DNA of 54,131 nt from Sulfuricaulis sp. GTDB taxonomy: Bacteria; Pseudomonadota; Gammaproteobacteria; Acidiferrobacterales; Sulfurifustaceae. Of this stretch, positions 1 through 54,131 are shown in pieces. Under the pieces are notes generated by a model, which was given only the letters and a program-made list of their open reading frames with translations, was not told the origin of the DNA and made no database searches. How positions within the stretch are numbered: position 1 is the stretch's first letter; each line of letters opens with the position of its first letter. The position numbers were made by a program, and so were the translations under genes. Location: the NCBI GenBank assembly GCA_024654125.1, contig JANLIC010000223.1:1-54131 (forward strand). The letters are read 5' to 3'.

Positions 1-414
1 CTCCCGCGGCGGCCAGCGCGTGCCCTTGCGCGGCTGGAGGTGGATGTGCGGCGCCGTCGCGTGAGGATTCACGTAGGCCACGGCGGCCACCTCCGGATCT
101 GTCGGCACCGCGCGCACCTCGTAGAGCACGGTAAAGTCCCCCTGGATGGCGAGCGTGACTTTCAAGATTTCCAAGAGTTTCAAGAGCTGGCTCCTCGTCA
201 GGCCAGCCACTCGCACGTCGAGCGCCTCCCCCCGCGAGTGCGGATCGTCGGCCCCGTGCCCCTCCCGCCCGCTCGTGATCACCAGCGACGACCGGATGAC
301 CTGGGCCGCCTGCACCAGGATGCTGAGGAAGAGCGCCTGGCACGGCGTCAACGGATCGAACCGCACGGAGTCGTTCTTCGCCGACACGGTATAGGGATAG
401 AGTAAATTCGACAT
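1..414 (-). CDS. Endolysin-like D-Ala-D-Ala peptidase (M15 type), 3' end outside window
   Basis: The reading frame starts at ATG 412-414 on the minus strand and is still open at base 1, so 138 codons are visible and the C-terminus is missing. The visible part has an SGREGH...DPHSRGEALDV segment followed by APHIHL near the edge. This H-x(3)-G-x-A-x-D plus H-x-H arrangement is the zinc-binding signature of M15/VanY-type peptidases, which cut the peptide cross-links of peptidoglycan. It is last in the late operon and directly follows a membrane-anchored gene, as expected for a lysis pair. The Shine-Dalgarno is weak. A tail-tip peptidoglycan hydrolase is an alternative. Confidence 0.6.
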   Translation of the reverse strand, partial: MSNLLYPYTVSAKNDSVRFDPLTPCQALFLSILVQAAQVIRSSLVITSGREGHGADDPHSRGEALDVRVAGLTRSQLLKLLEILKVTLAIQGDFTVLYEVRAVPTDPEVAAVAYVNPHATAPHIHLQPRKGTRWPPRE

Positions 415-416
415 GG

Positions 417-887
417 TTAGAGGTTCACCCCCGTCAGGAATTTCAGGATCAACAGCAGCACCGTCCCCACCGCGGCCATGGCACCTGCCCCGCTCGCGAT
501 GTAGCCCCACATCGCCGCGCGCCCGACGGATTGGCCACTGGTGTTACTGCGGGATTCTCGTAGACTCACGATCTGCGCTTCCAGGGCTTCCCGATCGCGA
601 TGAGTGACCATCTTGCTGGTGAGATCCTTAACCGTATCCCTCCATTCGTTCGCGCCGACCTTGTATTCCTTCAGCGCCGTTTCGGTCTTTTCGGCCGCCT
701 GCAATGCGCTCACGAGGGCGGCCCGCACCGCCTCCTTGGCGGCGCGATCGCGCTCGGTATAGCGCAGATCCCTTTCGTTCATGATCTGAATAAAGCCATC
801 GAAGCGGGCGATCAACGCGTCGAGCCGTCCGTTGAGTTCCGCACGCAGTTCCCGCACGCCGAGCACGTCCTGTCGAGTATCGTCCAT
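417..887 (-). CDS. Coiled-coil protein with C-terminal membrane segment (holin/XhlA-like candidate)
   Basis: 156 aa. Residues 1-110 are charged and heptad-like, consistent with a coiled coil. The last 35 residues form one hydrophobic segment (YIASGAGAMAAVGTVLLLIL) with a short basic and polar tail. XhlA-type lysis proteins have this layout, and the gene sits immediately upstream of the putative endolysin, so a holin or holin accessory role is reasonable. No sequence family is recognised. A tail- or membrane-associated structural protein cannot be excluded. Confidence 0.5.
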   Translation of the reverse strand: MDDTRQDVLGVRELRAELNGRLDALIARFDGFIQIMNERDLRYTERDRAAKEAVRAALVSALQAAEKTETALKEYKVGANEWRDTVKDLTSKMVTHRDREALEAQIVSLRESRSNTSGQSVGRAAMWGYIASGAGAMAAVGTVLLLILKFLTGVNL

Positions 888-949
888 CGTATCTTCGCTC
901 CCTCCGGTCCCATACGTCCTAGGCAGTCATGATGACCTTCCGAGGTTGT

Positions 950-1231
950 CTACTCACGCACCGACACGAGGCTGTGCGTCTGTTCGTCGAAGGCGTAGTT
1001 CACATCGGCCCGCATGCCTTGCGCGCGGTACTTCTTTGCCAGCTTCGCCAGTTCCTTCTGCTGCGCCTGCTGCGCGGCGGCGATCCGCTGGGCCGCGTCC
1101 TGCTGAATCGCCTGGACGTTGAGCGCCGCGACCGCACACGCCCCCTGGAAGTCCTTGAACTCGCGGGCCGTGAGAACGATCCGGACGGGCTTGTTCGGTG
1201 TTGGACGATGCTGTCGGCTTCGCTTCGACAT
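950..1231 (-). CDS. Hypothetical protein, alanine/glutamine-rich helical
   Basis: 93 aa. The middle (about residues 35-70) is rich in Ala, Gln and Lys and should form a long amphipathic helix. The ends are basic and polar. It lies between the tail fibre genes and the lysis genes on the same strand. I do not recognise a family. The position suggests a small tail-fibre accessory or pre-lysis protein, but this is inference. Confidence 0.6.
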   Translation of the reverse strand: MSKRSRQHRPTPNKPVRIVLTAREFKDFQGACAVAALNVQAIQQDAAQRIAAAQQAQQKELAKLAKKYRAQGMRADVNYAFDEQTHSLVSVRE

Positions 1232-1244
1232 GTGGGTCTCCTCT

Positions 1245-1520
1245 CTAGTCCGCCACCTCGGAAATCGCGCCGGCCAGCTCCGGGTGGTCCGCCATCAGTT
1301 TCTCGACGACCCGCCGGTGCAAGGACTTCACGCTGAGGTTCGCCTTGTTAAGCACCTGCATCAGCGTGGTGGCTTCCGCTCCACCGTAGGTGTACTCGAA
1401 GCGGCGGCCGTCCGGCGCCCGGAGCACGACGTAGATCGCCACGCCGTCCCAGTCGAGGATCAGCCGACTCACGATCAGGGACGAGGCCGCGATGGGAGTG
1501 GTCAGGGTCAGGGTTTCCAT
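1245..1520 (-). CDS. Hypothetical protein downstream of the tail fibre
   Basis: 91 aa, beginning METLTLTTP two bases after the stop of the fibre gene. The N-terminal half looks like a small beta domain (alternating hydrophobics around LILDWDGVAIYVVLR), and the C-terminal half is helical. The close spacing points to co-translation with the fibre, so a fibre chaperone or small tip protein is possible. No family is recognised. Confidence 0.6.
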   Translation of the reverse strand: METLTLTTPIAASSLIVSRLILDWDGVAIYVVLRAPDGRRFEYTYGGAEATTLMQVLNKANLSVKSLHRRVVEKLMADHPELAGAISEVAD

Positions 1521-1522
1521 CG

Positions 1523-2851
1523 TTAGGCCGCCTTCCGTTCGAGCCGCGCGACCCGCGCAGCCAGTTCGTGAATCGCGTTCACCGTCGCCCCGAGGATCGG
1601 ACGGTCGGCCAGCGTCAGATAGCCGCGCTGGTCCCGCCCGACCGCGAGCGGCATCCCGGCCTTCAGCACATCCTGCGCCGCGAATCCTCCGTACAGGTGT
1701 TTTCGTTCGAGGCCGGAGCGCTTGTTGTACCCGTGCTGAATGGCCTTCAGCTTCAAAACTTCCGCGAGGCCGTAGGGCAGGGGGCGGATCCGGTCCTTGA
1801 ATCGCCGGTCAGACACCGACGTAATGTTGCCGCTGGCGTCGAAGGTCGCGGTGCCGGCGCCGTAGGGTGCCCAGGTCTGCGTGCCGTTGGCGTTGATTCG
1901 CGCCCTCAGCGCTGTCCCGCCGGCGTAGAAGCGGATGGTTCCGGAGGCATCGGTGGCCATGATGTTGAGTCCATTCGCGTCCTTGGCGACCAAGGAGATC
2001 ATCACGCCAGCCCCGCCCCTCACGATTGCGTCGGTTCCAAACCCACCCACGCTTACCGAATTGTGTTCGATGCTAAGCGCAGCGCCATATGTGGCAGCAC
2101 TCGACCCATTCAAGGTGAAGATAGTATAGTTGGTCCCCGTCCCGCCCGTGCCTAGTTTGTGGGTTACGCCGTTTCCGGTGCTGATAATCGCCCCGCTGCT
2201 CGTCACCGCCCCCGCGTTCCACACGCCGGACGTGACGGTCCCGAGCCGCGTGATGTTGTCCTGCACCGCCGTCGGTAGCGTCGTCAACACCTCGACGTTC
2301 CCCGTGCCGGCCGTGTTCCGTCCGAGTACGGAGGCCGTCGCGACCTGCGCCATCATGGCGAGCGTCACCTTGTTCGCGCCGATGGCGGTCGTGAGCGACC
2401 CGGCCGTCGTCGTCACGTCGCCCAGCAGCGCCGGGAAGTTCGCCGCCGGCAGCACCCCGCCCATGGCCGTCTTACGGTTGCCGCTCGCGTCGAAGACCAC
2501 CCAGCCACCCGCGTCGGTGAACGAGAGTTGATCGCCCACCGCGAGCGTGCCCGTCCAGGTAATCCGCTTCGTCGCGGCGTTGTTGACCTGGACCGTGAGC
2601 ACGACGGCCGCCGTGTCCACGTTCACGACGCTCAAGTAGTTCAGCTTGCGCGTCGTCGAGGCCGCCGGCGCGGCAACCACCTCAACCGCCGTGGCTCCGG
2701 TCGTCACGCCGTCTTGCGCTGGGGCTGCCGACTGGCCCCACGTCGTCTGACTGATGTCCACGTACGACGCCACGAACGGGAGTTCGGTCGTGGCGACGGC
2801 CCCGCCTAACTTGATTTCGAGCGACTTGTTGACGGTGTCGAGACTCAGCAT
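1523..2851 (-). CDS. Tail fibre/spike with C-terminal S74-type intramolecular chaperone
   Basis: 442 aa from ATG 2851, which overlaps the stop of the preceding gene (TGATG). The long middle part is low in charge and rich in Gly, Thr, Ala and Asn, as in beta-structured receptor-binding fibres. The last ~95 residues match the peptidase S74 chaperone pattern: SDRRFKDRI, then YGGFAAQDV, then a closing coiled coil (AIHELAARVARLERKAA). In this family the domain drives trimerisation and then cleaves itself off at the serine of the SDRRFK motif. The catalytic-site context is intact. A frame extending to 2932 exists, but would overlap the previous gene by about 80 bases, so the coupled ATG was chosen. 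Confidence 0.85.
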   Translation of the reverse strand: MLSLDTVNKSLEIKLGGAVATTELPFVASYVDISQTTWGQSAAPAQDGVTTGATAVEVVAAPAASTTRKLNYLSVVNVDTAAVVLTVQVNNAATKRITWTGTLAVGDQLSFTDAGGWVVFDASGNRKTAMGGVLPAANFPALLGDVTTTAGSLTTAIGANKVTLAMMAQVATASVLGRNTAGTGNVEVLTTLPTAVQDNITRLGTVTSGVWNAGAVTSSGAIISTGNGVTHKLGTGGTGTNYTIFTLNGSSAATYGAALSIEHNSVSVGGFGTDAIVRGGAGVMISLVAKDANGLNIMATDASGTIRFYAGGTALRARINANGTQTWAPYGAGTATFDASGNITSVSDRRFKDRIRPLPYGLAEVLKLKAIQHGYNKRSGLERKHLYGGFAAQDVLKAGMPLAVGRDQRGYLTLADRPILGATVNAIHELAARVARLERKAA

Positions 2852-4440
2852 CAGAACCTCAAGGCCACGCGGGCCGCCATAATCGGAATGAGCGCGCCAG
2901 TCGAGTTGCCGAGCGTGCTGGACGTAACCCATTCAGCGAGTTCACCGGGCGTGCCTAATCCGGTAATCCCCGTCAATGTGATAGATGGCGCGACCGTCCA
3001 ACCGCCGGCCGCGCCGCCCCCGCCAGACCACATCGGCGAACCGCGCCACGTCAAGATAGGCGCCACGCCCTCTATGGCCGTCACCTCTCGAACGATCACG
3101 CCGGGTTCGACATTACGAACGATCACATCCGTGATGAGGAACGTCCCGTTGACGCCCCGCTTGGCCACGGTGATCGTCTGTGTTTGTCCGGGATGCAGAC
3201 CTTTCTCAAACGTACGATAGGCGACTTTGTCCGGGGTGGCGAGCGCCAAAGCCAGGGCGGCGTCTACCGATGCCTGGGCCACTGCCGCGCTTACCGCACC
3301 GACCGAAATCACTTTCTCCCATGGATCCGTGAGGGCCGACGGGTCCTCGGCCGTCACGACGCCCGAATACGTATAGGCGTCCGATCCCAGGTAAAGGTGA
3401 TCCAATGGCGCATGGCCCTCCCCCCAGAAGTAGGCGATGCAGCCCACGTTGGTCGCGGCGCCGATCGAGTTCCCGGCGACGCCGGCGGTCAAGGCCCGTA
3501 TCCTCAGCTGCCCTTCCGGCTCAATGATGAAGGCTTCGACTTCGGTATTCGCGGTCGTCGATGCCGCATAATTGCTGCCCCCCTCAAGCATGATGGCGGC
3601 CCGTAAGTGCGCCAGGCTAAGGGCTTCCGTCGTGCCGAGCTTCACGTTCCCGTCGACATCCGTGAGGGTCGTCTGAAACGTGTACGTACGGGACCCGATC
3701 GTCACCGTATCGCCGTCCACGAAGTTCCCACCGCTGGGAGGATACTGCTTCAAGAAAGCGTACGCCTTCACAGCGTCGACTGGGATATCGTAGAGCGCGA
3801 TAACCCGGTTGGCGTAATTAGACCGCGTCGGCTCGACATGCACGTCGCCGATGGCGTGCCCATCGCCGTCTATGATGTTGACCGGTGCGGGCGTCGACGC
3901 GGGCAGGAACATGCGGAGCACTTTGTCATAATCGATCTCCCACACGAGCTTCTGCGTCGCGTCAAGTCCTGCGATTTCGTCGAAGATCGTGGAAAGCCTG
4001 CACCGTTCCTCATAAAACTGGTAGGACAACGCTGGGAGCGTCGGTCCGGCTATCTGCGCTGGATCAAGCGTGACACCCGGCGGGAAAAACCCACCCGCAT
4101 CGATGGCCTGAAGAGCCGCCTTGAGCGTCCCGGCCACGATGTCCAGGGTGACGTAACGATGCCCGGCAAGGGCGTTGAAGTCCACGGCCGATACGCTCGT
4201 GACGATTGGCGTACCGGCTTCGTTGCCGACCCCTTTGAGGGACGGCGTATCAATGTTCCCCCCGAAGATCCGCACGGCGTCCTCGGTGACGATGACTTCC
4301 GCGTTGAGCGCAGGCGTATAGGAACCATCCTCCGACAGGACCTGGCAGGAAAACGTATTCCTCCCGTTCGCGGTCTCGGTGATGGTATAACCGCCCAGCA
4401 TGCTCTTCGTTACGCCGGCGATAGTAATGACGACAGCCAT
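2851..4440 (-). CDS. Baseplate/tail-tip hub protein
   Basis: 529 aa. It begins with a beta-rich domain (residues 1-110, TITETANGRNTFSCQV...) resembling the N-terminus of tail hub proteins of the gp27/Tal class. A segment carrying the remark-like FVDGDTVTIGSRTYTFQTTL motif (about 245-265) follows; this motif is common in baseplate proteins. The C-terminus is Gly/Thr-rich and probably contacts the fibre. The position between tape measure and fibre fits a tail-tip protein that closes the tube. The family is assigned from position and fold impression, not from a clear motif. Confidence 0.6.
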   Translation of the reverse strand: MAVVITIAGVTKSMLGGYTITETANGRNTFSCQVLSEDGSYTPALNAEVIVTEDAVRIFGGNIDTPSLKGVGNEAGTPIVTSVSAVDFNALAGHRYVTLDIVAGTLKAALQAIDAGGFFPPGVTLDPAQIAGPTLPALSYQFYEERCRLSTIFDEIAGLDATQKLVWEIDYDKVLRMFLPASTPAPVNIIDGDGHAIGDVHVEPTRSNYANRVIALYDIPVDAVKAYAFLKQYPPSGGNFVDGDTVTIGSRTYTFQTTLTDVDGNVKLGTTEALSLAHLRAAIMLEGGSNYAASTTANTEVEAFIIEPEGQLRIRALTAGVAGNSIGAATNVGCIAYFWGEGHAPLDHLYLGSDAYTYSGVVTAEDPSALTDPWEKVISVGAVSAAVAQASVDAALALALATPDKVAYRTFEKGLHPGQTQTITVAKRGVNGTFLITDVIVRNVEPGVIVREVTAIEGVAPILTWRGSPMWSGGGGAAGGWTVAPSITLTGITGLGTPGELAEWVTSSTLGNSTGALIPIMAARVALRF

Positions 4441-4441
4441 C

Positions 4442-4642
4442 CTAACCCAACCCCAATCGGTTTCTCATCCTCACGACGGCCTCGGCCATCTTTGCCCCAT
4501 CGATGTTCATAGTTGTCTCGATGACCCTGAGCACTCCACTCGGCGCGGTGCTCTCGACGGTACCCCCGCCTGCAGCCGGGAGCGGATTGACGAAGAACCC
4601 AGTTGCGAGAAACGCACCACGTAGAAATCCTCCTATTACCAT
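4442..4642 (-). CDS. Small protein repeating the tape-measure C-terminal tail
   Basis: 66 aa from ATG 4642, preceded by GAGG, with the start chosen inside a slightly longer frame. It begins with a hydrophobic, glycine-rich stretch (MVIGGFLRGAFLATGFFV) that could insert in a membrane. It ends MNIDGAKMAEAVVRMRNRLG, which closely matches the last residues of the tape measure encoded 0.7 kb upstream (INMDGMKVGEAIVKVRTRLG). It may be a detached copy of that end, serving as a tail-tip plug or tape anchor. Function is inferred only from this similarity. Confidence 0.55.
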   Translation of the reverse strand: MVIGGFLRGAFLATGFFVNPLPAAGGGTVESTAPSGVLRVIETTMNIDGAKMAEAVVRMRNRLGLG

Positions 4643-4650
4643 TCCAAGCC

Positions 4651-5175
4651 TCAATCGGCAGGAAGCAGACAATAGGCTATCGTCACGCGCGTTCCGCTTT
4701 CCGTCTCGAACGTCGCGCCAGCATTAACGTTACCAAGTATCTCGATCCCGCGGTTTGCGTAGTCCGTAGCCGTGAGAATGTTGATCGACGACCCGGCTAT
4801 CGACGTATTACGGTATCCGTTGACCCCGGCAGATATGAGCGTAGCGGTGGGCACAACGATCGTGGTTGTCCCCACGTAGCGGGTCGTGAGGCTGACGCTC
4901 TGACCTCCGTTCACGATGATATGCGCGTTCACAAAGAGGCTGGTAACGAAGTACATCTTCCCGGCGACGGCCGGCAGTAAAAGGATCGGCGTGGTGATCG
5001 CCTTGACCTGGGCATCCGTTAGGATGGTCGTCAACGTACGAGGAGTTCCTTCTGGCAACTCATCCTGCGTCAACGCGAGGACGTGATCCGCGTTCCAGTC
5101 ACGCTGTGGTTGGACCAGCTCTGCAAGGCTAAGATCATCAGCCTGCGTCGAGACGAACTCATGTGTAACTGGCAT
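4651..5175 (-). CDS. Hypothetical tail-tip protein, beta-rich
   Basis: 174 aa, starting two bases after the tape-measure stop. A short polar N-terminus (about 45 residues) precedes a Thr/Val/Gly-rich part, which looks like one beta-sandwich domain. The position between tape measure and hub suggests a distal-tail or tip adaptor. No specific family is recognised. Confidence 0.6.
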   Translation of the reverse strand: MPVTHEFVSTQADDLSLAELVQPQRDWNADHVLALTQDELPEGTPRTLTTILTDAQVKAITTPILLLPAVAGKMYFVTSLFVNAHIIVNGGQSVSLTTRYVGTTTIVVPTATLISAGVNGYRNTSIAGSSINILTATDYANRGIEILGNVNAGATFETESGTRVTIAYCLLPAD

Positions 5176-5176
5176 C

Positions 5177-8100
5177 TTAGCCCCCCAGCCCCAATCGCGT
5201 GCGCACCTTCACGATGGCCTCGCCGACCTTCATGCCGTCCATGTTGATCGTCGACTGGAGCACCGCGTCTTCCCTGCCGCGTTCGTACTCCCGGTTCTGC
5301 GCCACGCTCAGGACGCGCTCTCCCGGCGTCAGCATGGCCGGCACGGTATCGGTGCCTTTGGGCGTGAATGGAAGGATCCGCGCGCCTGCCGCGGCATAGA
5401 CGACTCCACCCGCGGCATAGGGCCTAGAAATCGTTTGATAATCCTCTGGGCGCGTATGCGTGATGACCTCTATGTCGACGCTGCGCGGTCTGGTAATCTC
5501 GTTGAGCGCCCCACCGACCCCGCCCACGATCTTATCGATCAGCTCGTTGAGCTTCGCGATAAGCTCGTCGAACATCTTCGTCAAGTCCTTCGCGAACGTC
5601 AATTTGCTCAAGTCCGTCATCTTCTTGCCGGATGCGTCCGTCAACGTTCCTGCATCGATCATCGCCTGAAGGAGCGGTTTCATGGACTCGGGCAGTTCCA
5701 TCCCATACTTTAGGGCCAGATCAACGAGTTCCTGCGTCTTGTCGCCCATCGCGCTGAGCGCGAGCATTGCCGGATTCGCTCCGGCGGCAATCAGCATTTG
5801 GAAATCAGCCGCAATCTGGGTCGCGGCTTCCGTGATCTGCAACTGCTTGACCTTCGGCCCGAGCTGATCGAGACTCAGCCCGTAGCGGTCCGCCGCCGCC
5901 GTGATGTCCGCGAGCGACGGCATCGTGTTGGCTGCTAGCCCCAACATGGCGCGAGCCGCTTCATCCGTAATAAGGCCCATCCGAATCATCTGCTCGATGA
6001 TGGGCTGGAGGGCCTCCGGAATCTTCGTCCCGGTCTGCACGGCGTCGATGATCAGCTGATTGAACGACCCGCTCATGCTCTGAATCGCTTTGTCCGCCGG
6101 GACCCCGGCGGCGACCATGAGGTCGAAATCCGACTTCATCTGCTCTGCCGCCATCGTGACGTTCATCTGCTTGAAGTCCTGCCCCAAGTCCTTCCACGTG
6201 AGCCCATACTTTTCAAGGGCGCTCTGGAGTTGCTCCATCTTGCCCTTGAACTCGTCCATCAACCCCATGAAGTGCTTCAAGCCCGCCTGCGACTGGTCGC
6301 CCCATGCGCCAGCAAGGTCAATCCCGAGGGACTGCCCAATCGTCCTGATGTTGTCCAGGGAGCCGTACGTCTTGAGCAGTTCGGTTTGATAATCCTTGAT
6401 GTCCTGCGTGGCCTTCTGGTTCGCCTCGCGCACTTTTGCTGCTGCCGATAACCATCCGAAGAGCGCGCCTGTGATGCCGCCGATGGCCGCCCCGATGGCG
6501 GTCCCCACACCAGGAAGTATCGACCCTATAGCAGCTCCAGCAGCGGCGCCACTCAGACCGCCCACAAGCGCATTCTTACCTTTGCTCATGCTGGTGTCAC
6601 CTAGCAGCGAGGATAACATAGCCGCTGCCGTGGCGAAGCCAGCCGCCAGCCTTTCCCCGAACTTCAATCCTTTATCCAGCACCGTCTCAAGTCCGGCGCT
6701 CAGGATCTGGAGCGCCTGACCGACCTTGCTGTTGATCCCGTCGAACATGTCGCCGACGGCGTCTAGGATGTCCTCGGCGTCGTCACGCCACGTCCTGGCG
6801 AACTTGTCCGCATATATCCCGACATAATCAAACTTCTCGCCAACGTCCATCAGCTTGTCGACGAAGCGCGAAAGCTCGTCATTCGTCGTCTGTTGCAGGA
6901 GCAAAGACACGTCCTGTTGCGCATCGTATAGATCCAAGGACGCACGTACCGCATCGTTGGCTCCGGCCGTAAAGTCGTCGAGTCCAGGCTTGGTAATCTT
7001 CGACAGATTAAACCCAAGCTTCTCGGAAGACAGCGCCAGCGCGAGCAGCTTCGGGTTCAGCTTCGCGCCCTTATCGAGCAATTCGGCGGCCTTGTCCGCG
7101 ACGGCGGCGATCGTCTTTGCCGATATATCGCCTCTCTTTGTGAGCGCGTCCAGGGCGTCGGAGAGCTTCTTGACTTCCTTCGCCAAGCCCGCGGAACCAA
7201 GGGAATCGGCGAGGGTGGAAACCTCCTTCTGATACGCTTTCGCGGCGACGGCGGCGGCTTCCTGCGTTACCTTGGCATCGTCTATGGCATTGTTCGCCAG
7301 CTTGAACGTCTCGCGCTCAGTATTCTTTTCCCGCACCAGGCGTTGCGCCGCCTCGGTCGCATGGTCCGTGGCGATCATGGCGTCGGCCTGAGCCGCGCTG
7401 TACCCCTGGAGTCGTAGCGCCGCATACTCGTAGGCGTCGCTCAGCTCGCGGCCCCACTTCGTGTTCTTTTCAAGCCAAGTCCCGAGTTCATAAGCCGCCA
7501 TGAACGCACCGAGCACCAGGCCAAGGCGGATGAGAGCCAACTTCACCGTATCGAGTCCGGTCGCGAGCGCTGTCGCCGAGCCCGCGGCGACTACCGACGT
7601 CCCGGAAAAAATCAAGAGCGTCGCGTTGTAGGCGAGCATCGCCGCGTTGGACAACCAAAGATACGAGGTGATCAACCCGACGCCAACGTAGAAGCCAACA
7701 AAAACCGCGCCCACGACCTCAAGCACTACGCGCCAATCCCACAAGAACTTAATGACGTCGGCCAGCCCCTTGCCGAACGAAATGACGTAAGGCACGGCAA
7801 CCGTCACGAACTGTCCGATCGAAGTAATGGCAATCTGAAGCCCCTCCGCCAGCGCCTTCATGAAGTCCTTGACGTCGGCCTGCGACGACTTCACAGAATC
7901 CCGAATCGCGCCGCCGAGGTGGTACCACGCCTTGATGGCGACGTTCGTCAAGGGCAGGAACACGGTGCCGATCTGCTCCGATACTTGCCCCCAGGCGCGC
8001 ACGGACGACCCGGCAATCTTGGAGCTGTATTCCATCGACAGGCCGTACAGCCCGGCCTTCTCGGCGCCCTCCTTCAAGACGGCGTTCAGGAGCGCCTGCT

Positions 8101-8734
8101 GCCGCTCCGCACCCGTCATAGAGCTCGCAGAGCGGTTATTAGCCTTCGTCCAGGCGTCCGTCGCCGTCGTCAGCGACACGGTGAACCCGGCCCCGCGCAG
8201 GAGCATCGGGTTGAGCATCGTGATGCCCTGAATGATGCGCCCGTAGGTGGTCGACGAATCCACGCCAGAGATCGTCGCCATGTTCTGCGCGATGGCCGAC
8301 AGCTCGGTGGCGTGCTTCAGGTCGATGTGCGCGCTGATCAGCTGCACGATGGCGTCGCGGGACTGGACGCCAGTAATGCCCGTCTTTTCGATCTTCTCGG
8401 CGAGGTCGTCGACGAACTGGATCGTGTAGCCCGCCCGCTCGCCAAGGTACCGCGTGACGCCGCCAAGCTGCTCGAGCCTCGCACCAGCCATGAGCGAGGT
8501 AGAAATCAAGTTCGTGGCCCAACTGACCGCCCTCATCGCCAAGTTAGCAAGCGTCGTGCCAAGGAACGACCCGACACTGGCCGCGAGGGTCATGTGGCCC
8601 CTGAGTCCATCGATGGCCGTTCCGGTCTTCCTTGACGAGTCGTCCACTACCTTCAGGACGCCGTCGAGCTTCGCCAGCACGGAAGTCATCTGGTCTTCAA
8701 GCGTGATGGCGCCCGTCAGGGTTCCAATGTTCAT
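5177..8734 (-). CDS. Tail tape measure protein
   Basis: 1185 aa, the longest gene in the window. It sets tail length and helps eject DNA. It has long helical stretches, a membrane-like segment around residues 340-420, and a Gly/Ala zipper near residues 735-780 (GGLSGAAAGAAIGSILPGVG). Towards the C-terminus lie two tandem repeats of about 90 residues (YGLTWKDLGQDF... and YGLSLDQLGPKV...). It directly follows the frameshifting chaperone pair, the canonical arrangement in siphoviruses. At roughly 0.15 nm per residue, the family rule of thumb, the tail would be near 175 nm (inference). The final residues are repeated in the 66-aa protein at 4442-4642. Confidence 0.9.
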   Translation of the reverse strand: MNIGTLTGAITLEDQMTSVLAKLDGVLKVVDDSSRKTGTAIDGLRGHMTLAASVGSFLGTTLANLAMRAVSWATNLISTSLMAGARLEQLGGVTRYLGERAGYTIQFVDDLAEKIEKTGITGVQSRDAIVQLISAHIDLKHATELSAIAQNMATISGVDSSTTYGRIIQGITMLNPMLLRGAGFTVSLTTATDAWTKANNRSASSMTGAERQQALLNAVLKEGAEKAGLYGLSMEYSSKIAGSSVRAWGQVSEQIGTVFLPLTNVAIKAWYHLGGAIRDSVKSSQADVKDFMKALAEGLQIAITSIGQFVTVAVPYVISFGKGLADVIKFLWDWRVVLEVVGAVFVGFYVGVGLITSYLWLSNAAMLAYNATLLIFSGTSVVAAGSATALATGLDTVKLALIRLGLVLGAFMAAYELGTWLEKNTKWGRELSDAYEYAALRLQGYSAAQADAMIATDHATEAAQRLVREKNTERETFKLANNAIDDAKVTQEAAAVAAKAYQKEVSTLADSLGSAGLAKEVKKLSDALDALTKRGDISAKTIAAVADKAAELLDKGAKLNPKLLALALSSEKLGFNLSKITKPGLDDFTAGANDAVRASLDLYDAQQDVSLLLQQTTNDELSRFVDKLMDVGEKFDYVGIYADKFARTWRDDAEDILDAVGDMFDGINSKVGQALQILSAGLETVLDKGLKFGERLAAGFATAAAMLSSLLGDTSMSKGKNALVGGLSGAAAGAAIGSILPGVGTAIGAAIGGITGALFGWLSAAAKVREANQKATQDIKDYQTELLKTYGSLDNIRTIGQSLGIDLAGAWGDQSQAGLKHFMGLMDEFKGKMEQLQSALEKYGLTWKDLGQDFKQMNVTMAAEQMKSDFDLMVAAGVPADKAIQSMSGSFNQLIIDAVQTGTKIPEALQPIIEQMIRMGLITDEAARAMLGLAANTMPSLADITAAADRYGLSLDQLGPKVKQLQITEAATQIAADFQMLIAAGANPAMLALSAMGDKTQELVDLALKYGMELPESMKPLLQAMIDAGTLTDASGKKMTDLSKLTFAKDLTKMFDELIAKLNELIDKIVGGVGGALNEITRPRSVDIEVITHTRPEDYQTISRPYAAGGVVYAAAGARILPFTPKGTDTVPAMLTPGERVLSVAQNREYERGREDAVLQSTINMDGMKVGEAIVKVRTRLGLGG

Positions 8735-8735
8735 G

Positions 8736-9083
8736 TCAGTTCATGTCCTTGGCCTGGACCGAATAGGCCATCACGATCGCGCGCGCAACGGCCTGCTTCT
8801 CTTGCCACGTCTGCTTACGCTCCGGCGCCTCTTCCCCGAACTTAAGCAAGAAGTCCTCCACAGTAAACGGCTTCTGGTCCTTGCCTCGATTGACGTTGGC
8901 GATGACCGCGCAGACCGACGCTGCCCGGTAGTCTGCGCGTCGTTCGCCAATCGGATGTAAGCGCATGTATGACACCCACGCCATGAACTGCTTGGCCGTC
9001 AACCCTCTCAACATCCCACCGACGTCCACCCGTCCGGTCGCCAACGCCAGCTCGTGCGCGGCCCGCCACCACGGGCTGCGCAT
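8736..9083 (-). CDS. Tail assembly chaperone, frameshift extension (lambda gpT-like)
   Basis: 115 aa if translated from its own ATG, which overlaps the upstream stop (TGATG). The HPIGERRADYRAA and PFTVEDFLLKFG segments match the DUF4035/minor tail T family, which binds the tape measure. It is in the -1 frame of the upstream gene, with a perfect slippery heptamer just before. The main functional product is therefore probably a fusion of about 249 aa made by a minority of ribosomes; the ATG may be incidental. Confidence 0.75.
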   Translation of the reverse strand: MRSPWWRAAHELALATGRVDVGGMLRGLTAKQFMAWVSYMRLHPIGERRADYRAASVCAVIANVNRGKDQKPFTVEDFLLKFGEEAPERKQTWQEKQAVARAIVMAYSVQAKDMN

Positions 9084-9484
9084 CAGCCGTTTTTTGCGTC
9101 GGCCTCCGCCTTCATCTCGCCCTTGGCGACCTCCATTCCGTTCAGCTTCAGGATCGCCTTGACTACCGCCTCGGTGGTCTTATGCGTCTTCGCACGGAAT
9201 ATCACGATGTTCTTCGGGTCGTTGGCGTACCGGACATTGTCCGGTTCCGGCCCCACGAGGCTCTGAGTGATAAGCCGCAAGCCAGCCGTGCGCTTGGCCT
9301 CGCCCTCGTTGGCCTCCGACCATACGATGAGGTCGCCGGCCGACAGCGAACCAATTCGCAGCGTCTGCCCGAGCTTGAACCCGGGAATCGTGTCGTATTC
9401 AACGTTGTTCGCGGCTTCGATCTCCGCCATCGATCCAGCAACCGCTTCAGCCTTCTTCACTTCTTTTACGTCCGTCATTGTCAT
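9083..9484 (-). CDS. Tail assembly chaperone (lambda gpG-like)
   Basis: 133 aa, between the tail tube and tape measure genes. It is acidic and helical at both ends, with a central domain containing IPGFKLGQTLRIG. By analogy with lambda gpG, several copies would coat the tape measure until the tube polymerises. Its last codons (GCA AAA AAC GGC TGA) contain the slippery site that gives the longer product. The family assignment rests on position and frameshift architecture more than on sequence. Confidence 0.7.
   Translation of the reverse strand: MTMTDVKEVKKAEAVAGSMAEIEAANNVEYDTIPGFKLGQTLRIGSLSAGDLIVWSEANEGEAKRTAGLRLITQSLVGPEPDNVRYANDPKNIVIFRAKTHKTTEAVVKAILKLNGMEVAKGEMKAEADAKNG
9089..9095 (-). 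promoter_or_regulatory. Programmed -1 frameshift heptamer A AAA AAC
   Basis: Read in the zero frame of the gpG-like gene, the sequence is gcA AAA AAC ggc tga. It is a textbook X XXY YYZ heptamer two codons before the stop. Slipping back by one base gives aaC CGG CTG ATG, which continues into the frame of the downstream chaperone. Confidence 0.75.
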
Positions 9485-9491
9485 TCCCTTT

Positions 9492-9579
9492 CCCCACGCA
9501 GGTTTACTGTTGCCGGCCTCCTGTGGTTCGCCCTTCGTCCCTAAGGCCGGCGGAGGGGGACTGAGGGCGCTGCGTGGGG
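9492..9579 (-). repeat. Nested inverted repeats between tail tube and chaperone genes
   Basis: In a ~105-base gap, an outer pair CCCCACGCAG (9492-9501) / CTGCGTGGGG (9570-9579) encloses an inner pair GCCGGCCT (9512-9519) / AGGCCGGC (9544-9551). Both pairs are perfect. There is no T-run after the hairpin on the minus strand, so it is more likely an attenuating or RNA-stabilising structure below the highly expressed tube gene than a simple terminator. Confidence 0.5.
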
Positions 9580-9589
9580 GCAGCCCTTC

Positions 9590-10024
9590 CTATCCGACGG
9601 TCACGCCGCCGATGGACATGTATCCAGACATCCGAAAGGTCACGTCGGCCGCCTGCTTGCCGTCCACCGGCGCCTTCGGCGCGATGTTCTGCACCTGGCC
9701 GCTCATGATCCAGACGATGCCATCCGGGAACGTCACCTTGTACCCATCGACAGCATTGTCGATGAGCGCCTTGTAGAGGCCGGTCAGGTGGTCGTGGGTC
9801 GCGTTCGTGTAGAGGAAGTTCAGGGGAACGACCAGCGGGCTGCGTCGCAGCACGCCGAGCACGTAGGCGTCGATGTTCTTCTCCTGCGTCGTCGCGTCGA
9901 ACTCGTTACGGGACATCCCCGGCGGGGTGATGTCGCCGAGTTCGGCGATGTCGGTCCAGGTGCCCGGCGTTGCCGCCGGCTGGCGGGCCACGATGGTTCC
10001 GTGCGAGCTGATGGCCAGTGTCAT
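9590..10024 (-). CDS. Major tail tube protein
   Basis: 144 aa, with AAGGAG eight bases before the ATG. It begins MTLAISSHGTIVARQ and contains TWTDIAELGDITPPGMSRNEFD, the pattern of a small tail tube protein whose beta-sandwich rings stack around the tape measure. Gaps of about 70 and 105 bases flank it, in contrast to the overlapping neighbours. This gives room for its own regulation, as expected for a gene needed at high copy number. It sits directly upstream of the chaperones and tape measure. Confidence 0.75.
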   Translation of the reverse strand: MTLAISSHGTIVARQPAATPGTWTDIAELGDITPPGMSRNEFDATTQEKNIDAYVLGVLRRSPLVVPLNFLYTNATHDHLTGLYKALIDNAVDGYKVTFPDGIVWIMSGQVQNIAPKAPVDGKQAADVTFRMSGYMSIGGVTVG

Positions 10025-10093
10025 GATGCACTCTCCTTGAGACGGTTTACTTCCAGACGAACTGACCAGTGCCCCTGGCCTTTTCGCAGTTCA

Positions 10094-10519
10094 TTAGCTT
10101 GGCTCCTTTTCCGCGTCGATGTTGAACACCACCATCGCGCGCCCTGCTTCATCAAGTCCAAGATCTGTCGGTTCCTGCCGCGCCGTGAGGCTGAGGTAAA
10201 ACGTTCCGCTGAGCGTCGTGTTCCAGATGCCATCCAACGATAGGTAGGCCGCCTTGGCCATGGCGCGGGCGGCCGGATAGGACGAAGCACGGCAGGCAAC
10301 CTGTGCGCCCGGATGCTGCGTCGCGACTCCCGCGACGTTCTGCGTACGACCGCCGGTTCCTCGAAATCCTCCTGGCCCCGCGCCGCCCGTCTCCACGAGC
10401 GTCAGGTACGGACCGGCGCCGGTCGGGATGACGGCCTTCGTCGACATGAAGATGCTCGTACCGAGCGCGCCGACGCCGTCGGCGACCAACTTCGCGGCGA
10501 CCTCGTCCAAGAACGGCAT
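10094..10519 (-). CDS. Tail terminator/minor capsid-like protein
   Basis: 141 aa, starting MPFLDEVAAKLVADGVG. The sequence and length match the minor-capsid/DUF3168-like tail completion proteins, which cap the tail tube. It lies between the gp10-like neck gene and the tail tube gene, the usual place for this role. Its ATG overlaps the stop of the upstream gene by one base. Confidence 0.65.
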   Translation of the reverse strand: MPFLDEVAAKLVADGVGALGTSIFMSTKAVIPTGAGPYLTLVETGGAGPGGFRGTGGRTQNVAGVATQHPGAQVACRASSYPAARAMAKAAYLSLDGIWNTTLSGTFYLSLTARQEPTDLGLDEAGRAMVVFNIDAEKEPS

Positions 10520-10941
10520 CAGAGTTTGATCCTCCTGGCCACGCGTGCAGCTATGTACGGCCGAGACTCCTCTAGCACGGACGCAAGGTAGCGCGCCTGA
10601 CCGGTCGTGTGGAAGAAGTCCAGCCGCTCGTGCTGCACCGCCGCATACTGCACCGCGCCACCGCCATAGGACAGCGTCACGGAAATGAGATTCCCAATCC
10701 GTTCCGGCTCGTGCACCGTGCCGGTCGCACGCAGCGTGCCTGGCACCGTACCCTTCGGCATCTTACGTCCCATCGCCTTGAACTGCGCGGCCGTCGGAGA
10801 AACCGGGCAGCGCCGCTTGCTCTCCGTCATCTCGATCTGCGCCTCGCGGTACAGCGCCGCCTCCACACGGCCGGGATACTGCTGCGCGATCTTCCGCAGC
10901 TTGGCTCGCATCTGCGCGACGCCTTTCAACTTGAGGCTCAC
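10519..10941 (-). CDS. HK97 gp10-like head-tail joining protein
   Basis: 140 aa from GTG 10941, which overlaps the upstream stop (GTGA). It starts VSLKLKGVAQMRAKLRKIAQ, contains CPVSPTAAQFKAMGRK, and ends with a helical segment (YLASVLEESRPYIAARVARR). The typical HK97 gp10 family has the same helix, small beta domain, then YAPxxTGxLRxS-like core, and the position between head adaptors and tail genes agrees. It is separated from the head genes by the inserted glycan block. Confidence 0.7.
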   Translation of the reverse strand: MSLKLKGVAQMRAKLRKIAQQYPGRVEAALYREAQIEMTESKRRCPVSPTAAQFKAMGRKMPKGTVPGTLRATGTVHEPERIGNLISVTLSYGGGAVQYAAVQHERLDFFHTTGQARYLASVLEESRPYIAARVARRIKL

Positions 10942-12143
10942 GCTACGGCCTCCTTCTCCACTCTCAGCGTCTCCGCAATGACCGCCAACCACGCCGCTCC
11001 GACGTTCTCCCACCGGAACCTCGGCTGACGCGCGCGTTCGAGCGCCGCCGCGCGGTTCGTCTCGCGATAGTCAGGATGCCTATAGAGCGCGTCCAGCGCC
11101 TCAATGAACTTCCCTTCGTCCGGCACGCCGCCGATGACGTTCAGCCCGGGTGCGACGGGGTTGATCGCCGTCGAGGTGCACGGCACCATCCACGCGGCCC
11201 CCGCGCACAGCTCGCCGAGCGCCGCCCAATCCGGTACGATCTGAGGCACGCCGCACGCCATGCCCTCGAACGTCGTCAGGCCAAAGCCCTCGCCCTGCGT
11301 CGTCGTGACTTGGACGTCGAAGCAGTTGTACGTGTCACGCATCTCCTCTTCCGCAATCCCGTACCACGTCGGCGGTTCCATCAGCGCAAGGTGGTCGAGC
11401 ACGCCGTAGTACTTCGCAAGCTGCTTGACGTCGACACCCATGTCGCCCGTCGGCGCGACGTGCAGGTACAGGTAGGCGTCGCTCACCTTCTTGGACTTAA
11501 CCCACTCAGCGAAGTACCTGACCGTCAAGTCCCACCGCTTGCGGGGTTGGTTCCGGTTGACATTTCCGACGATGAACGCGTCGCCAAGTGACGCAATGCC
11601 TCGTGCGGATCTTGCCTCCATCTTGTCGGCTGGATGGTAAACGGTCGTGTCGACGCCAAGCGGCACAACGGACGCCGGTCCCTCGTAGCCGGCTTCGCGC
11701 GCCTCGTCGAGCGCGAACTGCGTCCAGAAGACCACGTGTGCGAGCCCGTCGAGCCACCTGGCGTCCAGGTTCTTGCCATCGACGGCCAGAGCCGCCACGA
11801 TGGGAATGCCGGCGTATTCTGGCCACATGTATTTGCCGTTCGGCTTCCTTCTGCGCAGCTGCCGCACGTAGGGCTGGATGTTCCATCCGTCGTTCTGCAG
11901 CACGATGACGTCCGGCTTGACGAGGTCGCACATCCAGACGAGTCGCCCGACTCCGAAGGCGTCGCCTCCGGCGAACGCCGTAAAGATTGGATACGGATAT
12001 GGGTGCGGATCTCCGCGGTAGTTCATGCCGAGCACCGTCACGTCGTACTCGCGGCGCAACATGTCAAGGATGGCATGCGTCGCCCTGGCGAACCCGCTGG
12101 GGCACGCCGCGTCACCGATCCAGAGGAGTTTCTTCATGGTCAT
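10938..12143 (-). CDS. GT-B glycosyltransferase (family 1/4)
   Basis: 401 aa from ATG 12143 in an ATGA junction. The N-terminal Rossmann half begins MKKLLWIGDAACPSGFARA. The C-terminal half carries GEGFGLTTFEGMACGVPQIVPDW, the E-x7-E nucleotide-sugar binding motif of GT4 enzymes. A GNVNRNQPRKR segment binds the donor phosphate in relatives. It would transfer a sugar from an activated donor in the cytoplasm; the acceptor is unknown. It is the last gene of the glycan block before tail genes resume. Confidence 0.85.
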   Translation of the reverse strand: MTMKKLLWIGDAACPSGFARATHAILDMLRREYDVTVLGMNYRGDPHPYPYPIFTAFAGGDAFGVGRLVWMCDLVKPDVIVLQNDGWNIQPYVRQLRRRKPNGKYMWPEYAGIPIVAALAVDGKNLDARWLDGLAHVVFWTQFALDEAREAGYEGPASVVPLGVDTTVYHPADKMEARSARGIASLGDAFIVGNVNRNQPRKRWDLTVRYFAEWVKSKKVSDAYLYLHVAPTGDMGVDVKQLAKYYGVLDHLALMEPPTWYGIAEEEMRDTYNCFDVQVTTTQGEGFGLTTFEGMACGVPQIVPDWAALGELCAGAAWMVPCTSTAINPVAPGLNVIGGVPDEGKFIEALDALYRHPDYRETNRAAALERARQPRFRWENVGAAWLAVIAETLRVEKEAVA

Positions 12144-12337
12144 TGCACCGTTCCCATCTCGGTGCGCCGCTGACGACACCAATCCTCAAGCATCGGAACG
12201 AGTTCATCCAGATCGATCTCGGACAAGTAGGCGCTCTCTTCCTCCGTGAAGGCAAAGTGAACCAGGCGAGCGTCTACGCCACGCCGCCTTACTCCAATGT
12301 CCTTCACTCCCGCCGCCAACGCGTCTAGTAAAGTCAT
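12140..12337 (-). CDS. Small hypothetical protein in the glycan block
   Basis: 65 aa from ATG 12337; a GTG at 12352 would add five residues. Neither start has a strong Shine-Dalgarno. The C-terminal half is acidic and helical (EEESAYLSEIDLDELVPML). The stop overlaps the next gene as ATGA. Function unknown. Confidence 0.5.
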   Translation of the reverse strand: MTLLDALAAGVKDIGVRRRGVDARLVHFAFTEEESAYLSEIDLDELVPMLEDWCRQRRTEMGTVQ

Positions 12338-12361
12338 GACTTTTAGCCCCACGCTAAAGTT

Positions 12362-12991
12362 TCACCGACACCCTTCAGGAAGCTGCCCCCACTTGCGGAT
12401 GTAGTTCGCCTTCGCTATGTCATATCGCCTCCAGTGCTCTCGCTGTTCCTCCGCCGTTCCTGCGCGCCACGTCTGACTCCCGTCCGTGCCATCACCATGA
12501 ACGACCCCGCTCTCAGGAGCGTTCGCGGCAACAGCCGTGCTCCCCTTGACGCGCTCCATGTAGTCGAGATCCTCCCAATAGGCATACCCAGGGGAGATCG
12601 CCTCGTCAAACATGCCGACCTTCTCGATGCAAGAATCCCGGATCAGGAAGCATGAGAAACCATAGCCGAACACGAGGTCAGCGGGCGTTTCGGCCATCCG
12701 TCGGAGCGTTTCCGCTCCGAACACAATGTCATCATTCGCGATGATACGCTCTTCCGGCACGTTCGCGATGAACCAGTTCCACGACTCAGCGACGCCCATC
12801 GATCGTTCTGGAACCTTCACGAGACATCGGACTGGAGACTCGATCAGCGCTGCGTTCAGGCGCGCAGCGTTCTTGCCGTTATCGATGATGTATATGGCGC
12901 CCGGTGCCGGCACGCTGGCATGGAGCGAACGGAACAGCTTCGCCAACAGGTCGTACCGTCGGAGCACCGGAACGCAAACACGCACGCTCAT
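12362..12991 (-). CDS. GT-A glycosyltransferase (family 2 type)
   Basis: 209 aa from ATG 12991, overlapping the preceding stop (ATGA). It opens MSVRVCVPVLRRYDLLAKLF, has IIDNGKN after the first strands, and has the metal-binding ANDDIVFG (a DxD-like motif) near residue 90. A later segment, GYAYWEDLDYMERV, fits the catalytic-base region of GT2 enzymes. It is one of four consecutive or nearly consecutive GT-A genes of different sequence. Confidence 0.8.
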   Translation of the reverse strand: MSVRVCVPVLRRYDLLAKLFRSLHASVPAPGAIYIIDNGKNAARLNAALIESPVRCLVKVPERSMGVAESWNWFIANVPEERIIANDDIVFGAETLRRMAETPADLVFGYGFSCFLIRDSCIEKVGMFDEAISPGYAYWEDLDYMERVKGSTAVAANAPESGVVHGDGTDGSQTWRAGTAEEQREHWRRYDIAKANYIRKWGQLPEGCR

Positions 12992-13512
12992 CGTGGCCTC
13001 ACCAGCACCGTAACCTCCGAGCGCCACACGACCTCGCTCGGCTGCCACTTCATCGTTTCCATGAACATCGAATCGCCGCCGTAGAACGATCCGAACTTCC
13101 CAATCTTGTCCGGTGCGTTCGGGAGCAGCACCATCGGCGTACCGACGTTGCCACACTGCACGACCTGCTCCCGCCACAAGATGGCGCCGTTGGCGTAACG
13201 CATCCGAAACATCACGGGCAGGCCGGGCGTCCGCTCGATGGCGTCGGCCATGACCGCCCTGGCTCCCGGCGCGTAGACGTCGTCGTCGTCGATGTGTGCG
13301 ATGTAGCGCCCCCGCGCCATCCGCGTGACGATGTTTCGCTCCGTGTGTCCCCAGTCATTTCCCGGTTCGAGCGGCACATAGCGCACCCTTGCGTCATTGA
13401 TGCTGTTTATGCGTCCCGCGACGATGATCTCATCCCCGTCCCAGCGCTCAATCGACGCCAGCGTCGCATACACCGTTGGACGGCCCGTGGTGGCGACGAT
13501 GAAGCTGATCAT
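12988..13512 (-). CDS. GT-A glycosyltransferase (family 2 type), short
   Basis: 174 aa. The start MISFIVATTGRPTVYATLAS is the classic GT2 first strand and helix. IAHIDDDDVYAPGA carries the DxD metal site near residue 97. It is shorter than typical GT2 domains (220-250 aa) and may lack the final helices. It overlaps both neighbours by four bases. Confidence 0.8.
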   Translation of the reverse strand: MISFIVATTGRPTVYATLASIERWDGDEIIVAGRINSINDARVRYVPLEPGNDWGHTERNIVTRMARGRYIAHIDDDDVYAPGARAVMADAIERTPGLPVMFRMRYANGAILWREQVVQCGNVGTPMVLLPNAPDKIGKFGSFYGGDSMFMETMKWQPSEVVWRSEVTVLVRPR

Positions 13513-14174
13513 TGCGAGACCAAGCCTCTCAACCGTTCGACCGCTTCCTCGACAGCCTGTGCGTGGTGCGTCATCCAGTTTCCCGGTGCTCGGCGCGCGC
13601 CCTCACCCTGAAGAAACGTCTGGTCGGGATCGTTGCCCGCCCACACGTGCTGGATCTCTACGTCGTCCAGCATCACGTTGCGCCCAAGTGCGCCCATCAC
13701 ATCGCGCAAGAAAATGTCTCCCCAGAAGATCCGCGGATCGTACAGAAACCCAAGGTGCTCCGCGACACGACGCGACACCGTCGAGAAGGGAAAGTGCGTC
13801 TCGTTATGCGTCCGCACACCGACGTTGAAAACCCCGTCCGGAAACCGATTGGCGGCTTCAAGAATACGCGCCGCCCAACCCTGCGTCACAAACACCATGT
13901 CGTCGTTGCCAAGCATCAGGGTATCACCGCTCGCTGCGAACGCCAGCTCGTTGAAGAACTGTGGCAAGCTCTCGTATCCCTTCAACCTCGGCCCTGCGAT
14001 CACGTGCCGTCCTTCGAGGAACCTCAGCGTCTCTACATCGTCATCATCCGCACGAAAGACAAGTTCCGACGACTGCTCGACCCCCTGCGCCGTACGTTCA
14101 TAGGACGCAAGCAGAGTTCGCAGGCGTTCTATGCGATGTCGCGTCGGGATGAGCACGGAAACTTTAGTAAACAT
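13509..14174 (-). CDS. GT-A glycosyltransferase (family 2 type)
   Basis: 221 aa, beginning MFTKVSVLIPTRHRIERLRTLL, a typical GT2 N-terminus. FRADDDDVETL and LMLGNDDMVFVTQGW provide acidic metal-site candidates, and IFWGDIFLRDVMG fits the later catalytic region. It starts immediately after the stop of the small upstream gene (TAGATG). Acceptor and donor are not deducible. Confidence 0.8.
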   Translation of the reverse strand: MFTKVSVLIPTRHRIERLRTLLASYERTAQGVEQSSELVFRADDDDVETLRFLEGRHVIAGPRLKGYESLPQFFNELAFAASGDTLMLGNDDMVFVTQGWAARILEAANRFPDGVFNVGVRTHNETHFPFSTVSRRVAEHLGFLYDPRIFWGDIFLRDVMGALGRNVMLDDVEIQHVWAGNDPDQTFLQGEGARRAPGNWMTHHAQAVEEAVERLRGLVSQ

Positions 14175-14333
14175 CTAATGCGCTCGGTGAAAGTCGCACA
14201 TCGTTGCCAAGACCCACGCTACCTGCGTATCCGTAAGGTCCGACTCGTCATCGACGAGCAGTGGAACGTTGTCCCAGAAGTGCACGCGGCAATGCGGACA
14301 TGAATCAATGAGATGTTTCAATAGCTCTCTCAT
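14175..14333 (-). CDS. Small CxxC protein in the glycan block
   Basis: 52 aa, starting MRELLKHLIDSCPHCRVHFW, with the start codon overlapping the radical-SAM stop (TGATG). The single CPHC knuckle could bind metal if dimeric. It is too small to be an enzyme and is probably an accessory to the neighbouring radical-SAM protein or a transferase. No family is recognised. Confidence 0.55.
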   Translation of the reverse strand: MRELLKHLIDSCPHCRVHFWDNVPLLVDDESDLTDTQVAWVLATMCDFHRAH

Positions 14334-15940
14334 CAGTGCCCCGCATACGTCAGCGTGGACGCCGCCGTCAATGCGCCTGTCTCGGCCGCTTCCTCCTGCT
14401 GCCGCCTGATGCGGACGTCCTCGTCCCACTCGGCCTTCGCCCAACCGTGATGCACGAGGAAGTCAAACATCTCGCGCTTGATCCTGTACATCTCCTCAAC
14501 CGTGCATCCGTGGGGCCGCACGAGCACCTCGTCGCGGGCCGAGAATCCAACGATCCACTGGTTGTCGTAGTTGTAATCGACGATGTCGATGCCACTTTCC
14601 TGCGGATGCGTCCACCAGCGCGAGCCGGGATACGGGATGCCAACGGCCAGGTTGCACGAGTCAAGGTACGGCTTGACCGAAAGCAGCCACCGCTGTGTCT
14701 CTCGCATCGTCTCCAACGTTTCGCCTGCCATGCCGATGACGAGAAAGGCGATGGTATAGAACCCGTGTTCCTTTGCTCTCTTTACCGCGTCGGTGTTCTG
14801 CTGAACCTTCGTGCCTTTCTGGTTCGCGTCGAGCACTCGTTGCGATCCGCTCTCGATGCCGAAGCACGTCACTTTGCAGGACATGCGCTTCAGCGACTCC
14901 GCAATATGGTCGTCCATCGTGTTCACGCGCGTGTGAATGCGGGCGGCGAAGGCGTCCCGTCCGAAGGCCGCATCGACGGCGTCGGCCAGCTCCCGAAGCT
15001 TCGTCTTGTGTAAGGTATACGTGTCGTCTTGGAACTTGAACATCCGTACGCCCTTGTCCATCACCTGCGCCATCTCGGCGATGATGTTGTGAGGCGAGCG
15101 GTATCTAGGACGTTGTCCTATCCAAGGAGTACTGCAGTACGTGCACTTGTACGGGCAGCCTCGCGTGCCGATGAGCGACATCACGGCGCTCGACGCCTCC
15201 GGATGGTGCTCGTTCGGAAAGTAGCGATGCTTCATCACAGCCACGCCGTCGTTGTAGATATGGTCCTGCGGCAGCAGGTCCCACGCCGGAAACGGAATCG
15301 CGTCAAGATCCATCGCGTCGGCCTTGTCGCCGTAGTAGTAGGGCTGAAGCTTGCCGGCGTCCCAGTCGGTCAAGAGCTGCAACGTGGCGACCTCGCCCTC
15401 CATCACCACGACCGCATCGAAGAGCGGTCGGCCATCTGCCGCGCGGTAGTCGCGCCTAGTCGGAAGCGCCCCCTTGTAATGGTAATGCTCCTGCCGTCCA
15501 GCCTCCTTTACCTCACGCGGCTCATACGAAGGGTGCGGGCCACCAGCCACAAGGAGAGCCTCTGGGCAGCGATCCTTGATGAAAGCCGCCAACTCAAGCG
15601 CCTCCCCAAACTGTGGAGTGCAAAAGCCAAACATATGAACGTCAGCGTCAAGAACGGACTCCGGGAGATGAATGTTACCTTCGTACCGCTTATCGAGCAT
15701 CGAGGTGACGATGACGTCATGTCCTTGCTCCCTCAATAGCCCGGCGATGTAGAGCACGCCGAGCGGGACGTTCGTCTTCGAGTCCGCGAGCCACGGACTT
15801 GACGGCAAGATGCAGTGGATCTTCCGACGCGCTATCTTGCGAATCGGCAGGCCGGACGTAGAGACCGCTCCGCAGACGGTTTGGTCGCTCATCTGGTAGC
15901 CCGACGTGGCCATCGTGAGGGTTTTGCTCATGGAGTTCAA
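14333..15940 (-). CDS. B12-binding-type radical SAM enzyme
   Basis: 535 aa from TTG 15940 in a TTGA junction (ATG 15931 is the alternative). Residues 40-190 resemble the cobalamin-binding Rossmann domain of radical SAM proteins (GVLYIAGLLREQGHDV), although no DxHxxG motif is evident. Residues 262-269 are CPYKCTYC, the CxxxCxxC that holds the 4Fe-4S cluster. A TIM-barrel follows, with FGIESGSQRVLDANQKGT as the SAM-contact strand. Such enzymes carry out radical methylation, rearrangement or epimerisation of complex substrates. Its place among sugar genes suggests modification of a sugar, a lipid carrier or a hypermodified base. It is a rare gene for a phage. Confidence 0.85.
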   Translation of the reverse strand: MNSMSKTLTMATSGYQMSDQTVCGAVSTSGLPIRKIARRKIHCILPSSPWLADSKTNVPLGVLYIAGLLREQGHDVIVTSMLDKRYEGNIHLPESVLDADVHMFGFCTPQFGEALELAAFIKDRCPEALLVAGGPHPSYEPREVKEAGRQEHYHYKGALPTRRDYRAADGRPLFDAVVVMEGEVATLQLLTDWDAGKLQPYYYGDKADAMDLDAIPFPAWDLLPQDHIYNDGVAVMKHRYFPNEHHPEASSAVMSLIGTRGCPYKCTYCSTPWIGQRPRYRSPHNIIAEMAQVMDKGVRMFKFQDDTYTLHKTKLRELADAVDAAFGRDAFAARIHTRVNTMDDHIAESLKRMSCKVTCFGIESGSQRVLDANQKGTKVQQNTDAVKRAKEHGFYTIAFLVIGMAGETLETMRETQRWLLSVKPYLDSCNLAVGIPYPGSRWWTHPQESGIDIVDYNYDNQWIVGFSARDEVLVRPHGCTVEEMYRIKREMFDFLVHHGWAKAEWDEDVRIRRQQEEAAETGALTAASTLTYAGH

Positions 15941-16692
15941 CCTTTTCCGTTGTCACCCGCTTGCGCGGGAGTGGATACTGGTTTACGGAGGCACACGTTG
16001 ACGAACGAATAGTTGTGCACGAAGTCGCCGCGATAGCCGAGGTCCGTGTCGCCAATGAACTCCAGTCCGAACCGCGCCGGCAACGCCAGCACGAACTCCT
16101 CGCGGTACGGCGTCACCTGCAGGTGGCGCGAGATCGATTGTTCGAAGTGCGCCAGGTCGCGGAAGTAGTCCGACGTGATGAAGAGGAACCCACCGGGCTT
16201 CGTGATCCGCACAAGCTCTCGCATCGCCGCGTCATGATCGTCCACGTGCTCGATGGTCGAGATACACATCGTTACGTCGAACTTGTCGGTCGCGCCTCCC
16301 CATCCGATCTCGGGCCACGCCGCCATGTCCTCGCACGGCAGGTCGTAGAGCGGCAGGCTGACGCCGTAGAACTGCCGCTGCGCCTGAACCATCGGCCTAA
16401 CGTCCCCGTACTTCATCGAGTCCGTGCAGCACAGCAACGGATAGCGAAGCGCCAGAAACGGATCGAAGAAGGACGCTCCGGCGCCGACGTCGATCATCTC
16501 AGCGTCGGACTTCACACCAAGATCGTCCAACTGCTGCAAGACCGACGCATACTCCCAGAAGCGGTGCGGATGCCACTCACGGTGCGGCACACCGCGCGCC
16601 GCCATGCCACTCTGGAAGTTCGTCAGCGGCACGACGTACCTCTGGAGGTACAAGTAGTCCGCCGGGTCGAGCGACCTCGTGTAGGGTCTCAT
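15937..16692 (-). CDS. Class I SAM-dependent methyltransferase
   Basis: 251 aa from ATG 16692, overlapping the previous stop (ATGA). MIDVGAGASFFDPF near residue 75 is motif I of Rossmann methyltransferases. FDVTMCISTIEHVDDHDAAM is the post-I/motif II region of Methyltransf_11-type enzymes acting on small molecules or sugars. KPGGFLFITSD closes the core. No DNA-methylase catalytic motif (DPPY, PCQ) is present. It probably methylates a sugar or an intermediate made by its neighbours. Confidence 0.8.
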   Translation of the reverse strand: MRPYTRSLDPADYLYLQRYVVPLTNFQSGMAARGVPHREWHPHRFWEYASVLQQLDDLGVKSDAEMIDVGAGASFFDPFLALRYPLLCCTDSMKYGDVRPMVQAQRQFYGVSLPLYDLPCEDMAAWPEIGWGGATDKFDVTMCISTIEHVDDHDAAMRELVRITKPGGFLFITSDYFRDLAHFEQSISRHLQVTPYREEFVLALPARFGLEFIGDTDLGYRGDFVHNYSFVNVCLRKPVSTPAQAGDNGKG

Positions 16693-17456
16693 CGGTACGG
16701 TTGCGCTCCCTCGTATCGCGCCCATAGTTCCTTGATGTCGACGCCAAGCCCACGGAGCTGCGCGTGCGCGAGGTCGATGTCCTTGTGCCCGCCATGCGCC
16801 GGGTGCCAGAACAGCACCTCCGGGATGCGGACGAACTCTGCGCCGGCCTTAAACAGCTTGTGCTGAAAGTGCGTCTGCGCATGCCCCCATGCCGTCAGGC
16901 TTTCGTCGAGACCACCGACACGATCGAACGCTTCACGTCGAGCCATCCAGACACCGGAATCGATCACCGTGTAGTCGAATTGTGATCCTGGAAGTCGTTG
17001 CAGCGCCTCCGCACCATCGATCCGCCATGACGTCCGTTCACACTCCTCCACGGGGACGTGAAGGTGGCAACCGTTGCCGACGATGAACCCGTCCCATCCC
17101 TCGGGCTTGGACGCGCGAACCGCTGCGAACCGCGCCAGGAGGTCGAAGTGCAGCAGATAGTCCGCCCTGGTGAACAGGATCCAAGGGGTATCCGCCATCC
17201 GCACGACGGCGTTCGCGGACCACGAGTGCGTCCGGAGCGGATCGCCATGCTTCAACGAGACGACCGCTGTTCGTGGCGTCAGGACGCGAAATGAGTCGAC
17301 TACCCGCTGGATCTCCAATGCATCATCCCCCGTGTCGTTGTCCAGCAAGATGATCGACGCGACGCTCGAAAGGTCCTGCATGTAGACGGAGTGCAGCGCC
17401 GCCGCGAGGTTCGCGAGGCTCAGGCTCTTGAAGTACGTGAAGCAGATGGTGATCAT
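16689..17456 (-). CDS. GT-A glycosyltransferase (family 2 type)
   Basis: 255 aa. It opens MITICFTYFKSLSLANLAAAL and carries LLDNDTGDDAL and ILFTRADYLLHFDLLARF, consistent with the acidic metal/nucleotide sites of GT2. SGVWMARREAFDRVGGLDES is a strong GT2 signature. It is the first transferase of the block in transcription order and follows a tiny membrane protein. Confidence 0.85.
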   Translation of the reverse strand: MITICFTYFKSLSLANLAAALHSVYMQDLSSVASIILLDNDTGDDALEIQRVVDSFRVLTPRTAVVSLKHGDPLRTHSWSANAVVRMADTPWILFTRADYLLHFDLLARFAAVRASKPEGWDGFIVGNGCHLHVPVEECERTSWRIDGAEALQRLPGSQFDYTVIDSGVWMARREAFDRVGGLDESLTAWGHAQTHFQHKLFKAGAEFVRIPEVLFWHPAHGGHKDIDLAHAQLRGLGVDIKELWARYEGAQPYR

Positions 17457-17566
17457 CGAATCTTCTCCGCATAGAGCACGATACGATACCCTGCCAGCCG
17501 GGCCGCGCCAAGAAGAACGAGGATTGCTCCTACATACGCGAGCAGATCTACGAGAATATTGATCAT
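17453..17566 (-). CDS. Tiny single-pass membrane protein at the head of the glycan block
   Basis: 37 aa, beginning MINILVDLLAYVGAILVLLG. One hydrophobic segment covers residues 3-20 and a basic tail follows. ATGA overlaps exist at both ends (with the head-tail adaptor upstream and the glycosyltransferase downstream), and GTAATAGG precedes the start. The perfect junctions argue for translation. It could anchor the transferases to the membrane (inference). Confidence 0.55.
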   Translation of the reverse strand: MINILVDLLAYVGAILVLLGAARLAGYRIVLYAEKIR

Positions 17567-17946
17567 CCTATTACGATCTCCGTCGCAATCGGGTGCGTAG
17601 TGCCAGCGTCCACGAATCCACGAATGTCGAGCAGCGGCCCAGTGTCACCGTCCGGTAGCGTGAACTTGTCGTTGTTGTCGATGCCCGCGCCGCCGGTCGC
17701 AGCCACCACGGCCGCGATGTCGAGCAGCGTGATCGTCGCCCGAGAGACGGTCAGGATGCCTTCCTGCGTCCGCACCTGCTTGCTCACGTAGTCAACGATG
17801 GCGCGCAATGAAACGGCTGCGGCATAGGTCGGCGTGCCATACCCGTCGCTGCCGGTGTAGCGCTCATACGTCACGGTCGCCTGGAGAGGCTTCGTGACCT
17901 CATCGGCAATTTTTACCGCGCTACGAACGACGTCAAGGAGGCTCAT
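17563..17946 (-). CDS. Head completion/head-tail connector protein
   Basis: 127 aa from ATG 17946, which overlaps the stop of a 38-aa gene. YERYTGSDGYGTPTYAAAVSLRAIVD and a beta-rich remainder fit small neck proteins of the head-tail stopper class. It lies after the adaptor gene, as expected. A longer frame to 18012 exists but would run across the small gene, so the coupled start is preferred. Confidence 0.6.
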   Translation of the reverse strand: MSLLDVVRSAVKIADEVTKPLQATVTYERYTGSDGYGTPTYAAAVSLRAIVDYVSKQVRTQEGILTVSRATITLLDIAAVVAATGGAGIDNNDKFTLPDGDTGPLLDIRGFVDAGTTHPIATEIVIG

Positions 17947-18059
17947 GCCCGTCCTACTTGCCTCATCGACGCAAGCAGCACATCGTATGCCCAAACGATG
18001 AGCCAATCGCAACGATACGCGGCTTGCACCCGATTCAGTTCTGCTTCTTTAAGTGTCAT
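17943..18059 (-). CDS. 38-aa coupled small protein
   Basis: MTLKEAELNRVQAAYRCDWL is followed by a hydrophobic IVWAYDVLLASM. It has ATGA overlaps with the adaptor upstream and the connector downstream, so it is very probably translated. It resembles no family I know. It may be a small neck component, or a coupling peptide that keeps ribosomes on the message. Confidence 0.5.
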   Translation of the reverse strand: MTLKEAELNRVQAAYRCDWLIVWAYDVLLASMRQVGRA

Positions 18060-18838
18060 GACACCACGTCAAACTGCGCCCGCAGCGCGGGCTCCACGAG
18101 TTCATCGGTGAACCACGACTGCGGCCCGAGGTTCAGCACCGCGTCAGGCAGCACGTGCCGATCGATGGCGTCCTTGAACGTCACGGCCACGCTGCCCGCC
18201 TTGACCGACTTGATGCCCCCGACGATGACCGCGCTGTCCAGCGTCGTGTCCGCCATGAGGAGCTGCCCAGCCAGCTCCGACTCCATGTCCTTGAGCGCCT
18301 GCGGGATCCAGCTCACCTTGCCGGCCGTGCCGGCGGTCGTGACCGCGACGGGAATCGAGAACTTGGTCGTCGAGATCACAGTGATCGTGTGCGTCCCGTC
18401 GATGACCGGCACGCTGTCGGAGTCCGTAATGAACACGCTGTCCCCGGTCGTCCTGCCATGCTTCACGGCCGTCGTTATGACCGTCGGGCTCGCCACCGTG
18501 TTTCCGGAGATCGATACGTCCAGAGAGTTCCCGTTCTTGTCGAACATGCCCACGCGCGGCCAGGCCAAACGCTGCGTCGCACTTGCCGGCGACCCTGTCC
18601 ATTGACGGCTCGTGTAGTAATACTGCTGCGGGCTCTGCTCCTTGCACAGCGTCCGATGGGGCAGCGCCATCGCGTCGAGCACGCGGGTGGCCATGATGAG
18701 CGCGCGGATCGACGCGTCGCCGCTCGCGACCCACGGCGTGGCCAGCGGGACGCGCTCGTCCATATAAACATTTGCCTCAGCCAACGTTTCATATGAATTC
18801 GCATCCGCCGCTCCGACTGTAGCAATTAAGGTCGGCAT
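18056..18838 (-). CDS. Head-tail adaptor, DnaT-like family, with an inserted beta domain
   Basis: 260 aa. The N-terminus (ADANSYETLAEANVYMDERV, then a stretch of helices ending QRLAWPRVGM) matches the phage DnaT-like/head-tail connector family, which binds the portal. Between about residues 105 and 170 there is a Thr/Val-rich insertion (ISGNTVASPTVITTAV...) that looks like a small beta domain interrupting the helical fold. The helical C-terminal part then resumes (IPQALKDMESELAGQLL). Relatives are often 150-200 aa, so the insertion explains the greater length. Confidence 0.7.
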   Translation of the reverse strand: MPTLIATVGAADANSYETLAEANVYMDERVPLATPWVASGDASIRALIMATRVLDAMALPHRTLCKEQSPQQYYYTSRQWTGSPASATQRLAWPRVGMFDKNGNSLDVSISGNTVASPTVITTAVKHGRTTGDSVFITDSDSVPVIDGTHTITVISTTKFSIPVAVTTAGTAGKVSWIPQALKDMESELAGQLLMADTTLDSAVIVGGIKSVKAGSVAVTFKDAIDRHVLPDAVLNLGPQSWFTDELVEPALRAQFDVVS

Positions 18839-19056
18839 CTGCGCATCCTCTTCGCCAACTTGCCATTGATCTTAGGCCGCACGCGCCTGATGGACCCGTC
18901 GGCTGTTCGGACGTATCTCTCACGGTCGAGCGTCCTGAACGTCCAATTGCCGTTCACGTCGCGCTTTTCGACGGGCACGAAGCACCGCCAGAGAGGATCT
19001 ACGGATGGTTGTCGGACGGTGGCCTCAGCCTTACCGTCTTTGTGTTGAGCATCCAT
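18826..19056 (-). CDS. Small basic protein after the major capsid gene
   Basis: 76 aa from ATG 19056, with GGGGAGGA six bases before it. The C-terminal half is strongly basic (RTADGSIRRVRPKINGKLAKRMRR). It overlaps the adaptor start by 13 bases. Its position suggests a head-interior or DNA-binding minor head protein. Function unknown. Confidence 0.6.
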   Translation of the reverse strand: MDAQHKDGKAEATVRQPSVDPLWRCFVPVEKRDVNGNWTFRTLDRERYVRTADGSIRRVRPKINGKLAKRMRRCRP

Positions 19057-19111
19057 GTCAATCCTCCCCGGCGGTTCCGGTGAAGCCCCCGCGTTCAAGG
19101 GGGCCTTATCC

Positions 19112-20185
19112 CTACGCGATGGTCCCGACACAGATCCCGCTCTTGCTGTCGTAGTCCGAACGGACGCGCGGGATCATGATCGCCATCACGAGGTTGTGGA
19201 ATGTGAACCCGTCGAGCGACGTGTACGGGATCACGGTCGGCTTCTGCCCGACCACCATGTCGACGACGTCCGACGTCATCTGCACGAGGACGACCTTCGC
19301 CGCGGGCATGAGGTCAGCGGTGCGGATCGCCTGAAGACCTTCGAGCTTCGCCAGGCGCTCCTTGATGGTCAACCCGCGCGATGGGTTGGTCGTGTCGTAG
19401 TCGGAATCGAGGTAGCCTCCGACCGTGGTGTTGACGTACAGGCGATACGGCCCGTACTTCTTGTTGGCCTGCAGCAGGACGATCATCGCCTGCACGTCTG
19501 CGAGGATGGACGTGCCGACCGGCGTAGCGTCCCACGTTGCCGTCGCCAGCGCCTTCGTCGCCGCGTTCGTCGCATTGACGATGCCCGGCGCCTTGTAGCC
19601 GGCCACCTGGAGGTCCTGACCGTCGATGGTCGTCGCCCCGTTGATGGCTGCATCCTCGACCGCCTCGTTCACCGAGCGCGTGCACTGCTTGATGAGCGAG
19701 GTGTCGAGCGGGAGGCCGACCCGCTGCGACATCCGCAGCGTGCGGATGTCCAGCGAGAAGTTGTCGGTCGTGAGGTAGATCGGCAGCCGGTCCTCGAGCA
19801 CGGCCGGCAGCTTGTTCTCGCCGCGCGCCGACGGCGACATGGTCCGCTGCGCCGCCCCCACCTTGTTGCTCTTGTTCCACGCGAGCTGCGTGATGCTGAG
19901 CGGATCGGTGAGGTTGTAGGTGAGCCCGGCGGCCATGATGTCGGCCGCGAACGTCAGGCGCTCCAGCCCGACTTCCACGACCGCGGTGTCCAGCACGAGC
20001 TGGGAGCGCTCGGGCAGGGGCGCCAGCGCGCGGAACCCGCCGCCGTCCGCGGCGATCATGGCCTCCATCGCGCGGAAGCCCGGGCCGCGCATGTTGGGGA
20101 TCGTCAGGCCGCCCGGTTCCATCATGGCCCGCTCGATCACGTTCGTCAACTGGGTTTCCCCGGTTGTCCTCTTGTCGTCGTGCAT
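19112..20185 (-). CDS. Major capsid protein (HK97 fold, encapsulin/linocin-like)
   Basis: 357 aa, with GGAGG nine bases upstream of the ATG. It follows protease/scaffold and decoration genes, the standard order. The N-terminus (about 60 residues) may be a removable scaffold-like arm. The body carries ADGGGFRALAPLPERSQLVLD and later YGPYRLYVNTTVGGYLD. The C-terminal PRVRSDYDSKSGICVGT resembles the end of encapsulin/linocin M18-type capsid proteins, where an axial-domain strand carries a DY and a GI/C motif. It forms the icosahedral shell. Confidence 0.85.
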   Translation of the reverse strand: MHDDKRTTGETQLTNVIERAMMEPGGLTIPNMRGPGFRAMEAMIAADGGGFRALAPLPERSQLVLDTAVVEVGLERLTFAADIMAAGLTYNLTDPLSITQLAWNKSNKVGAAQRTMSPSARGENKLPAVLEDRLPIYLTTDNFSLDIRTLRMSQRVGLPLDTSLIKQCTRSVNEAVEDAAINGATTIDGQDLQVAGYKAPGIVNATNAATKALATATWDATPVGTSILADVQAMIVLLQANKKYGPYRLYVNTTVGGYLDSDYDTTNPSRGLTIKERLAKLEGLQAIRTADLMPAAKVVLVQMTSDVVDMVVGQKPTVIPYTSLDGFTFHNLVMAIMIPRVRSDYDSKSGICVGTIA

Positions 20186-20245
20186 GTCGTTTCCTCCTGA
20201 CGCGTCCTGTGCGTCGATTCCTGAGCCGTCAGCAGCGTCAGGGAA

Positions 20246-20686
20246 CTAGATGACCTCGACGCGGATGCGCGTCAGCACGGTCACGTTCGCCTTCGTCTCC
20301 AGCGCCTGGAACAGCTTCACGCCGGCAGCGTACACGCGCAACGTGCCGTCGCCCGCCGACTCCAGGTTGTCGCCGTACGCGATGTTCTGGCCGGACGCGA
20401 TGAACATCCACGCGTTCGAGCCCATGCCCAACTCCGCGACCTCGACGAGATCGTTGATCGCGTAATCGTCGTCGACGTCCTTGTTCAACATCGACTGCTC
20501 GCACGCCACGGCCCGCTGCCCGTCGCCGGCCGCCGTGCTGTGCTTCTGCCACTGCCATACGCCCGCCGTGTTCACGCGCTCGACGAGGTGACCCGGCGTG
20601 ATGGCGGCCTTCGCCCCCATGTCGTTGATGACCGTGCGCGGTCCACCCAGCCAGATCGTGCCGGGATCGCTTCGAGTGATCGTCAT
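20246..20686 (-). CDS. Head decoration/stabilisation protein
   Basis: 146 aa, with AGGAGG six to seven bases before the ATG. It begins MTITRSDPGTIWLGGPRTVI, has an ITPGHLVER segment and ends in beta-rich VLTRIRVEVI. Small beta proteins in this place between scaffold and capsid genes bind the outside of the shell (lambda gpD or DUF2190-like). The exact family is not certain. Confidence 0.65.
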   Translation of the reverse strand: MTITRSDPGTIWLGGPRTVINDMGAKAAITPGHLVERVNTAGVWQWQKHSTAAGDGQRAVACEQSMLNKDVDDDYAINDLVEVAELGMGSNAWMFIASGQNIAYGDNLESAGDGTLRVYAAGVKLFQALETKANVTVLTRIRVEVI

Positions 20687-20743
20687 GCTCGTTCCTCCTG
20701 ACGGCCAACTGCCGTCCGCTTCTGTTCCGTTGACCGCCGGGGA

Positions 20744-21283
20744 CTAGTTCACGCCCCGGAGCGCCTTGAGCCCCTTCTCGTACGGGTCGGGCGGCACGAA
20801 GTCCTCGCCCGCGTTCCGCGGCATCGGGACGCCGCGTCCGCTGAAGTCCGGCGTCTCGACCTTGGCGAACGCCGCGAGCGTCCTCAGCTCGTCGAGCGGC
20901 TTGGCGTTGAGCTGCTCCTCGGTGAGCACCGACGCCGACTTGAGCTGCGCGACGAGCGCCGTCTTCGTCGCCGCGTCCTGCGCCTTCCGCTCCTCGACGA
21001 GCGTGCGGATGCTTACGGGCGCCGACTTGAGGTACTCGTCCTCGGTCGGCACGTGCTCGGCCGCGGCCTTGAGCTTCGCCTCGGCCTCGGCCGCCTTCGT
21101 CTCGGCCGCGGTCTTGGCGTCCGCCGCCGCCTTCAGATCGTCGTTGAGCTTCTTGCGCCCCTCGCCCTCCGCGACGAACGCATCGAGCCGCGCCTCGTCG
21201 AAGCCCTCCAGGGCCTTGACGTCCGCCGCCGTGAACCCGGTGCACGGGCACTCAATGAGTGCCTTGATCTTGTCTGCTTTCAT
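20744..21283 (-). CDS. Internal in-frame scaffold protein (short form)
   Basis: An ATG at residue 623 (MKADKIKALIECP) has a perfect AGGAGG five bases upstream. It gives a 179-aa acidic, helical protein equivalent to a stand-alone scaffold. The lambda Nu3 scaffold is produced from an internal start of the protease gene in the same way. Expected role: internal core on which the capsid protein polymerises. Confidence 0.55.
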   Translation of the reverse strand: MKADKIKALIECPCTGFTAADVKALEGFDEARLDAFVAEGEGRKKLNDDLKAAADAKTAAETKAAEAEAKLKAAAEHVPTEDEYLKSAPVSIRTLVEERKAQDAATKTALVAQLKSASVLTEEQLNAKPLDELRTLAAFAKVETPDFSGRGVPMPRNAGEDFVPPDPYEKGLKALRGVN

Positions 21284-21916
21284 TGTGTCCTCCTCGACGG
21301 CGGAATCGCCGTCTGACTCCGCCGCCTTCAACACGCCCGACCCACCGCAGGCCGGACAATCTGACTGGTGATCGTCCTCTTTCATTTGCCCGAGGCCTCC
21401 GCAGGTAGGGCACTCAACCGCCGCCGCGTATCTGTCGCACGCTGCCCCAAGCGCGACGCTGTGGTCGTGGACCGTCTGGATCATCTTCAGGTCCGACGCC
21501 GAGTTGCGCGCGCCGAGCGCCGCCCTGAGCGCCTCCATGTAGCGCGGGTCGGACGGCTCCGGGAGGTCCGGCGTAAGCGCCCTCGCCGCCATCGACTGCA
21601 CCGAGAGCAGGCCGGACGTCGCGGCGGCGATGAGAGAGCACAATGCCTCGAGCCGCGCGCGCTCGACCTCGGTCTCGGCCTCCTCCTGGGCCGGCGTCTG
21701 CGTCGGGTCGTCCGTTTCGTCCGCGATCAGGTCGTCGATCAACCCGGACGCCTCCCCGATGGCCTCGGACGCGCGCTCCAGCTCGGACCGCATCGCCTCG
21801 TAGCTGATCAGCTCGGCGGCCTCCTCGCTGGCCTGCTGCTCGGGCGTGTCGCCGGGCCGCGCGGCGCGGAACGCCGACACGAGCGCCTTCATGCGGTCCT
21901 TCAGGTTCTTTTTCAT
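20744..21916 (-). CDS. Internal in-frame product of the protease-scaffold gene (long form)
   Basis: An ATG at residue 412 of the fusion (MKKNLKDRMKALVSAF) is preceded by GAGGAG with seven-base spacing. Translation from it would give a 390-aa scaffold form with the zinc knuckles but without the protease. The start follows directly after a basic segment (KAGHRIPRSAS), a plausible domain boundary. Evidence is the ribosome binding site only. Confidence 0.4.
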   Translation of the reverse strand: MKKNLKDRMKALVSAFRAARPGDTPEQQASEEAAELISYEAMRSELERASEAIGEASGLIDDLIADETDDPTQTPAQEEAETEVERARLEALCSLIAAATSGLLSVQSMAARALTPDLPEPSDPRYMEALRAALGARNSASDLKMIQTVHDHSVALGAACDRYAAAVECPTCGGLGQMKEDDHQSDCPACGGSGVLKAAESDGDSAVEEDTMKADKIKALIECPCTGFTAADVKALEGFDEARLDAFVAEGEGRKKLNDDLKAAADAKTAAETKAAEAEAKLKAAAEHVPTEDEYLKSAPVSIRTLVEERKAQDAATKTALVAQLKSASVLTEEQLNAKPLDELRTLAAFAKVETPDFSGRGVPMPRNAGEDFVPPDPYEKGLKALRGVN

Positions 21917-23149
21917 CGATGCGCTCCTCGGAATGCGGTGCCCCGCCTTGCGCGCCTTCGAGATGTTGATCGCGTGCTCCTGGCGCTTGGCGGATTCCTC
22001 ACTGTCGTGCGTGCCGAGCTTCTTGCTGCCGTCCTGCGAGTAGAGGATCCACTGGTCGCCCTCACGGCGAACAACGCAGGTGCGGAACTCCTCTGTCCCG
22101 CCACCGGGACCGCCGAGTGTCCTCAACTCATGGTGAAAGGCTTCAAACTGCAACGGAGGAAGCCCACGTTTACTTCTGTCCATCTCAACAGTCGCTGTAG
22201 GAATATGAACGCTTGCGCCCTCATACTGTCGAGTGCGCTTTCCAGAGACCTTAGTGTGGGTCACCTTATCTGCGTTGCTGTGCGGATTAACGATCTTTAC
22301 TCTACCTGAACCCCGAAACTTACCATCAGCGGAATTCCCATCAAACTGAGCGGGAGCATCCTTCGAAAAACCTGTCACTCCACTTCCCGTCCCGCTTGTG
22401 AACTCTCCCGACGTCGGATCGTGGTACGGGTTGCCACCCGCGAGTGCTTCCAGCCCGCCGTCCGTCACCTCGTATGCCTCAGCCGCGCGATGCGCCCCAC
22501 AGCCGTCGCTGATCGAACAAGCCCCTTTTGAATTTGCGAGCATCGCAATGTGATCCGGCTGAAGCATTGACCACACAGCAGAAAACTTCCGCCCGCCATG
22601 CTCACCAGCGCGCAGCTCAGTTTGTACGAAGCAGCCCACGCTGACTTCGCACGGGGTTCCCGCGCGCAATGACTCCAAAAACTTCGCGCCGCCGATCTGC
22701 TCTGCACGCCCTTCGTCGATCATGGCGTCGAGGCACAGCTTGTTCTTCTCGATGCGTGGCTTAGACACCGTGCCCAGCCCGTGGCGCTCCAACACCTCGG
22801 GGCTGTTCGCAGAGATTTGGCGACCGTCCTTCACGGGGTGCCCCCAAACGACCGGCTTGCCGTCCCACTCATTCGGTGCGCGTGACAGCGTCGTGATCGG
22901 AACCAACTCCGCAACAGAGCTGTTCACGGCATGTATGACAAGGTCACCAACCAGCGCGACGACGGGTACGACGAGCGTTGGACGGCCTTGATAGTCCAAT
23001 GCCGTGCGGACCTGGCCGGTCGTGCCTTGTAGATGGCGGAGTTCGGTCATGCCGTCTCCTCTTTCTCCTGCGCCTTCAGCGTTGTATCCATCGAGCACGC
23101 GGTTCTCCGCACGCTCAATCAGCCGGTGATAGTGTTCAGCGTAATCCAC
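20744..23149 (-). CDS. Prohead protease (DUF2213 type) fused to scaffold
   Basis: 801 aa from GTG 23149; ATG 23050 (residue 34) has a better Shine-Dalgarno (GAGGAG) and may be the true start. Residues 34-250 match DUF2213 phage proteases (RPTLVVPVVALVGDLV, GKPVVWGHPVKDG, EVSVGCF). This is followed by GNPYHDPTSGEFTSG, a linker type shared with the neighbouring head proteins, and a short HELRTLGGPGGG segment. The middle is long and helical, with a CPTCGGLGQ...CPACGGSG zinc-knuckle pair at about residues 580-610. The last 180 residues are a typical charged, alanine-rich scaffold (AAETKAAEAEAKLKAA). Protease and scaffold in one gene resemble the lambda C/Nu3 arrangement, and two internal starts support that. 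Confidence 0.8.
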   Translation of the reverse strand: MDYAEHYHRLIERAENRVLDGYNAEGAGERGDGMTELRHLQGTTGQVRTALDYQGRPTLVVPVVALVGDLVIHAVNSSVAELVPITTLSRAPNEWDGKPVVWGHPVKDGRQISANSPEVLERHGLGTVSKPRIEKNKLCLDAMIDEGRAEQIGGAKFLESLRAGTPCEVSVGCFVQTELRAGEHGGRKFSAVWSMLQPDHIAMLANSKGACSISDGCGAHRAAEAYEVTDGGLEALAGGNPYHDPTSGEFTSGTGSGVTGFSKDAPAQFDGNSADGKFRGSGRVKIVNPHSNADKVTHTKVSGKRTRQYEGASVHIPTATVEMDRSKRGLPPLQFEAFHHELRTLGGPGGGTEEFRTCVVRREGDQWILYSQDGSKKLGTHDSEESAKRQEHAINISKARKAGHRIPRSASMKKNLKDRMKALVSAFRAARPGDTPEQQASEEAAELISYEAMRSELERASEAIGEASGLIDDLIADETDDPTQTPAQEEAETEVERARLEALCSLIAAATSGLLSVQSMAARALTPDLPEPSDPRYMEALRAALGARNSASDLKMIQTVHDHSVALGAACDRYAAAVECPTCGGLGQMKEDDHQSDCPACGGSGVLKAAESDGDSAVEEDTMKADKIKALIECPCTGFTAADVKALEGFDEARLDAFVAEGEGRKKLNDDLKAAADAKTAAETKAAEAEAKLKAAAEHVPTEDEYLKSAPVSIRTLVEERKAQDAATKTALVAQLKSASVLTEEQLNAKPLDELRTLAAFAKVETPDFSGRGVPMPRNAGEDFVPPDPYEKGLKALRGVN

Positions 23150-23256
23150 TATGCTACTCCATCACGGGGCACGACGAGGTGCTCGCGGCCGTCGAGGACC
23201 TCCGTGCGCGGCTTCGCGGTCGCGCCGAGCAGGTGCAGGAGCCTCATGTCGTTCAT
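23149..23256 (-). CDS. 35-aa peptide resembling the start of the DUF2213 protease
   Basis: It starts at ATG 23256, overlapping the preceding stop (TGATG), and its TAG overlaps the GTG of the protease gene. The sequence contains RTEVLDGREHLVVPRDGV, which is similar to RTALDYQGRPTLVVPVVALV near the start of the downstream protease. It is either a degenerate duplicated 5' end of that gene or a real coupling peptide. Confidence 0.4.
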   Translation of the reverse strand: MNDMRLLHLLGATAKPRTEVLDGREHLVVPRDGVA

Positions 23257-23513
23257 CAGGATTCCCTCATGCCACAATCCGGTTCGATGACCTCGAGGGC
23301 GACGGGCTGGAGCGGGTGGCCGAAGGTCAGGACCCACAGGCGCACGCGCCCGCCGCACATCAGCCGCGTCAACTCCTCGGCCGTCGGCTCCCACTCGGTC
23401 ATCACCGTGCCTGCCTCATCCACGGACGCCGGCAGCGGCACGTACTGCGGCTGGTTCGCGGCGAAGATGACCAGCTCCGCGCCCTCCTGGATTTCCGGCT
23501 GCACCGGCGTCAT
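23256..23513 (-). CDS. Hypothetical protein in the head module
   Basis: 85 aa, beginning MTPVQPEIQEGAELVIFAAN. It is acidic at the N-terminus, with a TEWEPTAEELTRLMCGGRVRLWVLTFGHPLQPVAL segment typical of small phage proteins found next to head genes. ATGA overlap upstream, TGATG downstream. Function unknown. Confidence 0.6.
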   Translation of the reverse strand: MTPVQPEIQEGAELVIFAANQPQYVPLPASVDEAGTVMTEWEPTAEELTRLMCGGRVRLWVLTFGHPLQPVALEVIEPDCGMRES

Positions 23514-23665
23514 GCTTCCTCCACTCCGAAAGATGAGAGCCGCCGCAGGTTCGCGCCCTTGGATTGCGTACCGCTTCTCGCGGTCCAGGTGACGTCGGAC
23601 GTATCCGATACTTTGCCCTGTGCGCCCGTCGATTCGGGGACGGCGGCTCTCGGCTTCTCGATCAT
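23510..23665 (-). CDS. 51-aa small protein between MuF-like and head genes
   Basis: It starts at ATG 23665, overlapping the MuF-gene stop, and its TGA overlaps the next ATG. The composition is polar, rich in Ser, Thr and Arg, without hydrophobic core, and probably disordered. No family is recognised. The two perfect four-base overlaps are the main evidence that it is a gene. Confidence 0.5.
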   Translation of the reverse strand: MIEKPRAAVPESTGAQGKVSDTSDVTWTARSGTQSKGANLRRLSSFGVEEA

Positions 23666-25119
23666 CCTACGATCCCTTCCGTACACCGGCAGTTGGGATG
23701 CAACGTCGGTCCTGCGCCACCGTTCAACGGGTATTCACCGTTCAGCGTCCGCGTCTTGCCGTCCAACTCGGTGCACTGCTCGCACGCGCCGGACGTCGCA
23801 ATCCAGGCCACGATCGCCGTGTCGTCGAGCAGCCCCTTCTCCTGCGCCTGATCCCAAAGCTGGCGCTGTCCCTCGTTGGCGGCGAGCATCGCTTCACTGC
23901 GAGCGATGAGCCGAGCCCGCGCCTCGTCGCCCACGGCCTTCAGCACGTCGTCGAACAGCGTCCGCAAATCGCCCTCCAGCATGGCGCGCTCGACCGCGTC
24001 CTTGATGGCCTGCTCCGAAGTCGCGCTCAGGCCGTCGGCCAGCTCGGCGGCGTGCTCCGCGGCCCAGGCCGCGGCGGCCTCGTTCTCGGCGTCGAACTGT
24101 AGCTCGAAGATGCCGATCTTCTTCGGGGCCTTGGCGGAGCGGAGGTCTTCGCCCGCCCGCAACGCAAGCTCCTCAGTATCCACCACCACCAGCGCCGGGA
24201 ACGAGGTCGCGCCGATCAACTTAAGCGCGTCGAACCGATGGCCACCCTCCAAAATGTACGGTCCCTTCGGGCTCGCGTCGAACACCACAATTAGCGGCGT
24301 GATGGTCTTGCTCTGCTTGATCTCTTCGGCGAGCGCCTGGACCTGAGTCTCTTCGGTTGCTAAGTAGAAGCTCGGTTTGCCATTGTCCTCGAACTCCGAG
24401 ACCTTCACCTCTCGAACACCGTCGAGAACCTCGTAGTCCGTGAGGCTCGCACTAATCGAAGACATGTTGGGTATGTCCGGTCCAAACTCGTCATCAAAGC
24501 CGGGGATCTCACGGCCGTCTACGACGGCCCCCGCGACCGGGAACCTGCTGTTCAGCGTGCTCATCGAGATGCCGGCGGCGGAACCTCCGACTTCACCGGG
24601 GCGGCCGGCGTGCCCGAAGTTGCCGGAGCCGGGGCCGCCCGCGGCCCTCAGCTTCCGTAGCGCCGCCGCGCCGGCCCCGCCGCCGGCGGCCAGCGCCTTC
24701 CGTAGCGCCGAAGGCAGTACGTCGAGGAGCGCGGCGCGCACGGCCTCCGCCGCGCCGGCCATCGCGCGGCGCGCGGCAGTCGGGTTCCCCGCGGCGCGCA
24801 GCGCGTCCCGGTCCACGGCCCGCCGGCCCATCGCGAAGGCGTACCGGACGGCGACCTCGATCTTCGGCTCGTGGAAATTGGCGGCACGGTGAAGGGGCGT
24901 GTCCTCGCGGCCGAGATCGGTGAGGGCCTTGAACCCCTCCTCGAGCGCATCGGAGATCTCATGCACGCCGGCGGGCCACTCCTTCACATGGACGCCATCG
25001 ACGAGGGCGTTGCCGGCGAGACTGACCACGACGTCCTCGTGCATGTCCCGCGGCATCTGTCGCGAGCCGATGACGGTCGCCCCAGTCTCGCCGTCTCGCT
25101 TGAGTAGTACGAAAGGCAT
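23662..25119 (-). CDS. MuF-like minor head protein with an embedded ParB-like domain
   Basis: 485 aa. Residues 1-160 are an N-terminal, mostly helical head-binding part. Residues 161-180 are the linker GGPGSGNFGHAGRPGEVGGS. Residues 235-315 look like a ParB/sulfiredoxin-type nucleotide-binding fold, with EGGHRFDALKLIGATSFPAL carrying the GxHR motif. Residues 340-485 are the Mu gpF/SPP1 gp7 domain, with CEQC (446-449) and HPNCRC (474-479). In MuF proteins the last part attaches the protein to the portal inside the capsid. ParB-like domains can be CTPases or nucleases. Together with the next gene it looks like packaged effector machinery. Confidence 0.8.
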   Translation of the reverse strand: MPFVLLKRDGETGATVIGSRQMPRDMHEDVVVSLAGNALVDGVHVKEWPAGVHEISDALEEGFKALTDLGREDTPLHRAANFHEPKIEVAVRYAFAMGRRAVDRDALRAAGNPTAARRAMAGAAEAVRAALLDVLPSALRKALAAGGGAGAAALRKLRAAGGPGSGNFGHAGRPGEVGGSAAGISMSTLNSRFPVAGAVVDGREIPGFDDEFGPDIPNMSSISASLTDYEVLDGVREVKVSEFEDNGKPSFYLATEETQVQALAEEIKQSKTITPLIVVFDASPKGPYILEGGHRFDALKLIGATSFPALVVVDTEELALRAGEDLRSAKAPKKIGIFELQFDAENEAAAAWAAEHAAELADGLSATSEQAIKDAVERAMLEGDLRTLFDDVLKAVGDEARARLIARSEAMLAANEGQRQLWDQAQEKGLLDDTAIVAWIATSGACEQCTELDGKTRTLNGEYPLNGGAGPTLHPNCRCTEGIVG

Positions 25120-25120
25120 C

Positions 25121-26869
25121 CTACGTTCCGATCTTCAAACCCTTGACGATCTTGCCCGCCGTCGGGAGCGCGGCGCTTATGTCGGCCACCGTCCACGCGC
25201 CGCCGCGGGGCGGAATTCCCATGCGGTGCGCGGCGAACAGGTCGGCGAACGCCTCTGTACCGAATTGGCTGTTCTGATAGGATCCGCGGAGCATCTGCGC
25301 GTATTCCTTCGTACGTCCGCTGCCCCGGCGGGCGGCCTTCAGGTCCGTCTTGACGGCCGCTTGAAACTTGGCATCCTCTGACCAGAACCACGCCCCAGGC
25401 TTGCCCCCACCGACCAGGCGGTTGTCGATTGCGTGCCCAATCTCATGCGCCACGACGCCCTTGGGCGCGCCCTGTGCAACGTAGACGACGTTGCTCAAAT
25501 AATCGAACACGCCCGAGCGGTCGCCCTCCATCGCCTCGAACGTCGTTCCAGACGCCCTGAGCAACGCGGCGGCCTCACTGGGCAGCGCGGCCACAGCCGC
25601 CGATCCGCCCGGAACGTTCTCGGACCCTACGAATCCGCCCGAAGTCGACCCACCAACCTTGCCCGGCCTGCCCGCGTGCCAGGGATGGGCGGCGCCGAGC
25701 ATACGCACACCAGCAAGTAGACTAAGTTGACCCTCCCCCGAAACAGCCTGACCCTTCTCAAACACCGCGATAGTAACGTGCGTACTGTTCCTGCCACCAC
25801 TGCTGTCCACTGTATCGTCGATGTTCTCAAGAATCAGACCGTCGTGCCCCTTCTCCTTGGCCTCGCGCACGAGCCTTCCTAGCTTGATGGCCTCGCCAAC
25901 CTCACCGTCCATATCTACGATCATCGGATTCGTCATCCGGAACTGTGCCTTCAACACATTCTCTGACGACTCACCGACCATCTCACCATACTCACGTTGA
26001 GATGTATATTGCCACGCAGCATCCTTGTCTGTTGTAAAGAACGTTGCGCCCTCGACTTCTATCGCCAGTCCAGGATCGAGATCCGCAACAGTCAGGTCTG
26101 GGTCTGACGTGCCGTGGAATGCTGTGACGCGCACTCCCCCCGTCGAGAGGAACCCGCCGGCATCAGATGTCCAACGACTGGATGTGGATCCACCTACCTC
26201 CCCTGGTCGCCCTGCATGGCCGAAGAACCCGGAGCCAGGACCGCCGAGGGCCTTGAACCCCTCCCCTTCCGGAACGACGACGATCGTCGAATGCGATCCC
26301 CACATCGATGACTCGGAGGATGCATGAAGGATCGCCATGCGCGTCACGCGAGAAAAATCTACGTTCGCGCCGGTCGACTTGATGGTGACGTTGTCATGCG
26401 AATCGAACTCTAAGCCGCCCGCGTCGACCTCGAAGAGGATCCCGACCTTACCGCCGCCGCCGGCATACGTGGTCGCGAGCCCCGGGTCTGTAGAAAAGTA
26501 CGTCATCGATCCGTATGTCCCGACCCGCCCGAGTTTGCCTTCTTCCAAGAAAGAAATCGCCTGATCCTCAGCGAAGTTGTACCCGCGGTATACGTGGCCG
26601 GGGCGCGCCTCGAAGATATCCTCGCGCGCCTCAGTTATCGGACCGTCCTTCGCGAGCTGTATCAGACGCCTCGCGTTTTTACCAGAAAAGGGCTTGAAGC
26701 CGCCGGATGCGCTCCCACCAACGGACCCCGGCCGCCCCGCGTGGCCGAAGTTCCCAGAGCCGGGGCCTCCGAGGGCGCGCACGTTCGGCACCGCTCGCGC
26801 CAGGAGGCACGCGCGCAGCAGGAGGCGGGCGGCGTGGTCGGGGGCGAGGGGCAGCGTGTAACCAATCAT
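25121..26869 (-). CDS. Head protein with two ADP-ribosyltransferase-like domains and a zinc-peptidase domain
   Basis: 582 aa arranged as three units, each after a copy of the linker. Linker 1 (GGPGSGNFGHAGRPG, residues 34-53) leads to a domain with YRGY (94-97) and YFSTD (124-128), resembling an ADP-ribosyltransferase fold. Linker 2 (209-228) leads to FHGT (251-254), TFFTTD and GHDGLI (341-346), the pattern of the ART-PolyVal family found in polyvalent phage proteins. Linker 3 (degenerate, HAGRPGKVGGS, 398-408) leads to HEIGH (475-479) and TEAFAD (538-543), a zincin-type metallopeptidase with its third zinc ligand. The gene lies between portal and MuF genes, so it is probably packaged and injected with DNA to act on host proteins. 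Confidence 0.7.
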   Translation of the reverse strand: MIGYTLPLAPDHAARLLLRACLLARAVPNVRALGGPGSGNFGHAGRPGSVGGSASGGFKPFSGKNARRLIQLAKDGPITEAREDIFEARPGHVYRGYNFAEDQAISFLEEGKLGRVGTYGSMTYFSTDPGLATTYAGGGGKVGILFEVDAGGLEFDSHDNVTIKSTGANVDFSRVTRMAILHASSESSMWGSHSTIVVVPEGEGFKALGGPGSGFFGHAGRPGEVGGSTSSRWTSDAGGFLSTGGVRVTAFHGTSDPDLTVADLDPGLAIEVEGATFFTTDKDAAWQYTSQREYGEMVGESSENVLKAQFRMTNPMIVDMDGEVGEAIKLGRLVREAKEKGHDGLILENIDDTVDSSGGRNSTHVTIAVFEKGQAVSGEGQLSLLAGVRMLGAAHPWHAGRPGKVGGSTSGGFVGSENVPGGSAAVAALPSEAAALLRASGTTFEAMEGDRSGVFDYLSNVVYVAQGAPKGVVAHEIGHAIDNRLVGGGKPGAWFWSEDAKFQAAVKTDLKAARRGSGRTKEYAQMLRGSYQNSQFGTEAFADLFAAHRMGIPPRGGAWTVADISAALPTAGKIVKGLKIGT

Positions 26870-28761
26870 CAGGTACCCTCCAATGGGAGGGGCGTTCGTT
26901 TAACCGGTTCGACATCCCAAGGCTGATGCTCTATGAGCGTTGGTACACCATCCTTAATTACCTCGACGTACTTTCCGTACGTAGGCTTCGATGTAACAAT
27001 GCGAGGGCCTTTCGAGGTAGGAACAACATACCTCGTAACACCATCTTTGTTAGAGGCTTTAATCGCAGAAGCGGTCGTCCGTTCCGTTACACTGCGACTT
27101 CCCTGACCCTTCCTTCCGTAACCAGCAGGCTTGAGTCCGCCAAATCCACTTGCCCACTGACCGTCATCGTCGCGCGGCTGATCCGGATCAAACTCCGCAA
27201 CACGATTAACCCCACAGATCGCCTCAACCACCTCCGTCGCCCCGCTCTCGATCGCGGCGGCGAGCACGTGGACCAGCTCCTCGTCCTCGACGGCGGACGC
27301 CGCGCGGGGGAACGTGGCAGGCTCCTCTGCCGGCGGCGCGGCCTGCGCCAGCTTCGCCTTCTCCTCGGCCGCGTCGGCGATGGCCGCCTTCTGCTCGTCT
27401 GTCAGCGGCGCCATGCCCTCCCACTTGTCGCGGATCTCCTCGTCGGTGAAGACGACCGAGCCCTGCGCCGCGTTAACCGCGGCCCAACCCTTCGCGCCCT
27501 CGACCTTCTCCTGCGTCGTCAGCACCTGCATCTGCGACCAGCGCACCTCGTACGCGCGCTCGCCCTTCTGCGGCTTCGGAAGGTAGCCGTACGCGATGAG
27601 ACGATCGACCAGTGGGCGGATGATGTAAGGCCCAGCGTACCCGGTCTGGCGCCCCGTCACCTGGTCGCGCCAGTTCTCGCGGTCCTGGCTCGACGCCAAC
27701 TCGCCCATCTCCGAGCCCGTCAGGATGCGCTTCGGGATGCCCAGCGCCCCGGCGATCTGCGTCAGCACGGCGTCGGCCGGATTCGAGAAGTTCGCGACGT
27801 CGCTGCCCAACACCTTGACGTCCACGCCGCGCGTCCTAAGCCACCGATCGAGCTGATGCTTGTAGGCTTCCGTCTGCTCCTTGAGCGCGGCGATCGTGTT
27901 CTGCGCGTCGGGCAAAGACATGTCCTTGCTGACGTCGAGCTGCAGGCCCTGATTCGCCCGCAGCCAGAACGCCTCGGCGCCGCCACCAGTCACCTTGCGG
28001 AGGTCGCACAGAAGGTTCCACACGCGCTCCAGGCGCGGCTGGCCGTAGACCTCATCGTCGAGCACGTTCTCCGCGACGTGCAGGATGCGCGACCAGTGCA
28101 CCGGGCGCGCGAGCTGCGGCGTCATGATGTCCGTGCGCTTGAGCGTGTAGGAGAGCGGCAGCCCGAAGCGCGGGCTGGAGGCGTCAACGTCAAACTCGAA
28201 GACCGAACAGTCCGCGTCCATCGCCTGCATGCGGGAATGCGGACTCCCGCTCGGCCCACCGCCGCCCGAGAACGGCGTCAGGTAGATGAGGTCGTCCGGC
28301 TGCCTTCCCCTCGGCAGCTCGGTCGAGAGGTCTGGATCGCCCTTCGAGCCGATGAGCAGCACGGAGAACGTGCTGAGGTTCCCGAGCTTGTCGACCCTGA
28401 GCAGTTTGGCCTGGACCTGAAGCCGCGTGTCGAGCGCCTTCCACGCCTGCTCGAACGCGGTGTCCCTCTCAGGGTCCTCATCTTCGACCAGCTCGAAGCC
28501 CCCGCGCCACGTGGCGTTCGGGAACACGTCCACGACGCGGCCGGCGATGCCCCCGCGCGCATACTCATCGCGGTACTGATTGCCGGTGATCGTCCTATCG
28601 TAGCCGAGAATCTCGTACTCGTCGCGGGCGCCGCCGAAGGTAATTCCCGCCTGGCGCATCCAACGGATGCGATCCAGAAGCGCTGCATCGGCCAGTGTGC
28701 GAAGCTCCGGGGCATGAGTCTCGCCGTTGCCGCCGTTGGACGACGGTGTTTGTTCTACCAT
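26869..28761 (-). CDS. Portal protein (DUF1073 type) with C-terminal linker extension
   Basis: 630 aa from ATG 28761, which overlaps the terminase stop; an upstream GTG at 28794 is possible but needs a longer overlap. The body matches the DUF1073 portal family (EYARGGIAGRVVDVFPNATW, DKLGNLSTFSVLLIG, and NPADAVLTQIAGALGIPKRILTGSEMGEL). The ring forms the DNA channel of the head. After residue ~520 the sequence changes to a basic, linker-rich tail (FDPDQPRDDDGQWASGFGG) of the same kind as in the three neighbouring head genes. This tail may bind or deliver the effector domains. Confidence 0.8.
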   Translation of the reverse strand: MVEQTPSSNGGNGETHAPELRTLADAALLDRIRWMRQAGITFGGARDEYEILGYDRTITGNQYRDEYARGGIAGRVVDVFPNATWRGGFELVEDEDPERDTAFEQAWKALDTRLQVQAKLLRVDKLGNLSTFSVLLIGSKGDPDLSTELPRGRQPDDLIYLTPFSGGGGPSGSPHSRMQAMDADCSVFEFDVDASSPRFGLPLSYTLKRTDIMTPQLARPVHWSRILHVAENVLDDEVYGQPRLERVWNLLCDLRKVTGGGAEAFWLRANQGLQLDVSKDMSLPDAQNTIAALKEQTEAYKHQLDRWLRTRGVDVKVLGSDVANFSNPADAVLTQIAGALGIPKRILTGSEMGELASSQDRENWRDQVTGRQTGYAGPYIIRPLVDRLIAYGYLPKPQKGERAYEVRWSQMQVLTTQEKVEGAKGWAAVNAAQGSVVFTDEEIRDKWEGMAPLTDEQKAAIADAAEEKAKLAQAAPPAEEPATFPRAASAVEDEELVHVLAAAIESGATEVVEAICGVNRVAEFDPDQPRDDDGQWASGFGGLKPAGYGRKGQGSRSVTERTTASAIKASNKDGVTRYVVPTSKGPRIVTSKPTYGKYVEVIKDGVPTLIEHQPWDVEPVKRTPLPLEGT

Positions 28762-30020
28762 GTCGCGCTGCTCGTCATCCCAGCCTTCTGCCACTCGAAC
28801 TCATTCGCGCGCAGCCGCTCGACCGCGTAACGAAGCGAGTCTATCACGTGGTTCTTCTTGTCTTCGAGGACCGGCGTCACGAGTCCCGTCAGCTTGTCTG
28901 TAACGAACGAGTACATCGTCAGCTCGTCGATAGTATGCACGCACCTAGGATGCACGACGATGTCATAGTTCTGCAGAAAGATGACCCCTTCCTTCACGCT
29001 GTCCTTGCCCTTGACCGCCGCGACGAGCTTCGGAAACCCGTGCCTGTTCAGATAGCTGATGGTCTCAGGCCGCGCGCTATCAGCCGTGATCGTCCAATCA
29101 CGACAACCAGGCACCATGTCGAAGAGCGCCGGCAGATCATCGATCTCGACGCCTATCTTATATGACTCGTGATCGATGAAGAGCTTCCTCCCAACAGTGT
29201 AGCACCTGACCAACACGCTCGGGTCGACGCTGTAGCCCCAATCGCCACCGAACAGGAACGACGCGTCGGCCGGCGTGTCGAAGTCCTCGGTCGTCCAGTT
29301 CTTGAAAACGCGGCTCTCGGACTTGCGCTCGTACTCGCCGAGCCACACGTGGGCGTACTTCTCCGGGTCGCGCGAGCGGTCCCACTCCATCTCGACGCGC
29401 AGGACGTCGGGAAACCAGGGGTTGTCTCTGTGCGTTGTGCCAACGACGACGGCGTCGGGCGGCGGGCCATCCTTGCCGCGCAACAGCACATCAACCGGAT
29501 CCGTCTGGTGTCGTGGGTTCCACGACATCCAGATCTCGCTGTCCGGCTCGCGGATTGTCGGGCGCAGAAGCGTGAGCGAGCGCTCACTGACCGTCTGCGC
29601 CTCCTCGACCCATGCGACGTCGAAGCCCTCCAGGGACTTGATGGACTCCGCCGTGTGGTCCTGCATGCCCTGGAAGATGATGAGCCCGTTGCCCGGCGCC
29701 TCGATCTGCGTGTTGGTGGAATGGAACTGATCCTTGAGCCCGTACGCCTCGATCTTGTCCTCAAGCAGTCGCTTGACCGACTGCTCCAGCGTACGCTGGA
29801 TTTCGCGGACGCACACGACGCGCGACCCAGGCCTCTCAATACAACGCTTCAGGACGTTCTTGGCAAACTCGTGAGACTTGGCGCTGCCGCGCCCGCCGTA
29901 GGCGCCTTTGTAGCGCGAGGGTTTGAGGAAGGGAACGTACGCGCGGGCGGTGGGGAACTCAACGACGCGACCGGTTGGCGACGATGTGCTAAGCGTCATG
30001 GCCAACAGCAATGCAATCAT
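28755..30020 (-). CDS. terL: Terminase large subunit
   Basis: 421 aa. Walker A is GGRGSAKS (residues 42-49). Walker B with catalytic Glu is FDVAWVEEA (133-141). The nuclease domain shows GGDWGYSVDPSVLV, with Asp at about 260 and 266. The overall pattern is that of PBSX/T4-like terminases (pfam Terminase_3/6). It packages DNA with the small subunit, whose gene overlaps it by ATGA. The downstream portal overlaps its end by seven bases. Confidence 0.9.
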   Translation of the reverse strand: MIALLLAMTLSTSSPTGRVVEFPTARAYVPFLKPSRYKGAYGGRGSAKSHEFAKNVLKRCIERPGSRVVCVREIQRTLEQSVKRLLEDKIEAYGLKDQFHSTNTQIEAPGNGLIIFQGMQDHTAESIKSLEGFDVAWVEEAQTVSERSLTLLRPTIREPDSEIWMSWNPRHQTDPVDVLLRGKDGPPPDAVVVGTTHRDNPWFPDVLRVEMEWDRSRDPEKYAHVWLGEYERKSESRVFKNWTTEDFDTPADASFLFGGDWGYSVDPSVLVRCYTVGRKLFIDHESYKIGVEIDDLPALFDMVPGCRDWTITADSARPETISYLNRHGFPKLVAAVKGKDSVKEGVIFLQNYDIVVHPRCVHTIDELTMYSFVTDKLTGLVTPVLEDKKNHVIDSLRYAVERLRANEFEWQKAGMTSSATW

Positions 30021-30646
30021 GCTCCATCACCCTCCGCCTTCGGGTCGACGATGACGCTGCGTACCTCCGAGATCTCGATTGGCCCACCCTTCGGGCCGGT
30101 GTGCTCGACTCGGTCGGGGAAGAGGTTGACGTGGCGGCCCATGAGCTTCAACGACCCTGGCTTATCCCAGAGCTGGAGCTCGACGTCGTAGTCCTTGCTA
30201 GTAACCTCACCCTTGCTGTTGTAGTGGACACGCGTCTTGCGCTTGATGAACTTAATCGCGCTCATCGCGCCGTCCGGTGCACCTTCAGCAAGCTGCACCT
30301 GACCTTCGTCGTCAACGACATAATGCTTGATGCTAGAGTTAGCGAGGAGGGACATCTCGCTGAGGACGGAGTCAGCCTTGACGTTGACACGGGCCTCGCG
30401 CTGGGCCTTTCCTCTGGCAACCGCAGCAGCTATCGCAGGTTTTTGTAAGTTCTCAGTAGCAATGGCACCCGCTGCAGGAGGAGAGTAGCCAGCACGAATG
30501 GCTGCTTGTGTTCCGTTGAGGTCAATGAGATACTCAGCGACAAAGGCCGCTTGGCGGGACGTCAGAGGCGTGTCTTCCGGGGGAGCAGAAATTACAACCT
30601 CCTCTGGGCAGGAAACGGATCTCCCCGTTACGGTGCGCCTCTCCAC
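30017..30646 (-). CDS. terS: Terminase small subunit
   Basis: 209 aa from GTG 30646. LTSRQAAFVAEYLIDLNGTQAAIRAGYSP is the helix-turn-helix signature of Terminase_2-type small subunits, and the C-terminal half is basic and beta-rich. It recognises the packaging site. There is no Shine-Dalgarno before the GTG. A perfect AGGAGG stands five bases before an in-frame ATT at 30592, which would give 191 aa, so the start is uncertain. It is the first gene of the late operon. Confidence 0.75.
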   Translation of the reverse strand: MERRTVTGRSVSCPEEVVISAPPEDTPLTSRQAAFVAEYLIDLNGTQAAIRAGYSPPAAGAIATENLQKPAIAAAVARGKAQREARVNVKADSVLSEMSLLANSSIKHYVVDDEGQVQLAEGAPDGAMSAIKFIKRKTRVHYNSKGEVTSKDYDVELQLWDKPGSLKLMGRHVNLFPDRVEHTGPKGGPIEISEVRSVIVDPKAEGDGA

Positions 30647-30700
30647 AAGTTAAATCAACATAAAAGATAGCTAAACACCACTTTTTAGAACAAGCCAATA

Positions 30701-30958
30701 ACGAGTCACGAGTCATCACGAGTCGGAAATCCCCCCGAAGCTACTCGTGGTACACCTGTATTCGCTGGGGTAAATCTGCTATCTACCACGAGTCCACGAG
30801 TACGAGTCCGCGTTTTCATATCCCTCCGTTTTGCGACGCTCCATTCTCCAATTTCTCTTAGATCTATATATCTACTAGTTAGACTCGTTATTACTCGTTA
30901 TTAACCCAGCGAATAGGAGGTTTTTCAGGGGTCACGAGTCCATCACGAGTCACGAGTC
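30701..30958. repeat. ACGAGT(C) iteron cluster, putative replication origin
   Basis: Direct copies of ACGAGTC or ACGAGT begin at 30701, 30708, 30718, 30788, 30796, 30802, 30934, 30945 and 30952. Reverse copies (ACTCGT) lie at 30743, 30882 and 30893. The outer clusters are related (TCACGAGTC ATCACGAGTC). Between them is an AT-rich stretch (about 30850-30905) with AGATCTATATATCT. The array spans the gap between the primase gene and the terminase operon and covers the primase stop codon. Iterons beside an AT-rich element near a replication initiator gene are typical of origins. Regulatory binding sites for the late operon are the alternative. Confidence 0.65.
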
Positions 30959-33043
30959 CTCTAGCAAAGTGCCTGTTTCCCCCTCCTCGAGCCAAGGCAT
31001 TTTTGTAAAGTTCTCGTCGTAGTACCGCCGGCTGACACTAAGAGAAGGAAAAGTCCAGAAACGCTTACCACCGGCCGTTTGTATTACTCGTGGATACGGC
31101 TCCGGGAGCAGAGTCCGCAGGAACCGCCCCAAGGCGCCCTTGAGCCCAAGATTCGCGTGACGATGTGCTTTACCAAGGGCTTGAACGTAGCCCTCGTATA
31201 CTTCATCGGGATCGACCTCATACTCGTTGCCTTTCCGCACCTTCGCCCGTCGCCACAAATCTCCTTCTTGCAGTTGCTCTAACCACCACGCGTATTTGTC
31301 CGGCATGGACTGCCACTTCTGCTGCTCGAGTTCCCCGGTGTTTGGAATCTCTCCTAGGTCTATGTCGATCTTATACTCGAGCAAGTCATACAGCAACGCT
31401 GCAAGACCACCATGCTTGAACAGTTCGTCGTGGACCGCGCCGAAAAACGCCCGATCGTTTTGATGTTCTTTCCCAACATTGAACACCGCGAACCGCCGGT
31501 TATCAAAGCCCACCGGCACAAACCAGTCTTCGTTGGAAGCGACCATCATGTGCACCATGTTGCGCACAATCATGGTGTCAACACCCTTCCGCTCAATGGC
31601 CAGGGTCTCCTCAGTAATGAGGCGCTTCAAGGACCCGAGCCCCGCCTTCCCTCCTGCCCAGACCGCTTCGTCAGCTAGCACGACGATGGCATGGTGCAGA
31701 TGCGCATTGAAGTGCCCGAGCAAGCGTTGCTCAGAATCAAGATGAAGGAAGTGCGCGCCGAAGAGCGCGCCAAACCATTTCGAGAAGGTGCTCTTGCCAG
31801 TGCCCTGGTCCCCTTTGAAAGAAAGGGCGGTGCCGACGGGGCGACTCGGGCGCTGCACGGTCTCAGCTATCCATGCCTTAATGTAACGTGCGCATTCTAC
31901 GTTGCCACGTGCCATCAACATGAGATGCTCGTGGTAGCGTGCCCAGGAACCTTTCTTCGGCTCTACCGTGAATCCACGCCAGAGATTGTAGTAGTTAGGA
32001 TTCCCATGTCCGTTGGGAGCCAACTCAATACCCTCGTAAAAACGCCGCCGGGGGTGTGTGACCCACACGCTACCGAGTGCCTTGGTAAGTGGCTTGCCCT
32101 TGGTGTTCTCTCCAATTTGTATAGGTTGAGGATACAATAGGGGCATCTGGCGGGGATCTGAAAAGCGTAACTGGGGAAGTCCATCTTCCATGGCCTCGGT
32201 CAGCACCACAATGCGCCCGTGCTGCCCGAACAGCACCGCATGCTTTTGATTGAGCTGTTCGATGATGGATGAGTGCGTATCTCCAAACCAACTTCGGATA
32301 CGCCGCACGACGTCGTCACCAAACTCCTTGGCGAGCTCTGGGCCACCTCGCACTTTTTCGCCGGCTAGAAATTTCTCAACGGTGGCCTTAGCAAATATCA
32401 CTCGGTCTTTGACGTTATCGTCGCGAGAGATGCGCGCCGCTTCCTCGACGACGTATTCAATTTCTAAGGGCTGCACCTTGAGGGTGCATAGTAACCCAGC
32501 GACGAGACCAGCACTCTCATGCTGGTTGGTGAGTGGACCGTTCTTGGGCCAGTGGCGCGCGAGCAGCGCAGAAATCGCGGTGAGCACCACCATACGACGA
32601 AGGAAAGCCGCTTCGGGTGAGGCCGGGGTGCGATCGATCTCCCAGGCCAGGGTTTCTCCCTTCGGGTGCAGGGAGGGTGGCACGACCGTTTGCCCACCCG
32701 TCGAACGGATCTCCACCAGCATGCTCCCATCAACGTCCTTGAATTGCTCGGACTTGAGCGCCGCGATGTACCAATAGTGAGACTGGGGTTTGCTGGGGCG
32801 GCCGTGGATGCGTTCGGTGAGGGGGAGGAATTTGCGGGCCGTAGCAATGGCTTCGATGGCATCGAGGTCAATGTCAACCAGGCCACCGGAGGGGAGACCC
32901 AATCGGATGCCGATGTTATCGCCTGGTTTGAAGTCTGCTGCGGTGAAGGTGGTGTGCTGCCAATTCTCAACGCGCGGCCCCTTTTCCCCCTTCGGAATTG
33001 GGACGACGGCCCAGCCTTCAGCGAGATAGCGTTCGACGCTCAT
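30950..33043 (-). CDS. Primase-polymerase fused to SF3-type helicase
   Basis: 697 aa from ATG 33043, with GGAGG five bases before and an ATGA overlap with the upstream gene. Residues 1-130 match the bifunctional primase-polymerase N-terminal fold (GDNIGIRLGLPSGGLVDIDLD holds the acidic metal site). The C-terminal half is a DUF5906/superfamily 3 helicase, with Walker A FKGDQGTGKSTFSKW (Lys 417), Walker B IVVLADEAVWAG and MMVASNEDWFVPVGFDNRR. Such fusions unwind and prime phage DNA at the origin. It is transcribed leftwards from the central control region, with iterons at its 3' end. Confidence 0.85.
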   Translation of the reverse strand: MSVERYLAEGWAVVPIPKGEKGPRVENWQHTTFTAADFKPGDNIGIRLGLPSGGLVDIDLDAIEAIATARKFLPLTERIHGRPSKPQSHYWYIAALKSEQFKDVDGSMLVEIRSTGGQTVVPPSLHPKGETLAWEIDRTPASPEAAFLRRMVVLTAISALLARHWPKNGPLTNQHESAGLVAGLLCTLKVQPLEIEYVVEEAARISRDDNVKDRVIFAKATVEKFLAGEKVRGGPELAKEFGDDVVRRIRSWFGDTHSSIIEQLNQKHAVLFGQHGRIVVLTEAMEDGLPQLRFSDPRQMPLLYPQPIQIGENTKGKPLTKALGSVWVTHPRRRFYEGIELAPNGHGNPNYYNLWRGFTVEPKKGSWARYHEHLMLMARGNVECARYIKAWIAETVQRPSRPVGTALSFKGDQGTGKSTFSKWFGALFGAHFLHLDSEQRLLGHFNAHLHHAIVVLADEAVWAGGKAGLGSLKRLITEETLAIERKGVDTMIVRNMVHMMVASNEDWFVPVGFDNRRFAVFNVGKEHQNDRAFFGAVHDELFKHGGLAALLYDLLEYKIDIDLGEIPNTGELEQQKWQSMPDKYAWWLEQLQEGDLWRRAKVRKGNEYEVDPDEVYEGYVQALGKAHRHANLGLKGALGRFLRTLLPEPYPRVIQTAGGKRFWTFPSLSVSRRYYDENFTKMPWLEEGETGTLLEDS

Positions 33044-33234
33044 CGTATCCTCCGCCACTCAGCATGCGCCTTTTTTAGCGCGCGGCGCAACTCCGCTTTC
33101 CCTTCATAGTAGCGAAGTAGCATGAAGAGTCGGTGCGAGTAGCGGGGGAATTGTTTGTCTTGGGAAGCGAGCAGCGCGAATCGACCGATGTCGTCTTGTC
33201 TGGCTCGTTGAGCCAGCAGCCACTGATAAAACAC
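33040..33234 (-). CDS. YozE/SAM-like small protein
   Basis: 64 aa from GTG 33234, with GAGGTGG five bases upstream. FYQWLLAQRARQDDIGRFALLAS and QFPRYSHRLFMLLRYYEG match YozE SAM-like domains, which are about 65 aa and of unknown role. It is the first gene of the leftward replication transcript and overlaps the primase start. A DNA-binding or protein-contact role is inference. Confidence 0.65.
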   Translation of the reverse strand: MFYQWLLAQRARQDDIGRFALLASQDKQFPRYSHRLFMLLRYYEGKAELRRALKKAHAEWRRIR

Positions 33235-33371
33235 ACGCCACCTCGTGTTTCAGAAAAGTGCAAGGGCACTCGCCTAGGCGAGCTTAGGCCGGGCGGGCGC
33301 CCGGCGGGCGGGGCCAGGTGGGGCCGCGCCCCCGCATCCCTAAGTATAGCCCCCCCGTCAAGGCCCGATTT

Positions 33372-33437
33372 CCTTCCGAATTTCGGAGGGACACCAACAA
33401 GGGCTGTAAAGTCAAGCGCAATAAGGCTTTAGCCCTT
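33372..33437. promoter_or_regulatory. Inverted repeats in the central control region
   Basis: TCCGAA/TTCGGA (33375-33387) forms a tight hairpin or operator. AAGGGCT (33399-33405) pairs with AGCCCTT (33431-33437). They lie 15-65 bases before the -35 of the rightward promoter and between the divergent transcripts, so repressor or activator sites are plausible. The rest of 33240-33370 is GC-rich and shows no gene. Confidence 0.4.
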
Positions 33438-33451
33438 CTAAAAGATATTCG

Positions 33452-33480
33452 TTGACTTTCGCTGTCAATGGAGTCATAAT
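33452..33480 (+). promoter_or_regulatory. Sigma-70 promoter for the rightward early operon
   Basis: TTGACT (33452-33457), 17 bases, CATAAT (33475-33480). TTGAC/GTCAA within it (33452-33468) is an inverted repeat that a regulator could use. The expected start of transcription, about seven bases past the -10, falls on the ATG at 33487, so the first message may be leaderless. The same GTTGACTTTC start recurs at the promoter at 44400. Confidence 0.7.
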
Positions 33481-33486
33481 GGTCTC

Positions 33487-33579
33487 ATGAGTGTCAAACA
33501 GATGAACGCGGCAGCGGCGGCGCGACACACTCTCGCCCTTCAAATCACTGCCTACGCGGCAGAAAGGAACACCGCATGA
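33487..33579 (+). CDS. 30-aa leader peptide, probably leaderless
   Basis: MSVKQMNAAAAARHTLALQI and ten more residues, ending in an ATGA overlap with the next gene. No Shine-Dalgarno; its ATG coincides with the predicted transcription start. It could serve to couple translation to the next gene. Real expression is uncertain. Confidence 0.45.
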   Translation: MSVKQMNAAAAARHTLALQITAYAAERNTA

Positions 33580-33821
33580 CTCTTCGTACAATCACCGTTG
33601 GCCAACTCATCGAGGCACTTCAGGACCAAGACCCGGAGGCACAGGTGGTATTCAGCACCGATTACGGTGACCATAGCCACACCGAGCAGGCGCTTCCGCT
33701 GCGCGGCAGGTGCGAGTCTGTGACGATCACCAAGAGCGCATACAGCAACAGCGGGTTCGCGATCGCCGAGCCGGACGAGGATGACGACGAGCCCACCGAC
33801 ACCTTTGTGAGGATCAGCTAA
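33576..33821 (+). CDS. Conserved early hypothetical protein
   Basis: 81 aa, beginning MTLRTITVGQLIEALQDQDP, a helix-turn pattern common in small early phage proteins of the form 'xIxELIxxLxxxDPDxxV'. An acidic C-terminus (PDEDDDEPTD) follows. ATGA coupling to the leader ORF and TAATG coupling to the next gene. Function unknown; such proteins are usually dispensable early factors. Confidence 0.65.
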   Translation: MTLRTITVGQLIEALQDQDPEAQVVFSTDYGDHSHTEQALPLRGRCESVTITKSAYSNSGFAIAEPDEDDDEPTDTFVRIS

Positions 33822-34111
33822 TGACCACCCTCAAGCAGGTTCGCAACGCCCTCAGTGCCGACACCTACTCCGCTAAGAACGGCGTCTTCACGGTGCGGCG
33901 CGGGTTCTTCTACACACACGGCCGCACGGCCGAGTCCTTCGTCGAAGCGGTCAAGCGGGCGTTCCCCGCGGCGGTCATCCTGGACAGCGGCGAGGTCTGG
34001 AAGGCGTTCCGGGGCGGGGCGACGACCGCGAACCAGTCGCACTGGTACGTCAAGTTCACTTTCCCTGGCACCGACTACCGCTGGTCGGGTGACGCGCGGG
34101 TGCGTTCATGA
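33821..34111 (+). CDS. Hypothetical early protein
   Basis: 96 aa, beginning MTTLKQVRNALSADTYSAKN. It contains alternating hydrophobic strands around FTVRRGFFYTHGRTAESFVE and HWYVKFTFPGTDYRW. This looks like a small alpha/beta domain, and no family is recognised. It overlaps both neighbours. Confidence 0.6.
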   Translation: MTTLKQVRNALSADTYSAKNGVFTVRRGFFYTHGRTAESFVEAVKRAFPAAVILDSGEVWKAFRGGATTANQSHWYVKFTFPGTDYRWSGDARVRS

Positions 34112-35235
34112 ACCTCCACCCCGACGACTTCCTGTTCTTCAACGAGGTAGCGGGTGCCATGCGCCGCGTAGCGCGGCACTACGAGCTCCCGTTGCGCAGC
34201 GTCACCGCCTACCCCATGCCCTTGAAGGATATGGCCGACCGGCTGGGCGACTGCACCGGGAGCGGGGACATCCGCTTGGTGATGCGCGCCACCGTGGACG
34301 GCGTGTTCGTGGACGAGCCTCGGTCCCCGCAGTTGGTCTGGGACACGGCGGCGCACGAGCTCGCACACTTGCGGCACATGAACCACGGCGTGGCCTTCCA
34401 GGAACTTCGCCTGGAGCTCATCACGGCGCTCACCAACCAGCAGGTGGACCACCGTGACAAGGTGCTCGCGCGCCTAGTCAAGATGCGGGCCTCCCGCGAC
34501 GGCGAGGCGAAACTTGGTAACGCGGAAGCAGCAGAGGCGTTTGCCAGTGTCATCAACCGGATGCTCCTCGAGAACGAGCTCAGCCCGAGCGACATTGACT
34601 ACGCCAGGACCGCTGACAACGACCCGGTCATCGAAGTGCGCGTCAACCTCGGGGCCTACAAGATTGCCGCTAAGCACTCGCGCGTGGCGTGGCAGGAGTC
34701 GCTGGCGCGCATCGTCGCGCAAGCGCACTTGTGCACCTTCTTGATTCAGACCAGCACCAACAACATTACGTTCGTGGGCACTCGGTCGCACGCCACCGTC
34801 GCCGAGTATGCCTTTGGTACGCTGGTGCCAGCAACGGATACGATGAGCTTGGCCGCTGCGCACAAGTATCGCACCGGGATGCGCAAGCAGCACCACGCGA
34901 CCGGGGCGTCACCTTCGGAGTGGCTCGGGTTCCGGGAATCCTGGCTTAATGGGTTCATCGGACGCATCGCCGAGCGGTTCAAGGAGGCGCGCGAAGCAGC
35001 CGTGGCTGAGGCTCCTGAAGGGCCGAGCACGGCACTGATCCGCCTGGACGGCGCCCTTATCAAGACGCGCACCTACATCGACAACAAGTTCAAGGGGCGC
35101 CGGGGCGCTTCGGCGTTGAACCAGGTGCGGTCCAATCACAGCGACGGCGTGCGCAGCGGGCGCGCTGCTGCCGACCGCGTGGTGCTGGGACGCCGGGGCC
35201 TCACGGGATCGTCGAACAGAAAGATGTTGACGTGA
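34108..35235 (+). CDS. Zinc-metallopeptidase-like + DUF2786 protein
   Basis: 375 aa. An N-terminal SprT/WLM-type domain has AAHELAHLRHMNHG, a HExxH zinc site with a third His about ten residues later. Residues around 130-175 match DUF2786 (KVLARLVKMRASRDGEAKL then a helix), and the rest matches the domain that usually follows it in phage proteins. Related proteins are early phage products of unknown role, possibly anti-host. The gene closes the first early cluster; a new promoter begins inside its end. Confidence 0.65.
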   Translation: MNLHPDDFLFFNEVAGAMRRVARHYELPLRSVTAYPMPLKDMADRLGDCTGSGDIRLVMRATVDGVFVDEPRSPQLVWDTAAHELAHLRHMNHGVAFQELRLELITALTNQQVDHRDKVLARLVKMRASRDGEAKLGNAEAAEAFASVINRMLLENELSPSDIDYARTADNDPVIEVRVNLGAYKIAAKHSRVAWQESLARIVAQAHLCTFLIQTSTNNITFVGTRSHATVAEYAFGTLVPATDTMSLAAAHKYRTGMRKQHHATGASPSEWLGFRESWLNGFIGRIAERFKEAREAAVAEAPEGPSTALIRLDGALIKTRTYIDNKFKGRRGASALNQVRSNHSDGVRSGRAAADRVVLGRRGLTGSSNRKMLT

Positions 35236-35255
35236 CTATCAGTGTGTGCTAAAGT
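35227..35255 (+). promoter_or_regulatory. Sigma-70 promoter before the 35294 gene
   Basis: TTGACG (35227-35232), 17 bases, TAAAGT (35250-35255). It overlaps the end of the upstream gene and lies 39 bases before the ATG of the next one, with a Shine-Dalgarno AAGGAG in between. Confidence 0.55.
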
Positions 35256-35293
35256 TCGATGTGTTGTTCGGAAAACCAGAAGGAGCTGCTCAG

Positions 35294-35830
35294 ATGAATC
35301 ACAAAAAGATTGGCGTCAGCACCCACCCTCCCAAGAACCTCGCGCATCAGGGTCCGCGCCCCAAGGGACGGCGCACCGTGAAAGAAAATCTCACCGGCGC
35401 GAAGAAAATTGTTGACGCGCCTGCCGCCGCCGAGGTAAACTCGGTTTCAGAGTCGTCCACCCCCGTCCACCAGGAGAACGTCATGCCCACTTTCACCCAC
35501 GTCACCGAAGGCAAGTCCAAGCTCGTTCGCTACACCGTCGCCGGCCTGCGCGGGCTCATCCGCTTCAGCCCGACCCTCTTCGACGGCCCGGTTCCCGAGA
35601 CCGTCGAGTCCTTCGACGGACTGCCCTGGGCCAACCCCACGGCGCCCAAGCAGGCCGGTGAGCCGCGCCCCAAGATGACGCCGGAAGAGAAGCAGGCTGC
35701 GGCCGTCGCGCGCAAGAACCGGACGCCCGAAGAGATCGTGGCCGACGCCCAGGCGCGGGCGGCGAAGACCGTCGAACTGGCCCAGAAGCGCGCCGACGCG
35801 CAGGCCAAGAAGCTGGCCGCCACGGCCTAA
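35294..35830 (+). CDS. Lysine/alanine-rich hypothetical protein
   Basis: 178 aa from ATG 35294, with AAGGAG eight bases upstream. The N-terminus (NHKKIGVSTHPPKNLAHQG) is basic and probably disordered. The segment MPTFTHVTEGKSKLVRYTVAGLRGLIRFS looks like a compact domain with its own possible start (ATG 35483, Shine-Dalgarno AGGAG) and a promoter-like sequence before it. The C-terminus is an Ala/Lys/Arg helix (AVARKNRTPEEIVADAQARA). Function unknown; basic composition suggests nucleic-acid binding. It is followed by a terminator. Confidence 0.6.
   Translation: MNHKKIGVSTHPPKNLAHQGPRPKGRRTVKENLTGAKKIVDAPAAAEVNSVSESSTPVHQENVMPTFTHVTEGKSKLVRYTVAGLRGLIRFSPTLFDGPVPETVESFDGLPWANPTAPKQAGEPRPKMTPEEKQAAAVARKNRTPEEIVADAQARAAKTVELAQKRADAQAKKLAATA
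35412..35441 (+). promoter_or_regulatory. Possible internal promoter
   Basis: TTGACG (35412-35417), 18 bases, TAAACT (35436-35441), 42 bases before an in-frame ATG (35483) with Shine-Dalgarno. It may drive a shorter form of the surrounding gene. It is GC-rich in the spacer and unproven. Confidence 0.35.
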
Positions 35831-35854
35831 GCGGCCACACGGCGGAGCAGCGGA

Positions 35855-35888
35855 GGGCCGGGGCGGCCTACGGGCACCCGGCCCTTTT
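35855..35888 (+). terminator. Rho-independent terminator
   Basis: GGGCCGGG (35855-35862) and CCCGGCCC (35877-35884) pair perfectly and are followed by TTTT. It stands 25 bases after the stop codon of the previous gene and ends the early unit. Confidence 0.8.
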
Positions 35889-35901
35889 CCTATCCAGGTG
35901 A

Positions 35902-36048
35902 GGCCAGGCGGGACGCCGCCGGGGTGGGGCAGGGGAGACTTGGCTGCGGGCGGGGCCAAGGTTGCCCTGGGTGAGCCAGGGCGGTCCAGGGCGGGCCAGG
36001 CGGGACGCCGCCGGGGTGGGGCAGGGGTTGGGAGCTGCGGGCGGGGCC
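35902..36048. repeat. GC-rich tandem duplication, 92-bp period
   Basis: A 34-base segment beginning GGCCAGGCGGGACGCCGCCG occurs identically at 35902-35935 and 35994-36027. A second block, GCTGCGGGCGGGGCC, occurs at 35943-35957 and 36034-36048. The unit is thus repeated twice with a one-base slip. Together with neighbouring bases it fills the 307-base gap 35831-36137, in which no gene is visible. A related piece lies at 42551-42619. Confidence 0.8.
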
Positions 36049-36137
36049 GGTCCGCCCTAGGAGCCGCCAGAGGCCCCCCTCGGGGGTGGCGCTGTAAGTT
36101 GTTGACCCACCAGGAGTAATAATTTCTAAAATACCTG

Positions 36138-36494
36138 TTGCCTTCCTCTTTTAGGTCGGCTAAAATAAGTTCAGAGCTTCACCTCGGCGACTGCGTCGGC
36201 GCGGACGCTGAGGCCCACGCGGAGGCGGTCTCGCTCGGCATCAAGATCGTCGGCCACCCGCCCAGCGACACGAAGGCGCGGGCGTTTCTGTCCTACGCCG
36301 AGGAGCGCAAGCCTCGGGCCTACCTCCTCCGCAACCAGGACATCGCGATGGAGGGCGTTGACGGCCTCATCGCCGCGCCGAAGGGCTGGGTCGAGGAGCT
36401 GCGCTCGGGCACGTGGGCAACGGTGCGCTACGCGCGCAAGGTGAGGCGGCGCATCTGGATCGTGCGGCCGGATGGAGAGGTGATGGTAGAATGA
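36138..36494 (+). pseudogene. SLOG/Rossmann-like protein, apparently lacking its N-terminus
   Basis: 118 aa can be read from TTG 36138. LHLGDCVGADAEAHAEAVSL and IVGHPPSDTKARAFLSYAEE and GLIAAPKG..LRSGTWATVRYARK match phage SLOG-type (DUF2493-like) nucleotide-binding proteins. Relatives begin about 30 residues earlier with a TGTRxGMT strand, which is missing. The frame is closed by TAA at 36120, and no ATG or Shine-Dalgarno is found. It is either 5'-truncated or begins at an unusual codon. The last codons overlap the next gene (ATGA), so the 3' end is still coupled. Confidence 0.5.
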
Positions 36495-36598
36495 AGGCGC
36501 TCGCCATCCTCCTCACGCTGCTGATCGTCACCGTGTTCGCCGCGCTCTATGCGGCGCTCTTCTACAGGCTGTTCATCTTCTTCGCGGGGCTATCATGA
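36491..36598 (+). CDS. 35-aa single-pass membrane protein
   Basis: It begins MKALAILLTLLIVTVFAALY and is hydrophobic over almost its full length. ATGA overlaps upstream, and its stop overlaps the next ATG. It is probably a small inner-membrane protein; role unknown. Confidence 0.55.
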   Translation: MKALAILLTLLIVTVFAALYAALFYRLFIFFAGLS

Positions 36599-36780
36599 TC
36601 ATACAACAGCAAGCTGACGAAATCATCCATCGCGCCATGCGCGACGGCGCCACCCGAATCGTCGAAGTCTGCGCCTGGTGCCCGGACGCTCGGGCCAAGA
36701 TGGAAGAGGCGCATCGTGACGGCTGCGAGGTCACGCACGGCATGTGCCCGGCGTGCGTGCTGAAGTTTGAGGAGCGATGA
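36595..36780 (+). CDS. Small zinc-binding protein
   Basis: 61 aa, beginning MIIQQQADEIIHRAMRDG. Two CxxC knuckles (CAWC at 26-29, CPAC at 51-54) should hold one zinc. The fold resembles treble-clef/zinc-ribbon mini proteins common in phage accessory regions. Coupled to the upstream membrane protein by overlap. Confidence 0.6.
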   Translation: MIIQQQADEIIHRAMRDGATRIVEVCAWCPDARAKMEEAHRDGCEVTHGMCPACVLKFEER

Positions 36781-36830
36781 ACACATTCATTGCTCTCCTC
36801 TTGCTCTTTTGCGTTGTTCTGCGCGCTTAG
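36777..36830 (+). CDS. 17-aa hydrophobic peptide
   Basis: MNTFIALLLLFCVVLRA, in an ATGA overlap with the previous gene and preceded by GAGGAG. It could be a membrane micropeptide or merely a chance extension. Low confidence. Confidence 0.3.
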   Translation: MNTFIALLLLFCVVLRA

Positions 36831-36860
36831 GGCGTTGTAGTTGCAACTTCGATGAAGAAG

Positions 36861-36961
36861 GGGGTCGCCCTGAATTTCGAGGAGACGACATGAAGGTCAA
36901 GCATGTAGACGTCGCGTAGATGCTCTCGTGGACGCGGGTTCGATTCCCGCCGGCTCCACCA
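36861..36961 (+). ncRNA. tmRNA-like RNA lacking the tag reading frame
   Basis: The 3' part has a T-arm GCGGG-TTCGATT-CCCGC (36934-36950), then CGGCTCC, A and an encoded CCA (36959-36961). GGGGTCG (36861-36867) pairs with CGGCTCC over seven positions, including G3-U70, the alanine identity element. A73 is present. The 5' side continues with CTGAATTTCGAGG, similar to the D-loop region of tmRNAs (UGGxUUCGAC). Between the two halves there is only a 30-base hairpin (36884-36913) instead of the usual ~250 bases with pseudoknots and tag codons. It looks like a stand-alone tRNA-like domain of tmRNA that could be charged with alanine. A relic or an att-site copy are the alternatives. Confidence 0.6.
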
Positions 36962-37010
36962 AGCAAGCGTTCGGGCAGTAAAACCTCGATATCCGAAAGG
37001 ACGAGACGTG

Positions 37011-37349
37011 ATGGACAAGACACTGACAGTGAAGCAGGCGGCGCGGGCGGGCAGGTGCTCAGTCGGAACGGTATCCAAGCTGTGCAGGGAAGGCAAGCTC
37101 AAGGCAACAAAGATCAACGGCGACTGGCGCATCGCTCACACACGCGAAGAGGTTGCCGCCATCGTCGAGAAGATTGCCCCGCATCACGGCTACAAGAAGC
37201 GGGGGAACGGCCGCACCTCAAAGCGCGGGAAGATGGTCATCGCTCCGCTCCTTCAGTGGTTGTCACTGGACAGCGCGACGCGCACCACGCTGCTCCAGTT
37301 GGCCAACAAGTTCTCGGCCAGCGACCTCAAGTTGCTGATGACCCTGTAG
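37011..37349 (+). CDS. Excisionase/MerR-type helix-turn-helix protein
   Basis: 112 aa from ATG 37011 (or GTG 37008, which has the better Shine-Dalgarno spacing). TVKQAARAGRCSVGTVSKLC and the following EGKLKATKINGDWRI form the winged helix-turn-helix of the excisionase/HTH_17 family. The C-terminal half is helical and may oligomerise. It probably binds DNA as a regulator. It directly follows the tmRNA-like RNA. Confidence 0.75.
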   Translation: MDKTLTVKQAARAGRCSVGTVSKLCREGKLKATKINGDWRIAHTREEVAAIVEKIAPHHGYKKRGNGRTSKRGKMVIAPLLQWLSLDSATRTTLLQLANKFSASDLKLLMTL

Positions 37350-37361
37350 AGGAGCTGGACC

Positions 37362-37601
37362 ATGAAGCGTTTTTACTGTGAGACTTGCGGGAAGGTCAAG
37401 CGCGTCCGCGTCATGCCAGACAGCGTCGTATCAAACATGCGTGAGAAGGCGGAGCCCGGCCACCAGATGATCGGCCGCTGCCGCTGGCACGACGAGTCGG
37501 GCGGCAGGGCGCGCATCCACGGCCGGGTGCGCAGCATCGCGGACTTGGGAAGCACGCGCAAGATCTCGGCCTCGGCCGCGAAGTCGAGGAGTAAGAAGTG
37601 A
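37362..37601 (+). CDS. Small zinc-ribbon basic protein
   Basis: 79 aa, beginning MKRFYCETCGKVKRVRVMPD. CETC is one knuckle, and CRWH later may complete the site. The basic tail (KISASAAKSRSKK) suggests nucleic-acid binding. Its stop overlaps the next start (TGATG). No family is recognised. Confidence 0.6.
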   Translation: MKRFYCETCGKVKRVRVMPDSVVSNMREKAEPGHQMIGRCRWHDESGGRARIHGRVRSIADLGSTRKISASAAKSRSKK

Positions 37602-37897
37602 TGAAAAAACGCGACTCCCGCCAGTCAGCATTCGACTTCATGGAGGTAGAAGAGAAGCGCGGTATCCAGCCCGCTATCACTCGGGGATCCGAGAGTAGGG
37701 AGTTTGATTCTCCTCTGCCTCCATCAATATGGCAGGAGGTCCCTGCCGCGCGCTTCCTCTCGTGGACCTGGCGAGAGCAGCTCGCCTATTGCGCGGCGCG
37801 GGACGAGGACAGCGCCAAACATGCGGAGAACGACGAATGGCAACAATTTTACGAGAATCGTGCTCGTGGATATCGAAACAGCCAAGCTCTTAGCTAG
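37601..37897 (+). CDS. Hypothetical protein
   Basis: 98 aa, beginning MKKRDSRQSAFDFMEVEEKR. The segment QSAFDFMEVEEKR is polar, and the middle has SWTWREQLAYCAARDED. The basic/acidic mixture suggests a protein-contact role. It overlaps another frame (37821-38039) by 77 bases. No family is recognised. Confidence 0.5.
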   Translation: MKKRDSRQSAFDFMEVEEKRGIQPAITRGSESREFDSPLPPSIWQEVPAARFLSWTWREQLAYCAARDEDSAKHAENDEWQQFYENRARGYRNSQALS

Positions 37898-38039
37898 TCA
37901 ACAAGCTACACCGCACCTGGTTTTCCGGCTGCCGGCGTGGCCTCCAGGTGTGTGGGGCGTAATTGCGGAACGGCCGATGCCAGCGGAGGCGGAAGTGATA
38001 ACCGTTGCTCCGGTGTCTAGACAAGGGAGTTTGTTCTAA
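37821..38039 (+). CDS. Small protein ending in a clamp-binding-like motif
   Basis: 72 aa from ATG 37821 (start uncertain). The body (VLVDIETAKLLASQQATPHL, VFRLPAWPPGVWGVIAERPM) reads like a compact alpha/beta protein. It ends SRQGSLF; QGSLF resembles the QLxLF peptide by which bacterial replication proteins bind the sliding clamp. Its position two bases before a SWIM protein and the DNA polymerase fits a replication accessory. It overlaps the previous gene's 3' end. Confidence 0.5.
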   Translation: MRRTTNGNNFTRIVLVDIETAKLLASQQATPHLVFRLPAWPPGVWGVIAERPMPAEAEVITVAPVSRQGSLF

Positions 38040-38040
38040 G

Positions 38041-38262
38041 ATGAAAACCTACCAATTCCCTTCAAAGTCTAATCCGAACAGTCCGCCTCATGAGACAACC
38101 ATCCATGATAATGGAGCCGTAATGTGCTCGTGCATCGCCGGGCAGTATGGGCGAGAGTGTTGGCATAGAAAAGAAGCCCTACTCCGTTTTGCCGCTGAGC
38201 ATGACCCAGCAACGTGCACGATGAGTGAATGTGCTTTATGTCAAGTACAGCATGATGTCTAG
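38041..38262 (+). CDS. SWIM-type zinc-finger protein
   Basis: 73 aa, beginning MKTYQFPSKSNPNSPPHETT. CSCIAGQYGRECWH is a clear SWIM pattern (CxCx(n)CxH), which binds DNA or proteins through zinc. A further CALC knuckle (CTMSECALC) ends the protein. It overlaps the polymerase start by 11 bases and is presumably its accessory. Confidence 0.7.
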   Translation: MKTYQFPSKSNPNSPPHETTIHDNGAVMCSCIAGQYGRECWHRKEALLRFAAEHDPATCTMSECALCQVQHDV

Positions 38263-40243
38263 TCTTTTTGACGCTCTTACTGAGGCTCCGCGTTCCGAGT
38301 GGCAACCAGAAGCTCCTCCATGCCTTGACGGCATCAATGAGGTCTGCCTAGATACAGAGACCACCGGCCTGCGTTGGTGGGAGGCAGATCAGCCCATCGG
38401 CATAGCTATCTACTATGGTAACAAGACGCAGTACCTCCCCTGGGGCCACGCTGGAGGCAACCTAGACGAAGCGACTGTCAAGCGATGGGCGCAACGAGAG
38501 CTGCGTCACAAGCACATCGTCAATCTCAATATCAAGTTTGACATACATCAGCTACGTGCCTGGGGCATCGACCTTGAAGCCCAGGGCAACACAGTCTCTG
38601 ACGTAGGGCACTACGCAGCTCTACTAGACGACCACCGTCAACACTTCTCCCTCGAGAGCATCGCCCAGGATCATCTCCGAGAAGGCAAGCATGTGGGCCT
38701 TGATAAATCACGCATGGCGGCCTACCACGCCGGCGATGTGGCCGCGTACGCAGAGCAGGATGTCAAGTTGGTGCATGACCTCAAGACCATCATGCTCCCT
38801 CAATTGGCTAAGCAAGACTTGATGCGCGTCAAGGCGCTCGAGGATAAGGTCATCTACGTCACGGCGGAGATGGAAAAGAACGGCGCGCCGATTGATGGGG
38901 AGCTTCTCGAGCGATGGATTGTCGAAAGTCAGAAGCAGCTTGAAACGATACTCTGGCAAATCGCGCGGGAAGTGGGCTTTCAAGTAAACCCTGATAGCCC
39001 TAAAGATCAGGAGCGCGTGTTTCGACATTTGCATCTGCCCCTCGAGTACACTGCGAAAGGCCGCCCGTCATTCACTGATAGCGTTCTCAAGGCTATTGAT
39101 CATCCCCTCATAAAGTTGATGCGGCGAGCTGGGAAGTTGATGTCGCTTCGAAGCAAGTACCTGGTTAACACCAAAAAGGCCATGGGGGCTGACGGTATTC
39201 TTCGATACGCGCTCCACCAGCTGCGCGCTGCGAAGGACGATTTCACTGACATTGGCGAAGCCGGGACTGTGACGGGGCGCTATAGCTCAACAGCCATTGC
39301 CAAAGATGTAGGGTGTAACATCCAACAGCGCATGAAGGCTGCTAAGCAGCGGTTGTCCTTCGGCTTCGAAGAGGATGACTCCTCTTATGACGACGAGATC
39401 TTCCTCGTCAGGAAACTCCATGTTGCTAGCCCTGGGAAGAAGGTGATCTCTAGCGATATGGACCAGTGTCAATATCGGATCTTTGCGTCTTACGCCAATA
39501 ATCCAAAGGTGATCCAGGCTTACCGAGAAAACCCTCATTTGAAATTCCATGACTACATGTTTGACCTTATTAGCCCCTATGCTGATTTGTCCTATCGTCA
39601 ACAGAAGGATCTTGACTTTGCCTTTCTCTTCGGCGCCGGGCTCACTAAGATGGCGTTCATGATGGGTCATATCACGTCAGCGGAGGCAGATGATATTCGG
39701 CGACAAAAGGATTATAACTCGCCGAAGCTCGCTAAGACAAGGGAGGTTAAGCTCATCTTCGAGCGGGAAGTGCCGGAAGTCAAGGATCTGCTTGAGACTG
39801 CGATGCATTTGGCAAAGCCTGAGTGTGATGACCGATGTCAGCCTGGTGACCGGCTTCACCGCATGCACAGGCATCGTGGCTATGTGAGGACTGCCCTAGG
39901 GAGGCGGGGGCGGTTCCCCGACGGACAGCGGCTTCATAAGGCGTTCAACTTCGTGGACCAGGGCACTGAAGCGGACTACATGAAAACGAAGATGGTGGAG
40001 GTTCATGAGACACAGCGGGCCGGGGAGCTTGACGTGGTTCTACGGATTACGAACCATGACGAACTCGTGGTCGATGGTGATAGAGAAGCCGCGCGGAAGC
40101 TGGATAAGATCTTGAACAGGCAGTCATTCCCTCAGCTGCGTGTCCCCCTGACTTGGAGCACCGGCGTCGGGCCGAACTGGGCCCAATGTGAAGCGGTGGA
40201 GAACAATTATACCACCGCAGATGGGGGGATTATCCGGACATGA
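38252..40243 (+). CDS. Family A DNA polymerase with 3'-5' exonuclease
   Basis: 663 aa from ATG 38252 (ATG 38255 is equally possible). LDTETTG (residues 33-39) is Exo I, INLNIKFDIHQL-like NLNIKFDIHQLR is Exo II, and SDVGHYAAL follows. In the polymerase domain, motif A is SDMDQCQYRIFA (Asp 402), motif B is YRQQKDLDFAFLFGAG (Arg 449, Lys 452, Phe 456), and motif C is NHDELVV (602-605). The usual Glu of motif A (DYSQIELR) is Gln 407 here, and the motif B Arg is shifted by one. It is the replicative polymerase and may be adapted to modified nucleotides. It overlaps the downstream nuclease (ATGA). Confidence 0.85.
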   Translation: MMSSLFDALTEAPRSEWQPEAPPCLDGINEVCLDTETTGLRWWEADQPIGIAIYYGNKTQYLPWGHAGGNLDEATVKRWAQRELRHKHIVNLNIKFDIHQLRAWGIDLEAQGNTVSDVGHYAALLDDHRQHFSLESIAQDHLREGKHVGLDKSRMAAYHAGDVAAYAEQDVKLVHDLKTIMLPQLAKQDLMRVKALEDKVIYVTAEMEKNGAPIDGELLERWIVESQKQLETILWQIAREVGFQVNPDSPKDQERVFRHLHLPLEYTAKGRPSFTDSVLKAIDHPLIKLMRRAGKLMSLRSKYLVNTKKAMGADGILRYALHQLRAAKDDFTDIGEAGTVTGRYSSTAIAKDVGCNIQQRMKAAKQRLSFGFEEDDSSYDDEIFLVRKLHVASPGKKVISSDMDQCQYRIFASYANNPKVIQAYRENPHLKFHDYMFDLISPYADLSYRQQKDLDFAFLFGAGLTKMAFMMGHITSAEADDIRRQKDYNSPKLAKTREVKLIFEREVPEVKDLLETAMHLAKPECDDRCQPGDRLHRMHRHRGYVRTALGRRGRFPDGQRLHKAFNFVDQGTEADYMKTKMVEVHETQRAGELDVVLRITNHDELVVDGDREAARKLDKILNRQSFPQLRVPLTWSTGVGPNWAQCEAVENNYTTADGGIIRT

Positions 40244-40623
40244 AGCAAGAATCCCTTCTCAAATCGGCCCTAGTGAGAACACTCAAGGAACAACTTCCTG
40301 GCTTTATTGTTCTTCGGCATGAGGATGTGCGCACATCTGGCATCCCTGATATAAGCGTCACTGGCGGCGGGCGCACTTCATGGATTGAGGTCAAGCATGC
40401 AACCCCACACCTGGAGACTCGCGGCATCCAAGAACTTACCTGTCTTCGATTGGCCGGTGCTGGATTTTGTCGTTACTTAGTCTATCAAGAAAACAAGAGA
40501 GGTAATGGTAAACGCACGCTCATTGTGCACCCTAAGCACATAGGGGACATGTTGCCGGAGACATTTTGTGTAGGATATGATCATCGATGGGTGGCTGAGT
40601 ATTTGAGGAAAATCCATGGCTAA
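40240..40623 (+). CDS. VRR-NUC-type nuclease
   Basis: 127 aa. KSALVRTLKEQLPGF leads into HEDVRTSGIPDISVTGGGRTSWIEVKHA, which gives the G-x-P-D and E-x-K residues of the PD-(D/E)xK nuclease fold used by VRR-NUC (Holliday-junction-resolvase-like) proteins. It probably processes replication or recombination intermediates. Start and end are both in overlap with neighbours. Confidence 0.75.
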   Translation: MKQESLLKSALVRTLKEQLPGFIVLRHEDVRTSGIPDISVTGGGRTSWIEVKHATPHLETRGIQELTCLRLAGAGFCRYLVYQENKRGNGKRTLIVHPKHIGDMLPETFCVGYDHRWVAEYLRKIHG

Positions 40624-40966
40624 CGTAAAACGCGACCAGGCCATCTGTGACTTGTACCGCGACGGTGCGACACAAGATGTTATCGCGGTAGAATTTGGAC
40701 TCAGTGAATCGCGCGTTGGGCAGATTATCAAACGAGCTGGACTCCTGCCCCCCAAACGAGCAGCTACTGGACGTACACGGTTTACTGCCCTGCATTTGTC
40801 AAACGAAGCTAAGGAGGCGCTGCGCGCCGAGGCTAAGAAGGATGGAGTCTCGATGAGTGCGTGGGTCGCGGCGTTGGTGACGAAAGAACTCAAGGACCGG
40901 GGCATTGACTGCGAGATCAAAAAGTTCTTAGAACAGGAAGATGCGTGGCTTCCATTGGAGGGATGA
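40616..40966 (+). CDS. Helix-turn-helix regulator with C-terminal ribbon-helix-helix-like part
   Basis: 116 aa, beginning MANVKRDQAICDLYRDGATQ. DGATQDVIAVEFGLSESRVGQIIK is a sigma-factor-like helix-turn-helix. RFTALHLSNEAKEALRAEAK then SMSAWVAALVTKEL resembles a CopG/Arc ribbon-helix-helix. Two DNA-binding units in one small protein suggest a regulator of this operon. Placed directly before the glutamine amidotransferase. Confidence 0.65.
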   Translation: MANVKRDQAICDLYRDGATQDVIAVEFGLSESRVGQIIKRAGLLPPKRAATGRTRFTALHLSNEAKEALRAEAKKDGVSMSAWVAALVTKELKDRGIDCEIKKFLEQEDAWLPLEG

Positions 40967-41557
40967 ATGTGCGGCGTGATTGGATATCAGCCCTGTAATC
41001 CTGCTGTTGAAGCATTCGCAGCTTTCGCCCGGTTGTTCGATGAAAGCCGGGTGCGCGGGACTCATGCGTATGGGTTGGCCACCTCAGCGCGGGTGGTCAA
41101 GTCATTTGACTGGCGTGAAGTGACCGCGCAATTTGACCCAGCACAGCCTACTATCGCGCACACGCGCTATTGCCAAAGTGGTGACTGGCATGAGATGGCG
41201 AACAATCAGCCGCTCGTGGTCGGCCCCATGGCGCTAGCAATGAATGGCGTGATTCACATGGGCACCAAGAGCGAGTTCGAAGCCGCGTTCGGTATCACAT
41301 GCAAGGCTGACAACGACTCGGAGATCTTCCTACAGCGGTTGCTCGCTGGACAGGACGCGGCGGAGTTCATCGCATCGATCACGGGGTCATTTGCGGCGGT
41401 GTGGCTGCAAGACGGGAAATTGTACGCGGGGCGGAATGCGCGACGGCCGTTGTGGGAATGTAAGGTGTTTGGGGCACGGTGGTTTGCGTCCACGCGGGAT
41501 ATCTTCTTGCGGGCTGGGTTTCCAGAGCCAACAGAACTGGCGGTGGGCGTTGTCTAG
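40967..41557 (+). CDS. Class II glutamine amidotransferase (Ntn type)
   Basis: 196 aa starting MCGVIGY, with Cys2 becoming the N-terminal nucleophile after Met removal. It shows SRVRGTHAYGLAT, AHTRYCQSG and MNGVIHMG, the GATase II core that hydrolyses glutamine to ammonia. It lacks a synthetase domain, so the ammonia must go to a partner. Such free-standing GATase II proteins are found beside amidoligases (one is encoded at 42653). Here they probably act together on the hypermodified thymine or its side chain. Overlaps the next gene by eight bases. Confidence 0.85.
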   Translation: MCGVIGYQPCNPAVEAFAAFARLFDESRVRGTHAYGLATSARVVKSFDWREVTAQFDPAQPTIAHTRYCQSGDWHEMANNQPLVVGPMALAMNGVIHMGTKSEFEAAFGITCKADNDSEIFLQRLLAGQDAAEFIASITGSFAAVWLQDGKLYAGRNARRPLWECKVFGARWFASTRDIFLRAGFPEPTELAVGVV

Positions 41558-42488
41558 ACTCCCGCAATACTTAGCGTACCACCGCGAGAGCGCCCGCGTC
41601 GGCGACATTGACCCGAGCAGAGCGATGCTCCAATACCTCGCTGACCGCTACGAGATCAACGTTGAGCAGCGCTATTGGTTTGCATTTCTCTATAGCCTCA
41701 CCTACAACGGTGCCTCCGCTTTCTACCTCTACAACGAGTGGCCAGACTATGAGAACGTAGACATCGGCCGCATGAATCGTTGGTGGGAGGCCCGAGGACG
41801 CGAAGAAACAGCGTGCCAAACCGATCGCCGGTGGGTACGCTCCGCCAACATGTTTGTGCCAGCGGTGAAATCATACCGCGCGTGGCTACGAGGGAAGACG
41901 CAGGAAGAGCACTTCAATGCTTTGACAACGGCAGCAACGCCGGAAGCGCGCTATGACAAACTCTACGCTTCGGCGAAGTGCTTGCACTCCTATGGGCAGT
42001 TCGCCTTGTTCCTCTACCTGGAAGCGTTGGACACCGTGACGCCACTGGACCTGGTGCCCACGGATTTGGACTTGAGCAAGGCGTGGAGCTGCCGCAATGG
42101 ATTAGTGTATGCGTATGGCATGGACCAGCACCTAACCGTGCGGGAGACACCAACGCCCGTCAGCGCGCGAGAGGATATTGCCATAGCTTGGGCTGACTTG
42201 AGAAGTCATCTTCAGCCAGCTTCAAACGTCTGGAACATTGAGACCACGTTGTGCGCCTTCCGGAAGTGGAAGGATGGCAAGCGGTACATCGGGTCATACT
42301 TGGACCGGCAGGCTACGGAAATCCAGAAAATGGAAGAGCATGTGCGCGTCGGCGTGGATTGGCGCGTGCTCTGGCAGTACCGGGCGGAGACGTATGAGGC
42401 CGAACAGCTCATGGAGCACAGCAGCCTTGGGCTGCGCGACTGGAGGGACTGGCGGCTGGCGAAAACGCGGGTGATTGTCAACGGATAG
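41550..42488 (+). CDS. Alpha-glutamyl/putrescinyl-thymine pyrophosphorylase-like protein (clade 2)
   Basis: 312 aa from TTG 41550, overlapping the amidotransferase stop; an upstream continuation in this frame is not credible. RVGDIDPSRAMLQYL, EQRYWFAFLYSLTYNGASAF, QTDRRWVRSANMF and LHSYGQFALFLYLEAL match the AGPT-Pplase2 family, named in work on phages with hypermodified thymine. The family is helical and related to DNA glycosylase-like folds. It is thought to replace the pyrophosphate of 5-PPi-methyl-uracil in DNA with an amine or amino acid. Neighbours supply the preceding steps. Confidence 0.8.
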   Translation: MSRLPQYLAYHRESARVGDIDPSRAMLQYLADRYEINVEQRYWFAFLYSLTYNGASAFYLYNEWPDYENVDIGRMNRWWEARGREETACQTDRRWVRSANMFVPAVKSYRAWLRGKTQEEHFNALTTAATPEARYDKLYASAKCLHSYGQFALFLYLEALDTVTPLDLVPTDLDLSKAWSCRNGLVYAYGMDQHLTVRETPTPVSAREDIAIAWADLRSHLQPASNVWNIETTLCAFRKWKDGKRYIGSYLDRQATEIQKMEEHVRVGVDWRVLWQYRAETYEAEQLMEHSSLGLRDWRDWRLAKTRVIVNG

Positions 42489-42532
42489 CCGGGTTTCTGA
42501 AGTGCCACGCGAAATCCTTAGAAAACCCCCCA

Positions 42533-42619
42533 CCGACTTGCGGAGTCGGCCCAGGCGGGACGATCGGGGAGGGGCGCAGGGGTTTCTATGGGGGCGGGTT
42601 CAGAGGGCTCCTAGGGGCG
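42533..42619. repeat. Hairpin and GC-rich segment related to the 35902 repeat
   Basis: CCGACT/AGTCGG (42533-42549) is a six-base-pair hairpin without a T-run. CCAGGCGGGACG (42551-42562) repeats part of the 35902 unit. GGCTCCTAGGGGCG (42606-42619) is nearly the reverse complement of CGCCCTAGGAGCC at 36053-36065. The segment fills the 164-base gap before the amidoligase gene and may be an RNA-processing or attenuation site. Confidence 0.5.
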
Positions 42620-42652
42620 TCTCGTCGGTTTCGTAGTTTTTCGGAAGGATTT

Positions 42653-43483
42653 ATGGAAAAAGGCTGGTCTGTCGGCTGCGAGCTCGAACTCTCCGACGTG
42701 CGGCGCGACACTCCGCTGCCGGGCCGCTCCACGTGGGACCGGAAAGATTACACGATGGTGAACAGCAACGGAGTGGCCAACGACCCTCTTGGCAAGACGT
42801 GGCCCTTCGGTGGTGAGATCAACGTTGAGCCAACAGGCACTATCGACGATCAGATCAACGTCATCGATGCGGTGTTGCGAGCGTGCCGCCCGGCGCCAGC
42901 TGCCAACTACAGAAGCAACCTACATTTCCATGTCCACGTGCCCGGCTTAGCAGACAACGTCGAGCTCGTCAAGCGCGCCATGGCCTATACACCGCCCTTC
43001 GAGCTGATTGACCCGCTCCCGCCGAACACTGACAACACCCGATGGAAGCGCCGCCGGCAGAGTCACCACACCGTGTTGAATGAAAAGCAGTGGGCGCGTG
43101 TCAACGCAGCAACGACCCCAGAGGAACTCCGCCGCGCGCATGCGCCAACCGACCGCAAAGGGCGACCGCAATATCAACTAGTTCAACGCTGCGGGGTGAA
43201 CTTCCTCTCGCTCTGGGACCACCCACCGCAGACCGTTGAGTTTCGGCACTTCTGCCTCGAGTTAGATTTGGACAAGGTCCGGAATGCACTCATGTGGTGC
43301 GTGGAGTACCTGGAGACGGCATTGAATGGCGGAGAGATGCTGATACCACGCGGGCCGTTCCCTATGCAACCGCTCATTGACGTACAGCTTGAAGAGCGGT
43401 ATCGACTCACGTCGCCGAGGTATCATCCACGACCGCAGATTATTGCGTTACTCGAGCAATGGCAAAAGGACGGTGTGATTTGA
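42653..43483 (+). CDS. Amidoligase (ATP-dependent COOH-NH2 ligase family)
   Basis: 276 aa. VGCELELSD opens the domain. WPFGGEINVEPTGTIDDQ, NLHFHVHVPGL, VNFLSLWD and QTVEFRHFCLELD supply the acidic and basic residues of the glutamine-synthetase-like amidoligase family. These enzymes join a carboxylate to an amine, often together with a GATase II protein, as found at 40967. In a DNA-modification cluster the product could be a glutamyl-type side chain on thymine, or an amide on a small carrier (inference). Translation of the next gene is coupled by a TTGA junction. Confidence 0.75.
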   Translation: MEKGWSVGCELELSDVRRDTPLPGRSTWDRKDYTMVNSNGVANDPLGKTWPFGGEINVEPTGTIDDQINVIDAVLRACRPAPAANYRSNLHFHVHVPGLADNVELVKRAMAYTPPFELIDPLPPNTDNTRWKRRRQSHHTVLNEKQWARVNAATTPEELRRAHAPTDRKGRPQYQLVQRCGVNFLSLWDHPPQTVEFRHFCLELDLDKVRNALMWCVEYLETALNGGEMLIPRGPFPMQPLIDVQLEERYRLTSPRYHPRPQIIALLEQWQKDGVI

Positions 43484-43851
43484 AAGTGCTAGTGTTATGC
43501 ACCGGCAACCGTTACAGGAGCCCGCTTCTAGCCTTCTACTTGAAGCAACTTCGCCCCGAATGGCAGGTGCGTTCCGCCGGCACACGTTGTGGTTCGCCTG
43601 GTGCTGAAGTCCCCAAGACGTGGCGTCGTTGTGTGCCGGGGTGGACTGAGTCGCACAGTGCGACAAAGCTCACTGCTGAAGACCTTACATGGGCTGACGT
43701 GGTAATTGGTGTGCAGGAGTCGCATCGTCAGCAGCACCCTCAGATGATCGTGCACCGTTTAGTGGACCCAGCCTTTCGCCGCACGACGGAATGGCCGGCC
43801 CTCGCGCTGACTGTCAAAGCTGCCGCAAAAGCTCTTGTTGAGGTTCTATGA
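43480..43851 (+). CDS. Low-molecular-weight tyrosine phosphatase-like protein
   Basis: 123 aa from TTG 43480, in a TTGA overlap and with AAGGACGG upstream. VLCTGNRYRSPLLAFYL holds the C-x5-R-S phosphate loop of LMW phosphatases/arsenate reductases (CTGNRYRS). WADVVIGVQESH and a later DPAF correspond to the later active-site Asp region. It would remove phosphate from a small molecule or protein. In this operon a role in the modification pathway is possible. Confidence 0.7.
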   Translation: MKVLVLCTGNRYRSPLLAFYLKQLRPEWQVRSAGTRCGSPGAEVPKTWRRCVPGWTESHSATKLTAEDLTWADVVIGVQESHRQQHPQMIVHRLVDPAFRRTTEWPALALTVKAAAKALVEVL

Positions 43852-44396
43852 AAAAGCCTGTTATGAAGCTCTTCTCCGGTCGAGAGGTTGATCCGCTCGT
43901 CCTACGTCCAAAGGACATCTGCATTGAGGACCTTGCGCATGCATTGTCCTTATGCAATCGTTTCGCTGGACATACAAGTCGGCCCATTAGCGTGGCCCAG
44001 CATTCCGTGTTCGTCAGCCGTCTTTGTGACGGCACCGGCCACGAGCTGCAAGGGTTGCTTCATGATGGGAGCGAAGCCTACCTGTCTGACATTATCAAAT
44101 GGGTCAAGGCGACGCCACCGTTCGCGCCGTACCGGGAGTTAGAAGATCGAGTCCAGCAAGTTATCTACGAAAAGTTCAGCTGCTCTACAGTACTCGCTGA
44201 AGACGTAGAGATGGCGGATCGTATTATGGTGCGCTTTGAGGGGCAGAAAGGATACAAGACGTTTGTCATTGACCATCCTAACTATCCACCATTGACGCCT
44301 GAAGAAATCGCCCGTGTGGGAGCATGGGGGTTTTGGTCTTGGCGCCAATCAGAGGAGGCGTTCCTCACGCGGTTTCGACTGCTAACAGCAAGATAG
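43848..44396 (+). CDS. HD-domain phosphohydrolase (YfbR/5'-nucleotidase-like)
   Basis: 182 aa. AHALSLCNRFAGHTSRPISVAQHSVFVSRL followed by LLHDGSEAYLSDI gives the His, His-Asp and Asp ligands of the HD fold, the pattern found in phage HD hydrolases of about 180 aa. ADRIMVRFE is the late Asp site. It probably hydrolyses a deoxynucleotide to steer pools towards the modified base, for example by removing dTMP or dTTP. DatZ of 2-aminoadenine phages is related, but no purZ is present. Overlaps the previous gene (ATGA). Confidence 0.75.
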   Translation: MKKPVMKLFSGREVDPLVLRPKDICIEDLAHALSLCNRFAGHTSRPISVAQHSVFVSRLCDGTGHELQGLLHDGSEAYLSDIIKWVKATPPFAPYRELEDRVQQVIYEKFSCSTVLAEDVEMADRIMVRFEGQKGYKTFVIDHPNYPPLTPEEIARVGAWGFWSWRQSEEAFLTRFRLLTAR

Positions 44397-44399
44397 ATG

Positions 44400-44429
44400 T
44401 TGACTTTCCTTTTTGTAATTCTCTATAGT
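44400..44429 (+). promoter_or_regulatory. Sigma-70 promoter for the hydroxymethyluracil-kinase operon
   Basis: TTGACT (44400-44405), 18 bases, TATAGT (44424-44429). The predicted start (about 44436) is within the Shine-Dalgarno GAGG before ATG 44444, so the leader would be very short. It begins with GTTGACTTTC, like the 33452 promoter, so the same regulator may see both. Confidence 0.6.
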
Positions 44430-44443
44430 AATGAGGACATCCT

Positions 44444-45076
44444 ATGGTCATCAACATTAGAGGCACTTCCGGCTCTGGTAAGTCTACCGTCGTCTACGAG
44501 ATCATGAAGAAGGGTGTCGTCACGCCCCTCGACGCTAACCGCAAGCCAGAAGGCTATCGGGTAGACATCCCTGGTCTCCAGAAGCCGGTTTACGTAGTCG
44601 GCCCCTACGTGACCGTGTGCGGCGGGTGTGACGCCATCTCTACACAGGACGAAATCTGCCGGCGCATCCGGGAGTATTCAAGGCTCGGGCATGTGTTGGT
44701 CGAAGGGTTGCTCATGTCCCACTCCTTCGCCCGTTACGTGGCGCTGGACCGTGAGCTCTTCGCGTGGGACGAGACCCATTGTATCTGGGGGTTCCTGGAT
44801 ACGCCCTTGGAAATCTGCCTCGACCGTGTGCGAGCGCGGCGTGAGGAGCGGCGCCTGGCGAAATCCGATCCCCCGCCGTTCAAAGAACTGAACGTCAAGA
44901 ACACGACCGACAAGTGGAAAGACAACCGGGAGGTCTACCAGAAATTCTTGAAGGCACGCTACAGCGACTGGAAGCTGGTGCCGAAGTTCGGCTGGCGTGG
45001 GTCACCTGTGGCGCTTGACGCTCGGTGGGTGCCTTACTTGACGGCGACAGAGACGGTGTTCTCGTGGCTGGATTAG
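44444..45076 (+). CDS. P-loop kinase resembling 5-hydroxymethyl-dU DNA kinase
   Basis: 210 aa. RGTSGSGKST (residues 6-15) is Walker A. VLVEGLLMSHSFARY is the Walker B/substrate region, and WGFLDTPLEICLDRVRARRE is the typical lid segment. Length and sequence agree with the P-loop half of phage 5-hmdU DNA kinases, which phosphorylate hydroxymethyluracil in DNA before a nucleophile is added. The helical part, usually fused, is encoded by the next gene. It is the first gene after its own promoter. Confidence 0.8.
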   Translation: MVINIRGTSGSGKSTVVYEIMKKGVVTPLDANRKPEGYRVDIPGLQKPVYVVGPYVTVCGGCDAISTQDEICRRIREYSRLGHVLVEGLLMSHSFARYVALDRELFAWDETHCIWGFLDTPLEICLDRVRARREERRLAKSDPPPFKELNVKNTTDKWKDNREVYQKFLKARYSDWKLVPKFGWRGSPVALDARWVPYLTATETVFSWLD

Positions 45077-45903
45077 CTACCGCGCCGGAGTCGCTCTTCT
45101 GGTATTGGATAGCCGAGAGGCACGCCATCTACCTAAAGAAACAGCGCGGAGAGCCGAAGCCATGGACTACTGACCCCATTTTGCGTGACTACAAGTTCAC
45201 AAACGTGTTCCGAGAGCTGGATACTGGCACCGTATGGCTACGAAAACACTTCCTGGAGCCTCACCGCGACGACGATCTAGGGCTCGTGGCCTTCAACATC
45301 TGCTGGTACCGCGCGTTCAACTGGAGAGGGACTGGCGCGCTACTTGGGTGGCAAACTGACTGGAATGCCCCCATGGTACAAGCAAAGCTCACAGCCGTCC
45401 TCGACCGTGGGGAGCAAGTATTCACCGGGGCGCATATCATTCGTGGGGAGTTCAACCGTCCGAAGATTGACAGCATCGTAGGCGTTTGTTCAGACCTTTA
45501 CCATAGGTGTGTTGCGGCTGGTGCTCTTGTAACATGCTGTCGAAAAGAACGAAGTCTCCAATTGGTCTTTGAGATGCTCTTGCAAGTACCCTACATTGGT
45601 CCATTTCAAGCATATGAAATGGTGACTGACATGCGGCACACGCGGCTCCTCGAAGATGCTACAGATATCATGACGTGGGCTAACGTGGGGCCAGGGGCTA
45701 AGCGTGGCCTTGAACGATTGTCATTGCCGTCATTGGTTGAGTCAATGCAAGGGTTACTCTCGCGGAGCCACGTAAATCTTCCCACGTGGGTACCCGAACT
45801 TGAGATGCGTGACATTGAACATAGCTTATGTGAGTTTGACAAGTATTGTCGCGCGAAGTTTGGCGAGGGCCGGCCGCGTGCACGGTATCCGGGGGCAGCA
45901 TGA
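45064..45903 (+). CDS. Helical domain of 5-hmdU DNA kinase (separate protein)
   Basis: 279 aa from GTG 45064, 13 bases inside the kinase gene; an earlier GTG (45025) is possible. FWYWIAERHAIYLKKQRGEPKPW and DYKFTNVFRELDTGTVWLR are a near-perfect match to the HMUDK_hel domain. VPYIGPFQAYEMVTD resembles a helix-hairpin-helix and suggests DNA contact. In relatives this domain is fused to the kinase; here it is split. It probably presents DNA to the kinase and hands over the pyrophosphorylated base. ATGA overlap with the next gene. Confidence 0.8.
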   Translation: MAGLATAPESLFWYWIAERHAIYLKKQRGEPKPWTTDPILRDYKFTNVFRELDTGTVWLRKHFLEPHRDDDLGLVAFNICWYRAFNWRGTGALLGWQTDWNAPMVQAKLTAVLDRGEQVFTGAHIIRGEFNRPKIDSIVGVCSDLYHRCVAAGALVTCCRKERSLQLVFEMLLQVPYIGPFQAYEMVTDMRHTRLLEDATDIMTWANVGPGAKRGLERLSLPSLVESMQGLLSRSHVNLPTWVPELEMRDIEHSLCEFDKYCRAKFGEGRPRARYPGAA

Positions 45904-46943
45904 GAATCCTACGAGTCCGCAACGTCCACGAGGCTTTGCCACACGCACTCCAACTTCTCGACCAGGAGGGTGTTGAGCGCCCCTCGCGCAATGGCCCCGT
46001 GCTTCTGGGCCCAAGCGTCACCACCATCTATGAGCGCCCCTGTGAGCGGGTGCTGTTCTGGCCGGAGCGCGATGCCAACCCATTTTTCCACTTGTACGAG
46101 AGCTTGTGGATGTTGGCGGGCCGAAATGACGTGGCCGGCCCGGCGCGCTACACCAAGAACATCGCGAACTATAGCGATGACGGGACAACGTTTCACGGCG
46201 CATACGGTGAGCGATGGCGCCGCGCCTTTCTTGTCCCAAACATTGGGAGTCGCGACCAACTTATTGCGATTGTTCGTCGGCTCAAAGCTAACCCAGATGA
46301 CCGTCGGTGTGCACTTCAAATATGGAGTACAACGCTGGATTTAGACAACTCATCCAAGGATGTCTGCTGTAATCTCACGGCCACCTTCCAGCGCGGCTTC
46401 AAAGGTGAATTGAATCTAGTAGTCTTTTGTCGCTCCAACGACATCGTCTGGGGCGCTTACGGCGCTAACGCGGTTCACTTCAGTTTCCTCCTCGAATACA
46501 TGGCGCTATGGATTGACTGCCCGGTGGGCACTTACACACAAGTGTCTGTTAATTGGCATGGCTACCTCAGTACTTTGGAAAAGGTTAAGAACATCCGCCC
46601 TGACCACGTGAATTTCGTTGAGAACCCATACAGGAGCGGTCTCGTTCACTCTAACCAGATGTTTCACTGCCCCATTGAAGAGGCTAACAAGCGTATCGGG
46701 CAGCTCCTCTTCAGCGCCGACCATGGCTTCCAGATCGAAGACAAGTTCAACGATGATAAGCCATTTTTCAACAACGCATACTTACTGCTTCGAGCACATG
46801 AAGTGTGGCGCACCTATGAAGGAGAGAAGCGCTATACGGAAGCGCTACGAATTCTCGCGCTAGGTGACCAGAGGTCAGATTGGATTGTTGCTGGTGAACA
46901 ATGGCTTCAGCGGCGTTACGATAAGTGGCAATTGAGGCCATGA
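45900..46943 (+). CDS. Thymidylate-synthase-like dUMP hydroxymethylase
   Basis: 347 aa from ATG 45900. DVCCNLTATFQRG (Cys 156-157) holds the nucleophile. FCRSNDIVWGAYGANAVHFSFLLEYM is the dUMP-binding part, with Asn 190 in the place of the TS Asn. QVSVNWHGYL ends the core. The Asn rather than Asp suggests dUMP, not dCMP, as substrate. With methylene-folate and water it would give hydroxymethyl-dUMP, the precursor of hypermodified thymine. The long N-terminal extension and CC-N context resemble phage homologues of this class. It is followed by an unassigned gene in ATGA overlap. Confidence 0.8.
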   Translation: MRILRVRNVHEALPHALQLLDQEGVERPSRNGPVLLGPSVTTIYERPCERVLFWPERDANPFFHLYESLWMLAGRNDVAGPARYTKNIANYSDDGTTFHGAYGERWRRAFLVPNIGSRDQLIAIVRRLKANPDDRRCALQIWSTTLDLDNSSKDVCCNLTATFQRGFKGELNLVVFCRSNDIVWGAYGANAVHFSFLLEYMALWIDCPVGTYTQVSVNWHGYLSTLEKVKNIRPDHVNFVENPYRSGLVHSNQMFHCPIEEANKRIGQLLFSADHGFQIEDKFNDDKPFFNNAYLLLRAHEVWRTYEGEKRYTEALRILALGDQRSDWIVAGEQWLQRRYDKWQLRP

Positions 46944-47488
46944 AGATTAGCAGTAAGGCTGAGTTCTTTCGACTCTGGGAAGCTGGGGTCCTTGGAAATC
47001 GCACGGAATTGTGGCGTGACCCGCACGCTGCGTTTGACTCAGGTACACTTGAAATTGGGTTCCGAGAAATTAGAACAGGGGCAGGAGCAGGCAAGTGGCA
47101 GAAAGTGCCACGGGCCCAGTTCTGGGCTACTGTCGTTGAATGGCAAAAAGAAGGCCGTCAGTTCATCATGGACAACGGTGTACCTAGCGAGCATTCAACC
47201 ATGCAAGGAGAAATCTGTAGGACCCACCGTGGACTAGAATCATTTCTCGCGGTAGGGTATGGATTAGCCCCTATGCGGCTCACGATGCAAGCGGGACTTC
47301 ACAGGCACTACGGCTACGTGGAGACTCTGGTGCTCCTCGATCATTACATGGACCCGCCTTCGAGGGATGACCTGGACGACCTTCTTGAGCTTTACCCTGA
47401 TGCTACAGTAGAGGTTACGTGCTTTGACATTGGGGTTGGTAACATCCCCGGCAGATGTACTATGTTTTGGGAAGTGAGGAACTATTGA
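46940..47488 (+). CDS. Hypothetical protein of the modification operon
   Basis: 182 aa, beginning MKISSKAEFFRLWEAGVLGN. FIMDNGVPSEHSTMQGEICR and LTMQAGLHRHYGYVETLVLLD look like an alpha/beta fold. The Glu/His-rich part could bind a metal. Tightly coupled on both sides (ATGA, TTGA), so it probably belongs to the pathway. I do not recognise the family; a further transferase or a maturation factor are possible. Confidence 0.6.
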   Translation: MKISSKAEFFRLWEAGVLGNRTELWRDPHAAFDSGTLEIGFREIRTGAGAGKWQKVPRAQFWATVVEWQKEGRQFIMDNGVPSEHSTMQGEICRTHRGLESFLAVGYGLAPMRLTMQAGLHRHYGYVETLVLLDHYMDPPSRDDLDDLLELYPDATVEVTCFDIGVGNIPGRCTMFWEVRNY

Positions 47489-47718
47489 CCAAACAAGAAG
47501 CGCTCGCGCTCCTGCTCGCGCTACCGGATCCGCCGGACCTCCCGCGCCGGGGCTACCGCTACACGCAGACGCGCGACCCGCGGCGCGACCCGAACGTCAT
47601 CAAGCGCGACCTCGGCACGGCGTACGTCGAGCGGCGACGGCAGGAACGCGGGAACGGCGGCGACATCTCGTGTGTCGTGTCCGTGAGAAGACAAGTCAAG
47701 CTCAGGAGGGTAGGATGA
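47485..47718 (+). CDS. Small basic hypothetical protein
   Basis: 77 aa from TTG 47485, in a TTGA overlap and preceded by GAGGA. Rich in Arg and Pro (LPDPPDLPRRGYRYTQTRDP), probably disordered with a basic patch. GC content is higher than in the gene before. No family is recognised. Confidence 0.5.
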   Translation: MTKQEALALLLALPDPPDLPRRGYRYTQTRDPRRDPNVIKRDLGTAYVERRRQERGNGGDISCVVSVRRQVKLRRVG

Positions 47719-47954
47719 CGAAAATCGGAGCGTTCGGGTCGAAGAACCAGTGTCCGTTTTGCAGAGACGAATTGGGTCTCAAGCCGAAAGTGCGCGCGTG
47801 TCTGAGGGAGTGTCAACGAACTGATGCCCATTCGTTCTTCGATGCCACCACTTACAGCACGCATAATCCGCACTTGCACGTAACGTGCCGGAACTGCGGG
47901 TTCGAGTGGTTCGAGGCGCCGGCCGAGCCCGCGTCCTTGGAGGAGAGCCTGTGA
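47715..47954 (+). CDS. Zinc-ribbon protein
   Basis: 79 aa, beginning MTKIGAFGSKNQCPFCRDEL. CPFC near the N-terminus and CRNC (HVTCRNCGFEWFE) near the C-terminus form a zinc ribbon of the kind often found beside DNA-repair enzymes. ATGA and GTGA overlaps with neighbours. It may be an accessory to the next exonuclease. Confidence 0.65.
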   Translation: MTKIGAFGSKNQCPFCRDELGLKPKVRACLRECQRTDAHSFFDATTYSTHNPHLHVTCRNCGFEWFEAPAEPASLEESL

Positions 47955-48784
47955 CCGACCTCCACGAACTCCTGACGCTTGAGCGCCCGCTCTTCGTCTT
48001 CGACACCGAGACGACCGGCGTCGACACGAAGACCGACCGCATCGTCGAACTGGGCTTTCAGCAGTGGACCGCCGACGGAATGGTAAAGGAGTACCGTACG
48101 CTCGTGAACCCCGGCGTGCCGATCCCGACTGGCGCAACGGCCATCCACCACATCACGGACGAGATGGTGAGGCAATGCACGATCTGTAAGCAGACCCATA
48201 CGATGGCCGATACTATCGAGACGTGTAACGAACCAAAGTTTCCACCGACCTTCAAGCAGCTCGCCGCGAACCTTGCCAAGGGCTTCAGCAACTGCGACTT
48301 CGCCGGGGCTAACGTCAGGTTCGATCTGCGCATCTTGACCGCCGAGATGAAGCGCGCGGGCGTTGAGTGGAACTACGCAGGCGCTCGGATCGTGGACTGC
48401 GGACGGCTGGAGCAGCTCGCCGTGCCGCGAAACCTCGGGAGCCTGCACGAGAAGTACACCGGCGCGAAGCACGACGGCGCCCACGGCGCGCTCTCTGATG
48501 TCAGGGCAAGCACGACGGTCATCGTCAAGCAGCTCGAGGCGCATGGGAAGCTTCCCCGCGACCTCGATCAGCTCCACGAGGTGCAGTGGCCGGGAATGCT
48601 TTGCGACGGTGGGCAGTTCCGAATGGTGAACGGCATCGCGACGTGCCAGTTCGGCAAGTGGCGCGGGCGCGCGATGCGGGATATCCCAATCGATTATTTT
48701 GATTGGCTTATGCGTAGCGATTTTCCCGCGGATGTGAAGGCGTTAGCAACTGACGCTAAACTCGGAAAGTTTCCCGATGCCTAA
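47951..48784 (+). CDS. DnaQ-type 3'-5' exonuclease
   Basis: 277 aa from GTG 47951 (GTGA junction). FVFDTETTGVDTKTDRIVELG is Exo I, FAGANVRFDLRILTAEM is Exo II, and HGALSDVRAS is Exo III (DEDDh). A small CTICKQTHTMADTIETC segment is inserted around residues 77-94 and probably binds zinc. A C-terminal part (CQFGKWRGRAMRDIPIDYFDWLM) matches the putative quorum-sensing-regulated/exonuclease-associated domain. It probably proofreads or trims DNA. Its stop overlaps the start of the first NUMOD3 endonuclease. Confidence 0.8.
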   Translation: MTDLHELLTLERPLFVFDTETTGVDTKTDRIVELGFQQWTADGMVKEYRTLVNPGVPIPTGATAIHHITDEMVRQCTICKQTHTMADTIETCNEPKFPPTFKQLAANLAKGFSNCDFAGANVRFDLRILTAEMKRAGVEWNYAGARIVDCGRLEQLAVPRNLGSLHEKYTGAKHDGAHGALSDVRASTTVIVKQLEAHGKLPRDLDQLHEVQWPGMLCDGGQFRMVNGIATCQFGKWRGRAMRDIPIDYFDWLMRSDFPADVKALATDAKLGKFPDA

Positions 48785-49370
48785 AAAAGGGTTCAAATTT
48801 TCTGAAGAGTCTAAAGCCAAGATGCGTGCTTCGCATTTAGGTCAACAACATACCGCTGAAACTCGCGCTAAATTAAGTGCGGCGCTGAAGGGCAAGACTA
48901 CAGGACCTAAAGGACGCAAGACTGAGGCACAAAAAGCCGCGCATCTTAAGGGGATGCAGAAGTTGCGGGGTAAAAAACGCCCTGAGCATGTGCGCGCTAG
49001 GATCAGCGCTACATTGATGGGACATGAGGGGCCTTCGGCTGAAATGCGCCAAGTGATGAGCAGCAAGGCGCGAGAGCACGCCACAGTTAATTTCAGCGGA
49101 GGCCAGATTGCCATAGCATTCGCTGAAGTCTTATCTCCCGTCGGCTACGTCCGCGAGCATTATTTATACTACGGCGAGCAGGTTGTTCCGCTTGGTCCCT
49201 TTGCTATGAGGAGACGGTTTATCCGGTTGGACTTCGCGCACCTCGAAGCAAAAGTTGACATCGAATTGGACGGAGAAGGACACAATGAACCGGAGCAAGT
49301 ATCTGAAGATGCTCGGCGAGACGCGATTCTGAAAGGACTCGGCTGGCGTGTCATCAGGATCAAAGTATAA
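48777..49370 (+). CDS. NUMOD3 endonuclease with PD-(D/E)xK-like nuclease domain, copy 1
   Basis: 197 aa. Residues 1-100 contain repeated NUMOD3 units (SEESKAKMRASHLG, TAETRAKLSAALKGK, PEHVRARISATLMG), which bind DNA in homing endonucleases. The C-terminal ~90 residues (RLDFAHLEAKVDIELDGEGH then RRDAILKGLGWRVIRIKV) form a DUF559/Vsr-like nuclease fold. A second, related copy lies at 49568. GC is lower than in the flanking genes, consistent with a mobile origin. Its start, ATGCCTAAA, spans the stop of the exonuclease. Confidence 0.75.
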   Translation: MPKKGFKFSEESKAKMRASHLGQQHTAETRAKLSAALKGKTTGPKGRKTEAQKAAHLKGMQKLRGKKRPEHVRARISATLMGHEGPSAEMRQVMSSKAREHATVNFSGGQIAIAFAEVLSPVGYVREHYLYYGEQVVPLGPFAMRRRFIRLDFAHLEAKVDIELDGEGHNEPEQVSEDARRDAILKGLGWRVIRIKV

Positions 49371-49386
49371 GAAAAGGAGAAGCGAC

Positions 49387-49581
49387 ATGAACGGCGTCAT
49401 CAAGAAGCTCGTCAAGGACAAGCGGTTCGGGTTCATCAAGGGCGAGGACGGCAAGGAGTACTTCTTCCATCAATCCGTGCTGAAGAACGTGCGGTACGAG
49501 GAGCTGGAGGAAGGGCGCTAAGTGACTTTCGAGGAGTGTGAATCGGATAAGGGCTTCCGCGCTGAAGATGTTTATGTCTAA
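49387..49581 (+). pseudogene. Cold-shock-domain protein interrupted by an in-frame stop
   Basis: MNGVIKKLVKDKRFGFIKGE and EYFFHQSVLKNVRYEELEEGR are the first two thirds of a cold-shock domain, including the RNA-binding RFGFI and FFHQS. TAA (49519-49521) then follows. The same frame continues VTFEECESDKGFRAEDVYV and ends at TAA 49579, which is exactly the missing end of the domain (LxEGxxVxFE...KGxxAxxV). In relatives the stop's position is usually Q or K. It is therefore a complete gene with a nonsense codon, perhaps made by read-through. The second NUMOD3 gene begins inside its tail. Confidence 0.7.
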
Positions 49582-50242
49582 ACACTCACCAGAAATGCGC
49601 GCAAAGATAAGCGCTGCGTTGAAAGGCCGTCCTAAATCTCTTGAAACGCGGGCAAAGATGTCTGCTGCGTTCAAGGGGCGCATGGTGACGCCAAAGCAGC
49701 GTGCAAAGATTAGCGCAACACTAAAAGGACGCCAGGTATCTGCTAGTGCCCTAGAGAACATGAAACAGGCACAACAACGCAGAACACCTGAGCACCAAGC
49801 AAGATTAGATGCGGCAGCGAAGACTAGTCGAACGCCGGAAACACGTGCGAAGATAAGCGCTACCCTGAAAGATCAACTCTCAACTCCAGAAGCGCGTGCA
49901 GCGATAAGCGAGAGAATGAAGGGGAAGATTTCAGACGCGGCTCGTGAAAAAATGCGGGCATTGATGCCCTTCTACGTACAAGGAGGACAGACGGCCGAAG
50001 ACTTTGCTTCCGTCCTCTGCCCTGTCGGTTTTATTCGGGAGTACCGTATTCAATGGGGTGAAACGTGGTCTGAGCGATTTCAATTAGACTTTGCGCATCT
50101 TGAGGGCAAGGTTTGCATCGAACTCGATGGACCGCACCACAAGAAAATCCAAGAATACGATGCAATGCGTGATGCCCTGTTACGTGCGATGGGCTGGCGC
50201 GTCATTCGAATTCGTCATGAAAGATTTGGAGATGAGAAATGA
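49568..50242 (+). CDS. NUMOD3 endonuclease with PD-(D/E)xK-like nuclease domain, copy 2
   Basis: 224 aa from ATG 49568 (or ATG 49574). About eight NUMOD3-like units (SPEMRAKISAALKGR, SLETRAKMSAAFKGR, TPKQRAKISATLKGR, TPETRAKISATLK and others) are followed by a DUF559/Vsr-like domain (FQLDFAHLEGKVCIELDG, MRDALLRAMGWRVIRIR). It is clearly related to the copy at 48777 but has more repeats. Its start lies inside the 3' end of the broken cold-shock gene. It is probably a free-standing homing endonuclease. ATGA coupling to the next gene. Confidence 0.75.
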   Translation: MFMSKHSPEMRAKISAALKGRPKSLETRAKMSAAFKGRMVTPKQRAKISATLKGRQVSASALENMKQAQQRRTPEHQARLDAAAKTSRTPETRAKISATLKDQLSTPEARAAISERMKGKISDAAREKMRALMPFYVQGGQTAEDFASVLCPVGFIREYRIQWGETWSERFQLDFAHLEGKVCIELDGPHHKKIQEYDAMRDALLRAMGWRVIRIRHERFGDEK

Positions 50243-50466
50243 AACGTCCATCCGTCGATGACGTCCTCGATGAGACACGCGGCGCGGAAACTACGCTGAT
50301 AGTCGGAAGCCTCCGCGTACCAGTTATCTTGACGCGCGTCGATCGGCAGCCTGGTCGGCTCATCAGCCTGGAAGGTCATTTCATTACGAACGGGTTGCCC
50401 TATCGCAAGTGCGACGGCAACCACGGCGCGCCTCGATGCGGCGACCCGGAGTGTTGGCAGCGATGA
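50239..50466 (+). CDS. Small zinc-ribbon-like protein
   Basis: 75 aa. A beta-rich first part (AETTLIVGSLRVPVILTRVD) is followed by CDGNHGAPRCGDPECW, which has three Cys and a His for one zinc. It overlaps both neighbours. No family is recognised. Confidence 0.5.
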   Translation: MKRPSVDDVLDETRGAETTLIVGSLRVPVILTRVDRQPGRLISLEGHFITNGLPYRKCDGNHGAPRCGDPECWQR

Positions 50467-50648
50467 CTCCGCGCCGCGCGAGGCTCTTGAGCGTCATTTT
50501 CCTACCCCTGCGGTTAATCTGCTTCATGCGCGGGCATCGAGGAAATTGGGTCTGTGATGGGCCGTGTAAGCTCATCACGTTCGAGGGTAAGGAAATCTGC
50601 ACGAGCTGCATGCTTCTCCGCTCAACGTGCCGAAGGAGGTTCGATTGA
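50463..50648 (+). CDS. Small Cys-rich basic protein
   Basis: 61 aa, beginning MTPRRARLLSVIFLPLRLIC. A hydrophobic stretch (residues 8-22) is followed by CDGPCKLITFEGKEICTSC, which could hold zinc. Overlaps neighbours by ATGA and TTGA. Function unknown. Confidence 0.5.
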   Translation: MTPRRARLLSVIFLPLRLICFMRGHRGNWVCDGPCKLITFEGKEICTSCMLLRSTCRRRFD

Positions 50649-50731
50649 CCTGCCGCTGCGGCTCATCGCTCTTCGACTACGTCTATGGCGTCTGGTGGCG
50701 GTGCCGGGGGTGCGGAGCCTGGAGGCGGTAA
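50645..50731 (+). CDS. 28-aa zinc-knuckle peptide
   Basis: It starts at TTG 50645 with a TTGA overlap. CRCGSSLFDYVYGVWWRCRGC has two Cys pairs 18 residues apart, a minimal zinc ribbon. Its TAA overlaps the next ATG. Very short, so expression is uncertain. Confidence 0.4.
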   Translation: MTCRCGSSLFDYVYGVWWRCRGCGAWRR

Positions 50732-50931
50732 TGAGCGATTGGGAATACATGATCCGAGCTTACTTGCCAGCCAACAAGGGTGGCTGTCTGCTCATCGAGA
50801 CGGTACATCGCGGGGAGCACAGCCGCGATATGGAGATCAGCATCTTCAAAGAGCGGATGAAGCGCGGCGAAGTCGGGCACATCGAAGTGGTCGACATGGT
50901 CCGGTTCAAGATGGAAACACTCTATGCTTGA
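50731..50931 (+). CDS. Hypothetical small protein
   Basis: 66 aa, beginning MSDWEYMIRAYLPANKGGCL. Mixed helical and strand pattern, with a conserved-looking DMEISIFKERMKRGEVG. Overlaps the helicase start by eight bases. Function unknown. Confidence 0.55.
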   Translation: MSDWEYMIRAYLPANKGGCLLIETVHRGEHSRDMEISIFKERMKRGEVGHIEVVDMVRFKMETLYA

Positions 50932-52564
50932 TTTCTCCAATTGCCGCCTCCCGCCATTCCGTCACCAGGCGGAAGATACCGAGTGGCTCACGCAGCACCC
51001 GTACGCCTTCATCGCGTCCGAGATGCGCACGGGCAAGACGAAGATCGTCATCGACGCCGCGCAGTTCCTCTTCGAGGCGGGCGTCATCGACAAGGTGATC
51101 GTCGTTGCTCCGGCCCCGGTGCGCGACGTGTGGTATGACCCGACGCTCGGGGAGATCGCCAAGCATACGTGGACAGACTTGCCAACAACAGTCGTTGATT
51201 ACCACTCACGACTCCGCACATGGACCAACAAGTCATTCACGGCGACGAAGTTTGAGCGATTGCAATGGTTCATCACGAACTTTGAATTCATACGCAGCAA
51301 GAACCGCCTTGGGCAACTCATGCCGGCCTGCGGCCCGCGGACGCTGCTCGTGCTCGACGAATCGTCGTTCGTCAAGAACTGGGCCGCGCAGCAGACGAAG
51401 GCGTGCCTCCAGCTCCGGCGCGCGTGCGGGCGCGTCGTGCTGCTGAACGGCACGCCGATCTTCCATTCGCCGATGGACCTGTTCAGCCAGGGGAACCTGC
51501 TCCACCCATCGATCCTGGAGTGCAAGTACGTCACGCACTTCAAGGCGCGCTACGCCATCCAGGAGCCCATCCTCGGGCACGGCGGCAAGCCGCTTCAGAA
51601 CCCGCGCGGCGGTGGTGCCATCCAGAGAATCGCCGGCTGGACGAACCTCGAGGACCTTCAGCGACGCTTCGCGCCGTGCACCGTGCGCCGGCTCCAGAAG
51701 GACTGCCTCGACCTGCCGCCGAAGCTCGATCCGGTGACGCTGACCGCGACGCTGACGCCCGAGACGTGGCGCGCCTACAGGGACATGCGGGACCAGCTCG
51801 TCGTGTGGCTCAAGGACGACCGCGTGGCGACCGGCGCGACGGCCGCCGTGCGCGTCATGCGGCTCGCGCAGATCACGAGTGGGTTCGTCGGGGGCATCGA
51901 GGACGCGAACGTCGAAGGAGAAGGGCAATGGGGACTTTTAGACGATGGTTCTGTTGGCTTGGCTTCCACAGGTACATTACCAAAGGAACCTACCCTAAAC
52001 GATTCTGCATCCATTGTGGATGCATCGAGGGTTCATGAGGTCGGCCGCGAGAAGCTCGATGTCCTGCACTGGTTCATCGGCCAAATGCTCGAGAAGGAAG
52101 ACCATCCGAAGATCGTCGTGTGGTGCCGCTTTCGGGTTGAGATGTTTCGCATGCTTGCGATGGTCCGGGAGAAGTACCCGCAGTTCACGACCTCCGCCAT
52201 CTGTGGTGGACAAAAGCGCGCCGAGCGATTGGAGGCACTGAGTCTGCTGAAGCCAGAGACGTCGCCGGACATGCCCATCTTCGTCGCAGGCATCGAAGGC
52301 ACAGGGAGCTTTGGATTGGACATGACCGCATCACACACGTGCGTGACGATGAGCGGTGGATACTCCCCTGGAAAATCAGCGCAGACGCTTGATAGAGTTT
52401 ACGGCCCCGGCCAACGGCATCCAATTTCATATTTCTCGATCCTCGCAGTAGGGCCACGCGGACAACGCACCGTAGACCATCAAATCGAGGTTGCCCGGCG
52501 TTCAGGTGAAGATGTAGCTACGTGGACGAGCGCGGCGTGGATCCGGGCGCTGGAGGAAGAGTGA
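50924..52564 (+). CDS. SNF2-like DEAD/DESS-box helicase
   Basis: 546 aa. PFRHQAEDTEWL is the Q-motif-like start, ASEMRTGKTKIV (Lys 38) is motif I, and LLVLDESSFVKN (Asp 145) is motif II (DESS, as in phage SNF2 helicases). LNGTPIFHSPMDLFSQ is motif III. In the second half, KIVVWCRFRVEMFRML and QTLDRVYGPGQRHP correspond to motifs IV-VI. It remodels or translocates on DNA. Residues about 325-370 are an unusual, low-GC insertion which also encodes a zinc protein in another frame (51928-52038). Confidence 0.85.
   Translation: MLDFSNCRLPPFRHQAEDTEWLTQHPYAFIASEMRTGKTKIVIDAAQFLFEAGVIDKVIVVAPAPVRDVWYDPTLGEIAKHTWTDLPTTVVDYHSRLRTWTNKSFTATKFERLQWFITNFEFIRSKNRLGQLMPACGPRTLLVLDESSFVKNWAAQQTKACLQLRRACGRVVLLNGTPIFHSPMDLFSQGNLLHPSILECKYVTHFKARYAIQEPILGHGGKPLQNPRGGGAIQRIAGWTNLEDLQRRFAPCTVRRLQKDCLDLPPKLDPVTLTATLTPETWRAYRDMRDQLVVWLKDDRVATGATAAVRVMRLAQITSGFVGGIEDANVEGEGQWGLLDDGSVGLASTGTLPKEPTLNDSASIVDASRVHEVGREKLDVLHWFIGQMLEKEDHPKIVVWCRFRVEMFRMLAMVREKYPQFTTSAICGGQKRAERLEALSLLKPETSPDMPIFVAGIEGTGSFGLDMTASHTCVTMSGGYSPGKSAQTLDRVYGPGQRHPISYFSILAVGPRGQRTVDHQIEVARRSGEDVATWTSAAWIRALEEE
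51928..52038 (+). CDS. Zinc protein encoded in another frame inside the helicase gene
   Basis: 36 aa, MGTFRRWFCWLGFHRYITKG and a C-terminal CIHCG knuckle. AGGAG stands seven bases before the ATG. The four Cys, two Trp and His pattern (WFCWLGFH...CIHC) looks like a genuine zinc module, while the helicase residues in the same stretch are low in complexity. The stop falls just before the helicase returns to conserved sequence. This suggests a small gene inserted in phase with the helicase frame. Confidence 0.55.
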   Translation: MGTFRRWFCWLGFHRYITKGTYPKRFCIHCGCIEGS

Positions 52565-52923
52565 TGAAGCCACTGACCGACCAAGAGCACATGATGATCC
52601 TTCAGCGCACGTCTACGATCGAAGGAAACAAGCCGGACGCGGCACCGATCCCGCCTCCCGGCATCTATTGGCTGCGGACGATGCAGGCGCGGCACGCCTA
52701 CTGGATCGATCGCACGGGTGCGCGCCTGGATCATCCGCAGCACAACGAGATTTGGGGCGTCTACGCATGGAACACAGAGGAGGGACCGTGGTTCCTGGCG
52801 GACGTATCGGCGGACGGCTCGTGGGAAATATTCGCCTCCGACGAAGGTCGGTGGTGGGAGACGAGCATGGAGGTCGTGACCAGCGTTGGGCCGCGAGTAG
52901 ATCCGCCAAAGGAGGAGAGATGA
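52564..52923 (+). CDS. Hypothetical protein
   Basis: 119 aa from ATG 52564, in TGATG overlap with the helicase. GIYWLRTMQARHAYWIDRTG and WFLADVSADGSWEIFASDEG form a Trp-rich beta pattern, perhaps a small barrel. No family is recognised. Coupled to the next gene by ATGA. Confidence 0.55.
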   Translation: MKPLTDQEHMMILQRTSTIEGNKPDAAPIPPPGIYWLRTMQARHAYWIDRTGARLDHPQHNEIWGVYAWNTEEGPWFLADVSADGSWEIFASDEGRWWETSMEVVTSVGPRVDPPKEER

Positions 52924-53099
52924 AGCGTTGCCCCTATCTCTCGTGCCGCCGGTGCGGCGGATGCGCCGTGTGCAGAGACTTTCACGGCGACGTTTACGGC
53001 GGATGCACCGAGGACGCGTGCCCCTATCGCTGGTATCACCGTGTCCGCGATTGGTTCCGTAGGATGCGCGGCCCGTTCGCGCCGCCGTGGGAGGAGTAA
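52920..53099 (+). CDS. Cys-rich zinc protein
   Basis: 59 aa with CPYLSCRRCGGCAVCRDF and a later CTEDACPYRWYHR, eight Cys in all, enough for two zincs. The C-terminal half is basic and Trp-rich. Overlaps neighbours by ATGA and TAATG. Function unknown. Confidence 0.5.
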   Translation: MKRCPYLSCRRCGGCAVCRDFHGDVYGGCTEDACPYRWYHRVRDWFRRMRGPFAPPWEE

Positions 53100-53494
53100 T
53101 GACATCAAATTGGATCGTTGACGCGGCACAAAAGATTAGTAGTGAAATCGACCTCGGCTCGCTGAACGAACCAGGTCCGGATCGCATCGCCGACATCATC
53201 ACAGCACACTTCGAGAAGTCAATCGATGCGATCCTCGTCCGCGATCCCGATGGAACCGTGCGCCGCATGAACGTATTCAAGGACGGCGTCGCCTACATGC
53301 CCGTGCCTCGGTGCGAGACGTGCGCGTGGTGGCTTCCCGTCAACGTCGGAGGAGAATGCCGGAGGTTGGTTGACAGCTCCGGTCTCACGCACGGCTCGAA
53401 AGCCGTCGCTATCGAGGACACCAGGGCAGGGCGCTTTGCCCGATTGCTGACGCAAGCGGACTTCGGCTGCGTGCAGTGGAAGGAGAAAGGCTGA
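53099..53494 (+). CDS. Hypothetical protein with Cys-rich region
   Basis: 131 aa, beginning MTSNWIVDAAQKISSEIDLG. First half helical (LGSLNEPGPDRIADIITAHF), second with CETCAWWLPVNVGGECRRL and a final CVQW, probably one zinc. Resembles small accessory proteins of phage genomes. No family is recognised. Confidence 0.5.
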   Translation: MTSNWIVDAAQKISSEIDLGSLNEPGPDRIADIITAHFEKSIDAILVRDPDGTVRRMNVFKDGVAYMPVPRCETCAWWLPVNVGGECRRLVDSSGLTHGSKAVAIEDTRAGRFARLLTQADFGCVQWKEKG

Positions 53495-53724
53495 TGGTGA
53501 AGTGGTTCTGCGATGTTTGCGATCTTGAAATCGCTCCTCCCATGTGCCCTGTGCAGGTAGCGACGTATCAGACGACGAAGGGACGCACAGACCCAGATAT
53601 CGGGTGGAGCGAAAGCGACGACGTGCTCAAGGTATTCTGTCACGCGAAATGCGCCGACGTGCTAGAGTTAGAAATCAAGGGCGCGTTCGACAATGCGCGA
53701 CGCGTGGTGAAAAACAATGCCTAG
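53494..53724 (+). CDS. Zinc-ribbon-like protein
   Basis: 76 aa. MVKWFCDVCDLEIAPPMCPV supplies CDVC and a Cys, and FCHAKCAD supplies CHAKC. One zinc site is likely. TGATG overlap upstream and eight bases overlap with the next gene. Confidence 0.5.
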   Translation: MVKWFCDVCDLEIAPPMCPVQVATYQTTKGRTDPDIGWSESDDVLKVFCHAKCADVLELEIKGAFDNARRVVKNNA

Positions 53725-54013
53725 CGCCAACGACTGGGCAGCGAAGGCCGCGCGACGCATCCTCGACGAGTACGGCGTCAAGCGCTGGACGAAGGCCGAG
53801 TGGGCACGGCAGCGCGAGTCGAGGCGCGGGCATTATCATTGCGACGATTCGTGGTATTGCTGCCGCGCGTGCCGCGCCGCGGATCATCAGCTCGCAGACG
53901 GAGAGCACCTTGGGAGAAACGGCGAAAGCGTGCTCTGTGACGGTCGCTGCACCTGCGGCGCTGACACTTGGAACGCCCTCGTGGACGCGGTGCTCGACGG
54001 GAGGAGGTCCTGA
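53717..54013 (+). CDS. Small basic Cys/His-rich protein
   Basis: 98 aa. AKAARRILDEYGVKRWTKAEW is a helical start. HYHCDDSWYCCRACRAADHQ and CDGRCTCGADTW offer up to two zinc sites. TGATG overlap with the next gene. Function unknown. Confidence 0.5.
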   Translation: MPSANDWAAKAARRILDEYGVKRWTKAEWARQRESRRGHYHCDDSWYCCRACRAADHQLADGEHLGRNGESVLCDGRCTCGADTWNALVDAVLDGRRS

Positions 54014-54131
54014 TGCCCGGCACGCCGGCCGGCGGCCGCCGCGGCGAACCCGTCCGTATCTGTACGAACAATCACCCGTCGCTCGTCCACGTCGGCGCGT
54101 GCCCGGTGTGCGAGTTGCGGGCGACGCTGGC
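54013..54131 (+). CDS. Hypothetical protein, cut by the right edge
   Basis: It starts at ATG 54013 and is open to the end of the window (39 codons). CTNNHPSLVHVGACPVCELR suggests a zinc knuckle. GC-rich. The rest lies outside. Confidence 0.45.
   Translation, partial: MPGTPAGGRRGEPVRICTNNHPSLVHVGACPVCELRATL

What the first reader, a model, noticed from the sequence alone, without database searches (positions are those of the whole stretch)
36861..36961. Minimal tmRNA-like RNA: tRNA-like domain with alanine identity but no tag
The acceptor, G3-U70, A73, T-arm and encoded CCA are intact, and the 5' UUCGA D-loop-like region fits tmRNA. The mRNA-like domain is replaced by a 30-base hairpin. It could be charged with alanine but has no reading frame to resume translation. 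It may rescue or block ribosomes, act as an amino acid donor, or be a relic.
Basis: partly seen in the sequence, partly recalled or inferred. Interest (0 to 1): 0.8.

Follow-up and report, generated by a model that had tools for sequence, protein, structure and literature searches.

The report
Phage tmRNA stripped of its tag
A virus of bacteria carries a cut-down version of the bacterial ribosome-rescue RNA that still looks able to carry alanine but has lost the part that tags broken proteins; one such phage RNA was known before, and searches here show that tRNA-sized ones are common in phages and probably interfere with the host's rescue system.

Summary
Window 36861-36961(+) is hit end to end by Rfam tmRNA (RF00023, 58.7 bits, cut-off 47, E 1.7e-20). 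Acceptor stem with G3-U70, T-arm, A73 and encoded CCA are intact, and the upper tmRNA helix H2 with its 3-nt bulge is kept. A 9-nt loop replaces the pseudoknots and tag. It is not an ordinary tRNA (tRNA-sized RF00023 matches in 60 related genomes reach at most 36.8 bits in the rows shown) and not an integration scar (5' half present, no integrase found). The contig is a tailed phage binned in a bacterial MAG that has its own ssrA and smpB.

The kind is known: mycobacteriophage DS6A has a "TLD only" tmRNA, and such RNAs inhibit tmRNA in E. coli. New here: IMG/VR scans gave 69 distinct tRNA-sized TLD-only tmRNAs, all with G3-U70 though that pair was not required, with strong covariation; at least two lie unannotated in cultured Streptomyces phages. 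The window RNA is outside that class by model score, keeps more of H2, and departs at two D-loop positions, so a decaying relic is not excluded. Best reading: an alanine-chargeable decoy of host trans-translation (about 0.45).

The parts
36861..36961 (+). TLD-plus-H2 minimal tmRNA (whole element, CCA included)
   Evidence: RF00023 58.7 bits over model positions 1-374
36861..36867 (+). acceptor stem, 5' strand GGGGUCG (G3 of the G3-U70 pair at 36863)
   Evidence: pairs 7/7 with 36951-36957
36868..36880 (+). linker and D-loop-like CCCUGAAU-UUCGA (GA in place of the usual GG)
   Evidence: sequence; comparison with the mini class
36884..36892 (+). H2 5' strand GACG-ACAUG
   Evidence: constrained fold; full-length host ssrA has GGGGCAUGCC here
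36893..36901 (+). 9-nt loop AAGGUCAAG where pseudoknots and tag would be
   Evidence: constrained fold; CM alignment with 267 model positions missing
36902..36913 (+). H2 3' strand CAUGU-[AGA bulge]-CGUC, the best conserved part of the insert
   Evidence: same motif (AAGCATGTAGA / ACGCATGTAGA) in full-length tmRNAs of related genomes
36934..36950 (+). T-arm, 5-bp stem and UUCGAUU loop
   Evidence: sequence and fold
36951..36957 (+). acceptor stem, 3' strand CGGCUCC (U70 at 36955)
36958..36961 (+). discriminator A73 and encoded CCA
36890..36919 (+). 9-codon frame MKVKHVDVA* inside H2, preceded by GAGGAG (36879-36884); probably incidental
37008..37349 (+). downstream neighbour: helix-turn-helix protein (Pfam HTH_17; PHROG excisionase-like)

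Best explanation
It is a phage-borne tmRNA that has lost its pseudoknot ring and tag but kept the tRNA-like domain and the upper helix H2. Made during infection, it would be trimmed like a tRNA, charged with alanine by host AlaRS, and bound by host SmpB and EF-Tu. It would then compete with host tmRNA, as a decoy that ties up SmpB or enters stalled ribosomes and cannot continue, so lowering trans-translation (tagging and decay of phage or host products). Shown: sequence, tmRNA homology, intact alanine identity elements, missing tag domain, host smpB and ssrA in the same MAG, no phage SmpB match in the same MAG search. Inferred: expression, charging, SmpB binding, inhibition.
For: RF00023 match far above cut-off and above tRNA-sized matches in related genomes. 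Acceptor, G3-U70, A73, T-arm, CCA intact. UUCGA kept (its role in SmpB contact is recalled). Only SmpB match in the MAG, which includes the window contig, is on contig C42 beside ssrA, and 0 of 50 mini-bearing virus records have SmpB, so the RNA would depend on host SmpB. A DS6A-like TLD-only molecule strongly inhibits tmRNA, charged or not, perhaps by titrating SmpB (passage of PMC4131195; passage of PMC11915505). The same architecture recurs in 69 distinct phage-type RNAs with G3-U70 in 69 of 69 and strong covariation, so TLD-only RNAs are kept by selection in phages generally. No integrase among the 40 window proteins scanned, so it is not an att scar. It sits alone in a 230-nt gap (median same-strand gap among my own gene nt).
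Against: No homologue of this exact form found, so selection on it cannot be tested: 0 of 10 portal relatives; of 50 terminase relatives one has a full-length tmRNA and none a mini. Two departures at near-invariant D-loop positions. It scores 31.3 bits on the mini-class model, where members score 49.8 or more. Fold not more stable than shuffles and not the H2 form. No sigma-70-like promoter nearby. No expression data. If SmpB titration alone were the job, invariance of G3-U70 in the wider class would be unexplained, since uncharged molecules reportedly inhibit too.
Confidence: 0.45

Rival explanations
1. Relic: the phage once carried a full-length tmRNA and an internal deletion removed ring and tag; what remains is decaying.
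For: Two near-invariant D-loop positions changed; no homologue of the mini form; a terminase relative (63% identity) carries a full-length tmRNA with tag ANDNEPFALPQAA; the insert still shows the tmRNA H2 3' motif.
Against: All 12 acceptor and T-stem pairs, A73 and CCA are intact; H2 still pairs although its 5' strand differs from full-length tmRNAs; phage genomes shed useless DNA (general knowledge).
Confidence: 0.27
2. Tag-free rescue: charged mini-RNA enters stalled ribosomes with SmpB, takes over the nascent chain, and the peptidyl-RNA is then freed by drop-off and hydrolysis, so ribosomes are recycled without tagging.
For: G3-U70 in 69 of 69 and A73 in 60 of 60 class members argue that charging matters; mitochondrial tmRNAs also lack a tag frame and are thought still to help (PMC11915505); one mini-bearing phage also has a GGQ-bearing RF-1-domain protein.
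Against: No known step frees such a ribosome; only 1 of 50 mini-bearing virus records has an RF-1 domain protein; similar molecules inhibited tmRNA in E. coli.
Confidence: 0.14
3. Hidden short tag: the 9-codon frame in H2 (MKVKHVDVA, UAG stop) is translated, from its own ATG or after a template switch.
For: GAGGAG-N5-ATG plus a closed frame of at least 8 codons in only 10 of 1070 windows of the contig; tags of two codons exist (PMC11915505).
Against: The AUG is part of the conserved H2 helix, so not independent; noticed after the fact; no LAA-type end; H2 must melt.
Confidence: 0.04
4. Assembly artefact: a full-length phage tmRNA lost its middle in assembly.
For: Nawrocki et al. report large internal tmRNA deletions in certain older MAGs (PMC11915505); the contig comes from a MAG.
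Against: Deletion ends leave a perfectly closed upper H2 with its bulge.
Confidence: 0.06
5. attP fragment of host ssrA used for integration.
For: Common in phages: Marshawn carries a bare 3' end next to its integrase (no RF00023 match).
Against: 5' half present (158 of 100,000 shuffles); no integrase among 40 proteins; 3' end not identical to the related host tmRNAs compared.
Confidence: 0.03

Closest known systems
Mycobacteriophage DS6A tmRNA ('TLD only'; Mao et al. 2009, not held, known through passages of PMC4131195 and PMC11915505)
   Same: Phage-borne, tmRNA tRNA-like domain without tag; a similar molecule inhibits tmRNA in E. coli
   Different: DS6A is described as little more than the TLD; the window RNA keeps the upper H2 with its bulge. 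DS6A's sequence was not in the collection, so no direct comparison was made
Tag-less mitochondrial tmRNAs of jakobids and others (Jacob et al. 2004, seen only as a citation; passage of PMC11915505)
   Same: tmRNA without tag reading frame
   Different: Organellar, mostly permuted two-piece genes; the window gene is standard order, one piece, in a phage
Full-length phage tmRNAs, one-piece or permuted (e.g. Phabba, Bajun, SM1, XacN1; RF00023/RF04321 matches)
   Same: tmRNA genes carried by phages
   Different: They keep the tmRNA middle; the window RNA has lost ring and tag
79-nt TLD-only class described here (L018-L218 loci; pSt2308, LuckySocke)
   Same: Alanine-identity tRNA-like domain with one hairpin arm, no tag, phage-borne
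   Different: Shorter arm without the CAUGUAGA motif; canonical GG-UUCGAC D-loop; the window RNA scores below the class on its model

Membership tests
tmRNA (RF00023, full sense) | Covariance model score above the curated cut-off | tested here: met
   58.7 vs 47 bits
tmRNA (RF00023, full sense) | Acceptor stem with G3-U70, A73, T-arm | tested here: met
tmRNA (RF00023, full sense) | D-loop GG-UUCGAC | tested here: not met
   GA and UUCGAG; UUCGA itself kept
tmRNA (RF00023, full sense) | Tag reading frame and pseudoknots | tested here: not met
   9-nt loop between the H2 strands; 267 model positions missing. An incidental 9-codon frame overlaps H2
tmRNA (RF00023, full sense) | Charging, SmpB binding, tagging | not testable with these tools
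   needs bench work
TLD-only phage tmRNA (DS6A kind) | Phage-borne tRNA-like domain of tmRNA without tag | tested here: met
TLD-only phage tmRNA (DS6A kind) | Inhibits host tmRNA | not testable with these tools
   only reported for a DS6A-like molecule
   31.3 bits; members 49.8 and above, next sources 36.9
tRNA-Ala | Cloverleaf with D-stem and anticodon arm | tested here: not met
   ARAGORN none; no RF00005 hit
ssrA-derived attachment site | Only the 3' part of ssrA, next to an integrase | tested here: not met
   5' half present; no integrase among 40 scanned proteins

The most novel reading that the evidence does not exclude
Phages have repeatedly turned tmRNA into tRNA-sized, alanine-charged, tag-less RNAs, one widespread class of about 79 nt plus separately derived forms such as this TLD+H2 one. 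These act in charged form on stalled ribosomes, taking over or blocking the first half of trans-translation so that broken chains are not tagged during infection. They are a common RNA-based phage countermeasure that ARAGORN does not report.
Probability: 0.25. Interest if true: 0.85.

Novelty: new variant of a known kind. Interest (0 to 1): 0.58.

Why it matters
If right, phages interfere with ribosome rescue using an RNA of about 80-100 nt, and host SmpB or the non-stop ribosome is a phage target. The published tmRNA database counts 9 'standard, no CDS' sequences among 97,179 (PMC11915505), whereas two capped pattern scans here gave 69 distinct phage-type ones. The question becomes testable at once: Streptomyces phage LuckySocke, whose record names S. 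lividans as host, carries one in its tRNA array that its record does not annotate.

Tried and rejected
Relatives of the window phage with the same element: DNA polymerase gave none in viral contigs; 10 portal relatives and 50 of the 80 terminase relatives searched whole showed no mini tmRNA. A pattern for window-like TLD+H2 RNAs (TTCGA..ATGTAGA..GGAC) gave 15 viral stretches. Nine of them are one repeated sequence type (L013, L023, L030, L061, L064, L065, L067, L068, L077) that I take for ssrA 3' ends beside prophages; I judged none of the 15 a mini by eye (L235 printed empty), without a model search of all of them. The first MAFFT alignment (A1, 54 of 60 mini sequences) misaligned 5' ends and was dropped; A2 (17) had a misplaced gap. 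A3 holds 14 gap-free 79-mers picked by hand out of 30 of that length, so its covariation is for chosen, well-behaved members. In one search one 110-nt row (L028) was dropped as spurious. Stenotrophomonas, Pseudomonas, Brevundimonas, Tunturi_4 and similar blastn hits that were fetched proved permuted or full-length tmRNAs, not minis; Microbacterium phages Armstrong and Quenya have G3-U70 tRNA-like RNAs of another shape (36.9 and 34.3 bits), left open. DS6A could not be fetched by the two accession numbers I recalled.

Full report
WHAT IS THERE. Rfam's tmRNA model matches window 36861-36961(+) from its first to its last position with 267 positions missing in the middle (58.7 bits, cut-off 47, E 1.7e-20). 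It is the only RNA family hit in the window. ARAGORN reports nothing. By direct reading and a fold with the tRNA-like domain enforced: acceptor GGGGUCG/CGGCUCC, 7 of 7 pairs with G3-U70; linker and UUCGA; H2 helix GACG-ACAUG/CAUGU with a 3-nt AGA bulge before CGUC; 9-nt loop; GGAC; T-arm; A73; CCA. The full-length ssrA of the same MAG has GGGGCAUGCC on the 5' side, and related genomes have AAGCAUGUAGA or ACGCAUGUAGA on the 3' side. So the insert corresponds to the top of H2, closed by a short loop, and the pseudoknot ring and tag are gone. The name H2 and the roles of D-loop bases are recalled, not taken from a call.

MORE THAN CHANCE. In 60 related genomes the RF00023 matches of tRNA size stay at or below 36.8 bits in the rows shown, below the cut-off; among the matches above the cut-off in those rows, only the window one is a mini (rows beyond the list were not shown, and Infernal's stricter filters were used). 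With the 3' half held fixed, 158 of 100,000 dinucleotide shuffles of the 120 nt upstream gave a 7/7 acceptor partner with TTCGA at 12-18 nt. Results against: unconstrained folding gives z -0.17 and a different arm; the TLD+H2 fold is -28.6 against -34.6 kcal/mol, and the lower part of H2 does not pair cleanly in it.

WHERE IT SITS. The contig is a tailed phage: portal, terminase subunits, head and tail proteins on the minus strand, and DNA polymerase, exonuclease, helicase and thymidylate synthase on the plus strand, with a primase (minus strand) at the boundary. No integrase was recognised among 40 proteins given to PHROGs; other called or possible small ORFs were not scanned. The RNA lies alone in a 230-nt gap (median same-strand gap among my own gene nt) between a 61-aa ORF and an HTH_17 gene. 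No sigma-70-like promoter was found nearby. The MAG has its own smpB and ssrA on contig C42; the only SmpB match in the MAG is that one, and the window contig is part of the MAG.

RELATIVES OF THE PHAGE. DNA polymerase resembles Yuavirus-type enzymes at about 27%. Portal relatives (10, best segments 51-56%) carry no tmRNA. Of 50 of the 80 terminase relatives searched whole, one (63% identity) has a full-length tmRNA with tag ANDNEPFALPQAA; three others have only weak matches below the cut-off. So no close homologue of the mini form is known to me, and selection on it cannot be tested directly.

A WIDER CLASS. Among loci fetched for the second pattern, 84 of 111 hold a tRNA-like domain with at least 6 of 7 acceptor pairs and G3-U70. 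Counting distinct RNAs from both scans with six acceptor pairs required and the third left free, 69 of 69 have G3-U70; pairs 4-6 take five types each. A73 is present in 60 of 60 after near-duplicates are collapsed, but those 60 had been filtered for G3-U70. GG precedes UUCGA in 69 of 70 and C follows it in 69 of 70. On 14 hand-picked gap-free 79-mers the structure (acceptor, H2-like arm, inner hairpin, T-arm) pairs in 96.3% of cells, covariation score 0.711 against 0.176 shuffled and at most 0.125 slid. The search pattern fixed UUCGA, GGAC and part of the T-arm, so their constancy is by construction; acceptor and arm were free. A covariance model (R1) run on the window plus 84 other loci scores clear members at 49.8 bits or more, then drops to 36.9. 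The window RNA scores 31.3, in the range of non-members, so it is a separate form.

WHO CARRIES THEM. A complete scan of 84,980 prokaryote genomes with a slightly stricter pattern gave 24 stretches. By acceptor pairing five are true minis: an Acidimicrobiales MAG, Prochlorococcus AG-409-P03, a cyanobacterial MAG, a Mycobacterium MAG and Parafrankia EUN1f. The Prochlorococcus contig has the same length (130,604) as the IMG/VR viral contig of L208, and the two minis have the same sequence. Cultured phages: Streptomyces phages pSt2308 and LuckySocke have full-length matches (RF00023 61.0 and 57.1 bits) inside tRNA arrays, with no feature annotated there; GiJojo shows the same blastn match but was not fetched. 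In 14 of 59 mini-bearing loci a tRNA lies within 500 nt (counted by eye against the positions; loci differ in length). ARAGORN called none of the 59 as a mini; in L156 and L182 it reported longer tmRNAs overlapping the mini, which may be why annotation misses them. SmpB is absent from 50 of 50 mini-bearing virus records; an RF-1-domain protein is present in 1 of 50 (nine further mini-bearing loci were not searched, and many records are fragments).

LITERATURE. TLD-only phage tmRNA is a known kind. PMC4131195 (passages read) lists mycobacteriophage DS6A as 'TLD only' and states that a similar molecule, chargeable or not, strongly inhibits tmRNA, perhaps by titrating SmpB, citing Mao et al. 2009 (not held). 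PMC11915505 (parts 1-3 of 5 read, plus two passages) counts 9 'standard, no CDS' sequences among 97,179, repeats the DS6A result, and warns of internal deletions in older MAGs. PMC9004378 (passages) surveyed phage tmRNAs with ARAGORN. PMC10865867, PMC11090510 and PMC8012679 were read in passages only. Full-text searches of the open PMC library showed no other account of tag-less phage tmRNAs in their listings; most subscription papers are not in that library.

HOW IT MOST LIKELY WORKS. The decoy reading rests on intact alanine identity, host SmpB, and the published inhibition by a DS6A-like molecule. The invariance of G3-U70 in the wider class is more than SmpB titration needs, since uncharged molecules reportedly inhibit too; it suggests that the charged form matters, either to carry the decoy into the ribosome or for tag-free transfer of the nascent chain. 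For the window RNA itself the two D-loop departures pull towards a relic. I therefore put decoy 0.45, relic 0.27, tag-free rescue 0.14, with small shares for artefact, hidden tag and att fragment.

VERDICT. The single element is a new variant of a known, rarely reported kind. The class it points to is larger than published, makes a concrete prediction in cultured phages, and is the main reason for the score.

Noticed in passing
L095 (Tunturiibacter phage Tunturi_4, PP885687.1) 1118-1465 and 1470-1879: A permuted tmRNA (RF04321 79.2 bits, not annotated) lies directly downstream of a phage RF-1-domain protein with a GGQ motif (ArfB-like): a possible phage ribosome-rescue pair.
   Followed up: partly
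L074 2604-3013 and 2509-2590 (-): A GOLLD RNA (RF02032, 173 bits) sits next to a TLD-only tmRNA in the same viral contig.
   Followed up: no
L186 / G100 (146,347-base viral contig), RF-1 domain at 129073-129366: One virus carries both a 69-nt mini tmRNA (the shortest found) and a 179-aa GGQ-bearing RF-1-domain frame about 10 kb apart.
   Followed up: partly
L222 2438-2527 and L223 2439-2527 (Microbacterium phages Armstrong and Quenya): Unannotated G3-U70 tRNA-like RNAs without the UUCGAC D-loop, beside tRNA genes; 36.9 and 34.3 bits on the mini model, no Rfam match above cut-off at that place.
   Followed up: no
L221 2854-2910; L042 5916-6012: Pistol ribozymes in phage loci that hold tmRNA genes (Gordonia phage GMA2 full-length tmRNA; L042 mini).
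   Followed up: no
L045, L060, L144, L156: A longer TLD-only form (91-95 nt to A73) with a long GC-rich arm, in viral contigs.
   Followed up: no
G000 contig C42, 7592-8297: The MAG's ssrA is cut by the contig end just downstream of smpB, so whether anything is integrated there cannot be seen.
   Followed up: no

What the first reader, a model, noticed from the sequence alone, without database searches (positions are those of the whole stretch)
40967..46943. Thymine hypermodification cluster combining a pyrophosphorylase-family protein, a split kinase and an amidoligase/amidotransferase pair
Seen: a TS-like gene with Asn 190 (dUMP type), a P-loop kinase, a separate HMUDK_hel protein, an AGPT-Pplase2 protein, a GATase II with Cys2, an amidoligase, an HD hydrolase and a LMW-phosphatase-like gene, nearly all in overlap. 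Known: TS-like, hmdU kinase and AGPT-Pplase families mark phages with hypermodified thymine. Inferred: the amidoligase and amidotransferase would build a side chain containing an amide, a combination I do not know from a characterised phage.
Basis: partly seen in the sequence, partly recalled or inferred. Interest (0 to 1): 0.88.

Follow-up and report, generated by a model that had tools for sequence, protein, structure and literature searches.

The report
Glutamine-fed thymine hypermodification gene cluster
This virus of bacteria carries an enzyme set that probably puts an amine, with nitrogen taken from glutamine, onto thymines in its DNA and then joins an acid to that amine; the parts resemble known phage pathways, but I found no characterised phage with this ammonia route or this ATP-driven capping step.

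Summary
The genes are as described, in a tailed-phage contig. Corrections: the 'AGPT-Pplase2' gene is Pfam ADDT, and its model matches a solved phage 5-PmdU glycinyltransferase; a separate kinase is normal (M6-like SN1); HMUDK_hel tracks the TS gene, not the kinase. GATase is the partner of ADDT: it occurs without the amidoligase in 66 of 79 GATase-chosen loci, its ADDTs form one clade, and partial co-divergence is 0.84 with ADDT versus 0.01 with the amidoligase. The amidoligase is the partner of the LMW phosphatase (0 of 70 ADDT loci without amidoligase have one; one fusion). Amidoligase loci carry GATase (45), a homologue of the solved flavin-dependent lyase (18) or radical-SAM+PLP (2), never GATase and lyase together. 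These look like alternative sources of a primary amine on the base. Most likely: GATase ammonia, through ADDT, displaces phosphate from 5-phosphomethyl-dU, giving 5-aminomethyl-dU; the amidoligase, a glutamine-synthetase-fold ligase, then couples a carboxylic acid to it. No chemistry was tested. The key papers on this pathway were not available, so priority is not established.

The parts
40967..41557 (+). Stand-alone class II glutamine amidotransferase (glutaminase) domain, 196 aa, no synthase domain; predicted ammonia source
   Evidence: GATase_7 5.3e-7; best solved relatives GlmS and PurF N-terminal domains; C2, R30-G31, H65-x-R67, N93-G94, D117 conserved in nearly all of 150 relatives
41550..42488 (+). 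ADDT-family DNA transferase (TTG start, overlaps the GATase gene); predicted to put the amine on phosphorylated 5hmdU
   Evidence: PF18724 5.5e-18; AF2 model pLDDT 91.8 matches 8z2m, 5-PmdU glycinyltransferase of phage PaMx11, Z 18.3 over 247 residues; GATase-linked ADDT clade
42653..43483 (+). Amidoligase (COOH-NH2 ligase, glutamine-synthetase fold); predicted ATP-dependent acylation of the base-borne amine
   Evidence: Amidoligase_2 0.0035, below cut-off; AF2 pLDDT 94.5; top structural neighbours YbdK-like ligases and glutamine synthetases, Z about 10; E10/E12/E55/H93/R179/N183/E196/R198 conserved in almost all of 110 relatives
43480..43851 (+). Low-molecular-weight phosphatase-like protein with CX5RS motif (TTG start overlapping the amidoligase stop; ATG at 43459 is the alternative); amidoligase partner of unknown substrate
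   Evidence: LMWPc 1.2e-6; motif and starts; only in amidoligase loci; fused to amidoligase in L178
43848..44396 (+). HD-domain deoxynucleoside 5'-monophosphate phosphatase; nucleotide-pool enzyme, optional
   Evidence: phrog_318 4.2e-42; also in L026, L027, L030, L107
44444..45076 (+). P-loop kinase, predicted 5hmdU DNA kinase
   Evidence: phrog_800 2.2e-16; GTSGSGKS; 41% identical over the alignment to the kinase of phage Simon
45064..45903 (+). HMUDK_hel (aGPT-Pplase1) protein, GTG start; goes with the TS-like gene
   Evidence: PF18723 1.3e-48; present in 94 of 95 loci with TS and in 0 of 123 loci with TET/JBP
45900..46943 (+). Thymidylate-synthase-like dUMP hydroxymethylase (Asn190; nucleophile Cys in the CCN motif, residues 156-158)
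   Evidence: phrog_5131 3.2e-104; residues; M6-like phages among the DNA matches of this gene

Best explanation
A thymine-hypermodification pathway with a glutamine-fed amination step and an ATP-dependent capping step. (1) The TS-like enzyme makes 5-hydroxymethyl-dUMP, which enters phage DNA; the HMUDK_hel protein serves this route in an unknown way. (2) The P-loop kinase phosphorylates 5hmdU in DNA. (3) The GATase hydrolyses glutamine and passes NH3 to ADDT, which displaces the phosphate and leaves 5-aminomethyl-dU; other phages reach that base through a glycine adduct and a flavin lyase. (4) The amidoligase activates a carboxylic acid, possibly an amino acid, with ATP and joins it to the amine as an amide. 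(5) The LMW phosphatase serves step 4, perhaps by removing a phosphate from the acid or product. Shown here: gene set, families, folds, catalytic residues, and the module swaps. Inferred: every reaction in this phage, NH3 as nucleophile, the identity of the acid, and the phosphatase role.
For: GATase-ADDT link: 76 of 79 GATase-chosen loci have ADDT and 66 of 79 lack the amidoligase; all 67 GATase-locus ADDTs fall in one clade (SH-aLRT 98) on which amidoligase presence changes 13 times; partial co-divergence GATase-ADDT 0.84 vs GATase-amidoligase 0.01 over 42 loci. ADDT model matches the solved 5-PmdU glycinyltransferase, Z 18.3. Swaps: in 67 non-redundant amidoligase loci GATase 45, flavin lyase 18, rSAM+PLP 2, GATase with flavin lyase 0, Fisher 8e-13, checked with Pfam models over whole records; the lyase is the family of 8z2o/8z79. 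Amidoligase tree: these modules swap while the amidoligase stays. Capping: 44 of 65 GATase-ADDT loci without amidoligase have a GNAT acetyltransferase nearby, vs 9 of 73 with it. Amidoligase has the glutamine-synthetase fold. Precedents: MnmEG uses ammonium or glycine to build nm5U or cmnm5U (PMC3936742); CmoY makes an amide on phage DNA (PMC12783734).
Against: No chemistry was tested. Gene swapping suggests equivalence in the pathway; it does not show the product. Ammonia and glycine routes predict different pockets in ADDT, and I could not map the glycine site. 21 of 65 GATase-ADDT loci without amidoligase show no GNAT with my profiles. A divergent amidoligase clade without LMWP (L237-L250, L256) sits beside GNAT, so the two capping genes are not strictly exclusive. 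L173-L176 have amidoligase and LMWP with no visible modification genes within 10 kb. Two of the flavin-lyase ADDTs (L014, L168) branch next to the GATase-linked clade.
Confidence: 0.6

Rival explanations
1. One reading: GATase and amidoligase work as one amidating pair; ADDT installs an amino acid and the pair turns its carboxylate into a carboxamide with glutamine nitrogen.
For: The two genes lie in one cluster here and in most TET-type amidoligase loci (GATase directly before amidoligase in 68 cases); a class II GATase coupled to an ATP ligase is a known design (asparagine synthetase).
Against: GATase occurs with no amidoligase in 66 of 79 GATase-chosen loci; amidoligase occurs with a flavin lyase and no GATase in 18 of 67 loci; partial co-divergence of GATase and amidoligase is 0.01.
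Confidence: 0.14
2. GATase and ADDT install an amino acid, with glutamine or a product of it as nucleophile rather than free ammonia (for example a glutamyl-type thymine), and the amidoligase extends it with a further amide.
For: The ADDT fold is that of a solved glycinyltransferase; a glutamyl/glutaminyl-type thymine is a known phage base (cited in PMC11550810).
Against: Class II GATase domains hydrolyse glutamine and pass NH3 on; they are not known as glutamyl carriers (established knowledge of GlmS/PurF). Exclusion with the flavin lyase, whose solved homologue is linked to 5-aminomethyl-dU, fits ammonia better.
Confidence: 0.14
3. The GATase/amidoligase genes belong to an unrelated phage island, as in Melvirus phages, and only sit beside the modification genes.
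For: GATase with amidoligase genes occurs in phages with no modification genes annotated nearby: Arthrobacter phage Salgado, Melvirus phages with ATP-grasp and gamma-glutamyl cyclotransferase genes.
Against: 95 of 110 loci with this amidoligase family also carry ADDT, and most others are short or cut contigs; the Melvirus and Salgado amidoligases are only distant relatives by hhalign; the module persists across TS and TET backgrounds.
Confidence: 0.04

Closest known systems
PaMx11-type 5-aminomethyl-dU pathway (5-PmdU glycinyltransferase gp46 plus flavin-dependent lyase; PDB 8z2m, 8z2n, 8z2o, 8z79; Wen et al. 2024 as cited in PMC11946847)
   Same: ADDT-family transferase of the same fold; predicted same product 5-aminomethyl-dU
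   Different: Here no flavin lyase; a GATase takes its place and the ADDT belongs to a separate clade
M6/SN1-type 5-(2-aminoethyl)-dU pathway (PMC9476957)
   Same: TS-like hydroxymethylase, kinase, HMUDK_hel (aGPT-Pplase1), ADDT (aGPT-Pplase2), with kinase and HMUDK_hel as separate genes
   Different: No radical-SAM, PLP or Nmad5 gene found in the window by profile; GATase, amidoligase and LMWP instead
CmoX/CmoY 5-carboxymethylcytosine-glycine amide (PMC12783734)
   Same: An ATP-dependent ligase forms an amide on a modified phage DNA base
   Different: Cytosine, with the acid on the base and a free amine added; CmoY is an asparagine-synthetase homologue, here a glutamine-synthetase-fold amidoligase with the amine predicted on the base
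MnmEG/MnmC tRNA wobble-uridine pathway (PMC3936742)
   Same: The same 5-aminomethyl or carboxymethylaminomethyl choice, from ammonium or glycine
   Different: RNA, unrelated enzymes, no glutaminase partner known to me
Phage GATase/COOH-NH2 ligase/ATP-grasp islands (Melvirus; Salgado and PaP3 have GATase, Salgado also an amidoligase)
   Same: GATase and amidoligase superfamily genes near each other
   Different: No modification genes annotated beside them; distant amidoligases

Membership tests
Thymidine hypermodification cluster (TS-like enzyme, 5hmdU kinase, ADDT) | dUMP-type TS-like hydroxymethylase | tested here: met
   phrog_5131 3e-104, Asn190
Thymidine hypermodification cluster (TS-like enzyme, 5hmdU kinase, ADDT) | 5hmdU DNA kinase | tested here: inconclusive
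   phrog_800 2e-16, but Pfam HMUDK_HMUD1 0.026, below cut-off
Thymidine hypermodification cluster (TS-like enzyme, 5hmdU kinase, ADDT) | ADDT transferase | tested here: met
   PF18724 5.5e-18, over cut-off; fold match to 8z2m
Thymidine hypermodification cluster (TS-like enzyme, 5hmdU kinase, ADDT) | Modified thymine in virion DNA | not testable with these tools
   Metagenome-derived contig, no phage isolate
5-PmdU glycinyltransferase (PUGT) | Same fold | tested here: met
   VIA-align Z 18.3, rmsd 3.3, 247 residues
5-PmdU glycinyltransferase (PUGT) | Groups with the ADDTs of flavin-lyase and PLP loci | tested here: not met
   Window ADDT lies in the GATase-linked clade
5-PmdU glycinyltransferase (PUGT) | Uses glycine | not testable with these tools
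   Needs an assay; glycine-site residues could not be mapped because the structure paper is not held
PaMx11-type 5-aminomethyl-dU pathway | Flavin-dependent lyase gene | tested here: not met
   No FAD-profile hit in the window; no DAO match on contig C94
M6-type 5-aminoethyl-dU pathway | Radical-SAM and PLP genes | tested here: not met
   No profile hit in the window
Amidoligase_2 (PF12224) | Pfam gathering score | tested here: not met
   Window 17.7 bits vs 22; other members of the same family pass (L110, L178)
Amidoligase_2 (PF12224) | Glutamine-synthetase-type fold and conserved acidic/His/Arg residues | tested here: met
Class II glutamine amidotransferase | N-terminal Cys and catalytic residues | tested here: met

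The most novel reading that the evidence does not exclude
A glutamine-dependent DNA amination system: a free-standing glutaminase feeds ammonia to an ADDT-family enzyme that replaces the phosphate of 5-phosphomethyl-dU in DNA, making 5-aminomethyl-dU in one step without glycine or flavin, followed by ATP-dependent attachment of a carboxylic acid to that amine. The GATase-ADDT module is widespread in viral contigs and works with either TS- or TET/JBP-made 5hmdU.
Probability: 0.5. Interest if true: 0.85.

Novelty: new variant of a known kind. Interest (0 to 1): 0.74.

Why it matters
If true, it adds a second chemical route to an aminated DNA base, a glutaminase-coupled enzyme acting on DNA, and an ATP-driven way to cap the amine, in phage groups that recur in metagenomes. 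It also sorts such clusters into interchangeable modules (hydroxymethyl source, amine source, cap) that can be tested one by one in laboratory E. coli.

Tried and rejected
GATase and amidoligase as one amidating pair: rejected on distribution and co-divergence. 'Split kinase' as unusual: rejected. A viral-contig search with the window ADDT alone found nothing; alignments were needed. Search for C5-cytosine methyltransferases, to ask whether TET-type clusters act on cytosine: found in 1 of 15 TET-type records, so thymine oxidation is favoured but not shown. Fusions of GATase with ADDT or with amidoligase: none seen; only amidoligase-LMWP in L178. Sequence search of the amidoligase and ADDT alignments against PDB gave no real hit; fold comparison was needed. 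Lee 2018, Lee 2022, Iyer 2009, Iyer 2013 and Wen 2024 are not held, and no held paper found links amidoligase with thymine hypermodification.
Full report
Observation. The window is one whole contig (C94) of a 2.43-Mb, 346-contig genome bin and is a tailed phage: portal, head, tape-measure and tail-fibre genes on the - strand, DNA polymerase and helicase on the + strand. Names that change: the 'AGPT-Pplase2' gene matches Pfam ADDT, amino acid:DNA transferase. The same is true of the SN1 gene annotated aGPT-Pplase clade 2, and SN1's aGPT-Pplase1 is HMUDK_hel, so the M6-type pathway already has kinase and HMUDK_hel as separate genes.

Relatives. A two-member amidoligase alignment (window and phage Simon) found 20 IMG/VR loci with no other criterion; 19 also carry ADDT, and the other is a contig that begins inside the amidoligase. 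A wider search gave 110 amidoligase loci, 67 after removing near copies. In the species-level genome collection one search found a single locus, so the family looks mainly viral in these collections. The commonest order is TET/JBP-GATase-amidoligase-LMWP-ADDT-kinase; the window type is GATase-ADDT-amidoligase-LMWP-kinase-HEL-TS, seen also in L107/L179 (one contig).

Modules. Three sets swap. (a) Hydroxymethyl source: TS with HMUDK_hel, or TET/JBP; never both in 248 loci. HMUDK_hel is in 94 of 95 TS loci and 0 of 123 TET loci, and only 11 of 80 HMUDK_hel-chosen loci show a kinase by my profile. (b) Amine source in amidoligase loci: GATase 45, flavin lyase 18, rSAM+PLP 2, none 2; GATase with lyase 0. 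This was checked again with Pfam DAO and GATase_7 over whole records (GATase_7 missed one of three known positives, and one Parcubacteria genome has a GATase elsewhere). The lyase is the family of solved 8z2o/8z79. (c) Cap: amidoligase with LMWP, or a GNAT acetyltransferase, with a divergent amidoligase clade as an exception. These contigs were chosen by short peptide patterns and kept at 80 per search, so the counts describe this sample.

Who works with whom. GATase: 76 of 79 GATase-chosen loci have ADDT, 66 lack amidoligase and none of those 66 has LMWP. ADDTs of GATase loci are one clade (SH-aLRT 98; quick method, long branches present), and amidoligase presence changes 13 times on that tree. 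Over 42 loci with all three, partial correlation of divergence is 0.84 for GATase-ADDT, 0.01 for GATase-amidoligase and 0.26 for ADDT-amidoligase. LMWP: 78 of 95 ADDT loci with amidoligase, 0 of 70 without; fused to the amidoligase in L178. On the amidoligase tree the amine source changes five or six times by parsimony, at least three times by starred branches for GATase, while the gene is kept.

Structures. The amidoligase model (pLDDT 94.5) has the YbdK/glutamine-synthetase fold, Z about 10 (Foldseek E-values alone were weak). The ADDT model (91.8) matches the PaMx11 5-PmdU glycinyltransferase at Z 18.3, then 8-oxoguanine glycosylases. The GATase is nearest to GlmS and PurF glutaminase domains. 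PurF uses ammonia from such a domain to displace pyrophosphate from PRPP (established knowledge), a close chemical parallel to displacing phosphate from 5-PmdU.

Reading. The simplest account is that GATase, flavin lyase and rSAM+PLP are alternative ways to leave a primary amine on the base, and that amidoligase or GNAT caps it. In this phage that gives 5-aminomethyl-dU from glutamine nitrogen, then an amide with an acid I cannot name. MnmEG offers the same ammonium-or-glycine choice on tRNA (PMC3936742), and CmoY shows that phages make amides on DNA (PMC12783734). That the flavin lyase yields 5-aminomethyl-dU rests on the title of Wen et al. 2024 (cited in PMC11946847) and my own knowledge; the products of the M6-type pathway rest on PMC11946847 and PMC6449724. 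All reactions in this phage are inferred. The main papers on this pathway could not be read, so I do not claim that the gene set is unreported.

Noticed in passing
45064-45903 and loci: HMUDK_hel follows the TS-like gene (94 of 95) and is absent from all 123 TET/JBP loci and most kinase loci, so its Pfam name as a kinase domain may mislead.
   Followed up: partly
L178:9230-11344: Amidoligase and LMW phosphatase fused in one open frame, in a radical-SAM+PLP locus.
   Followed up: partly
L173, L174, L175, L176: Large viral contigs with amidoligase and LMWP but none of the other modification genes within 10 kb.
   Followed up: no
L015:15107-16984: Three tandem kinase genes in one hypermodification cluster.
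   Followed up: no
L003:11851-16123: Vibrio phage 2.275.O carries a distant amidoligase and a GATase beside deazaguanine genes.
   Followed up: no
L002:8927-16531 (PQ683277.1): Unannotated sewage phage Simon has ADDT, flavin oxidoreductase, amidoligase, LMWP, kinase, HMUDK_hel, Nmad5 and TS: a possible isolate-level source for tests.
   Followed up: partly
L258:4519-15313: The only hit in the species-genome collection, a Parcubacteria bin, has amidoligase, LMWP, ADDT, flavin lyase, kinase and TET; possibly a phage contig in the bin.
   Followed up: no
46925-47488: ORF of unknown function after the TS gene with a relative in L038.
   Followed up: no
48777-49370 and 49538-50242: Two mutually similar ORFs; the first has NUMOD-like repeats and a Vsr-like C-terminus by eye (possible endonuclease genes).
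   Followed up: no
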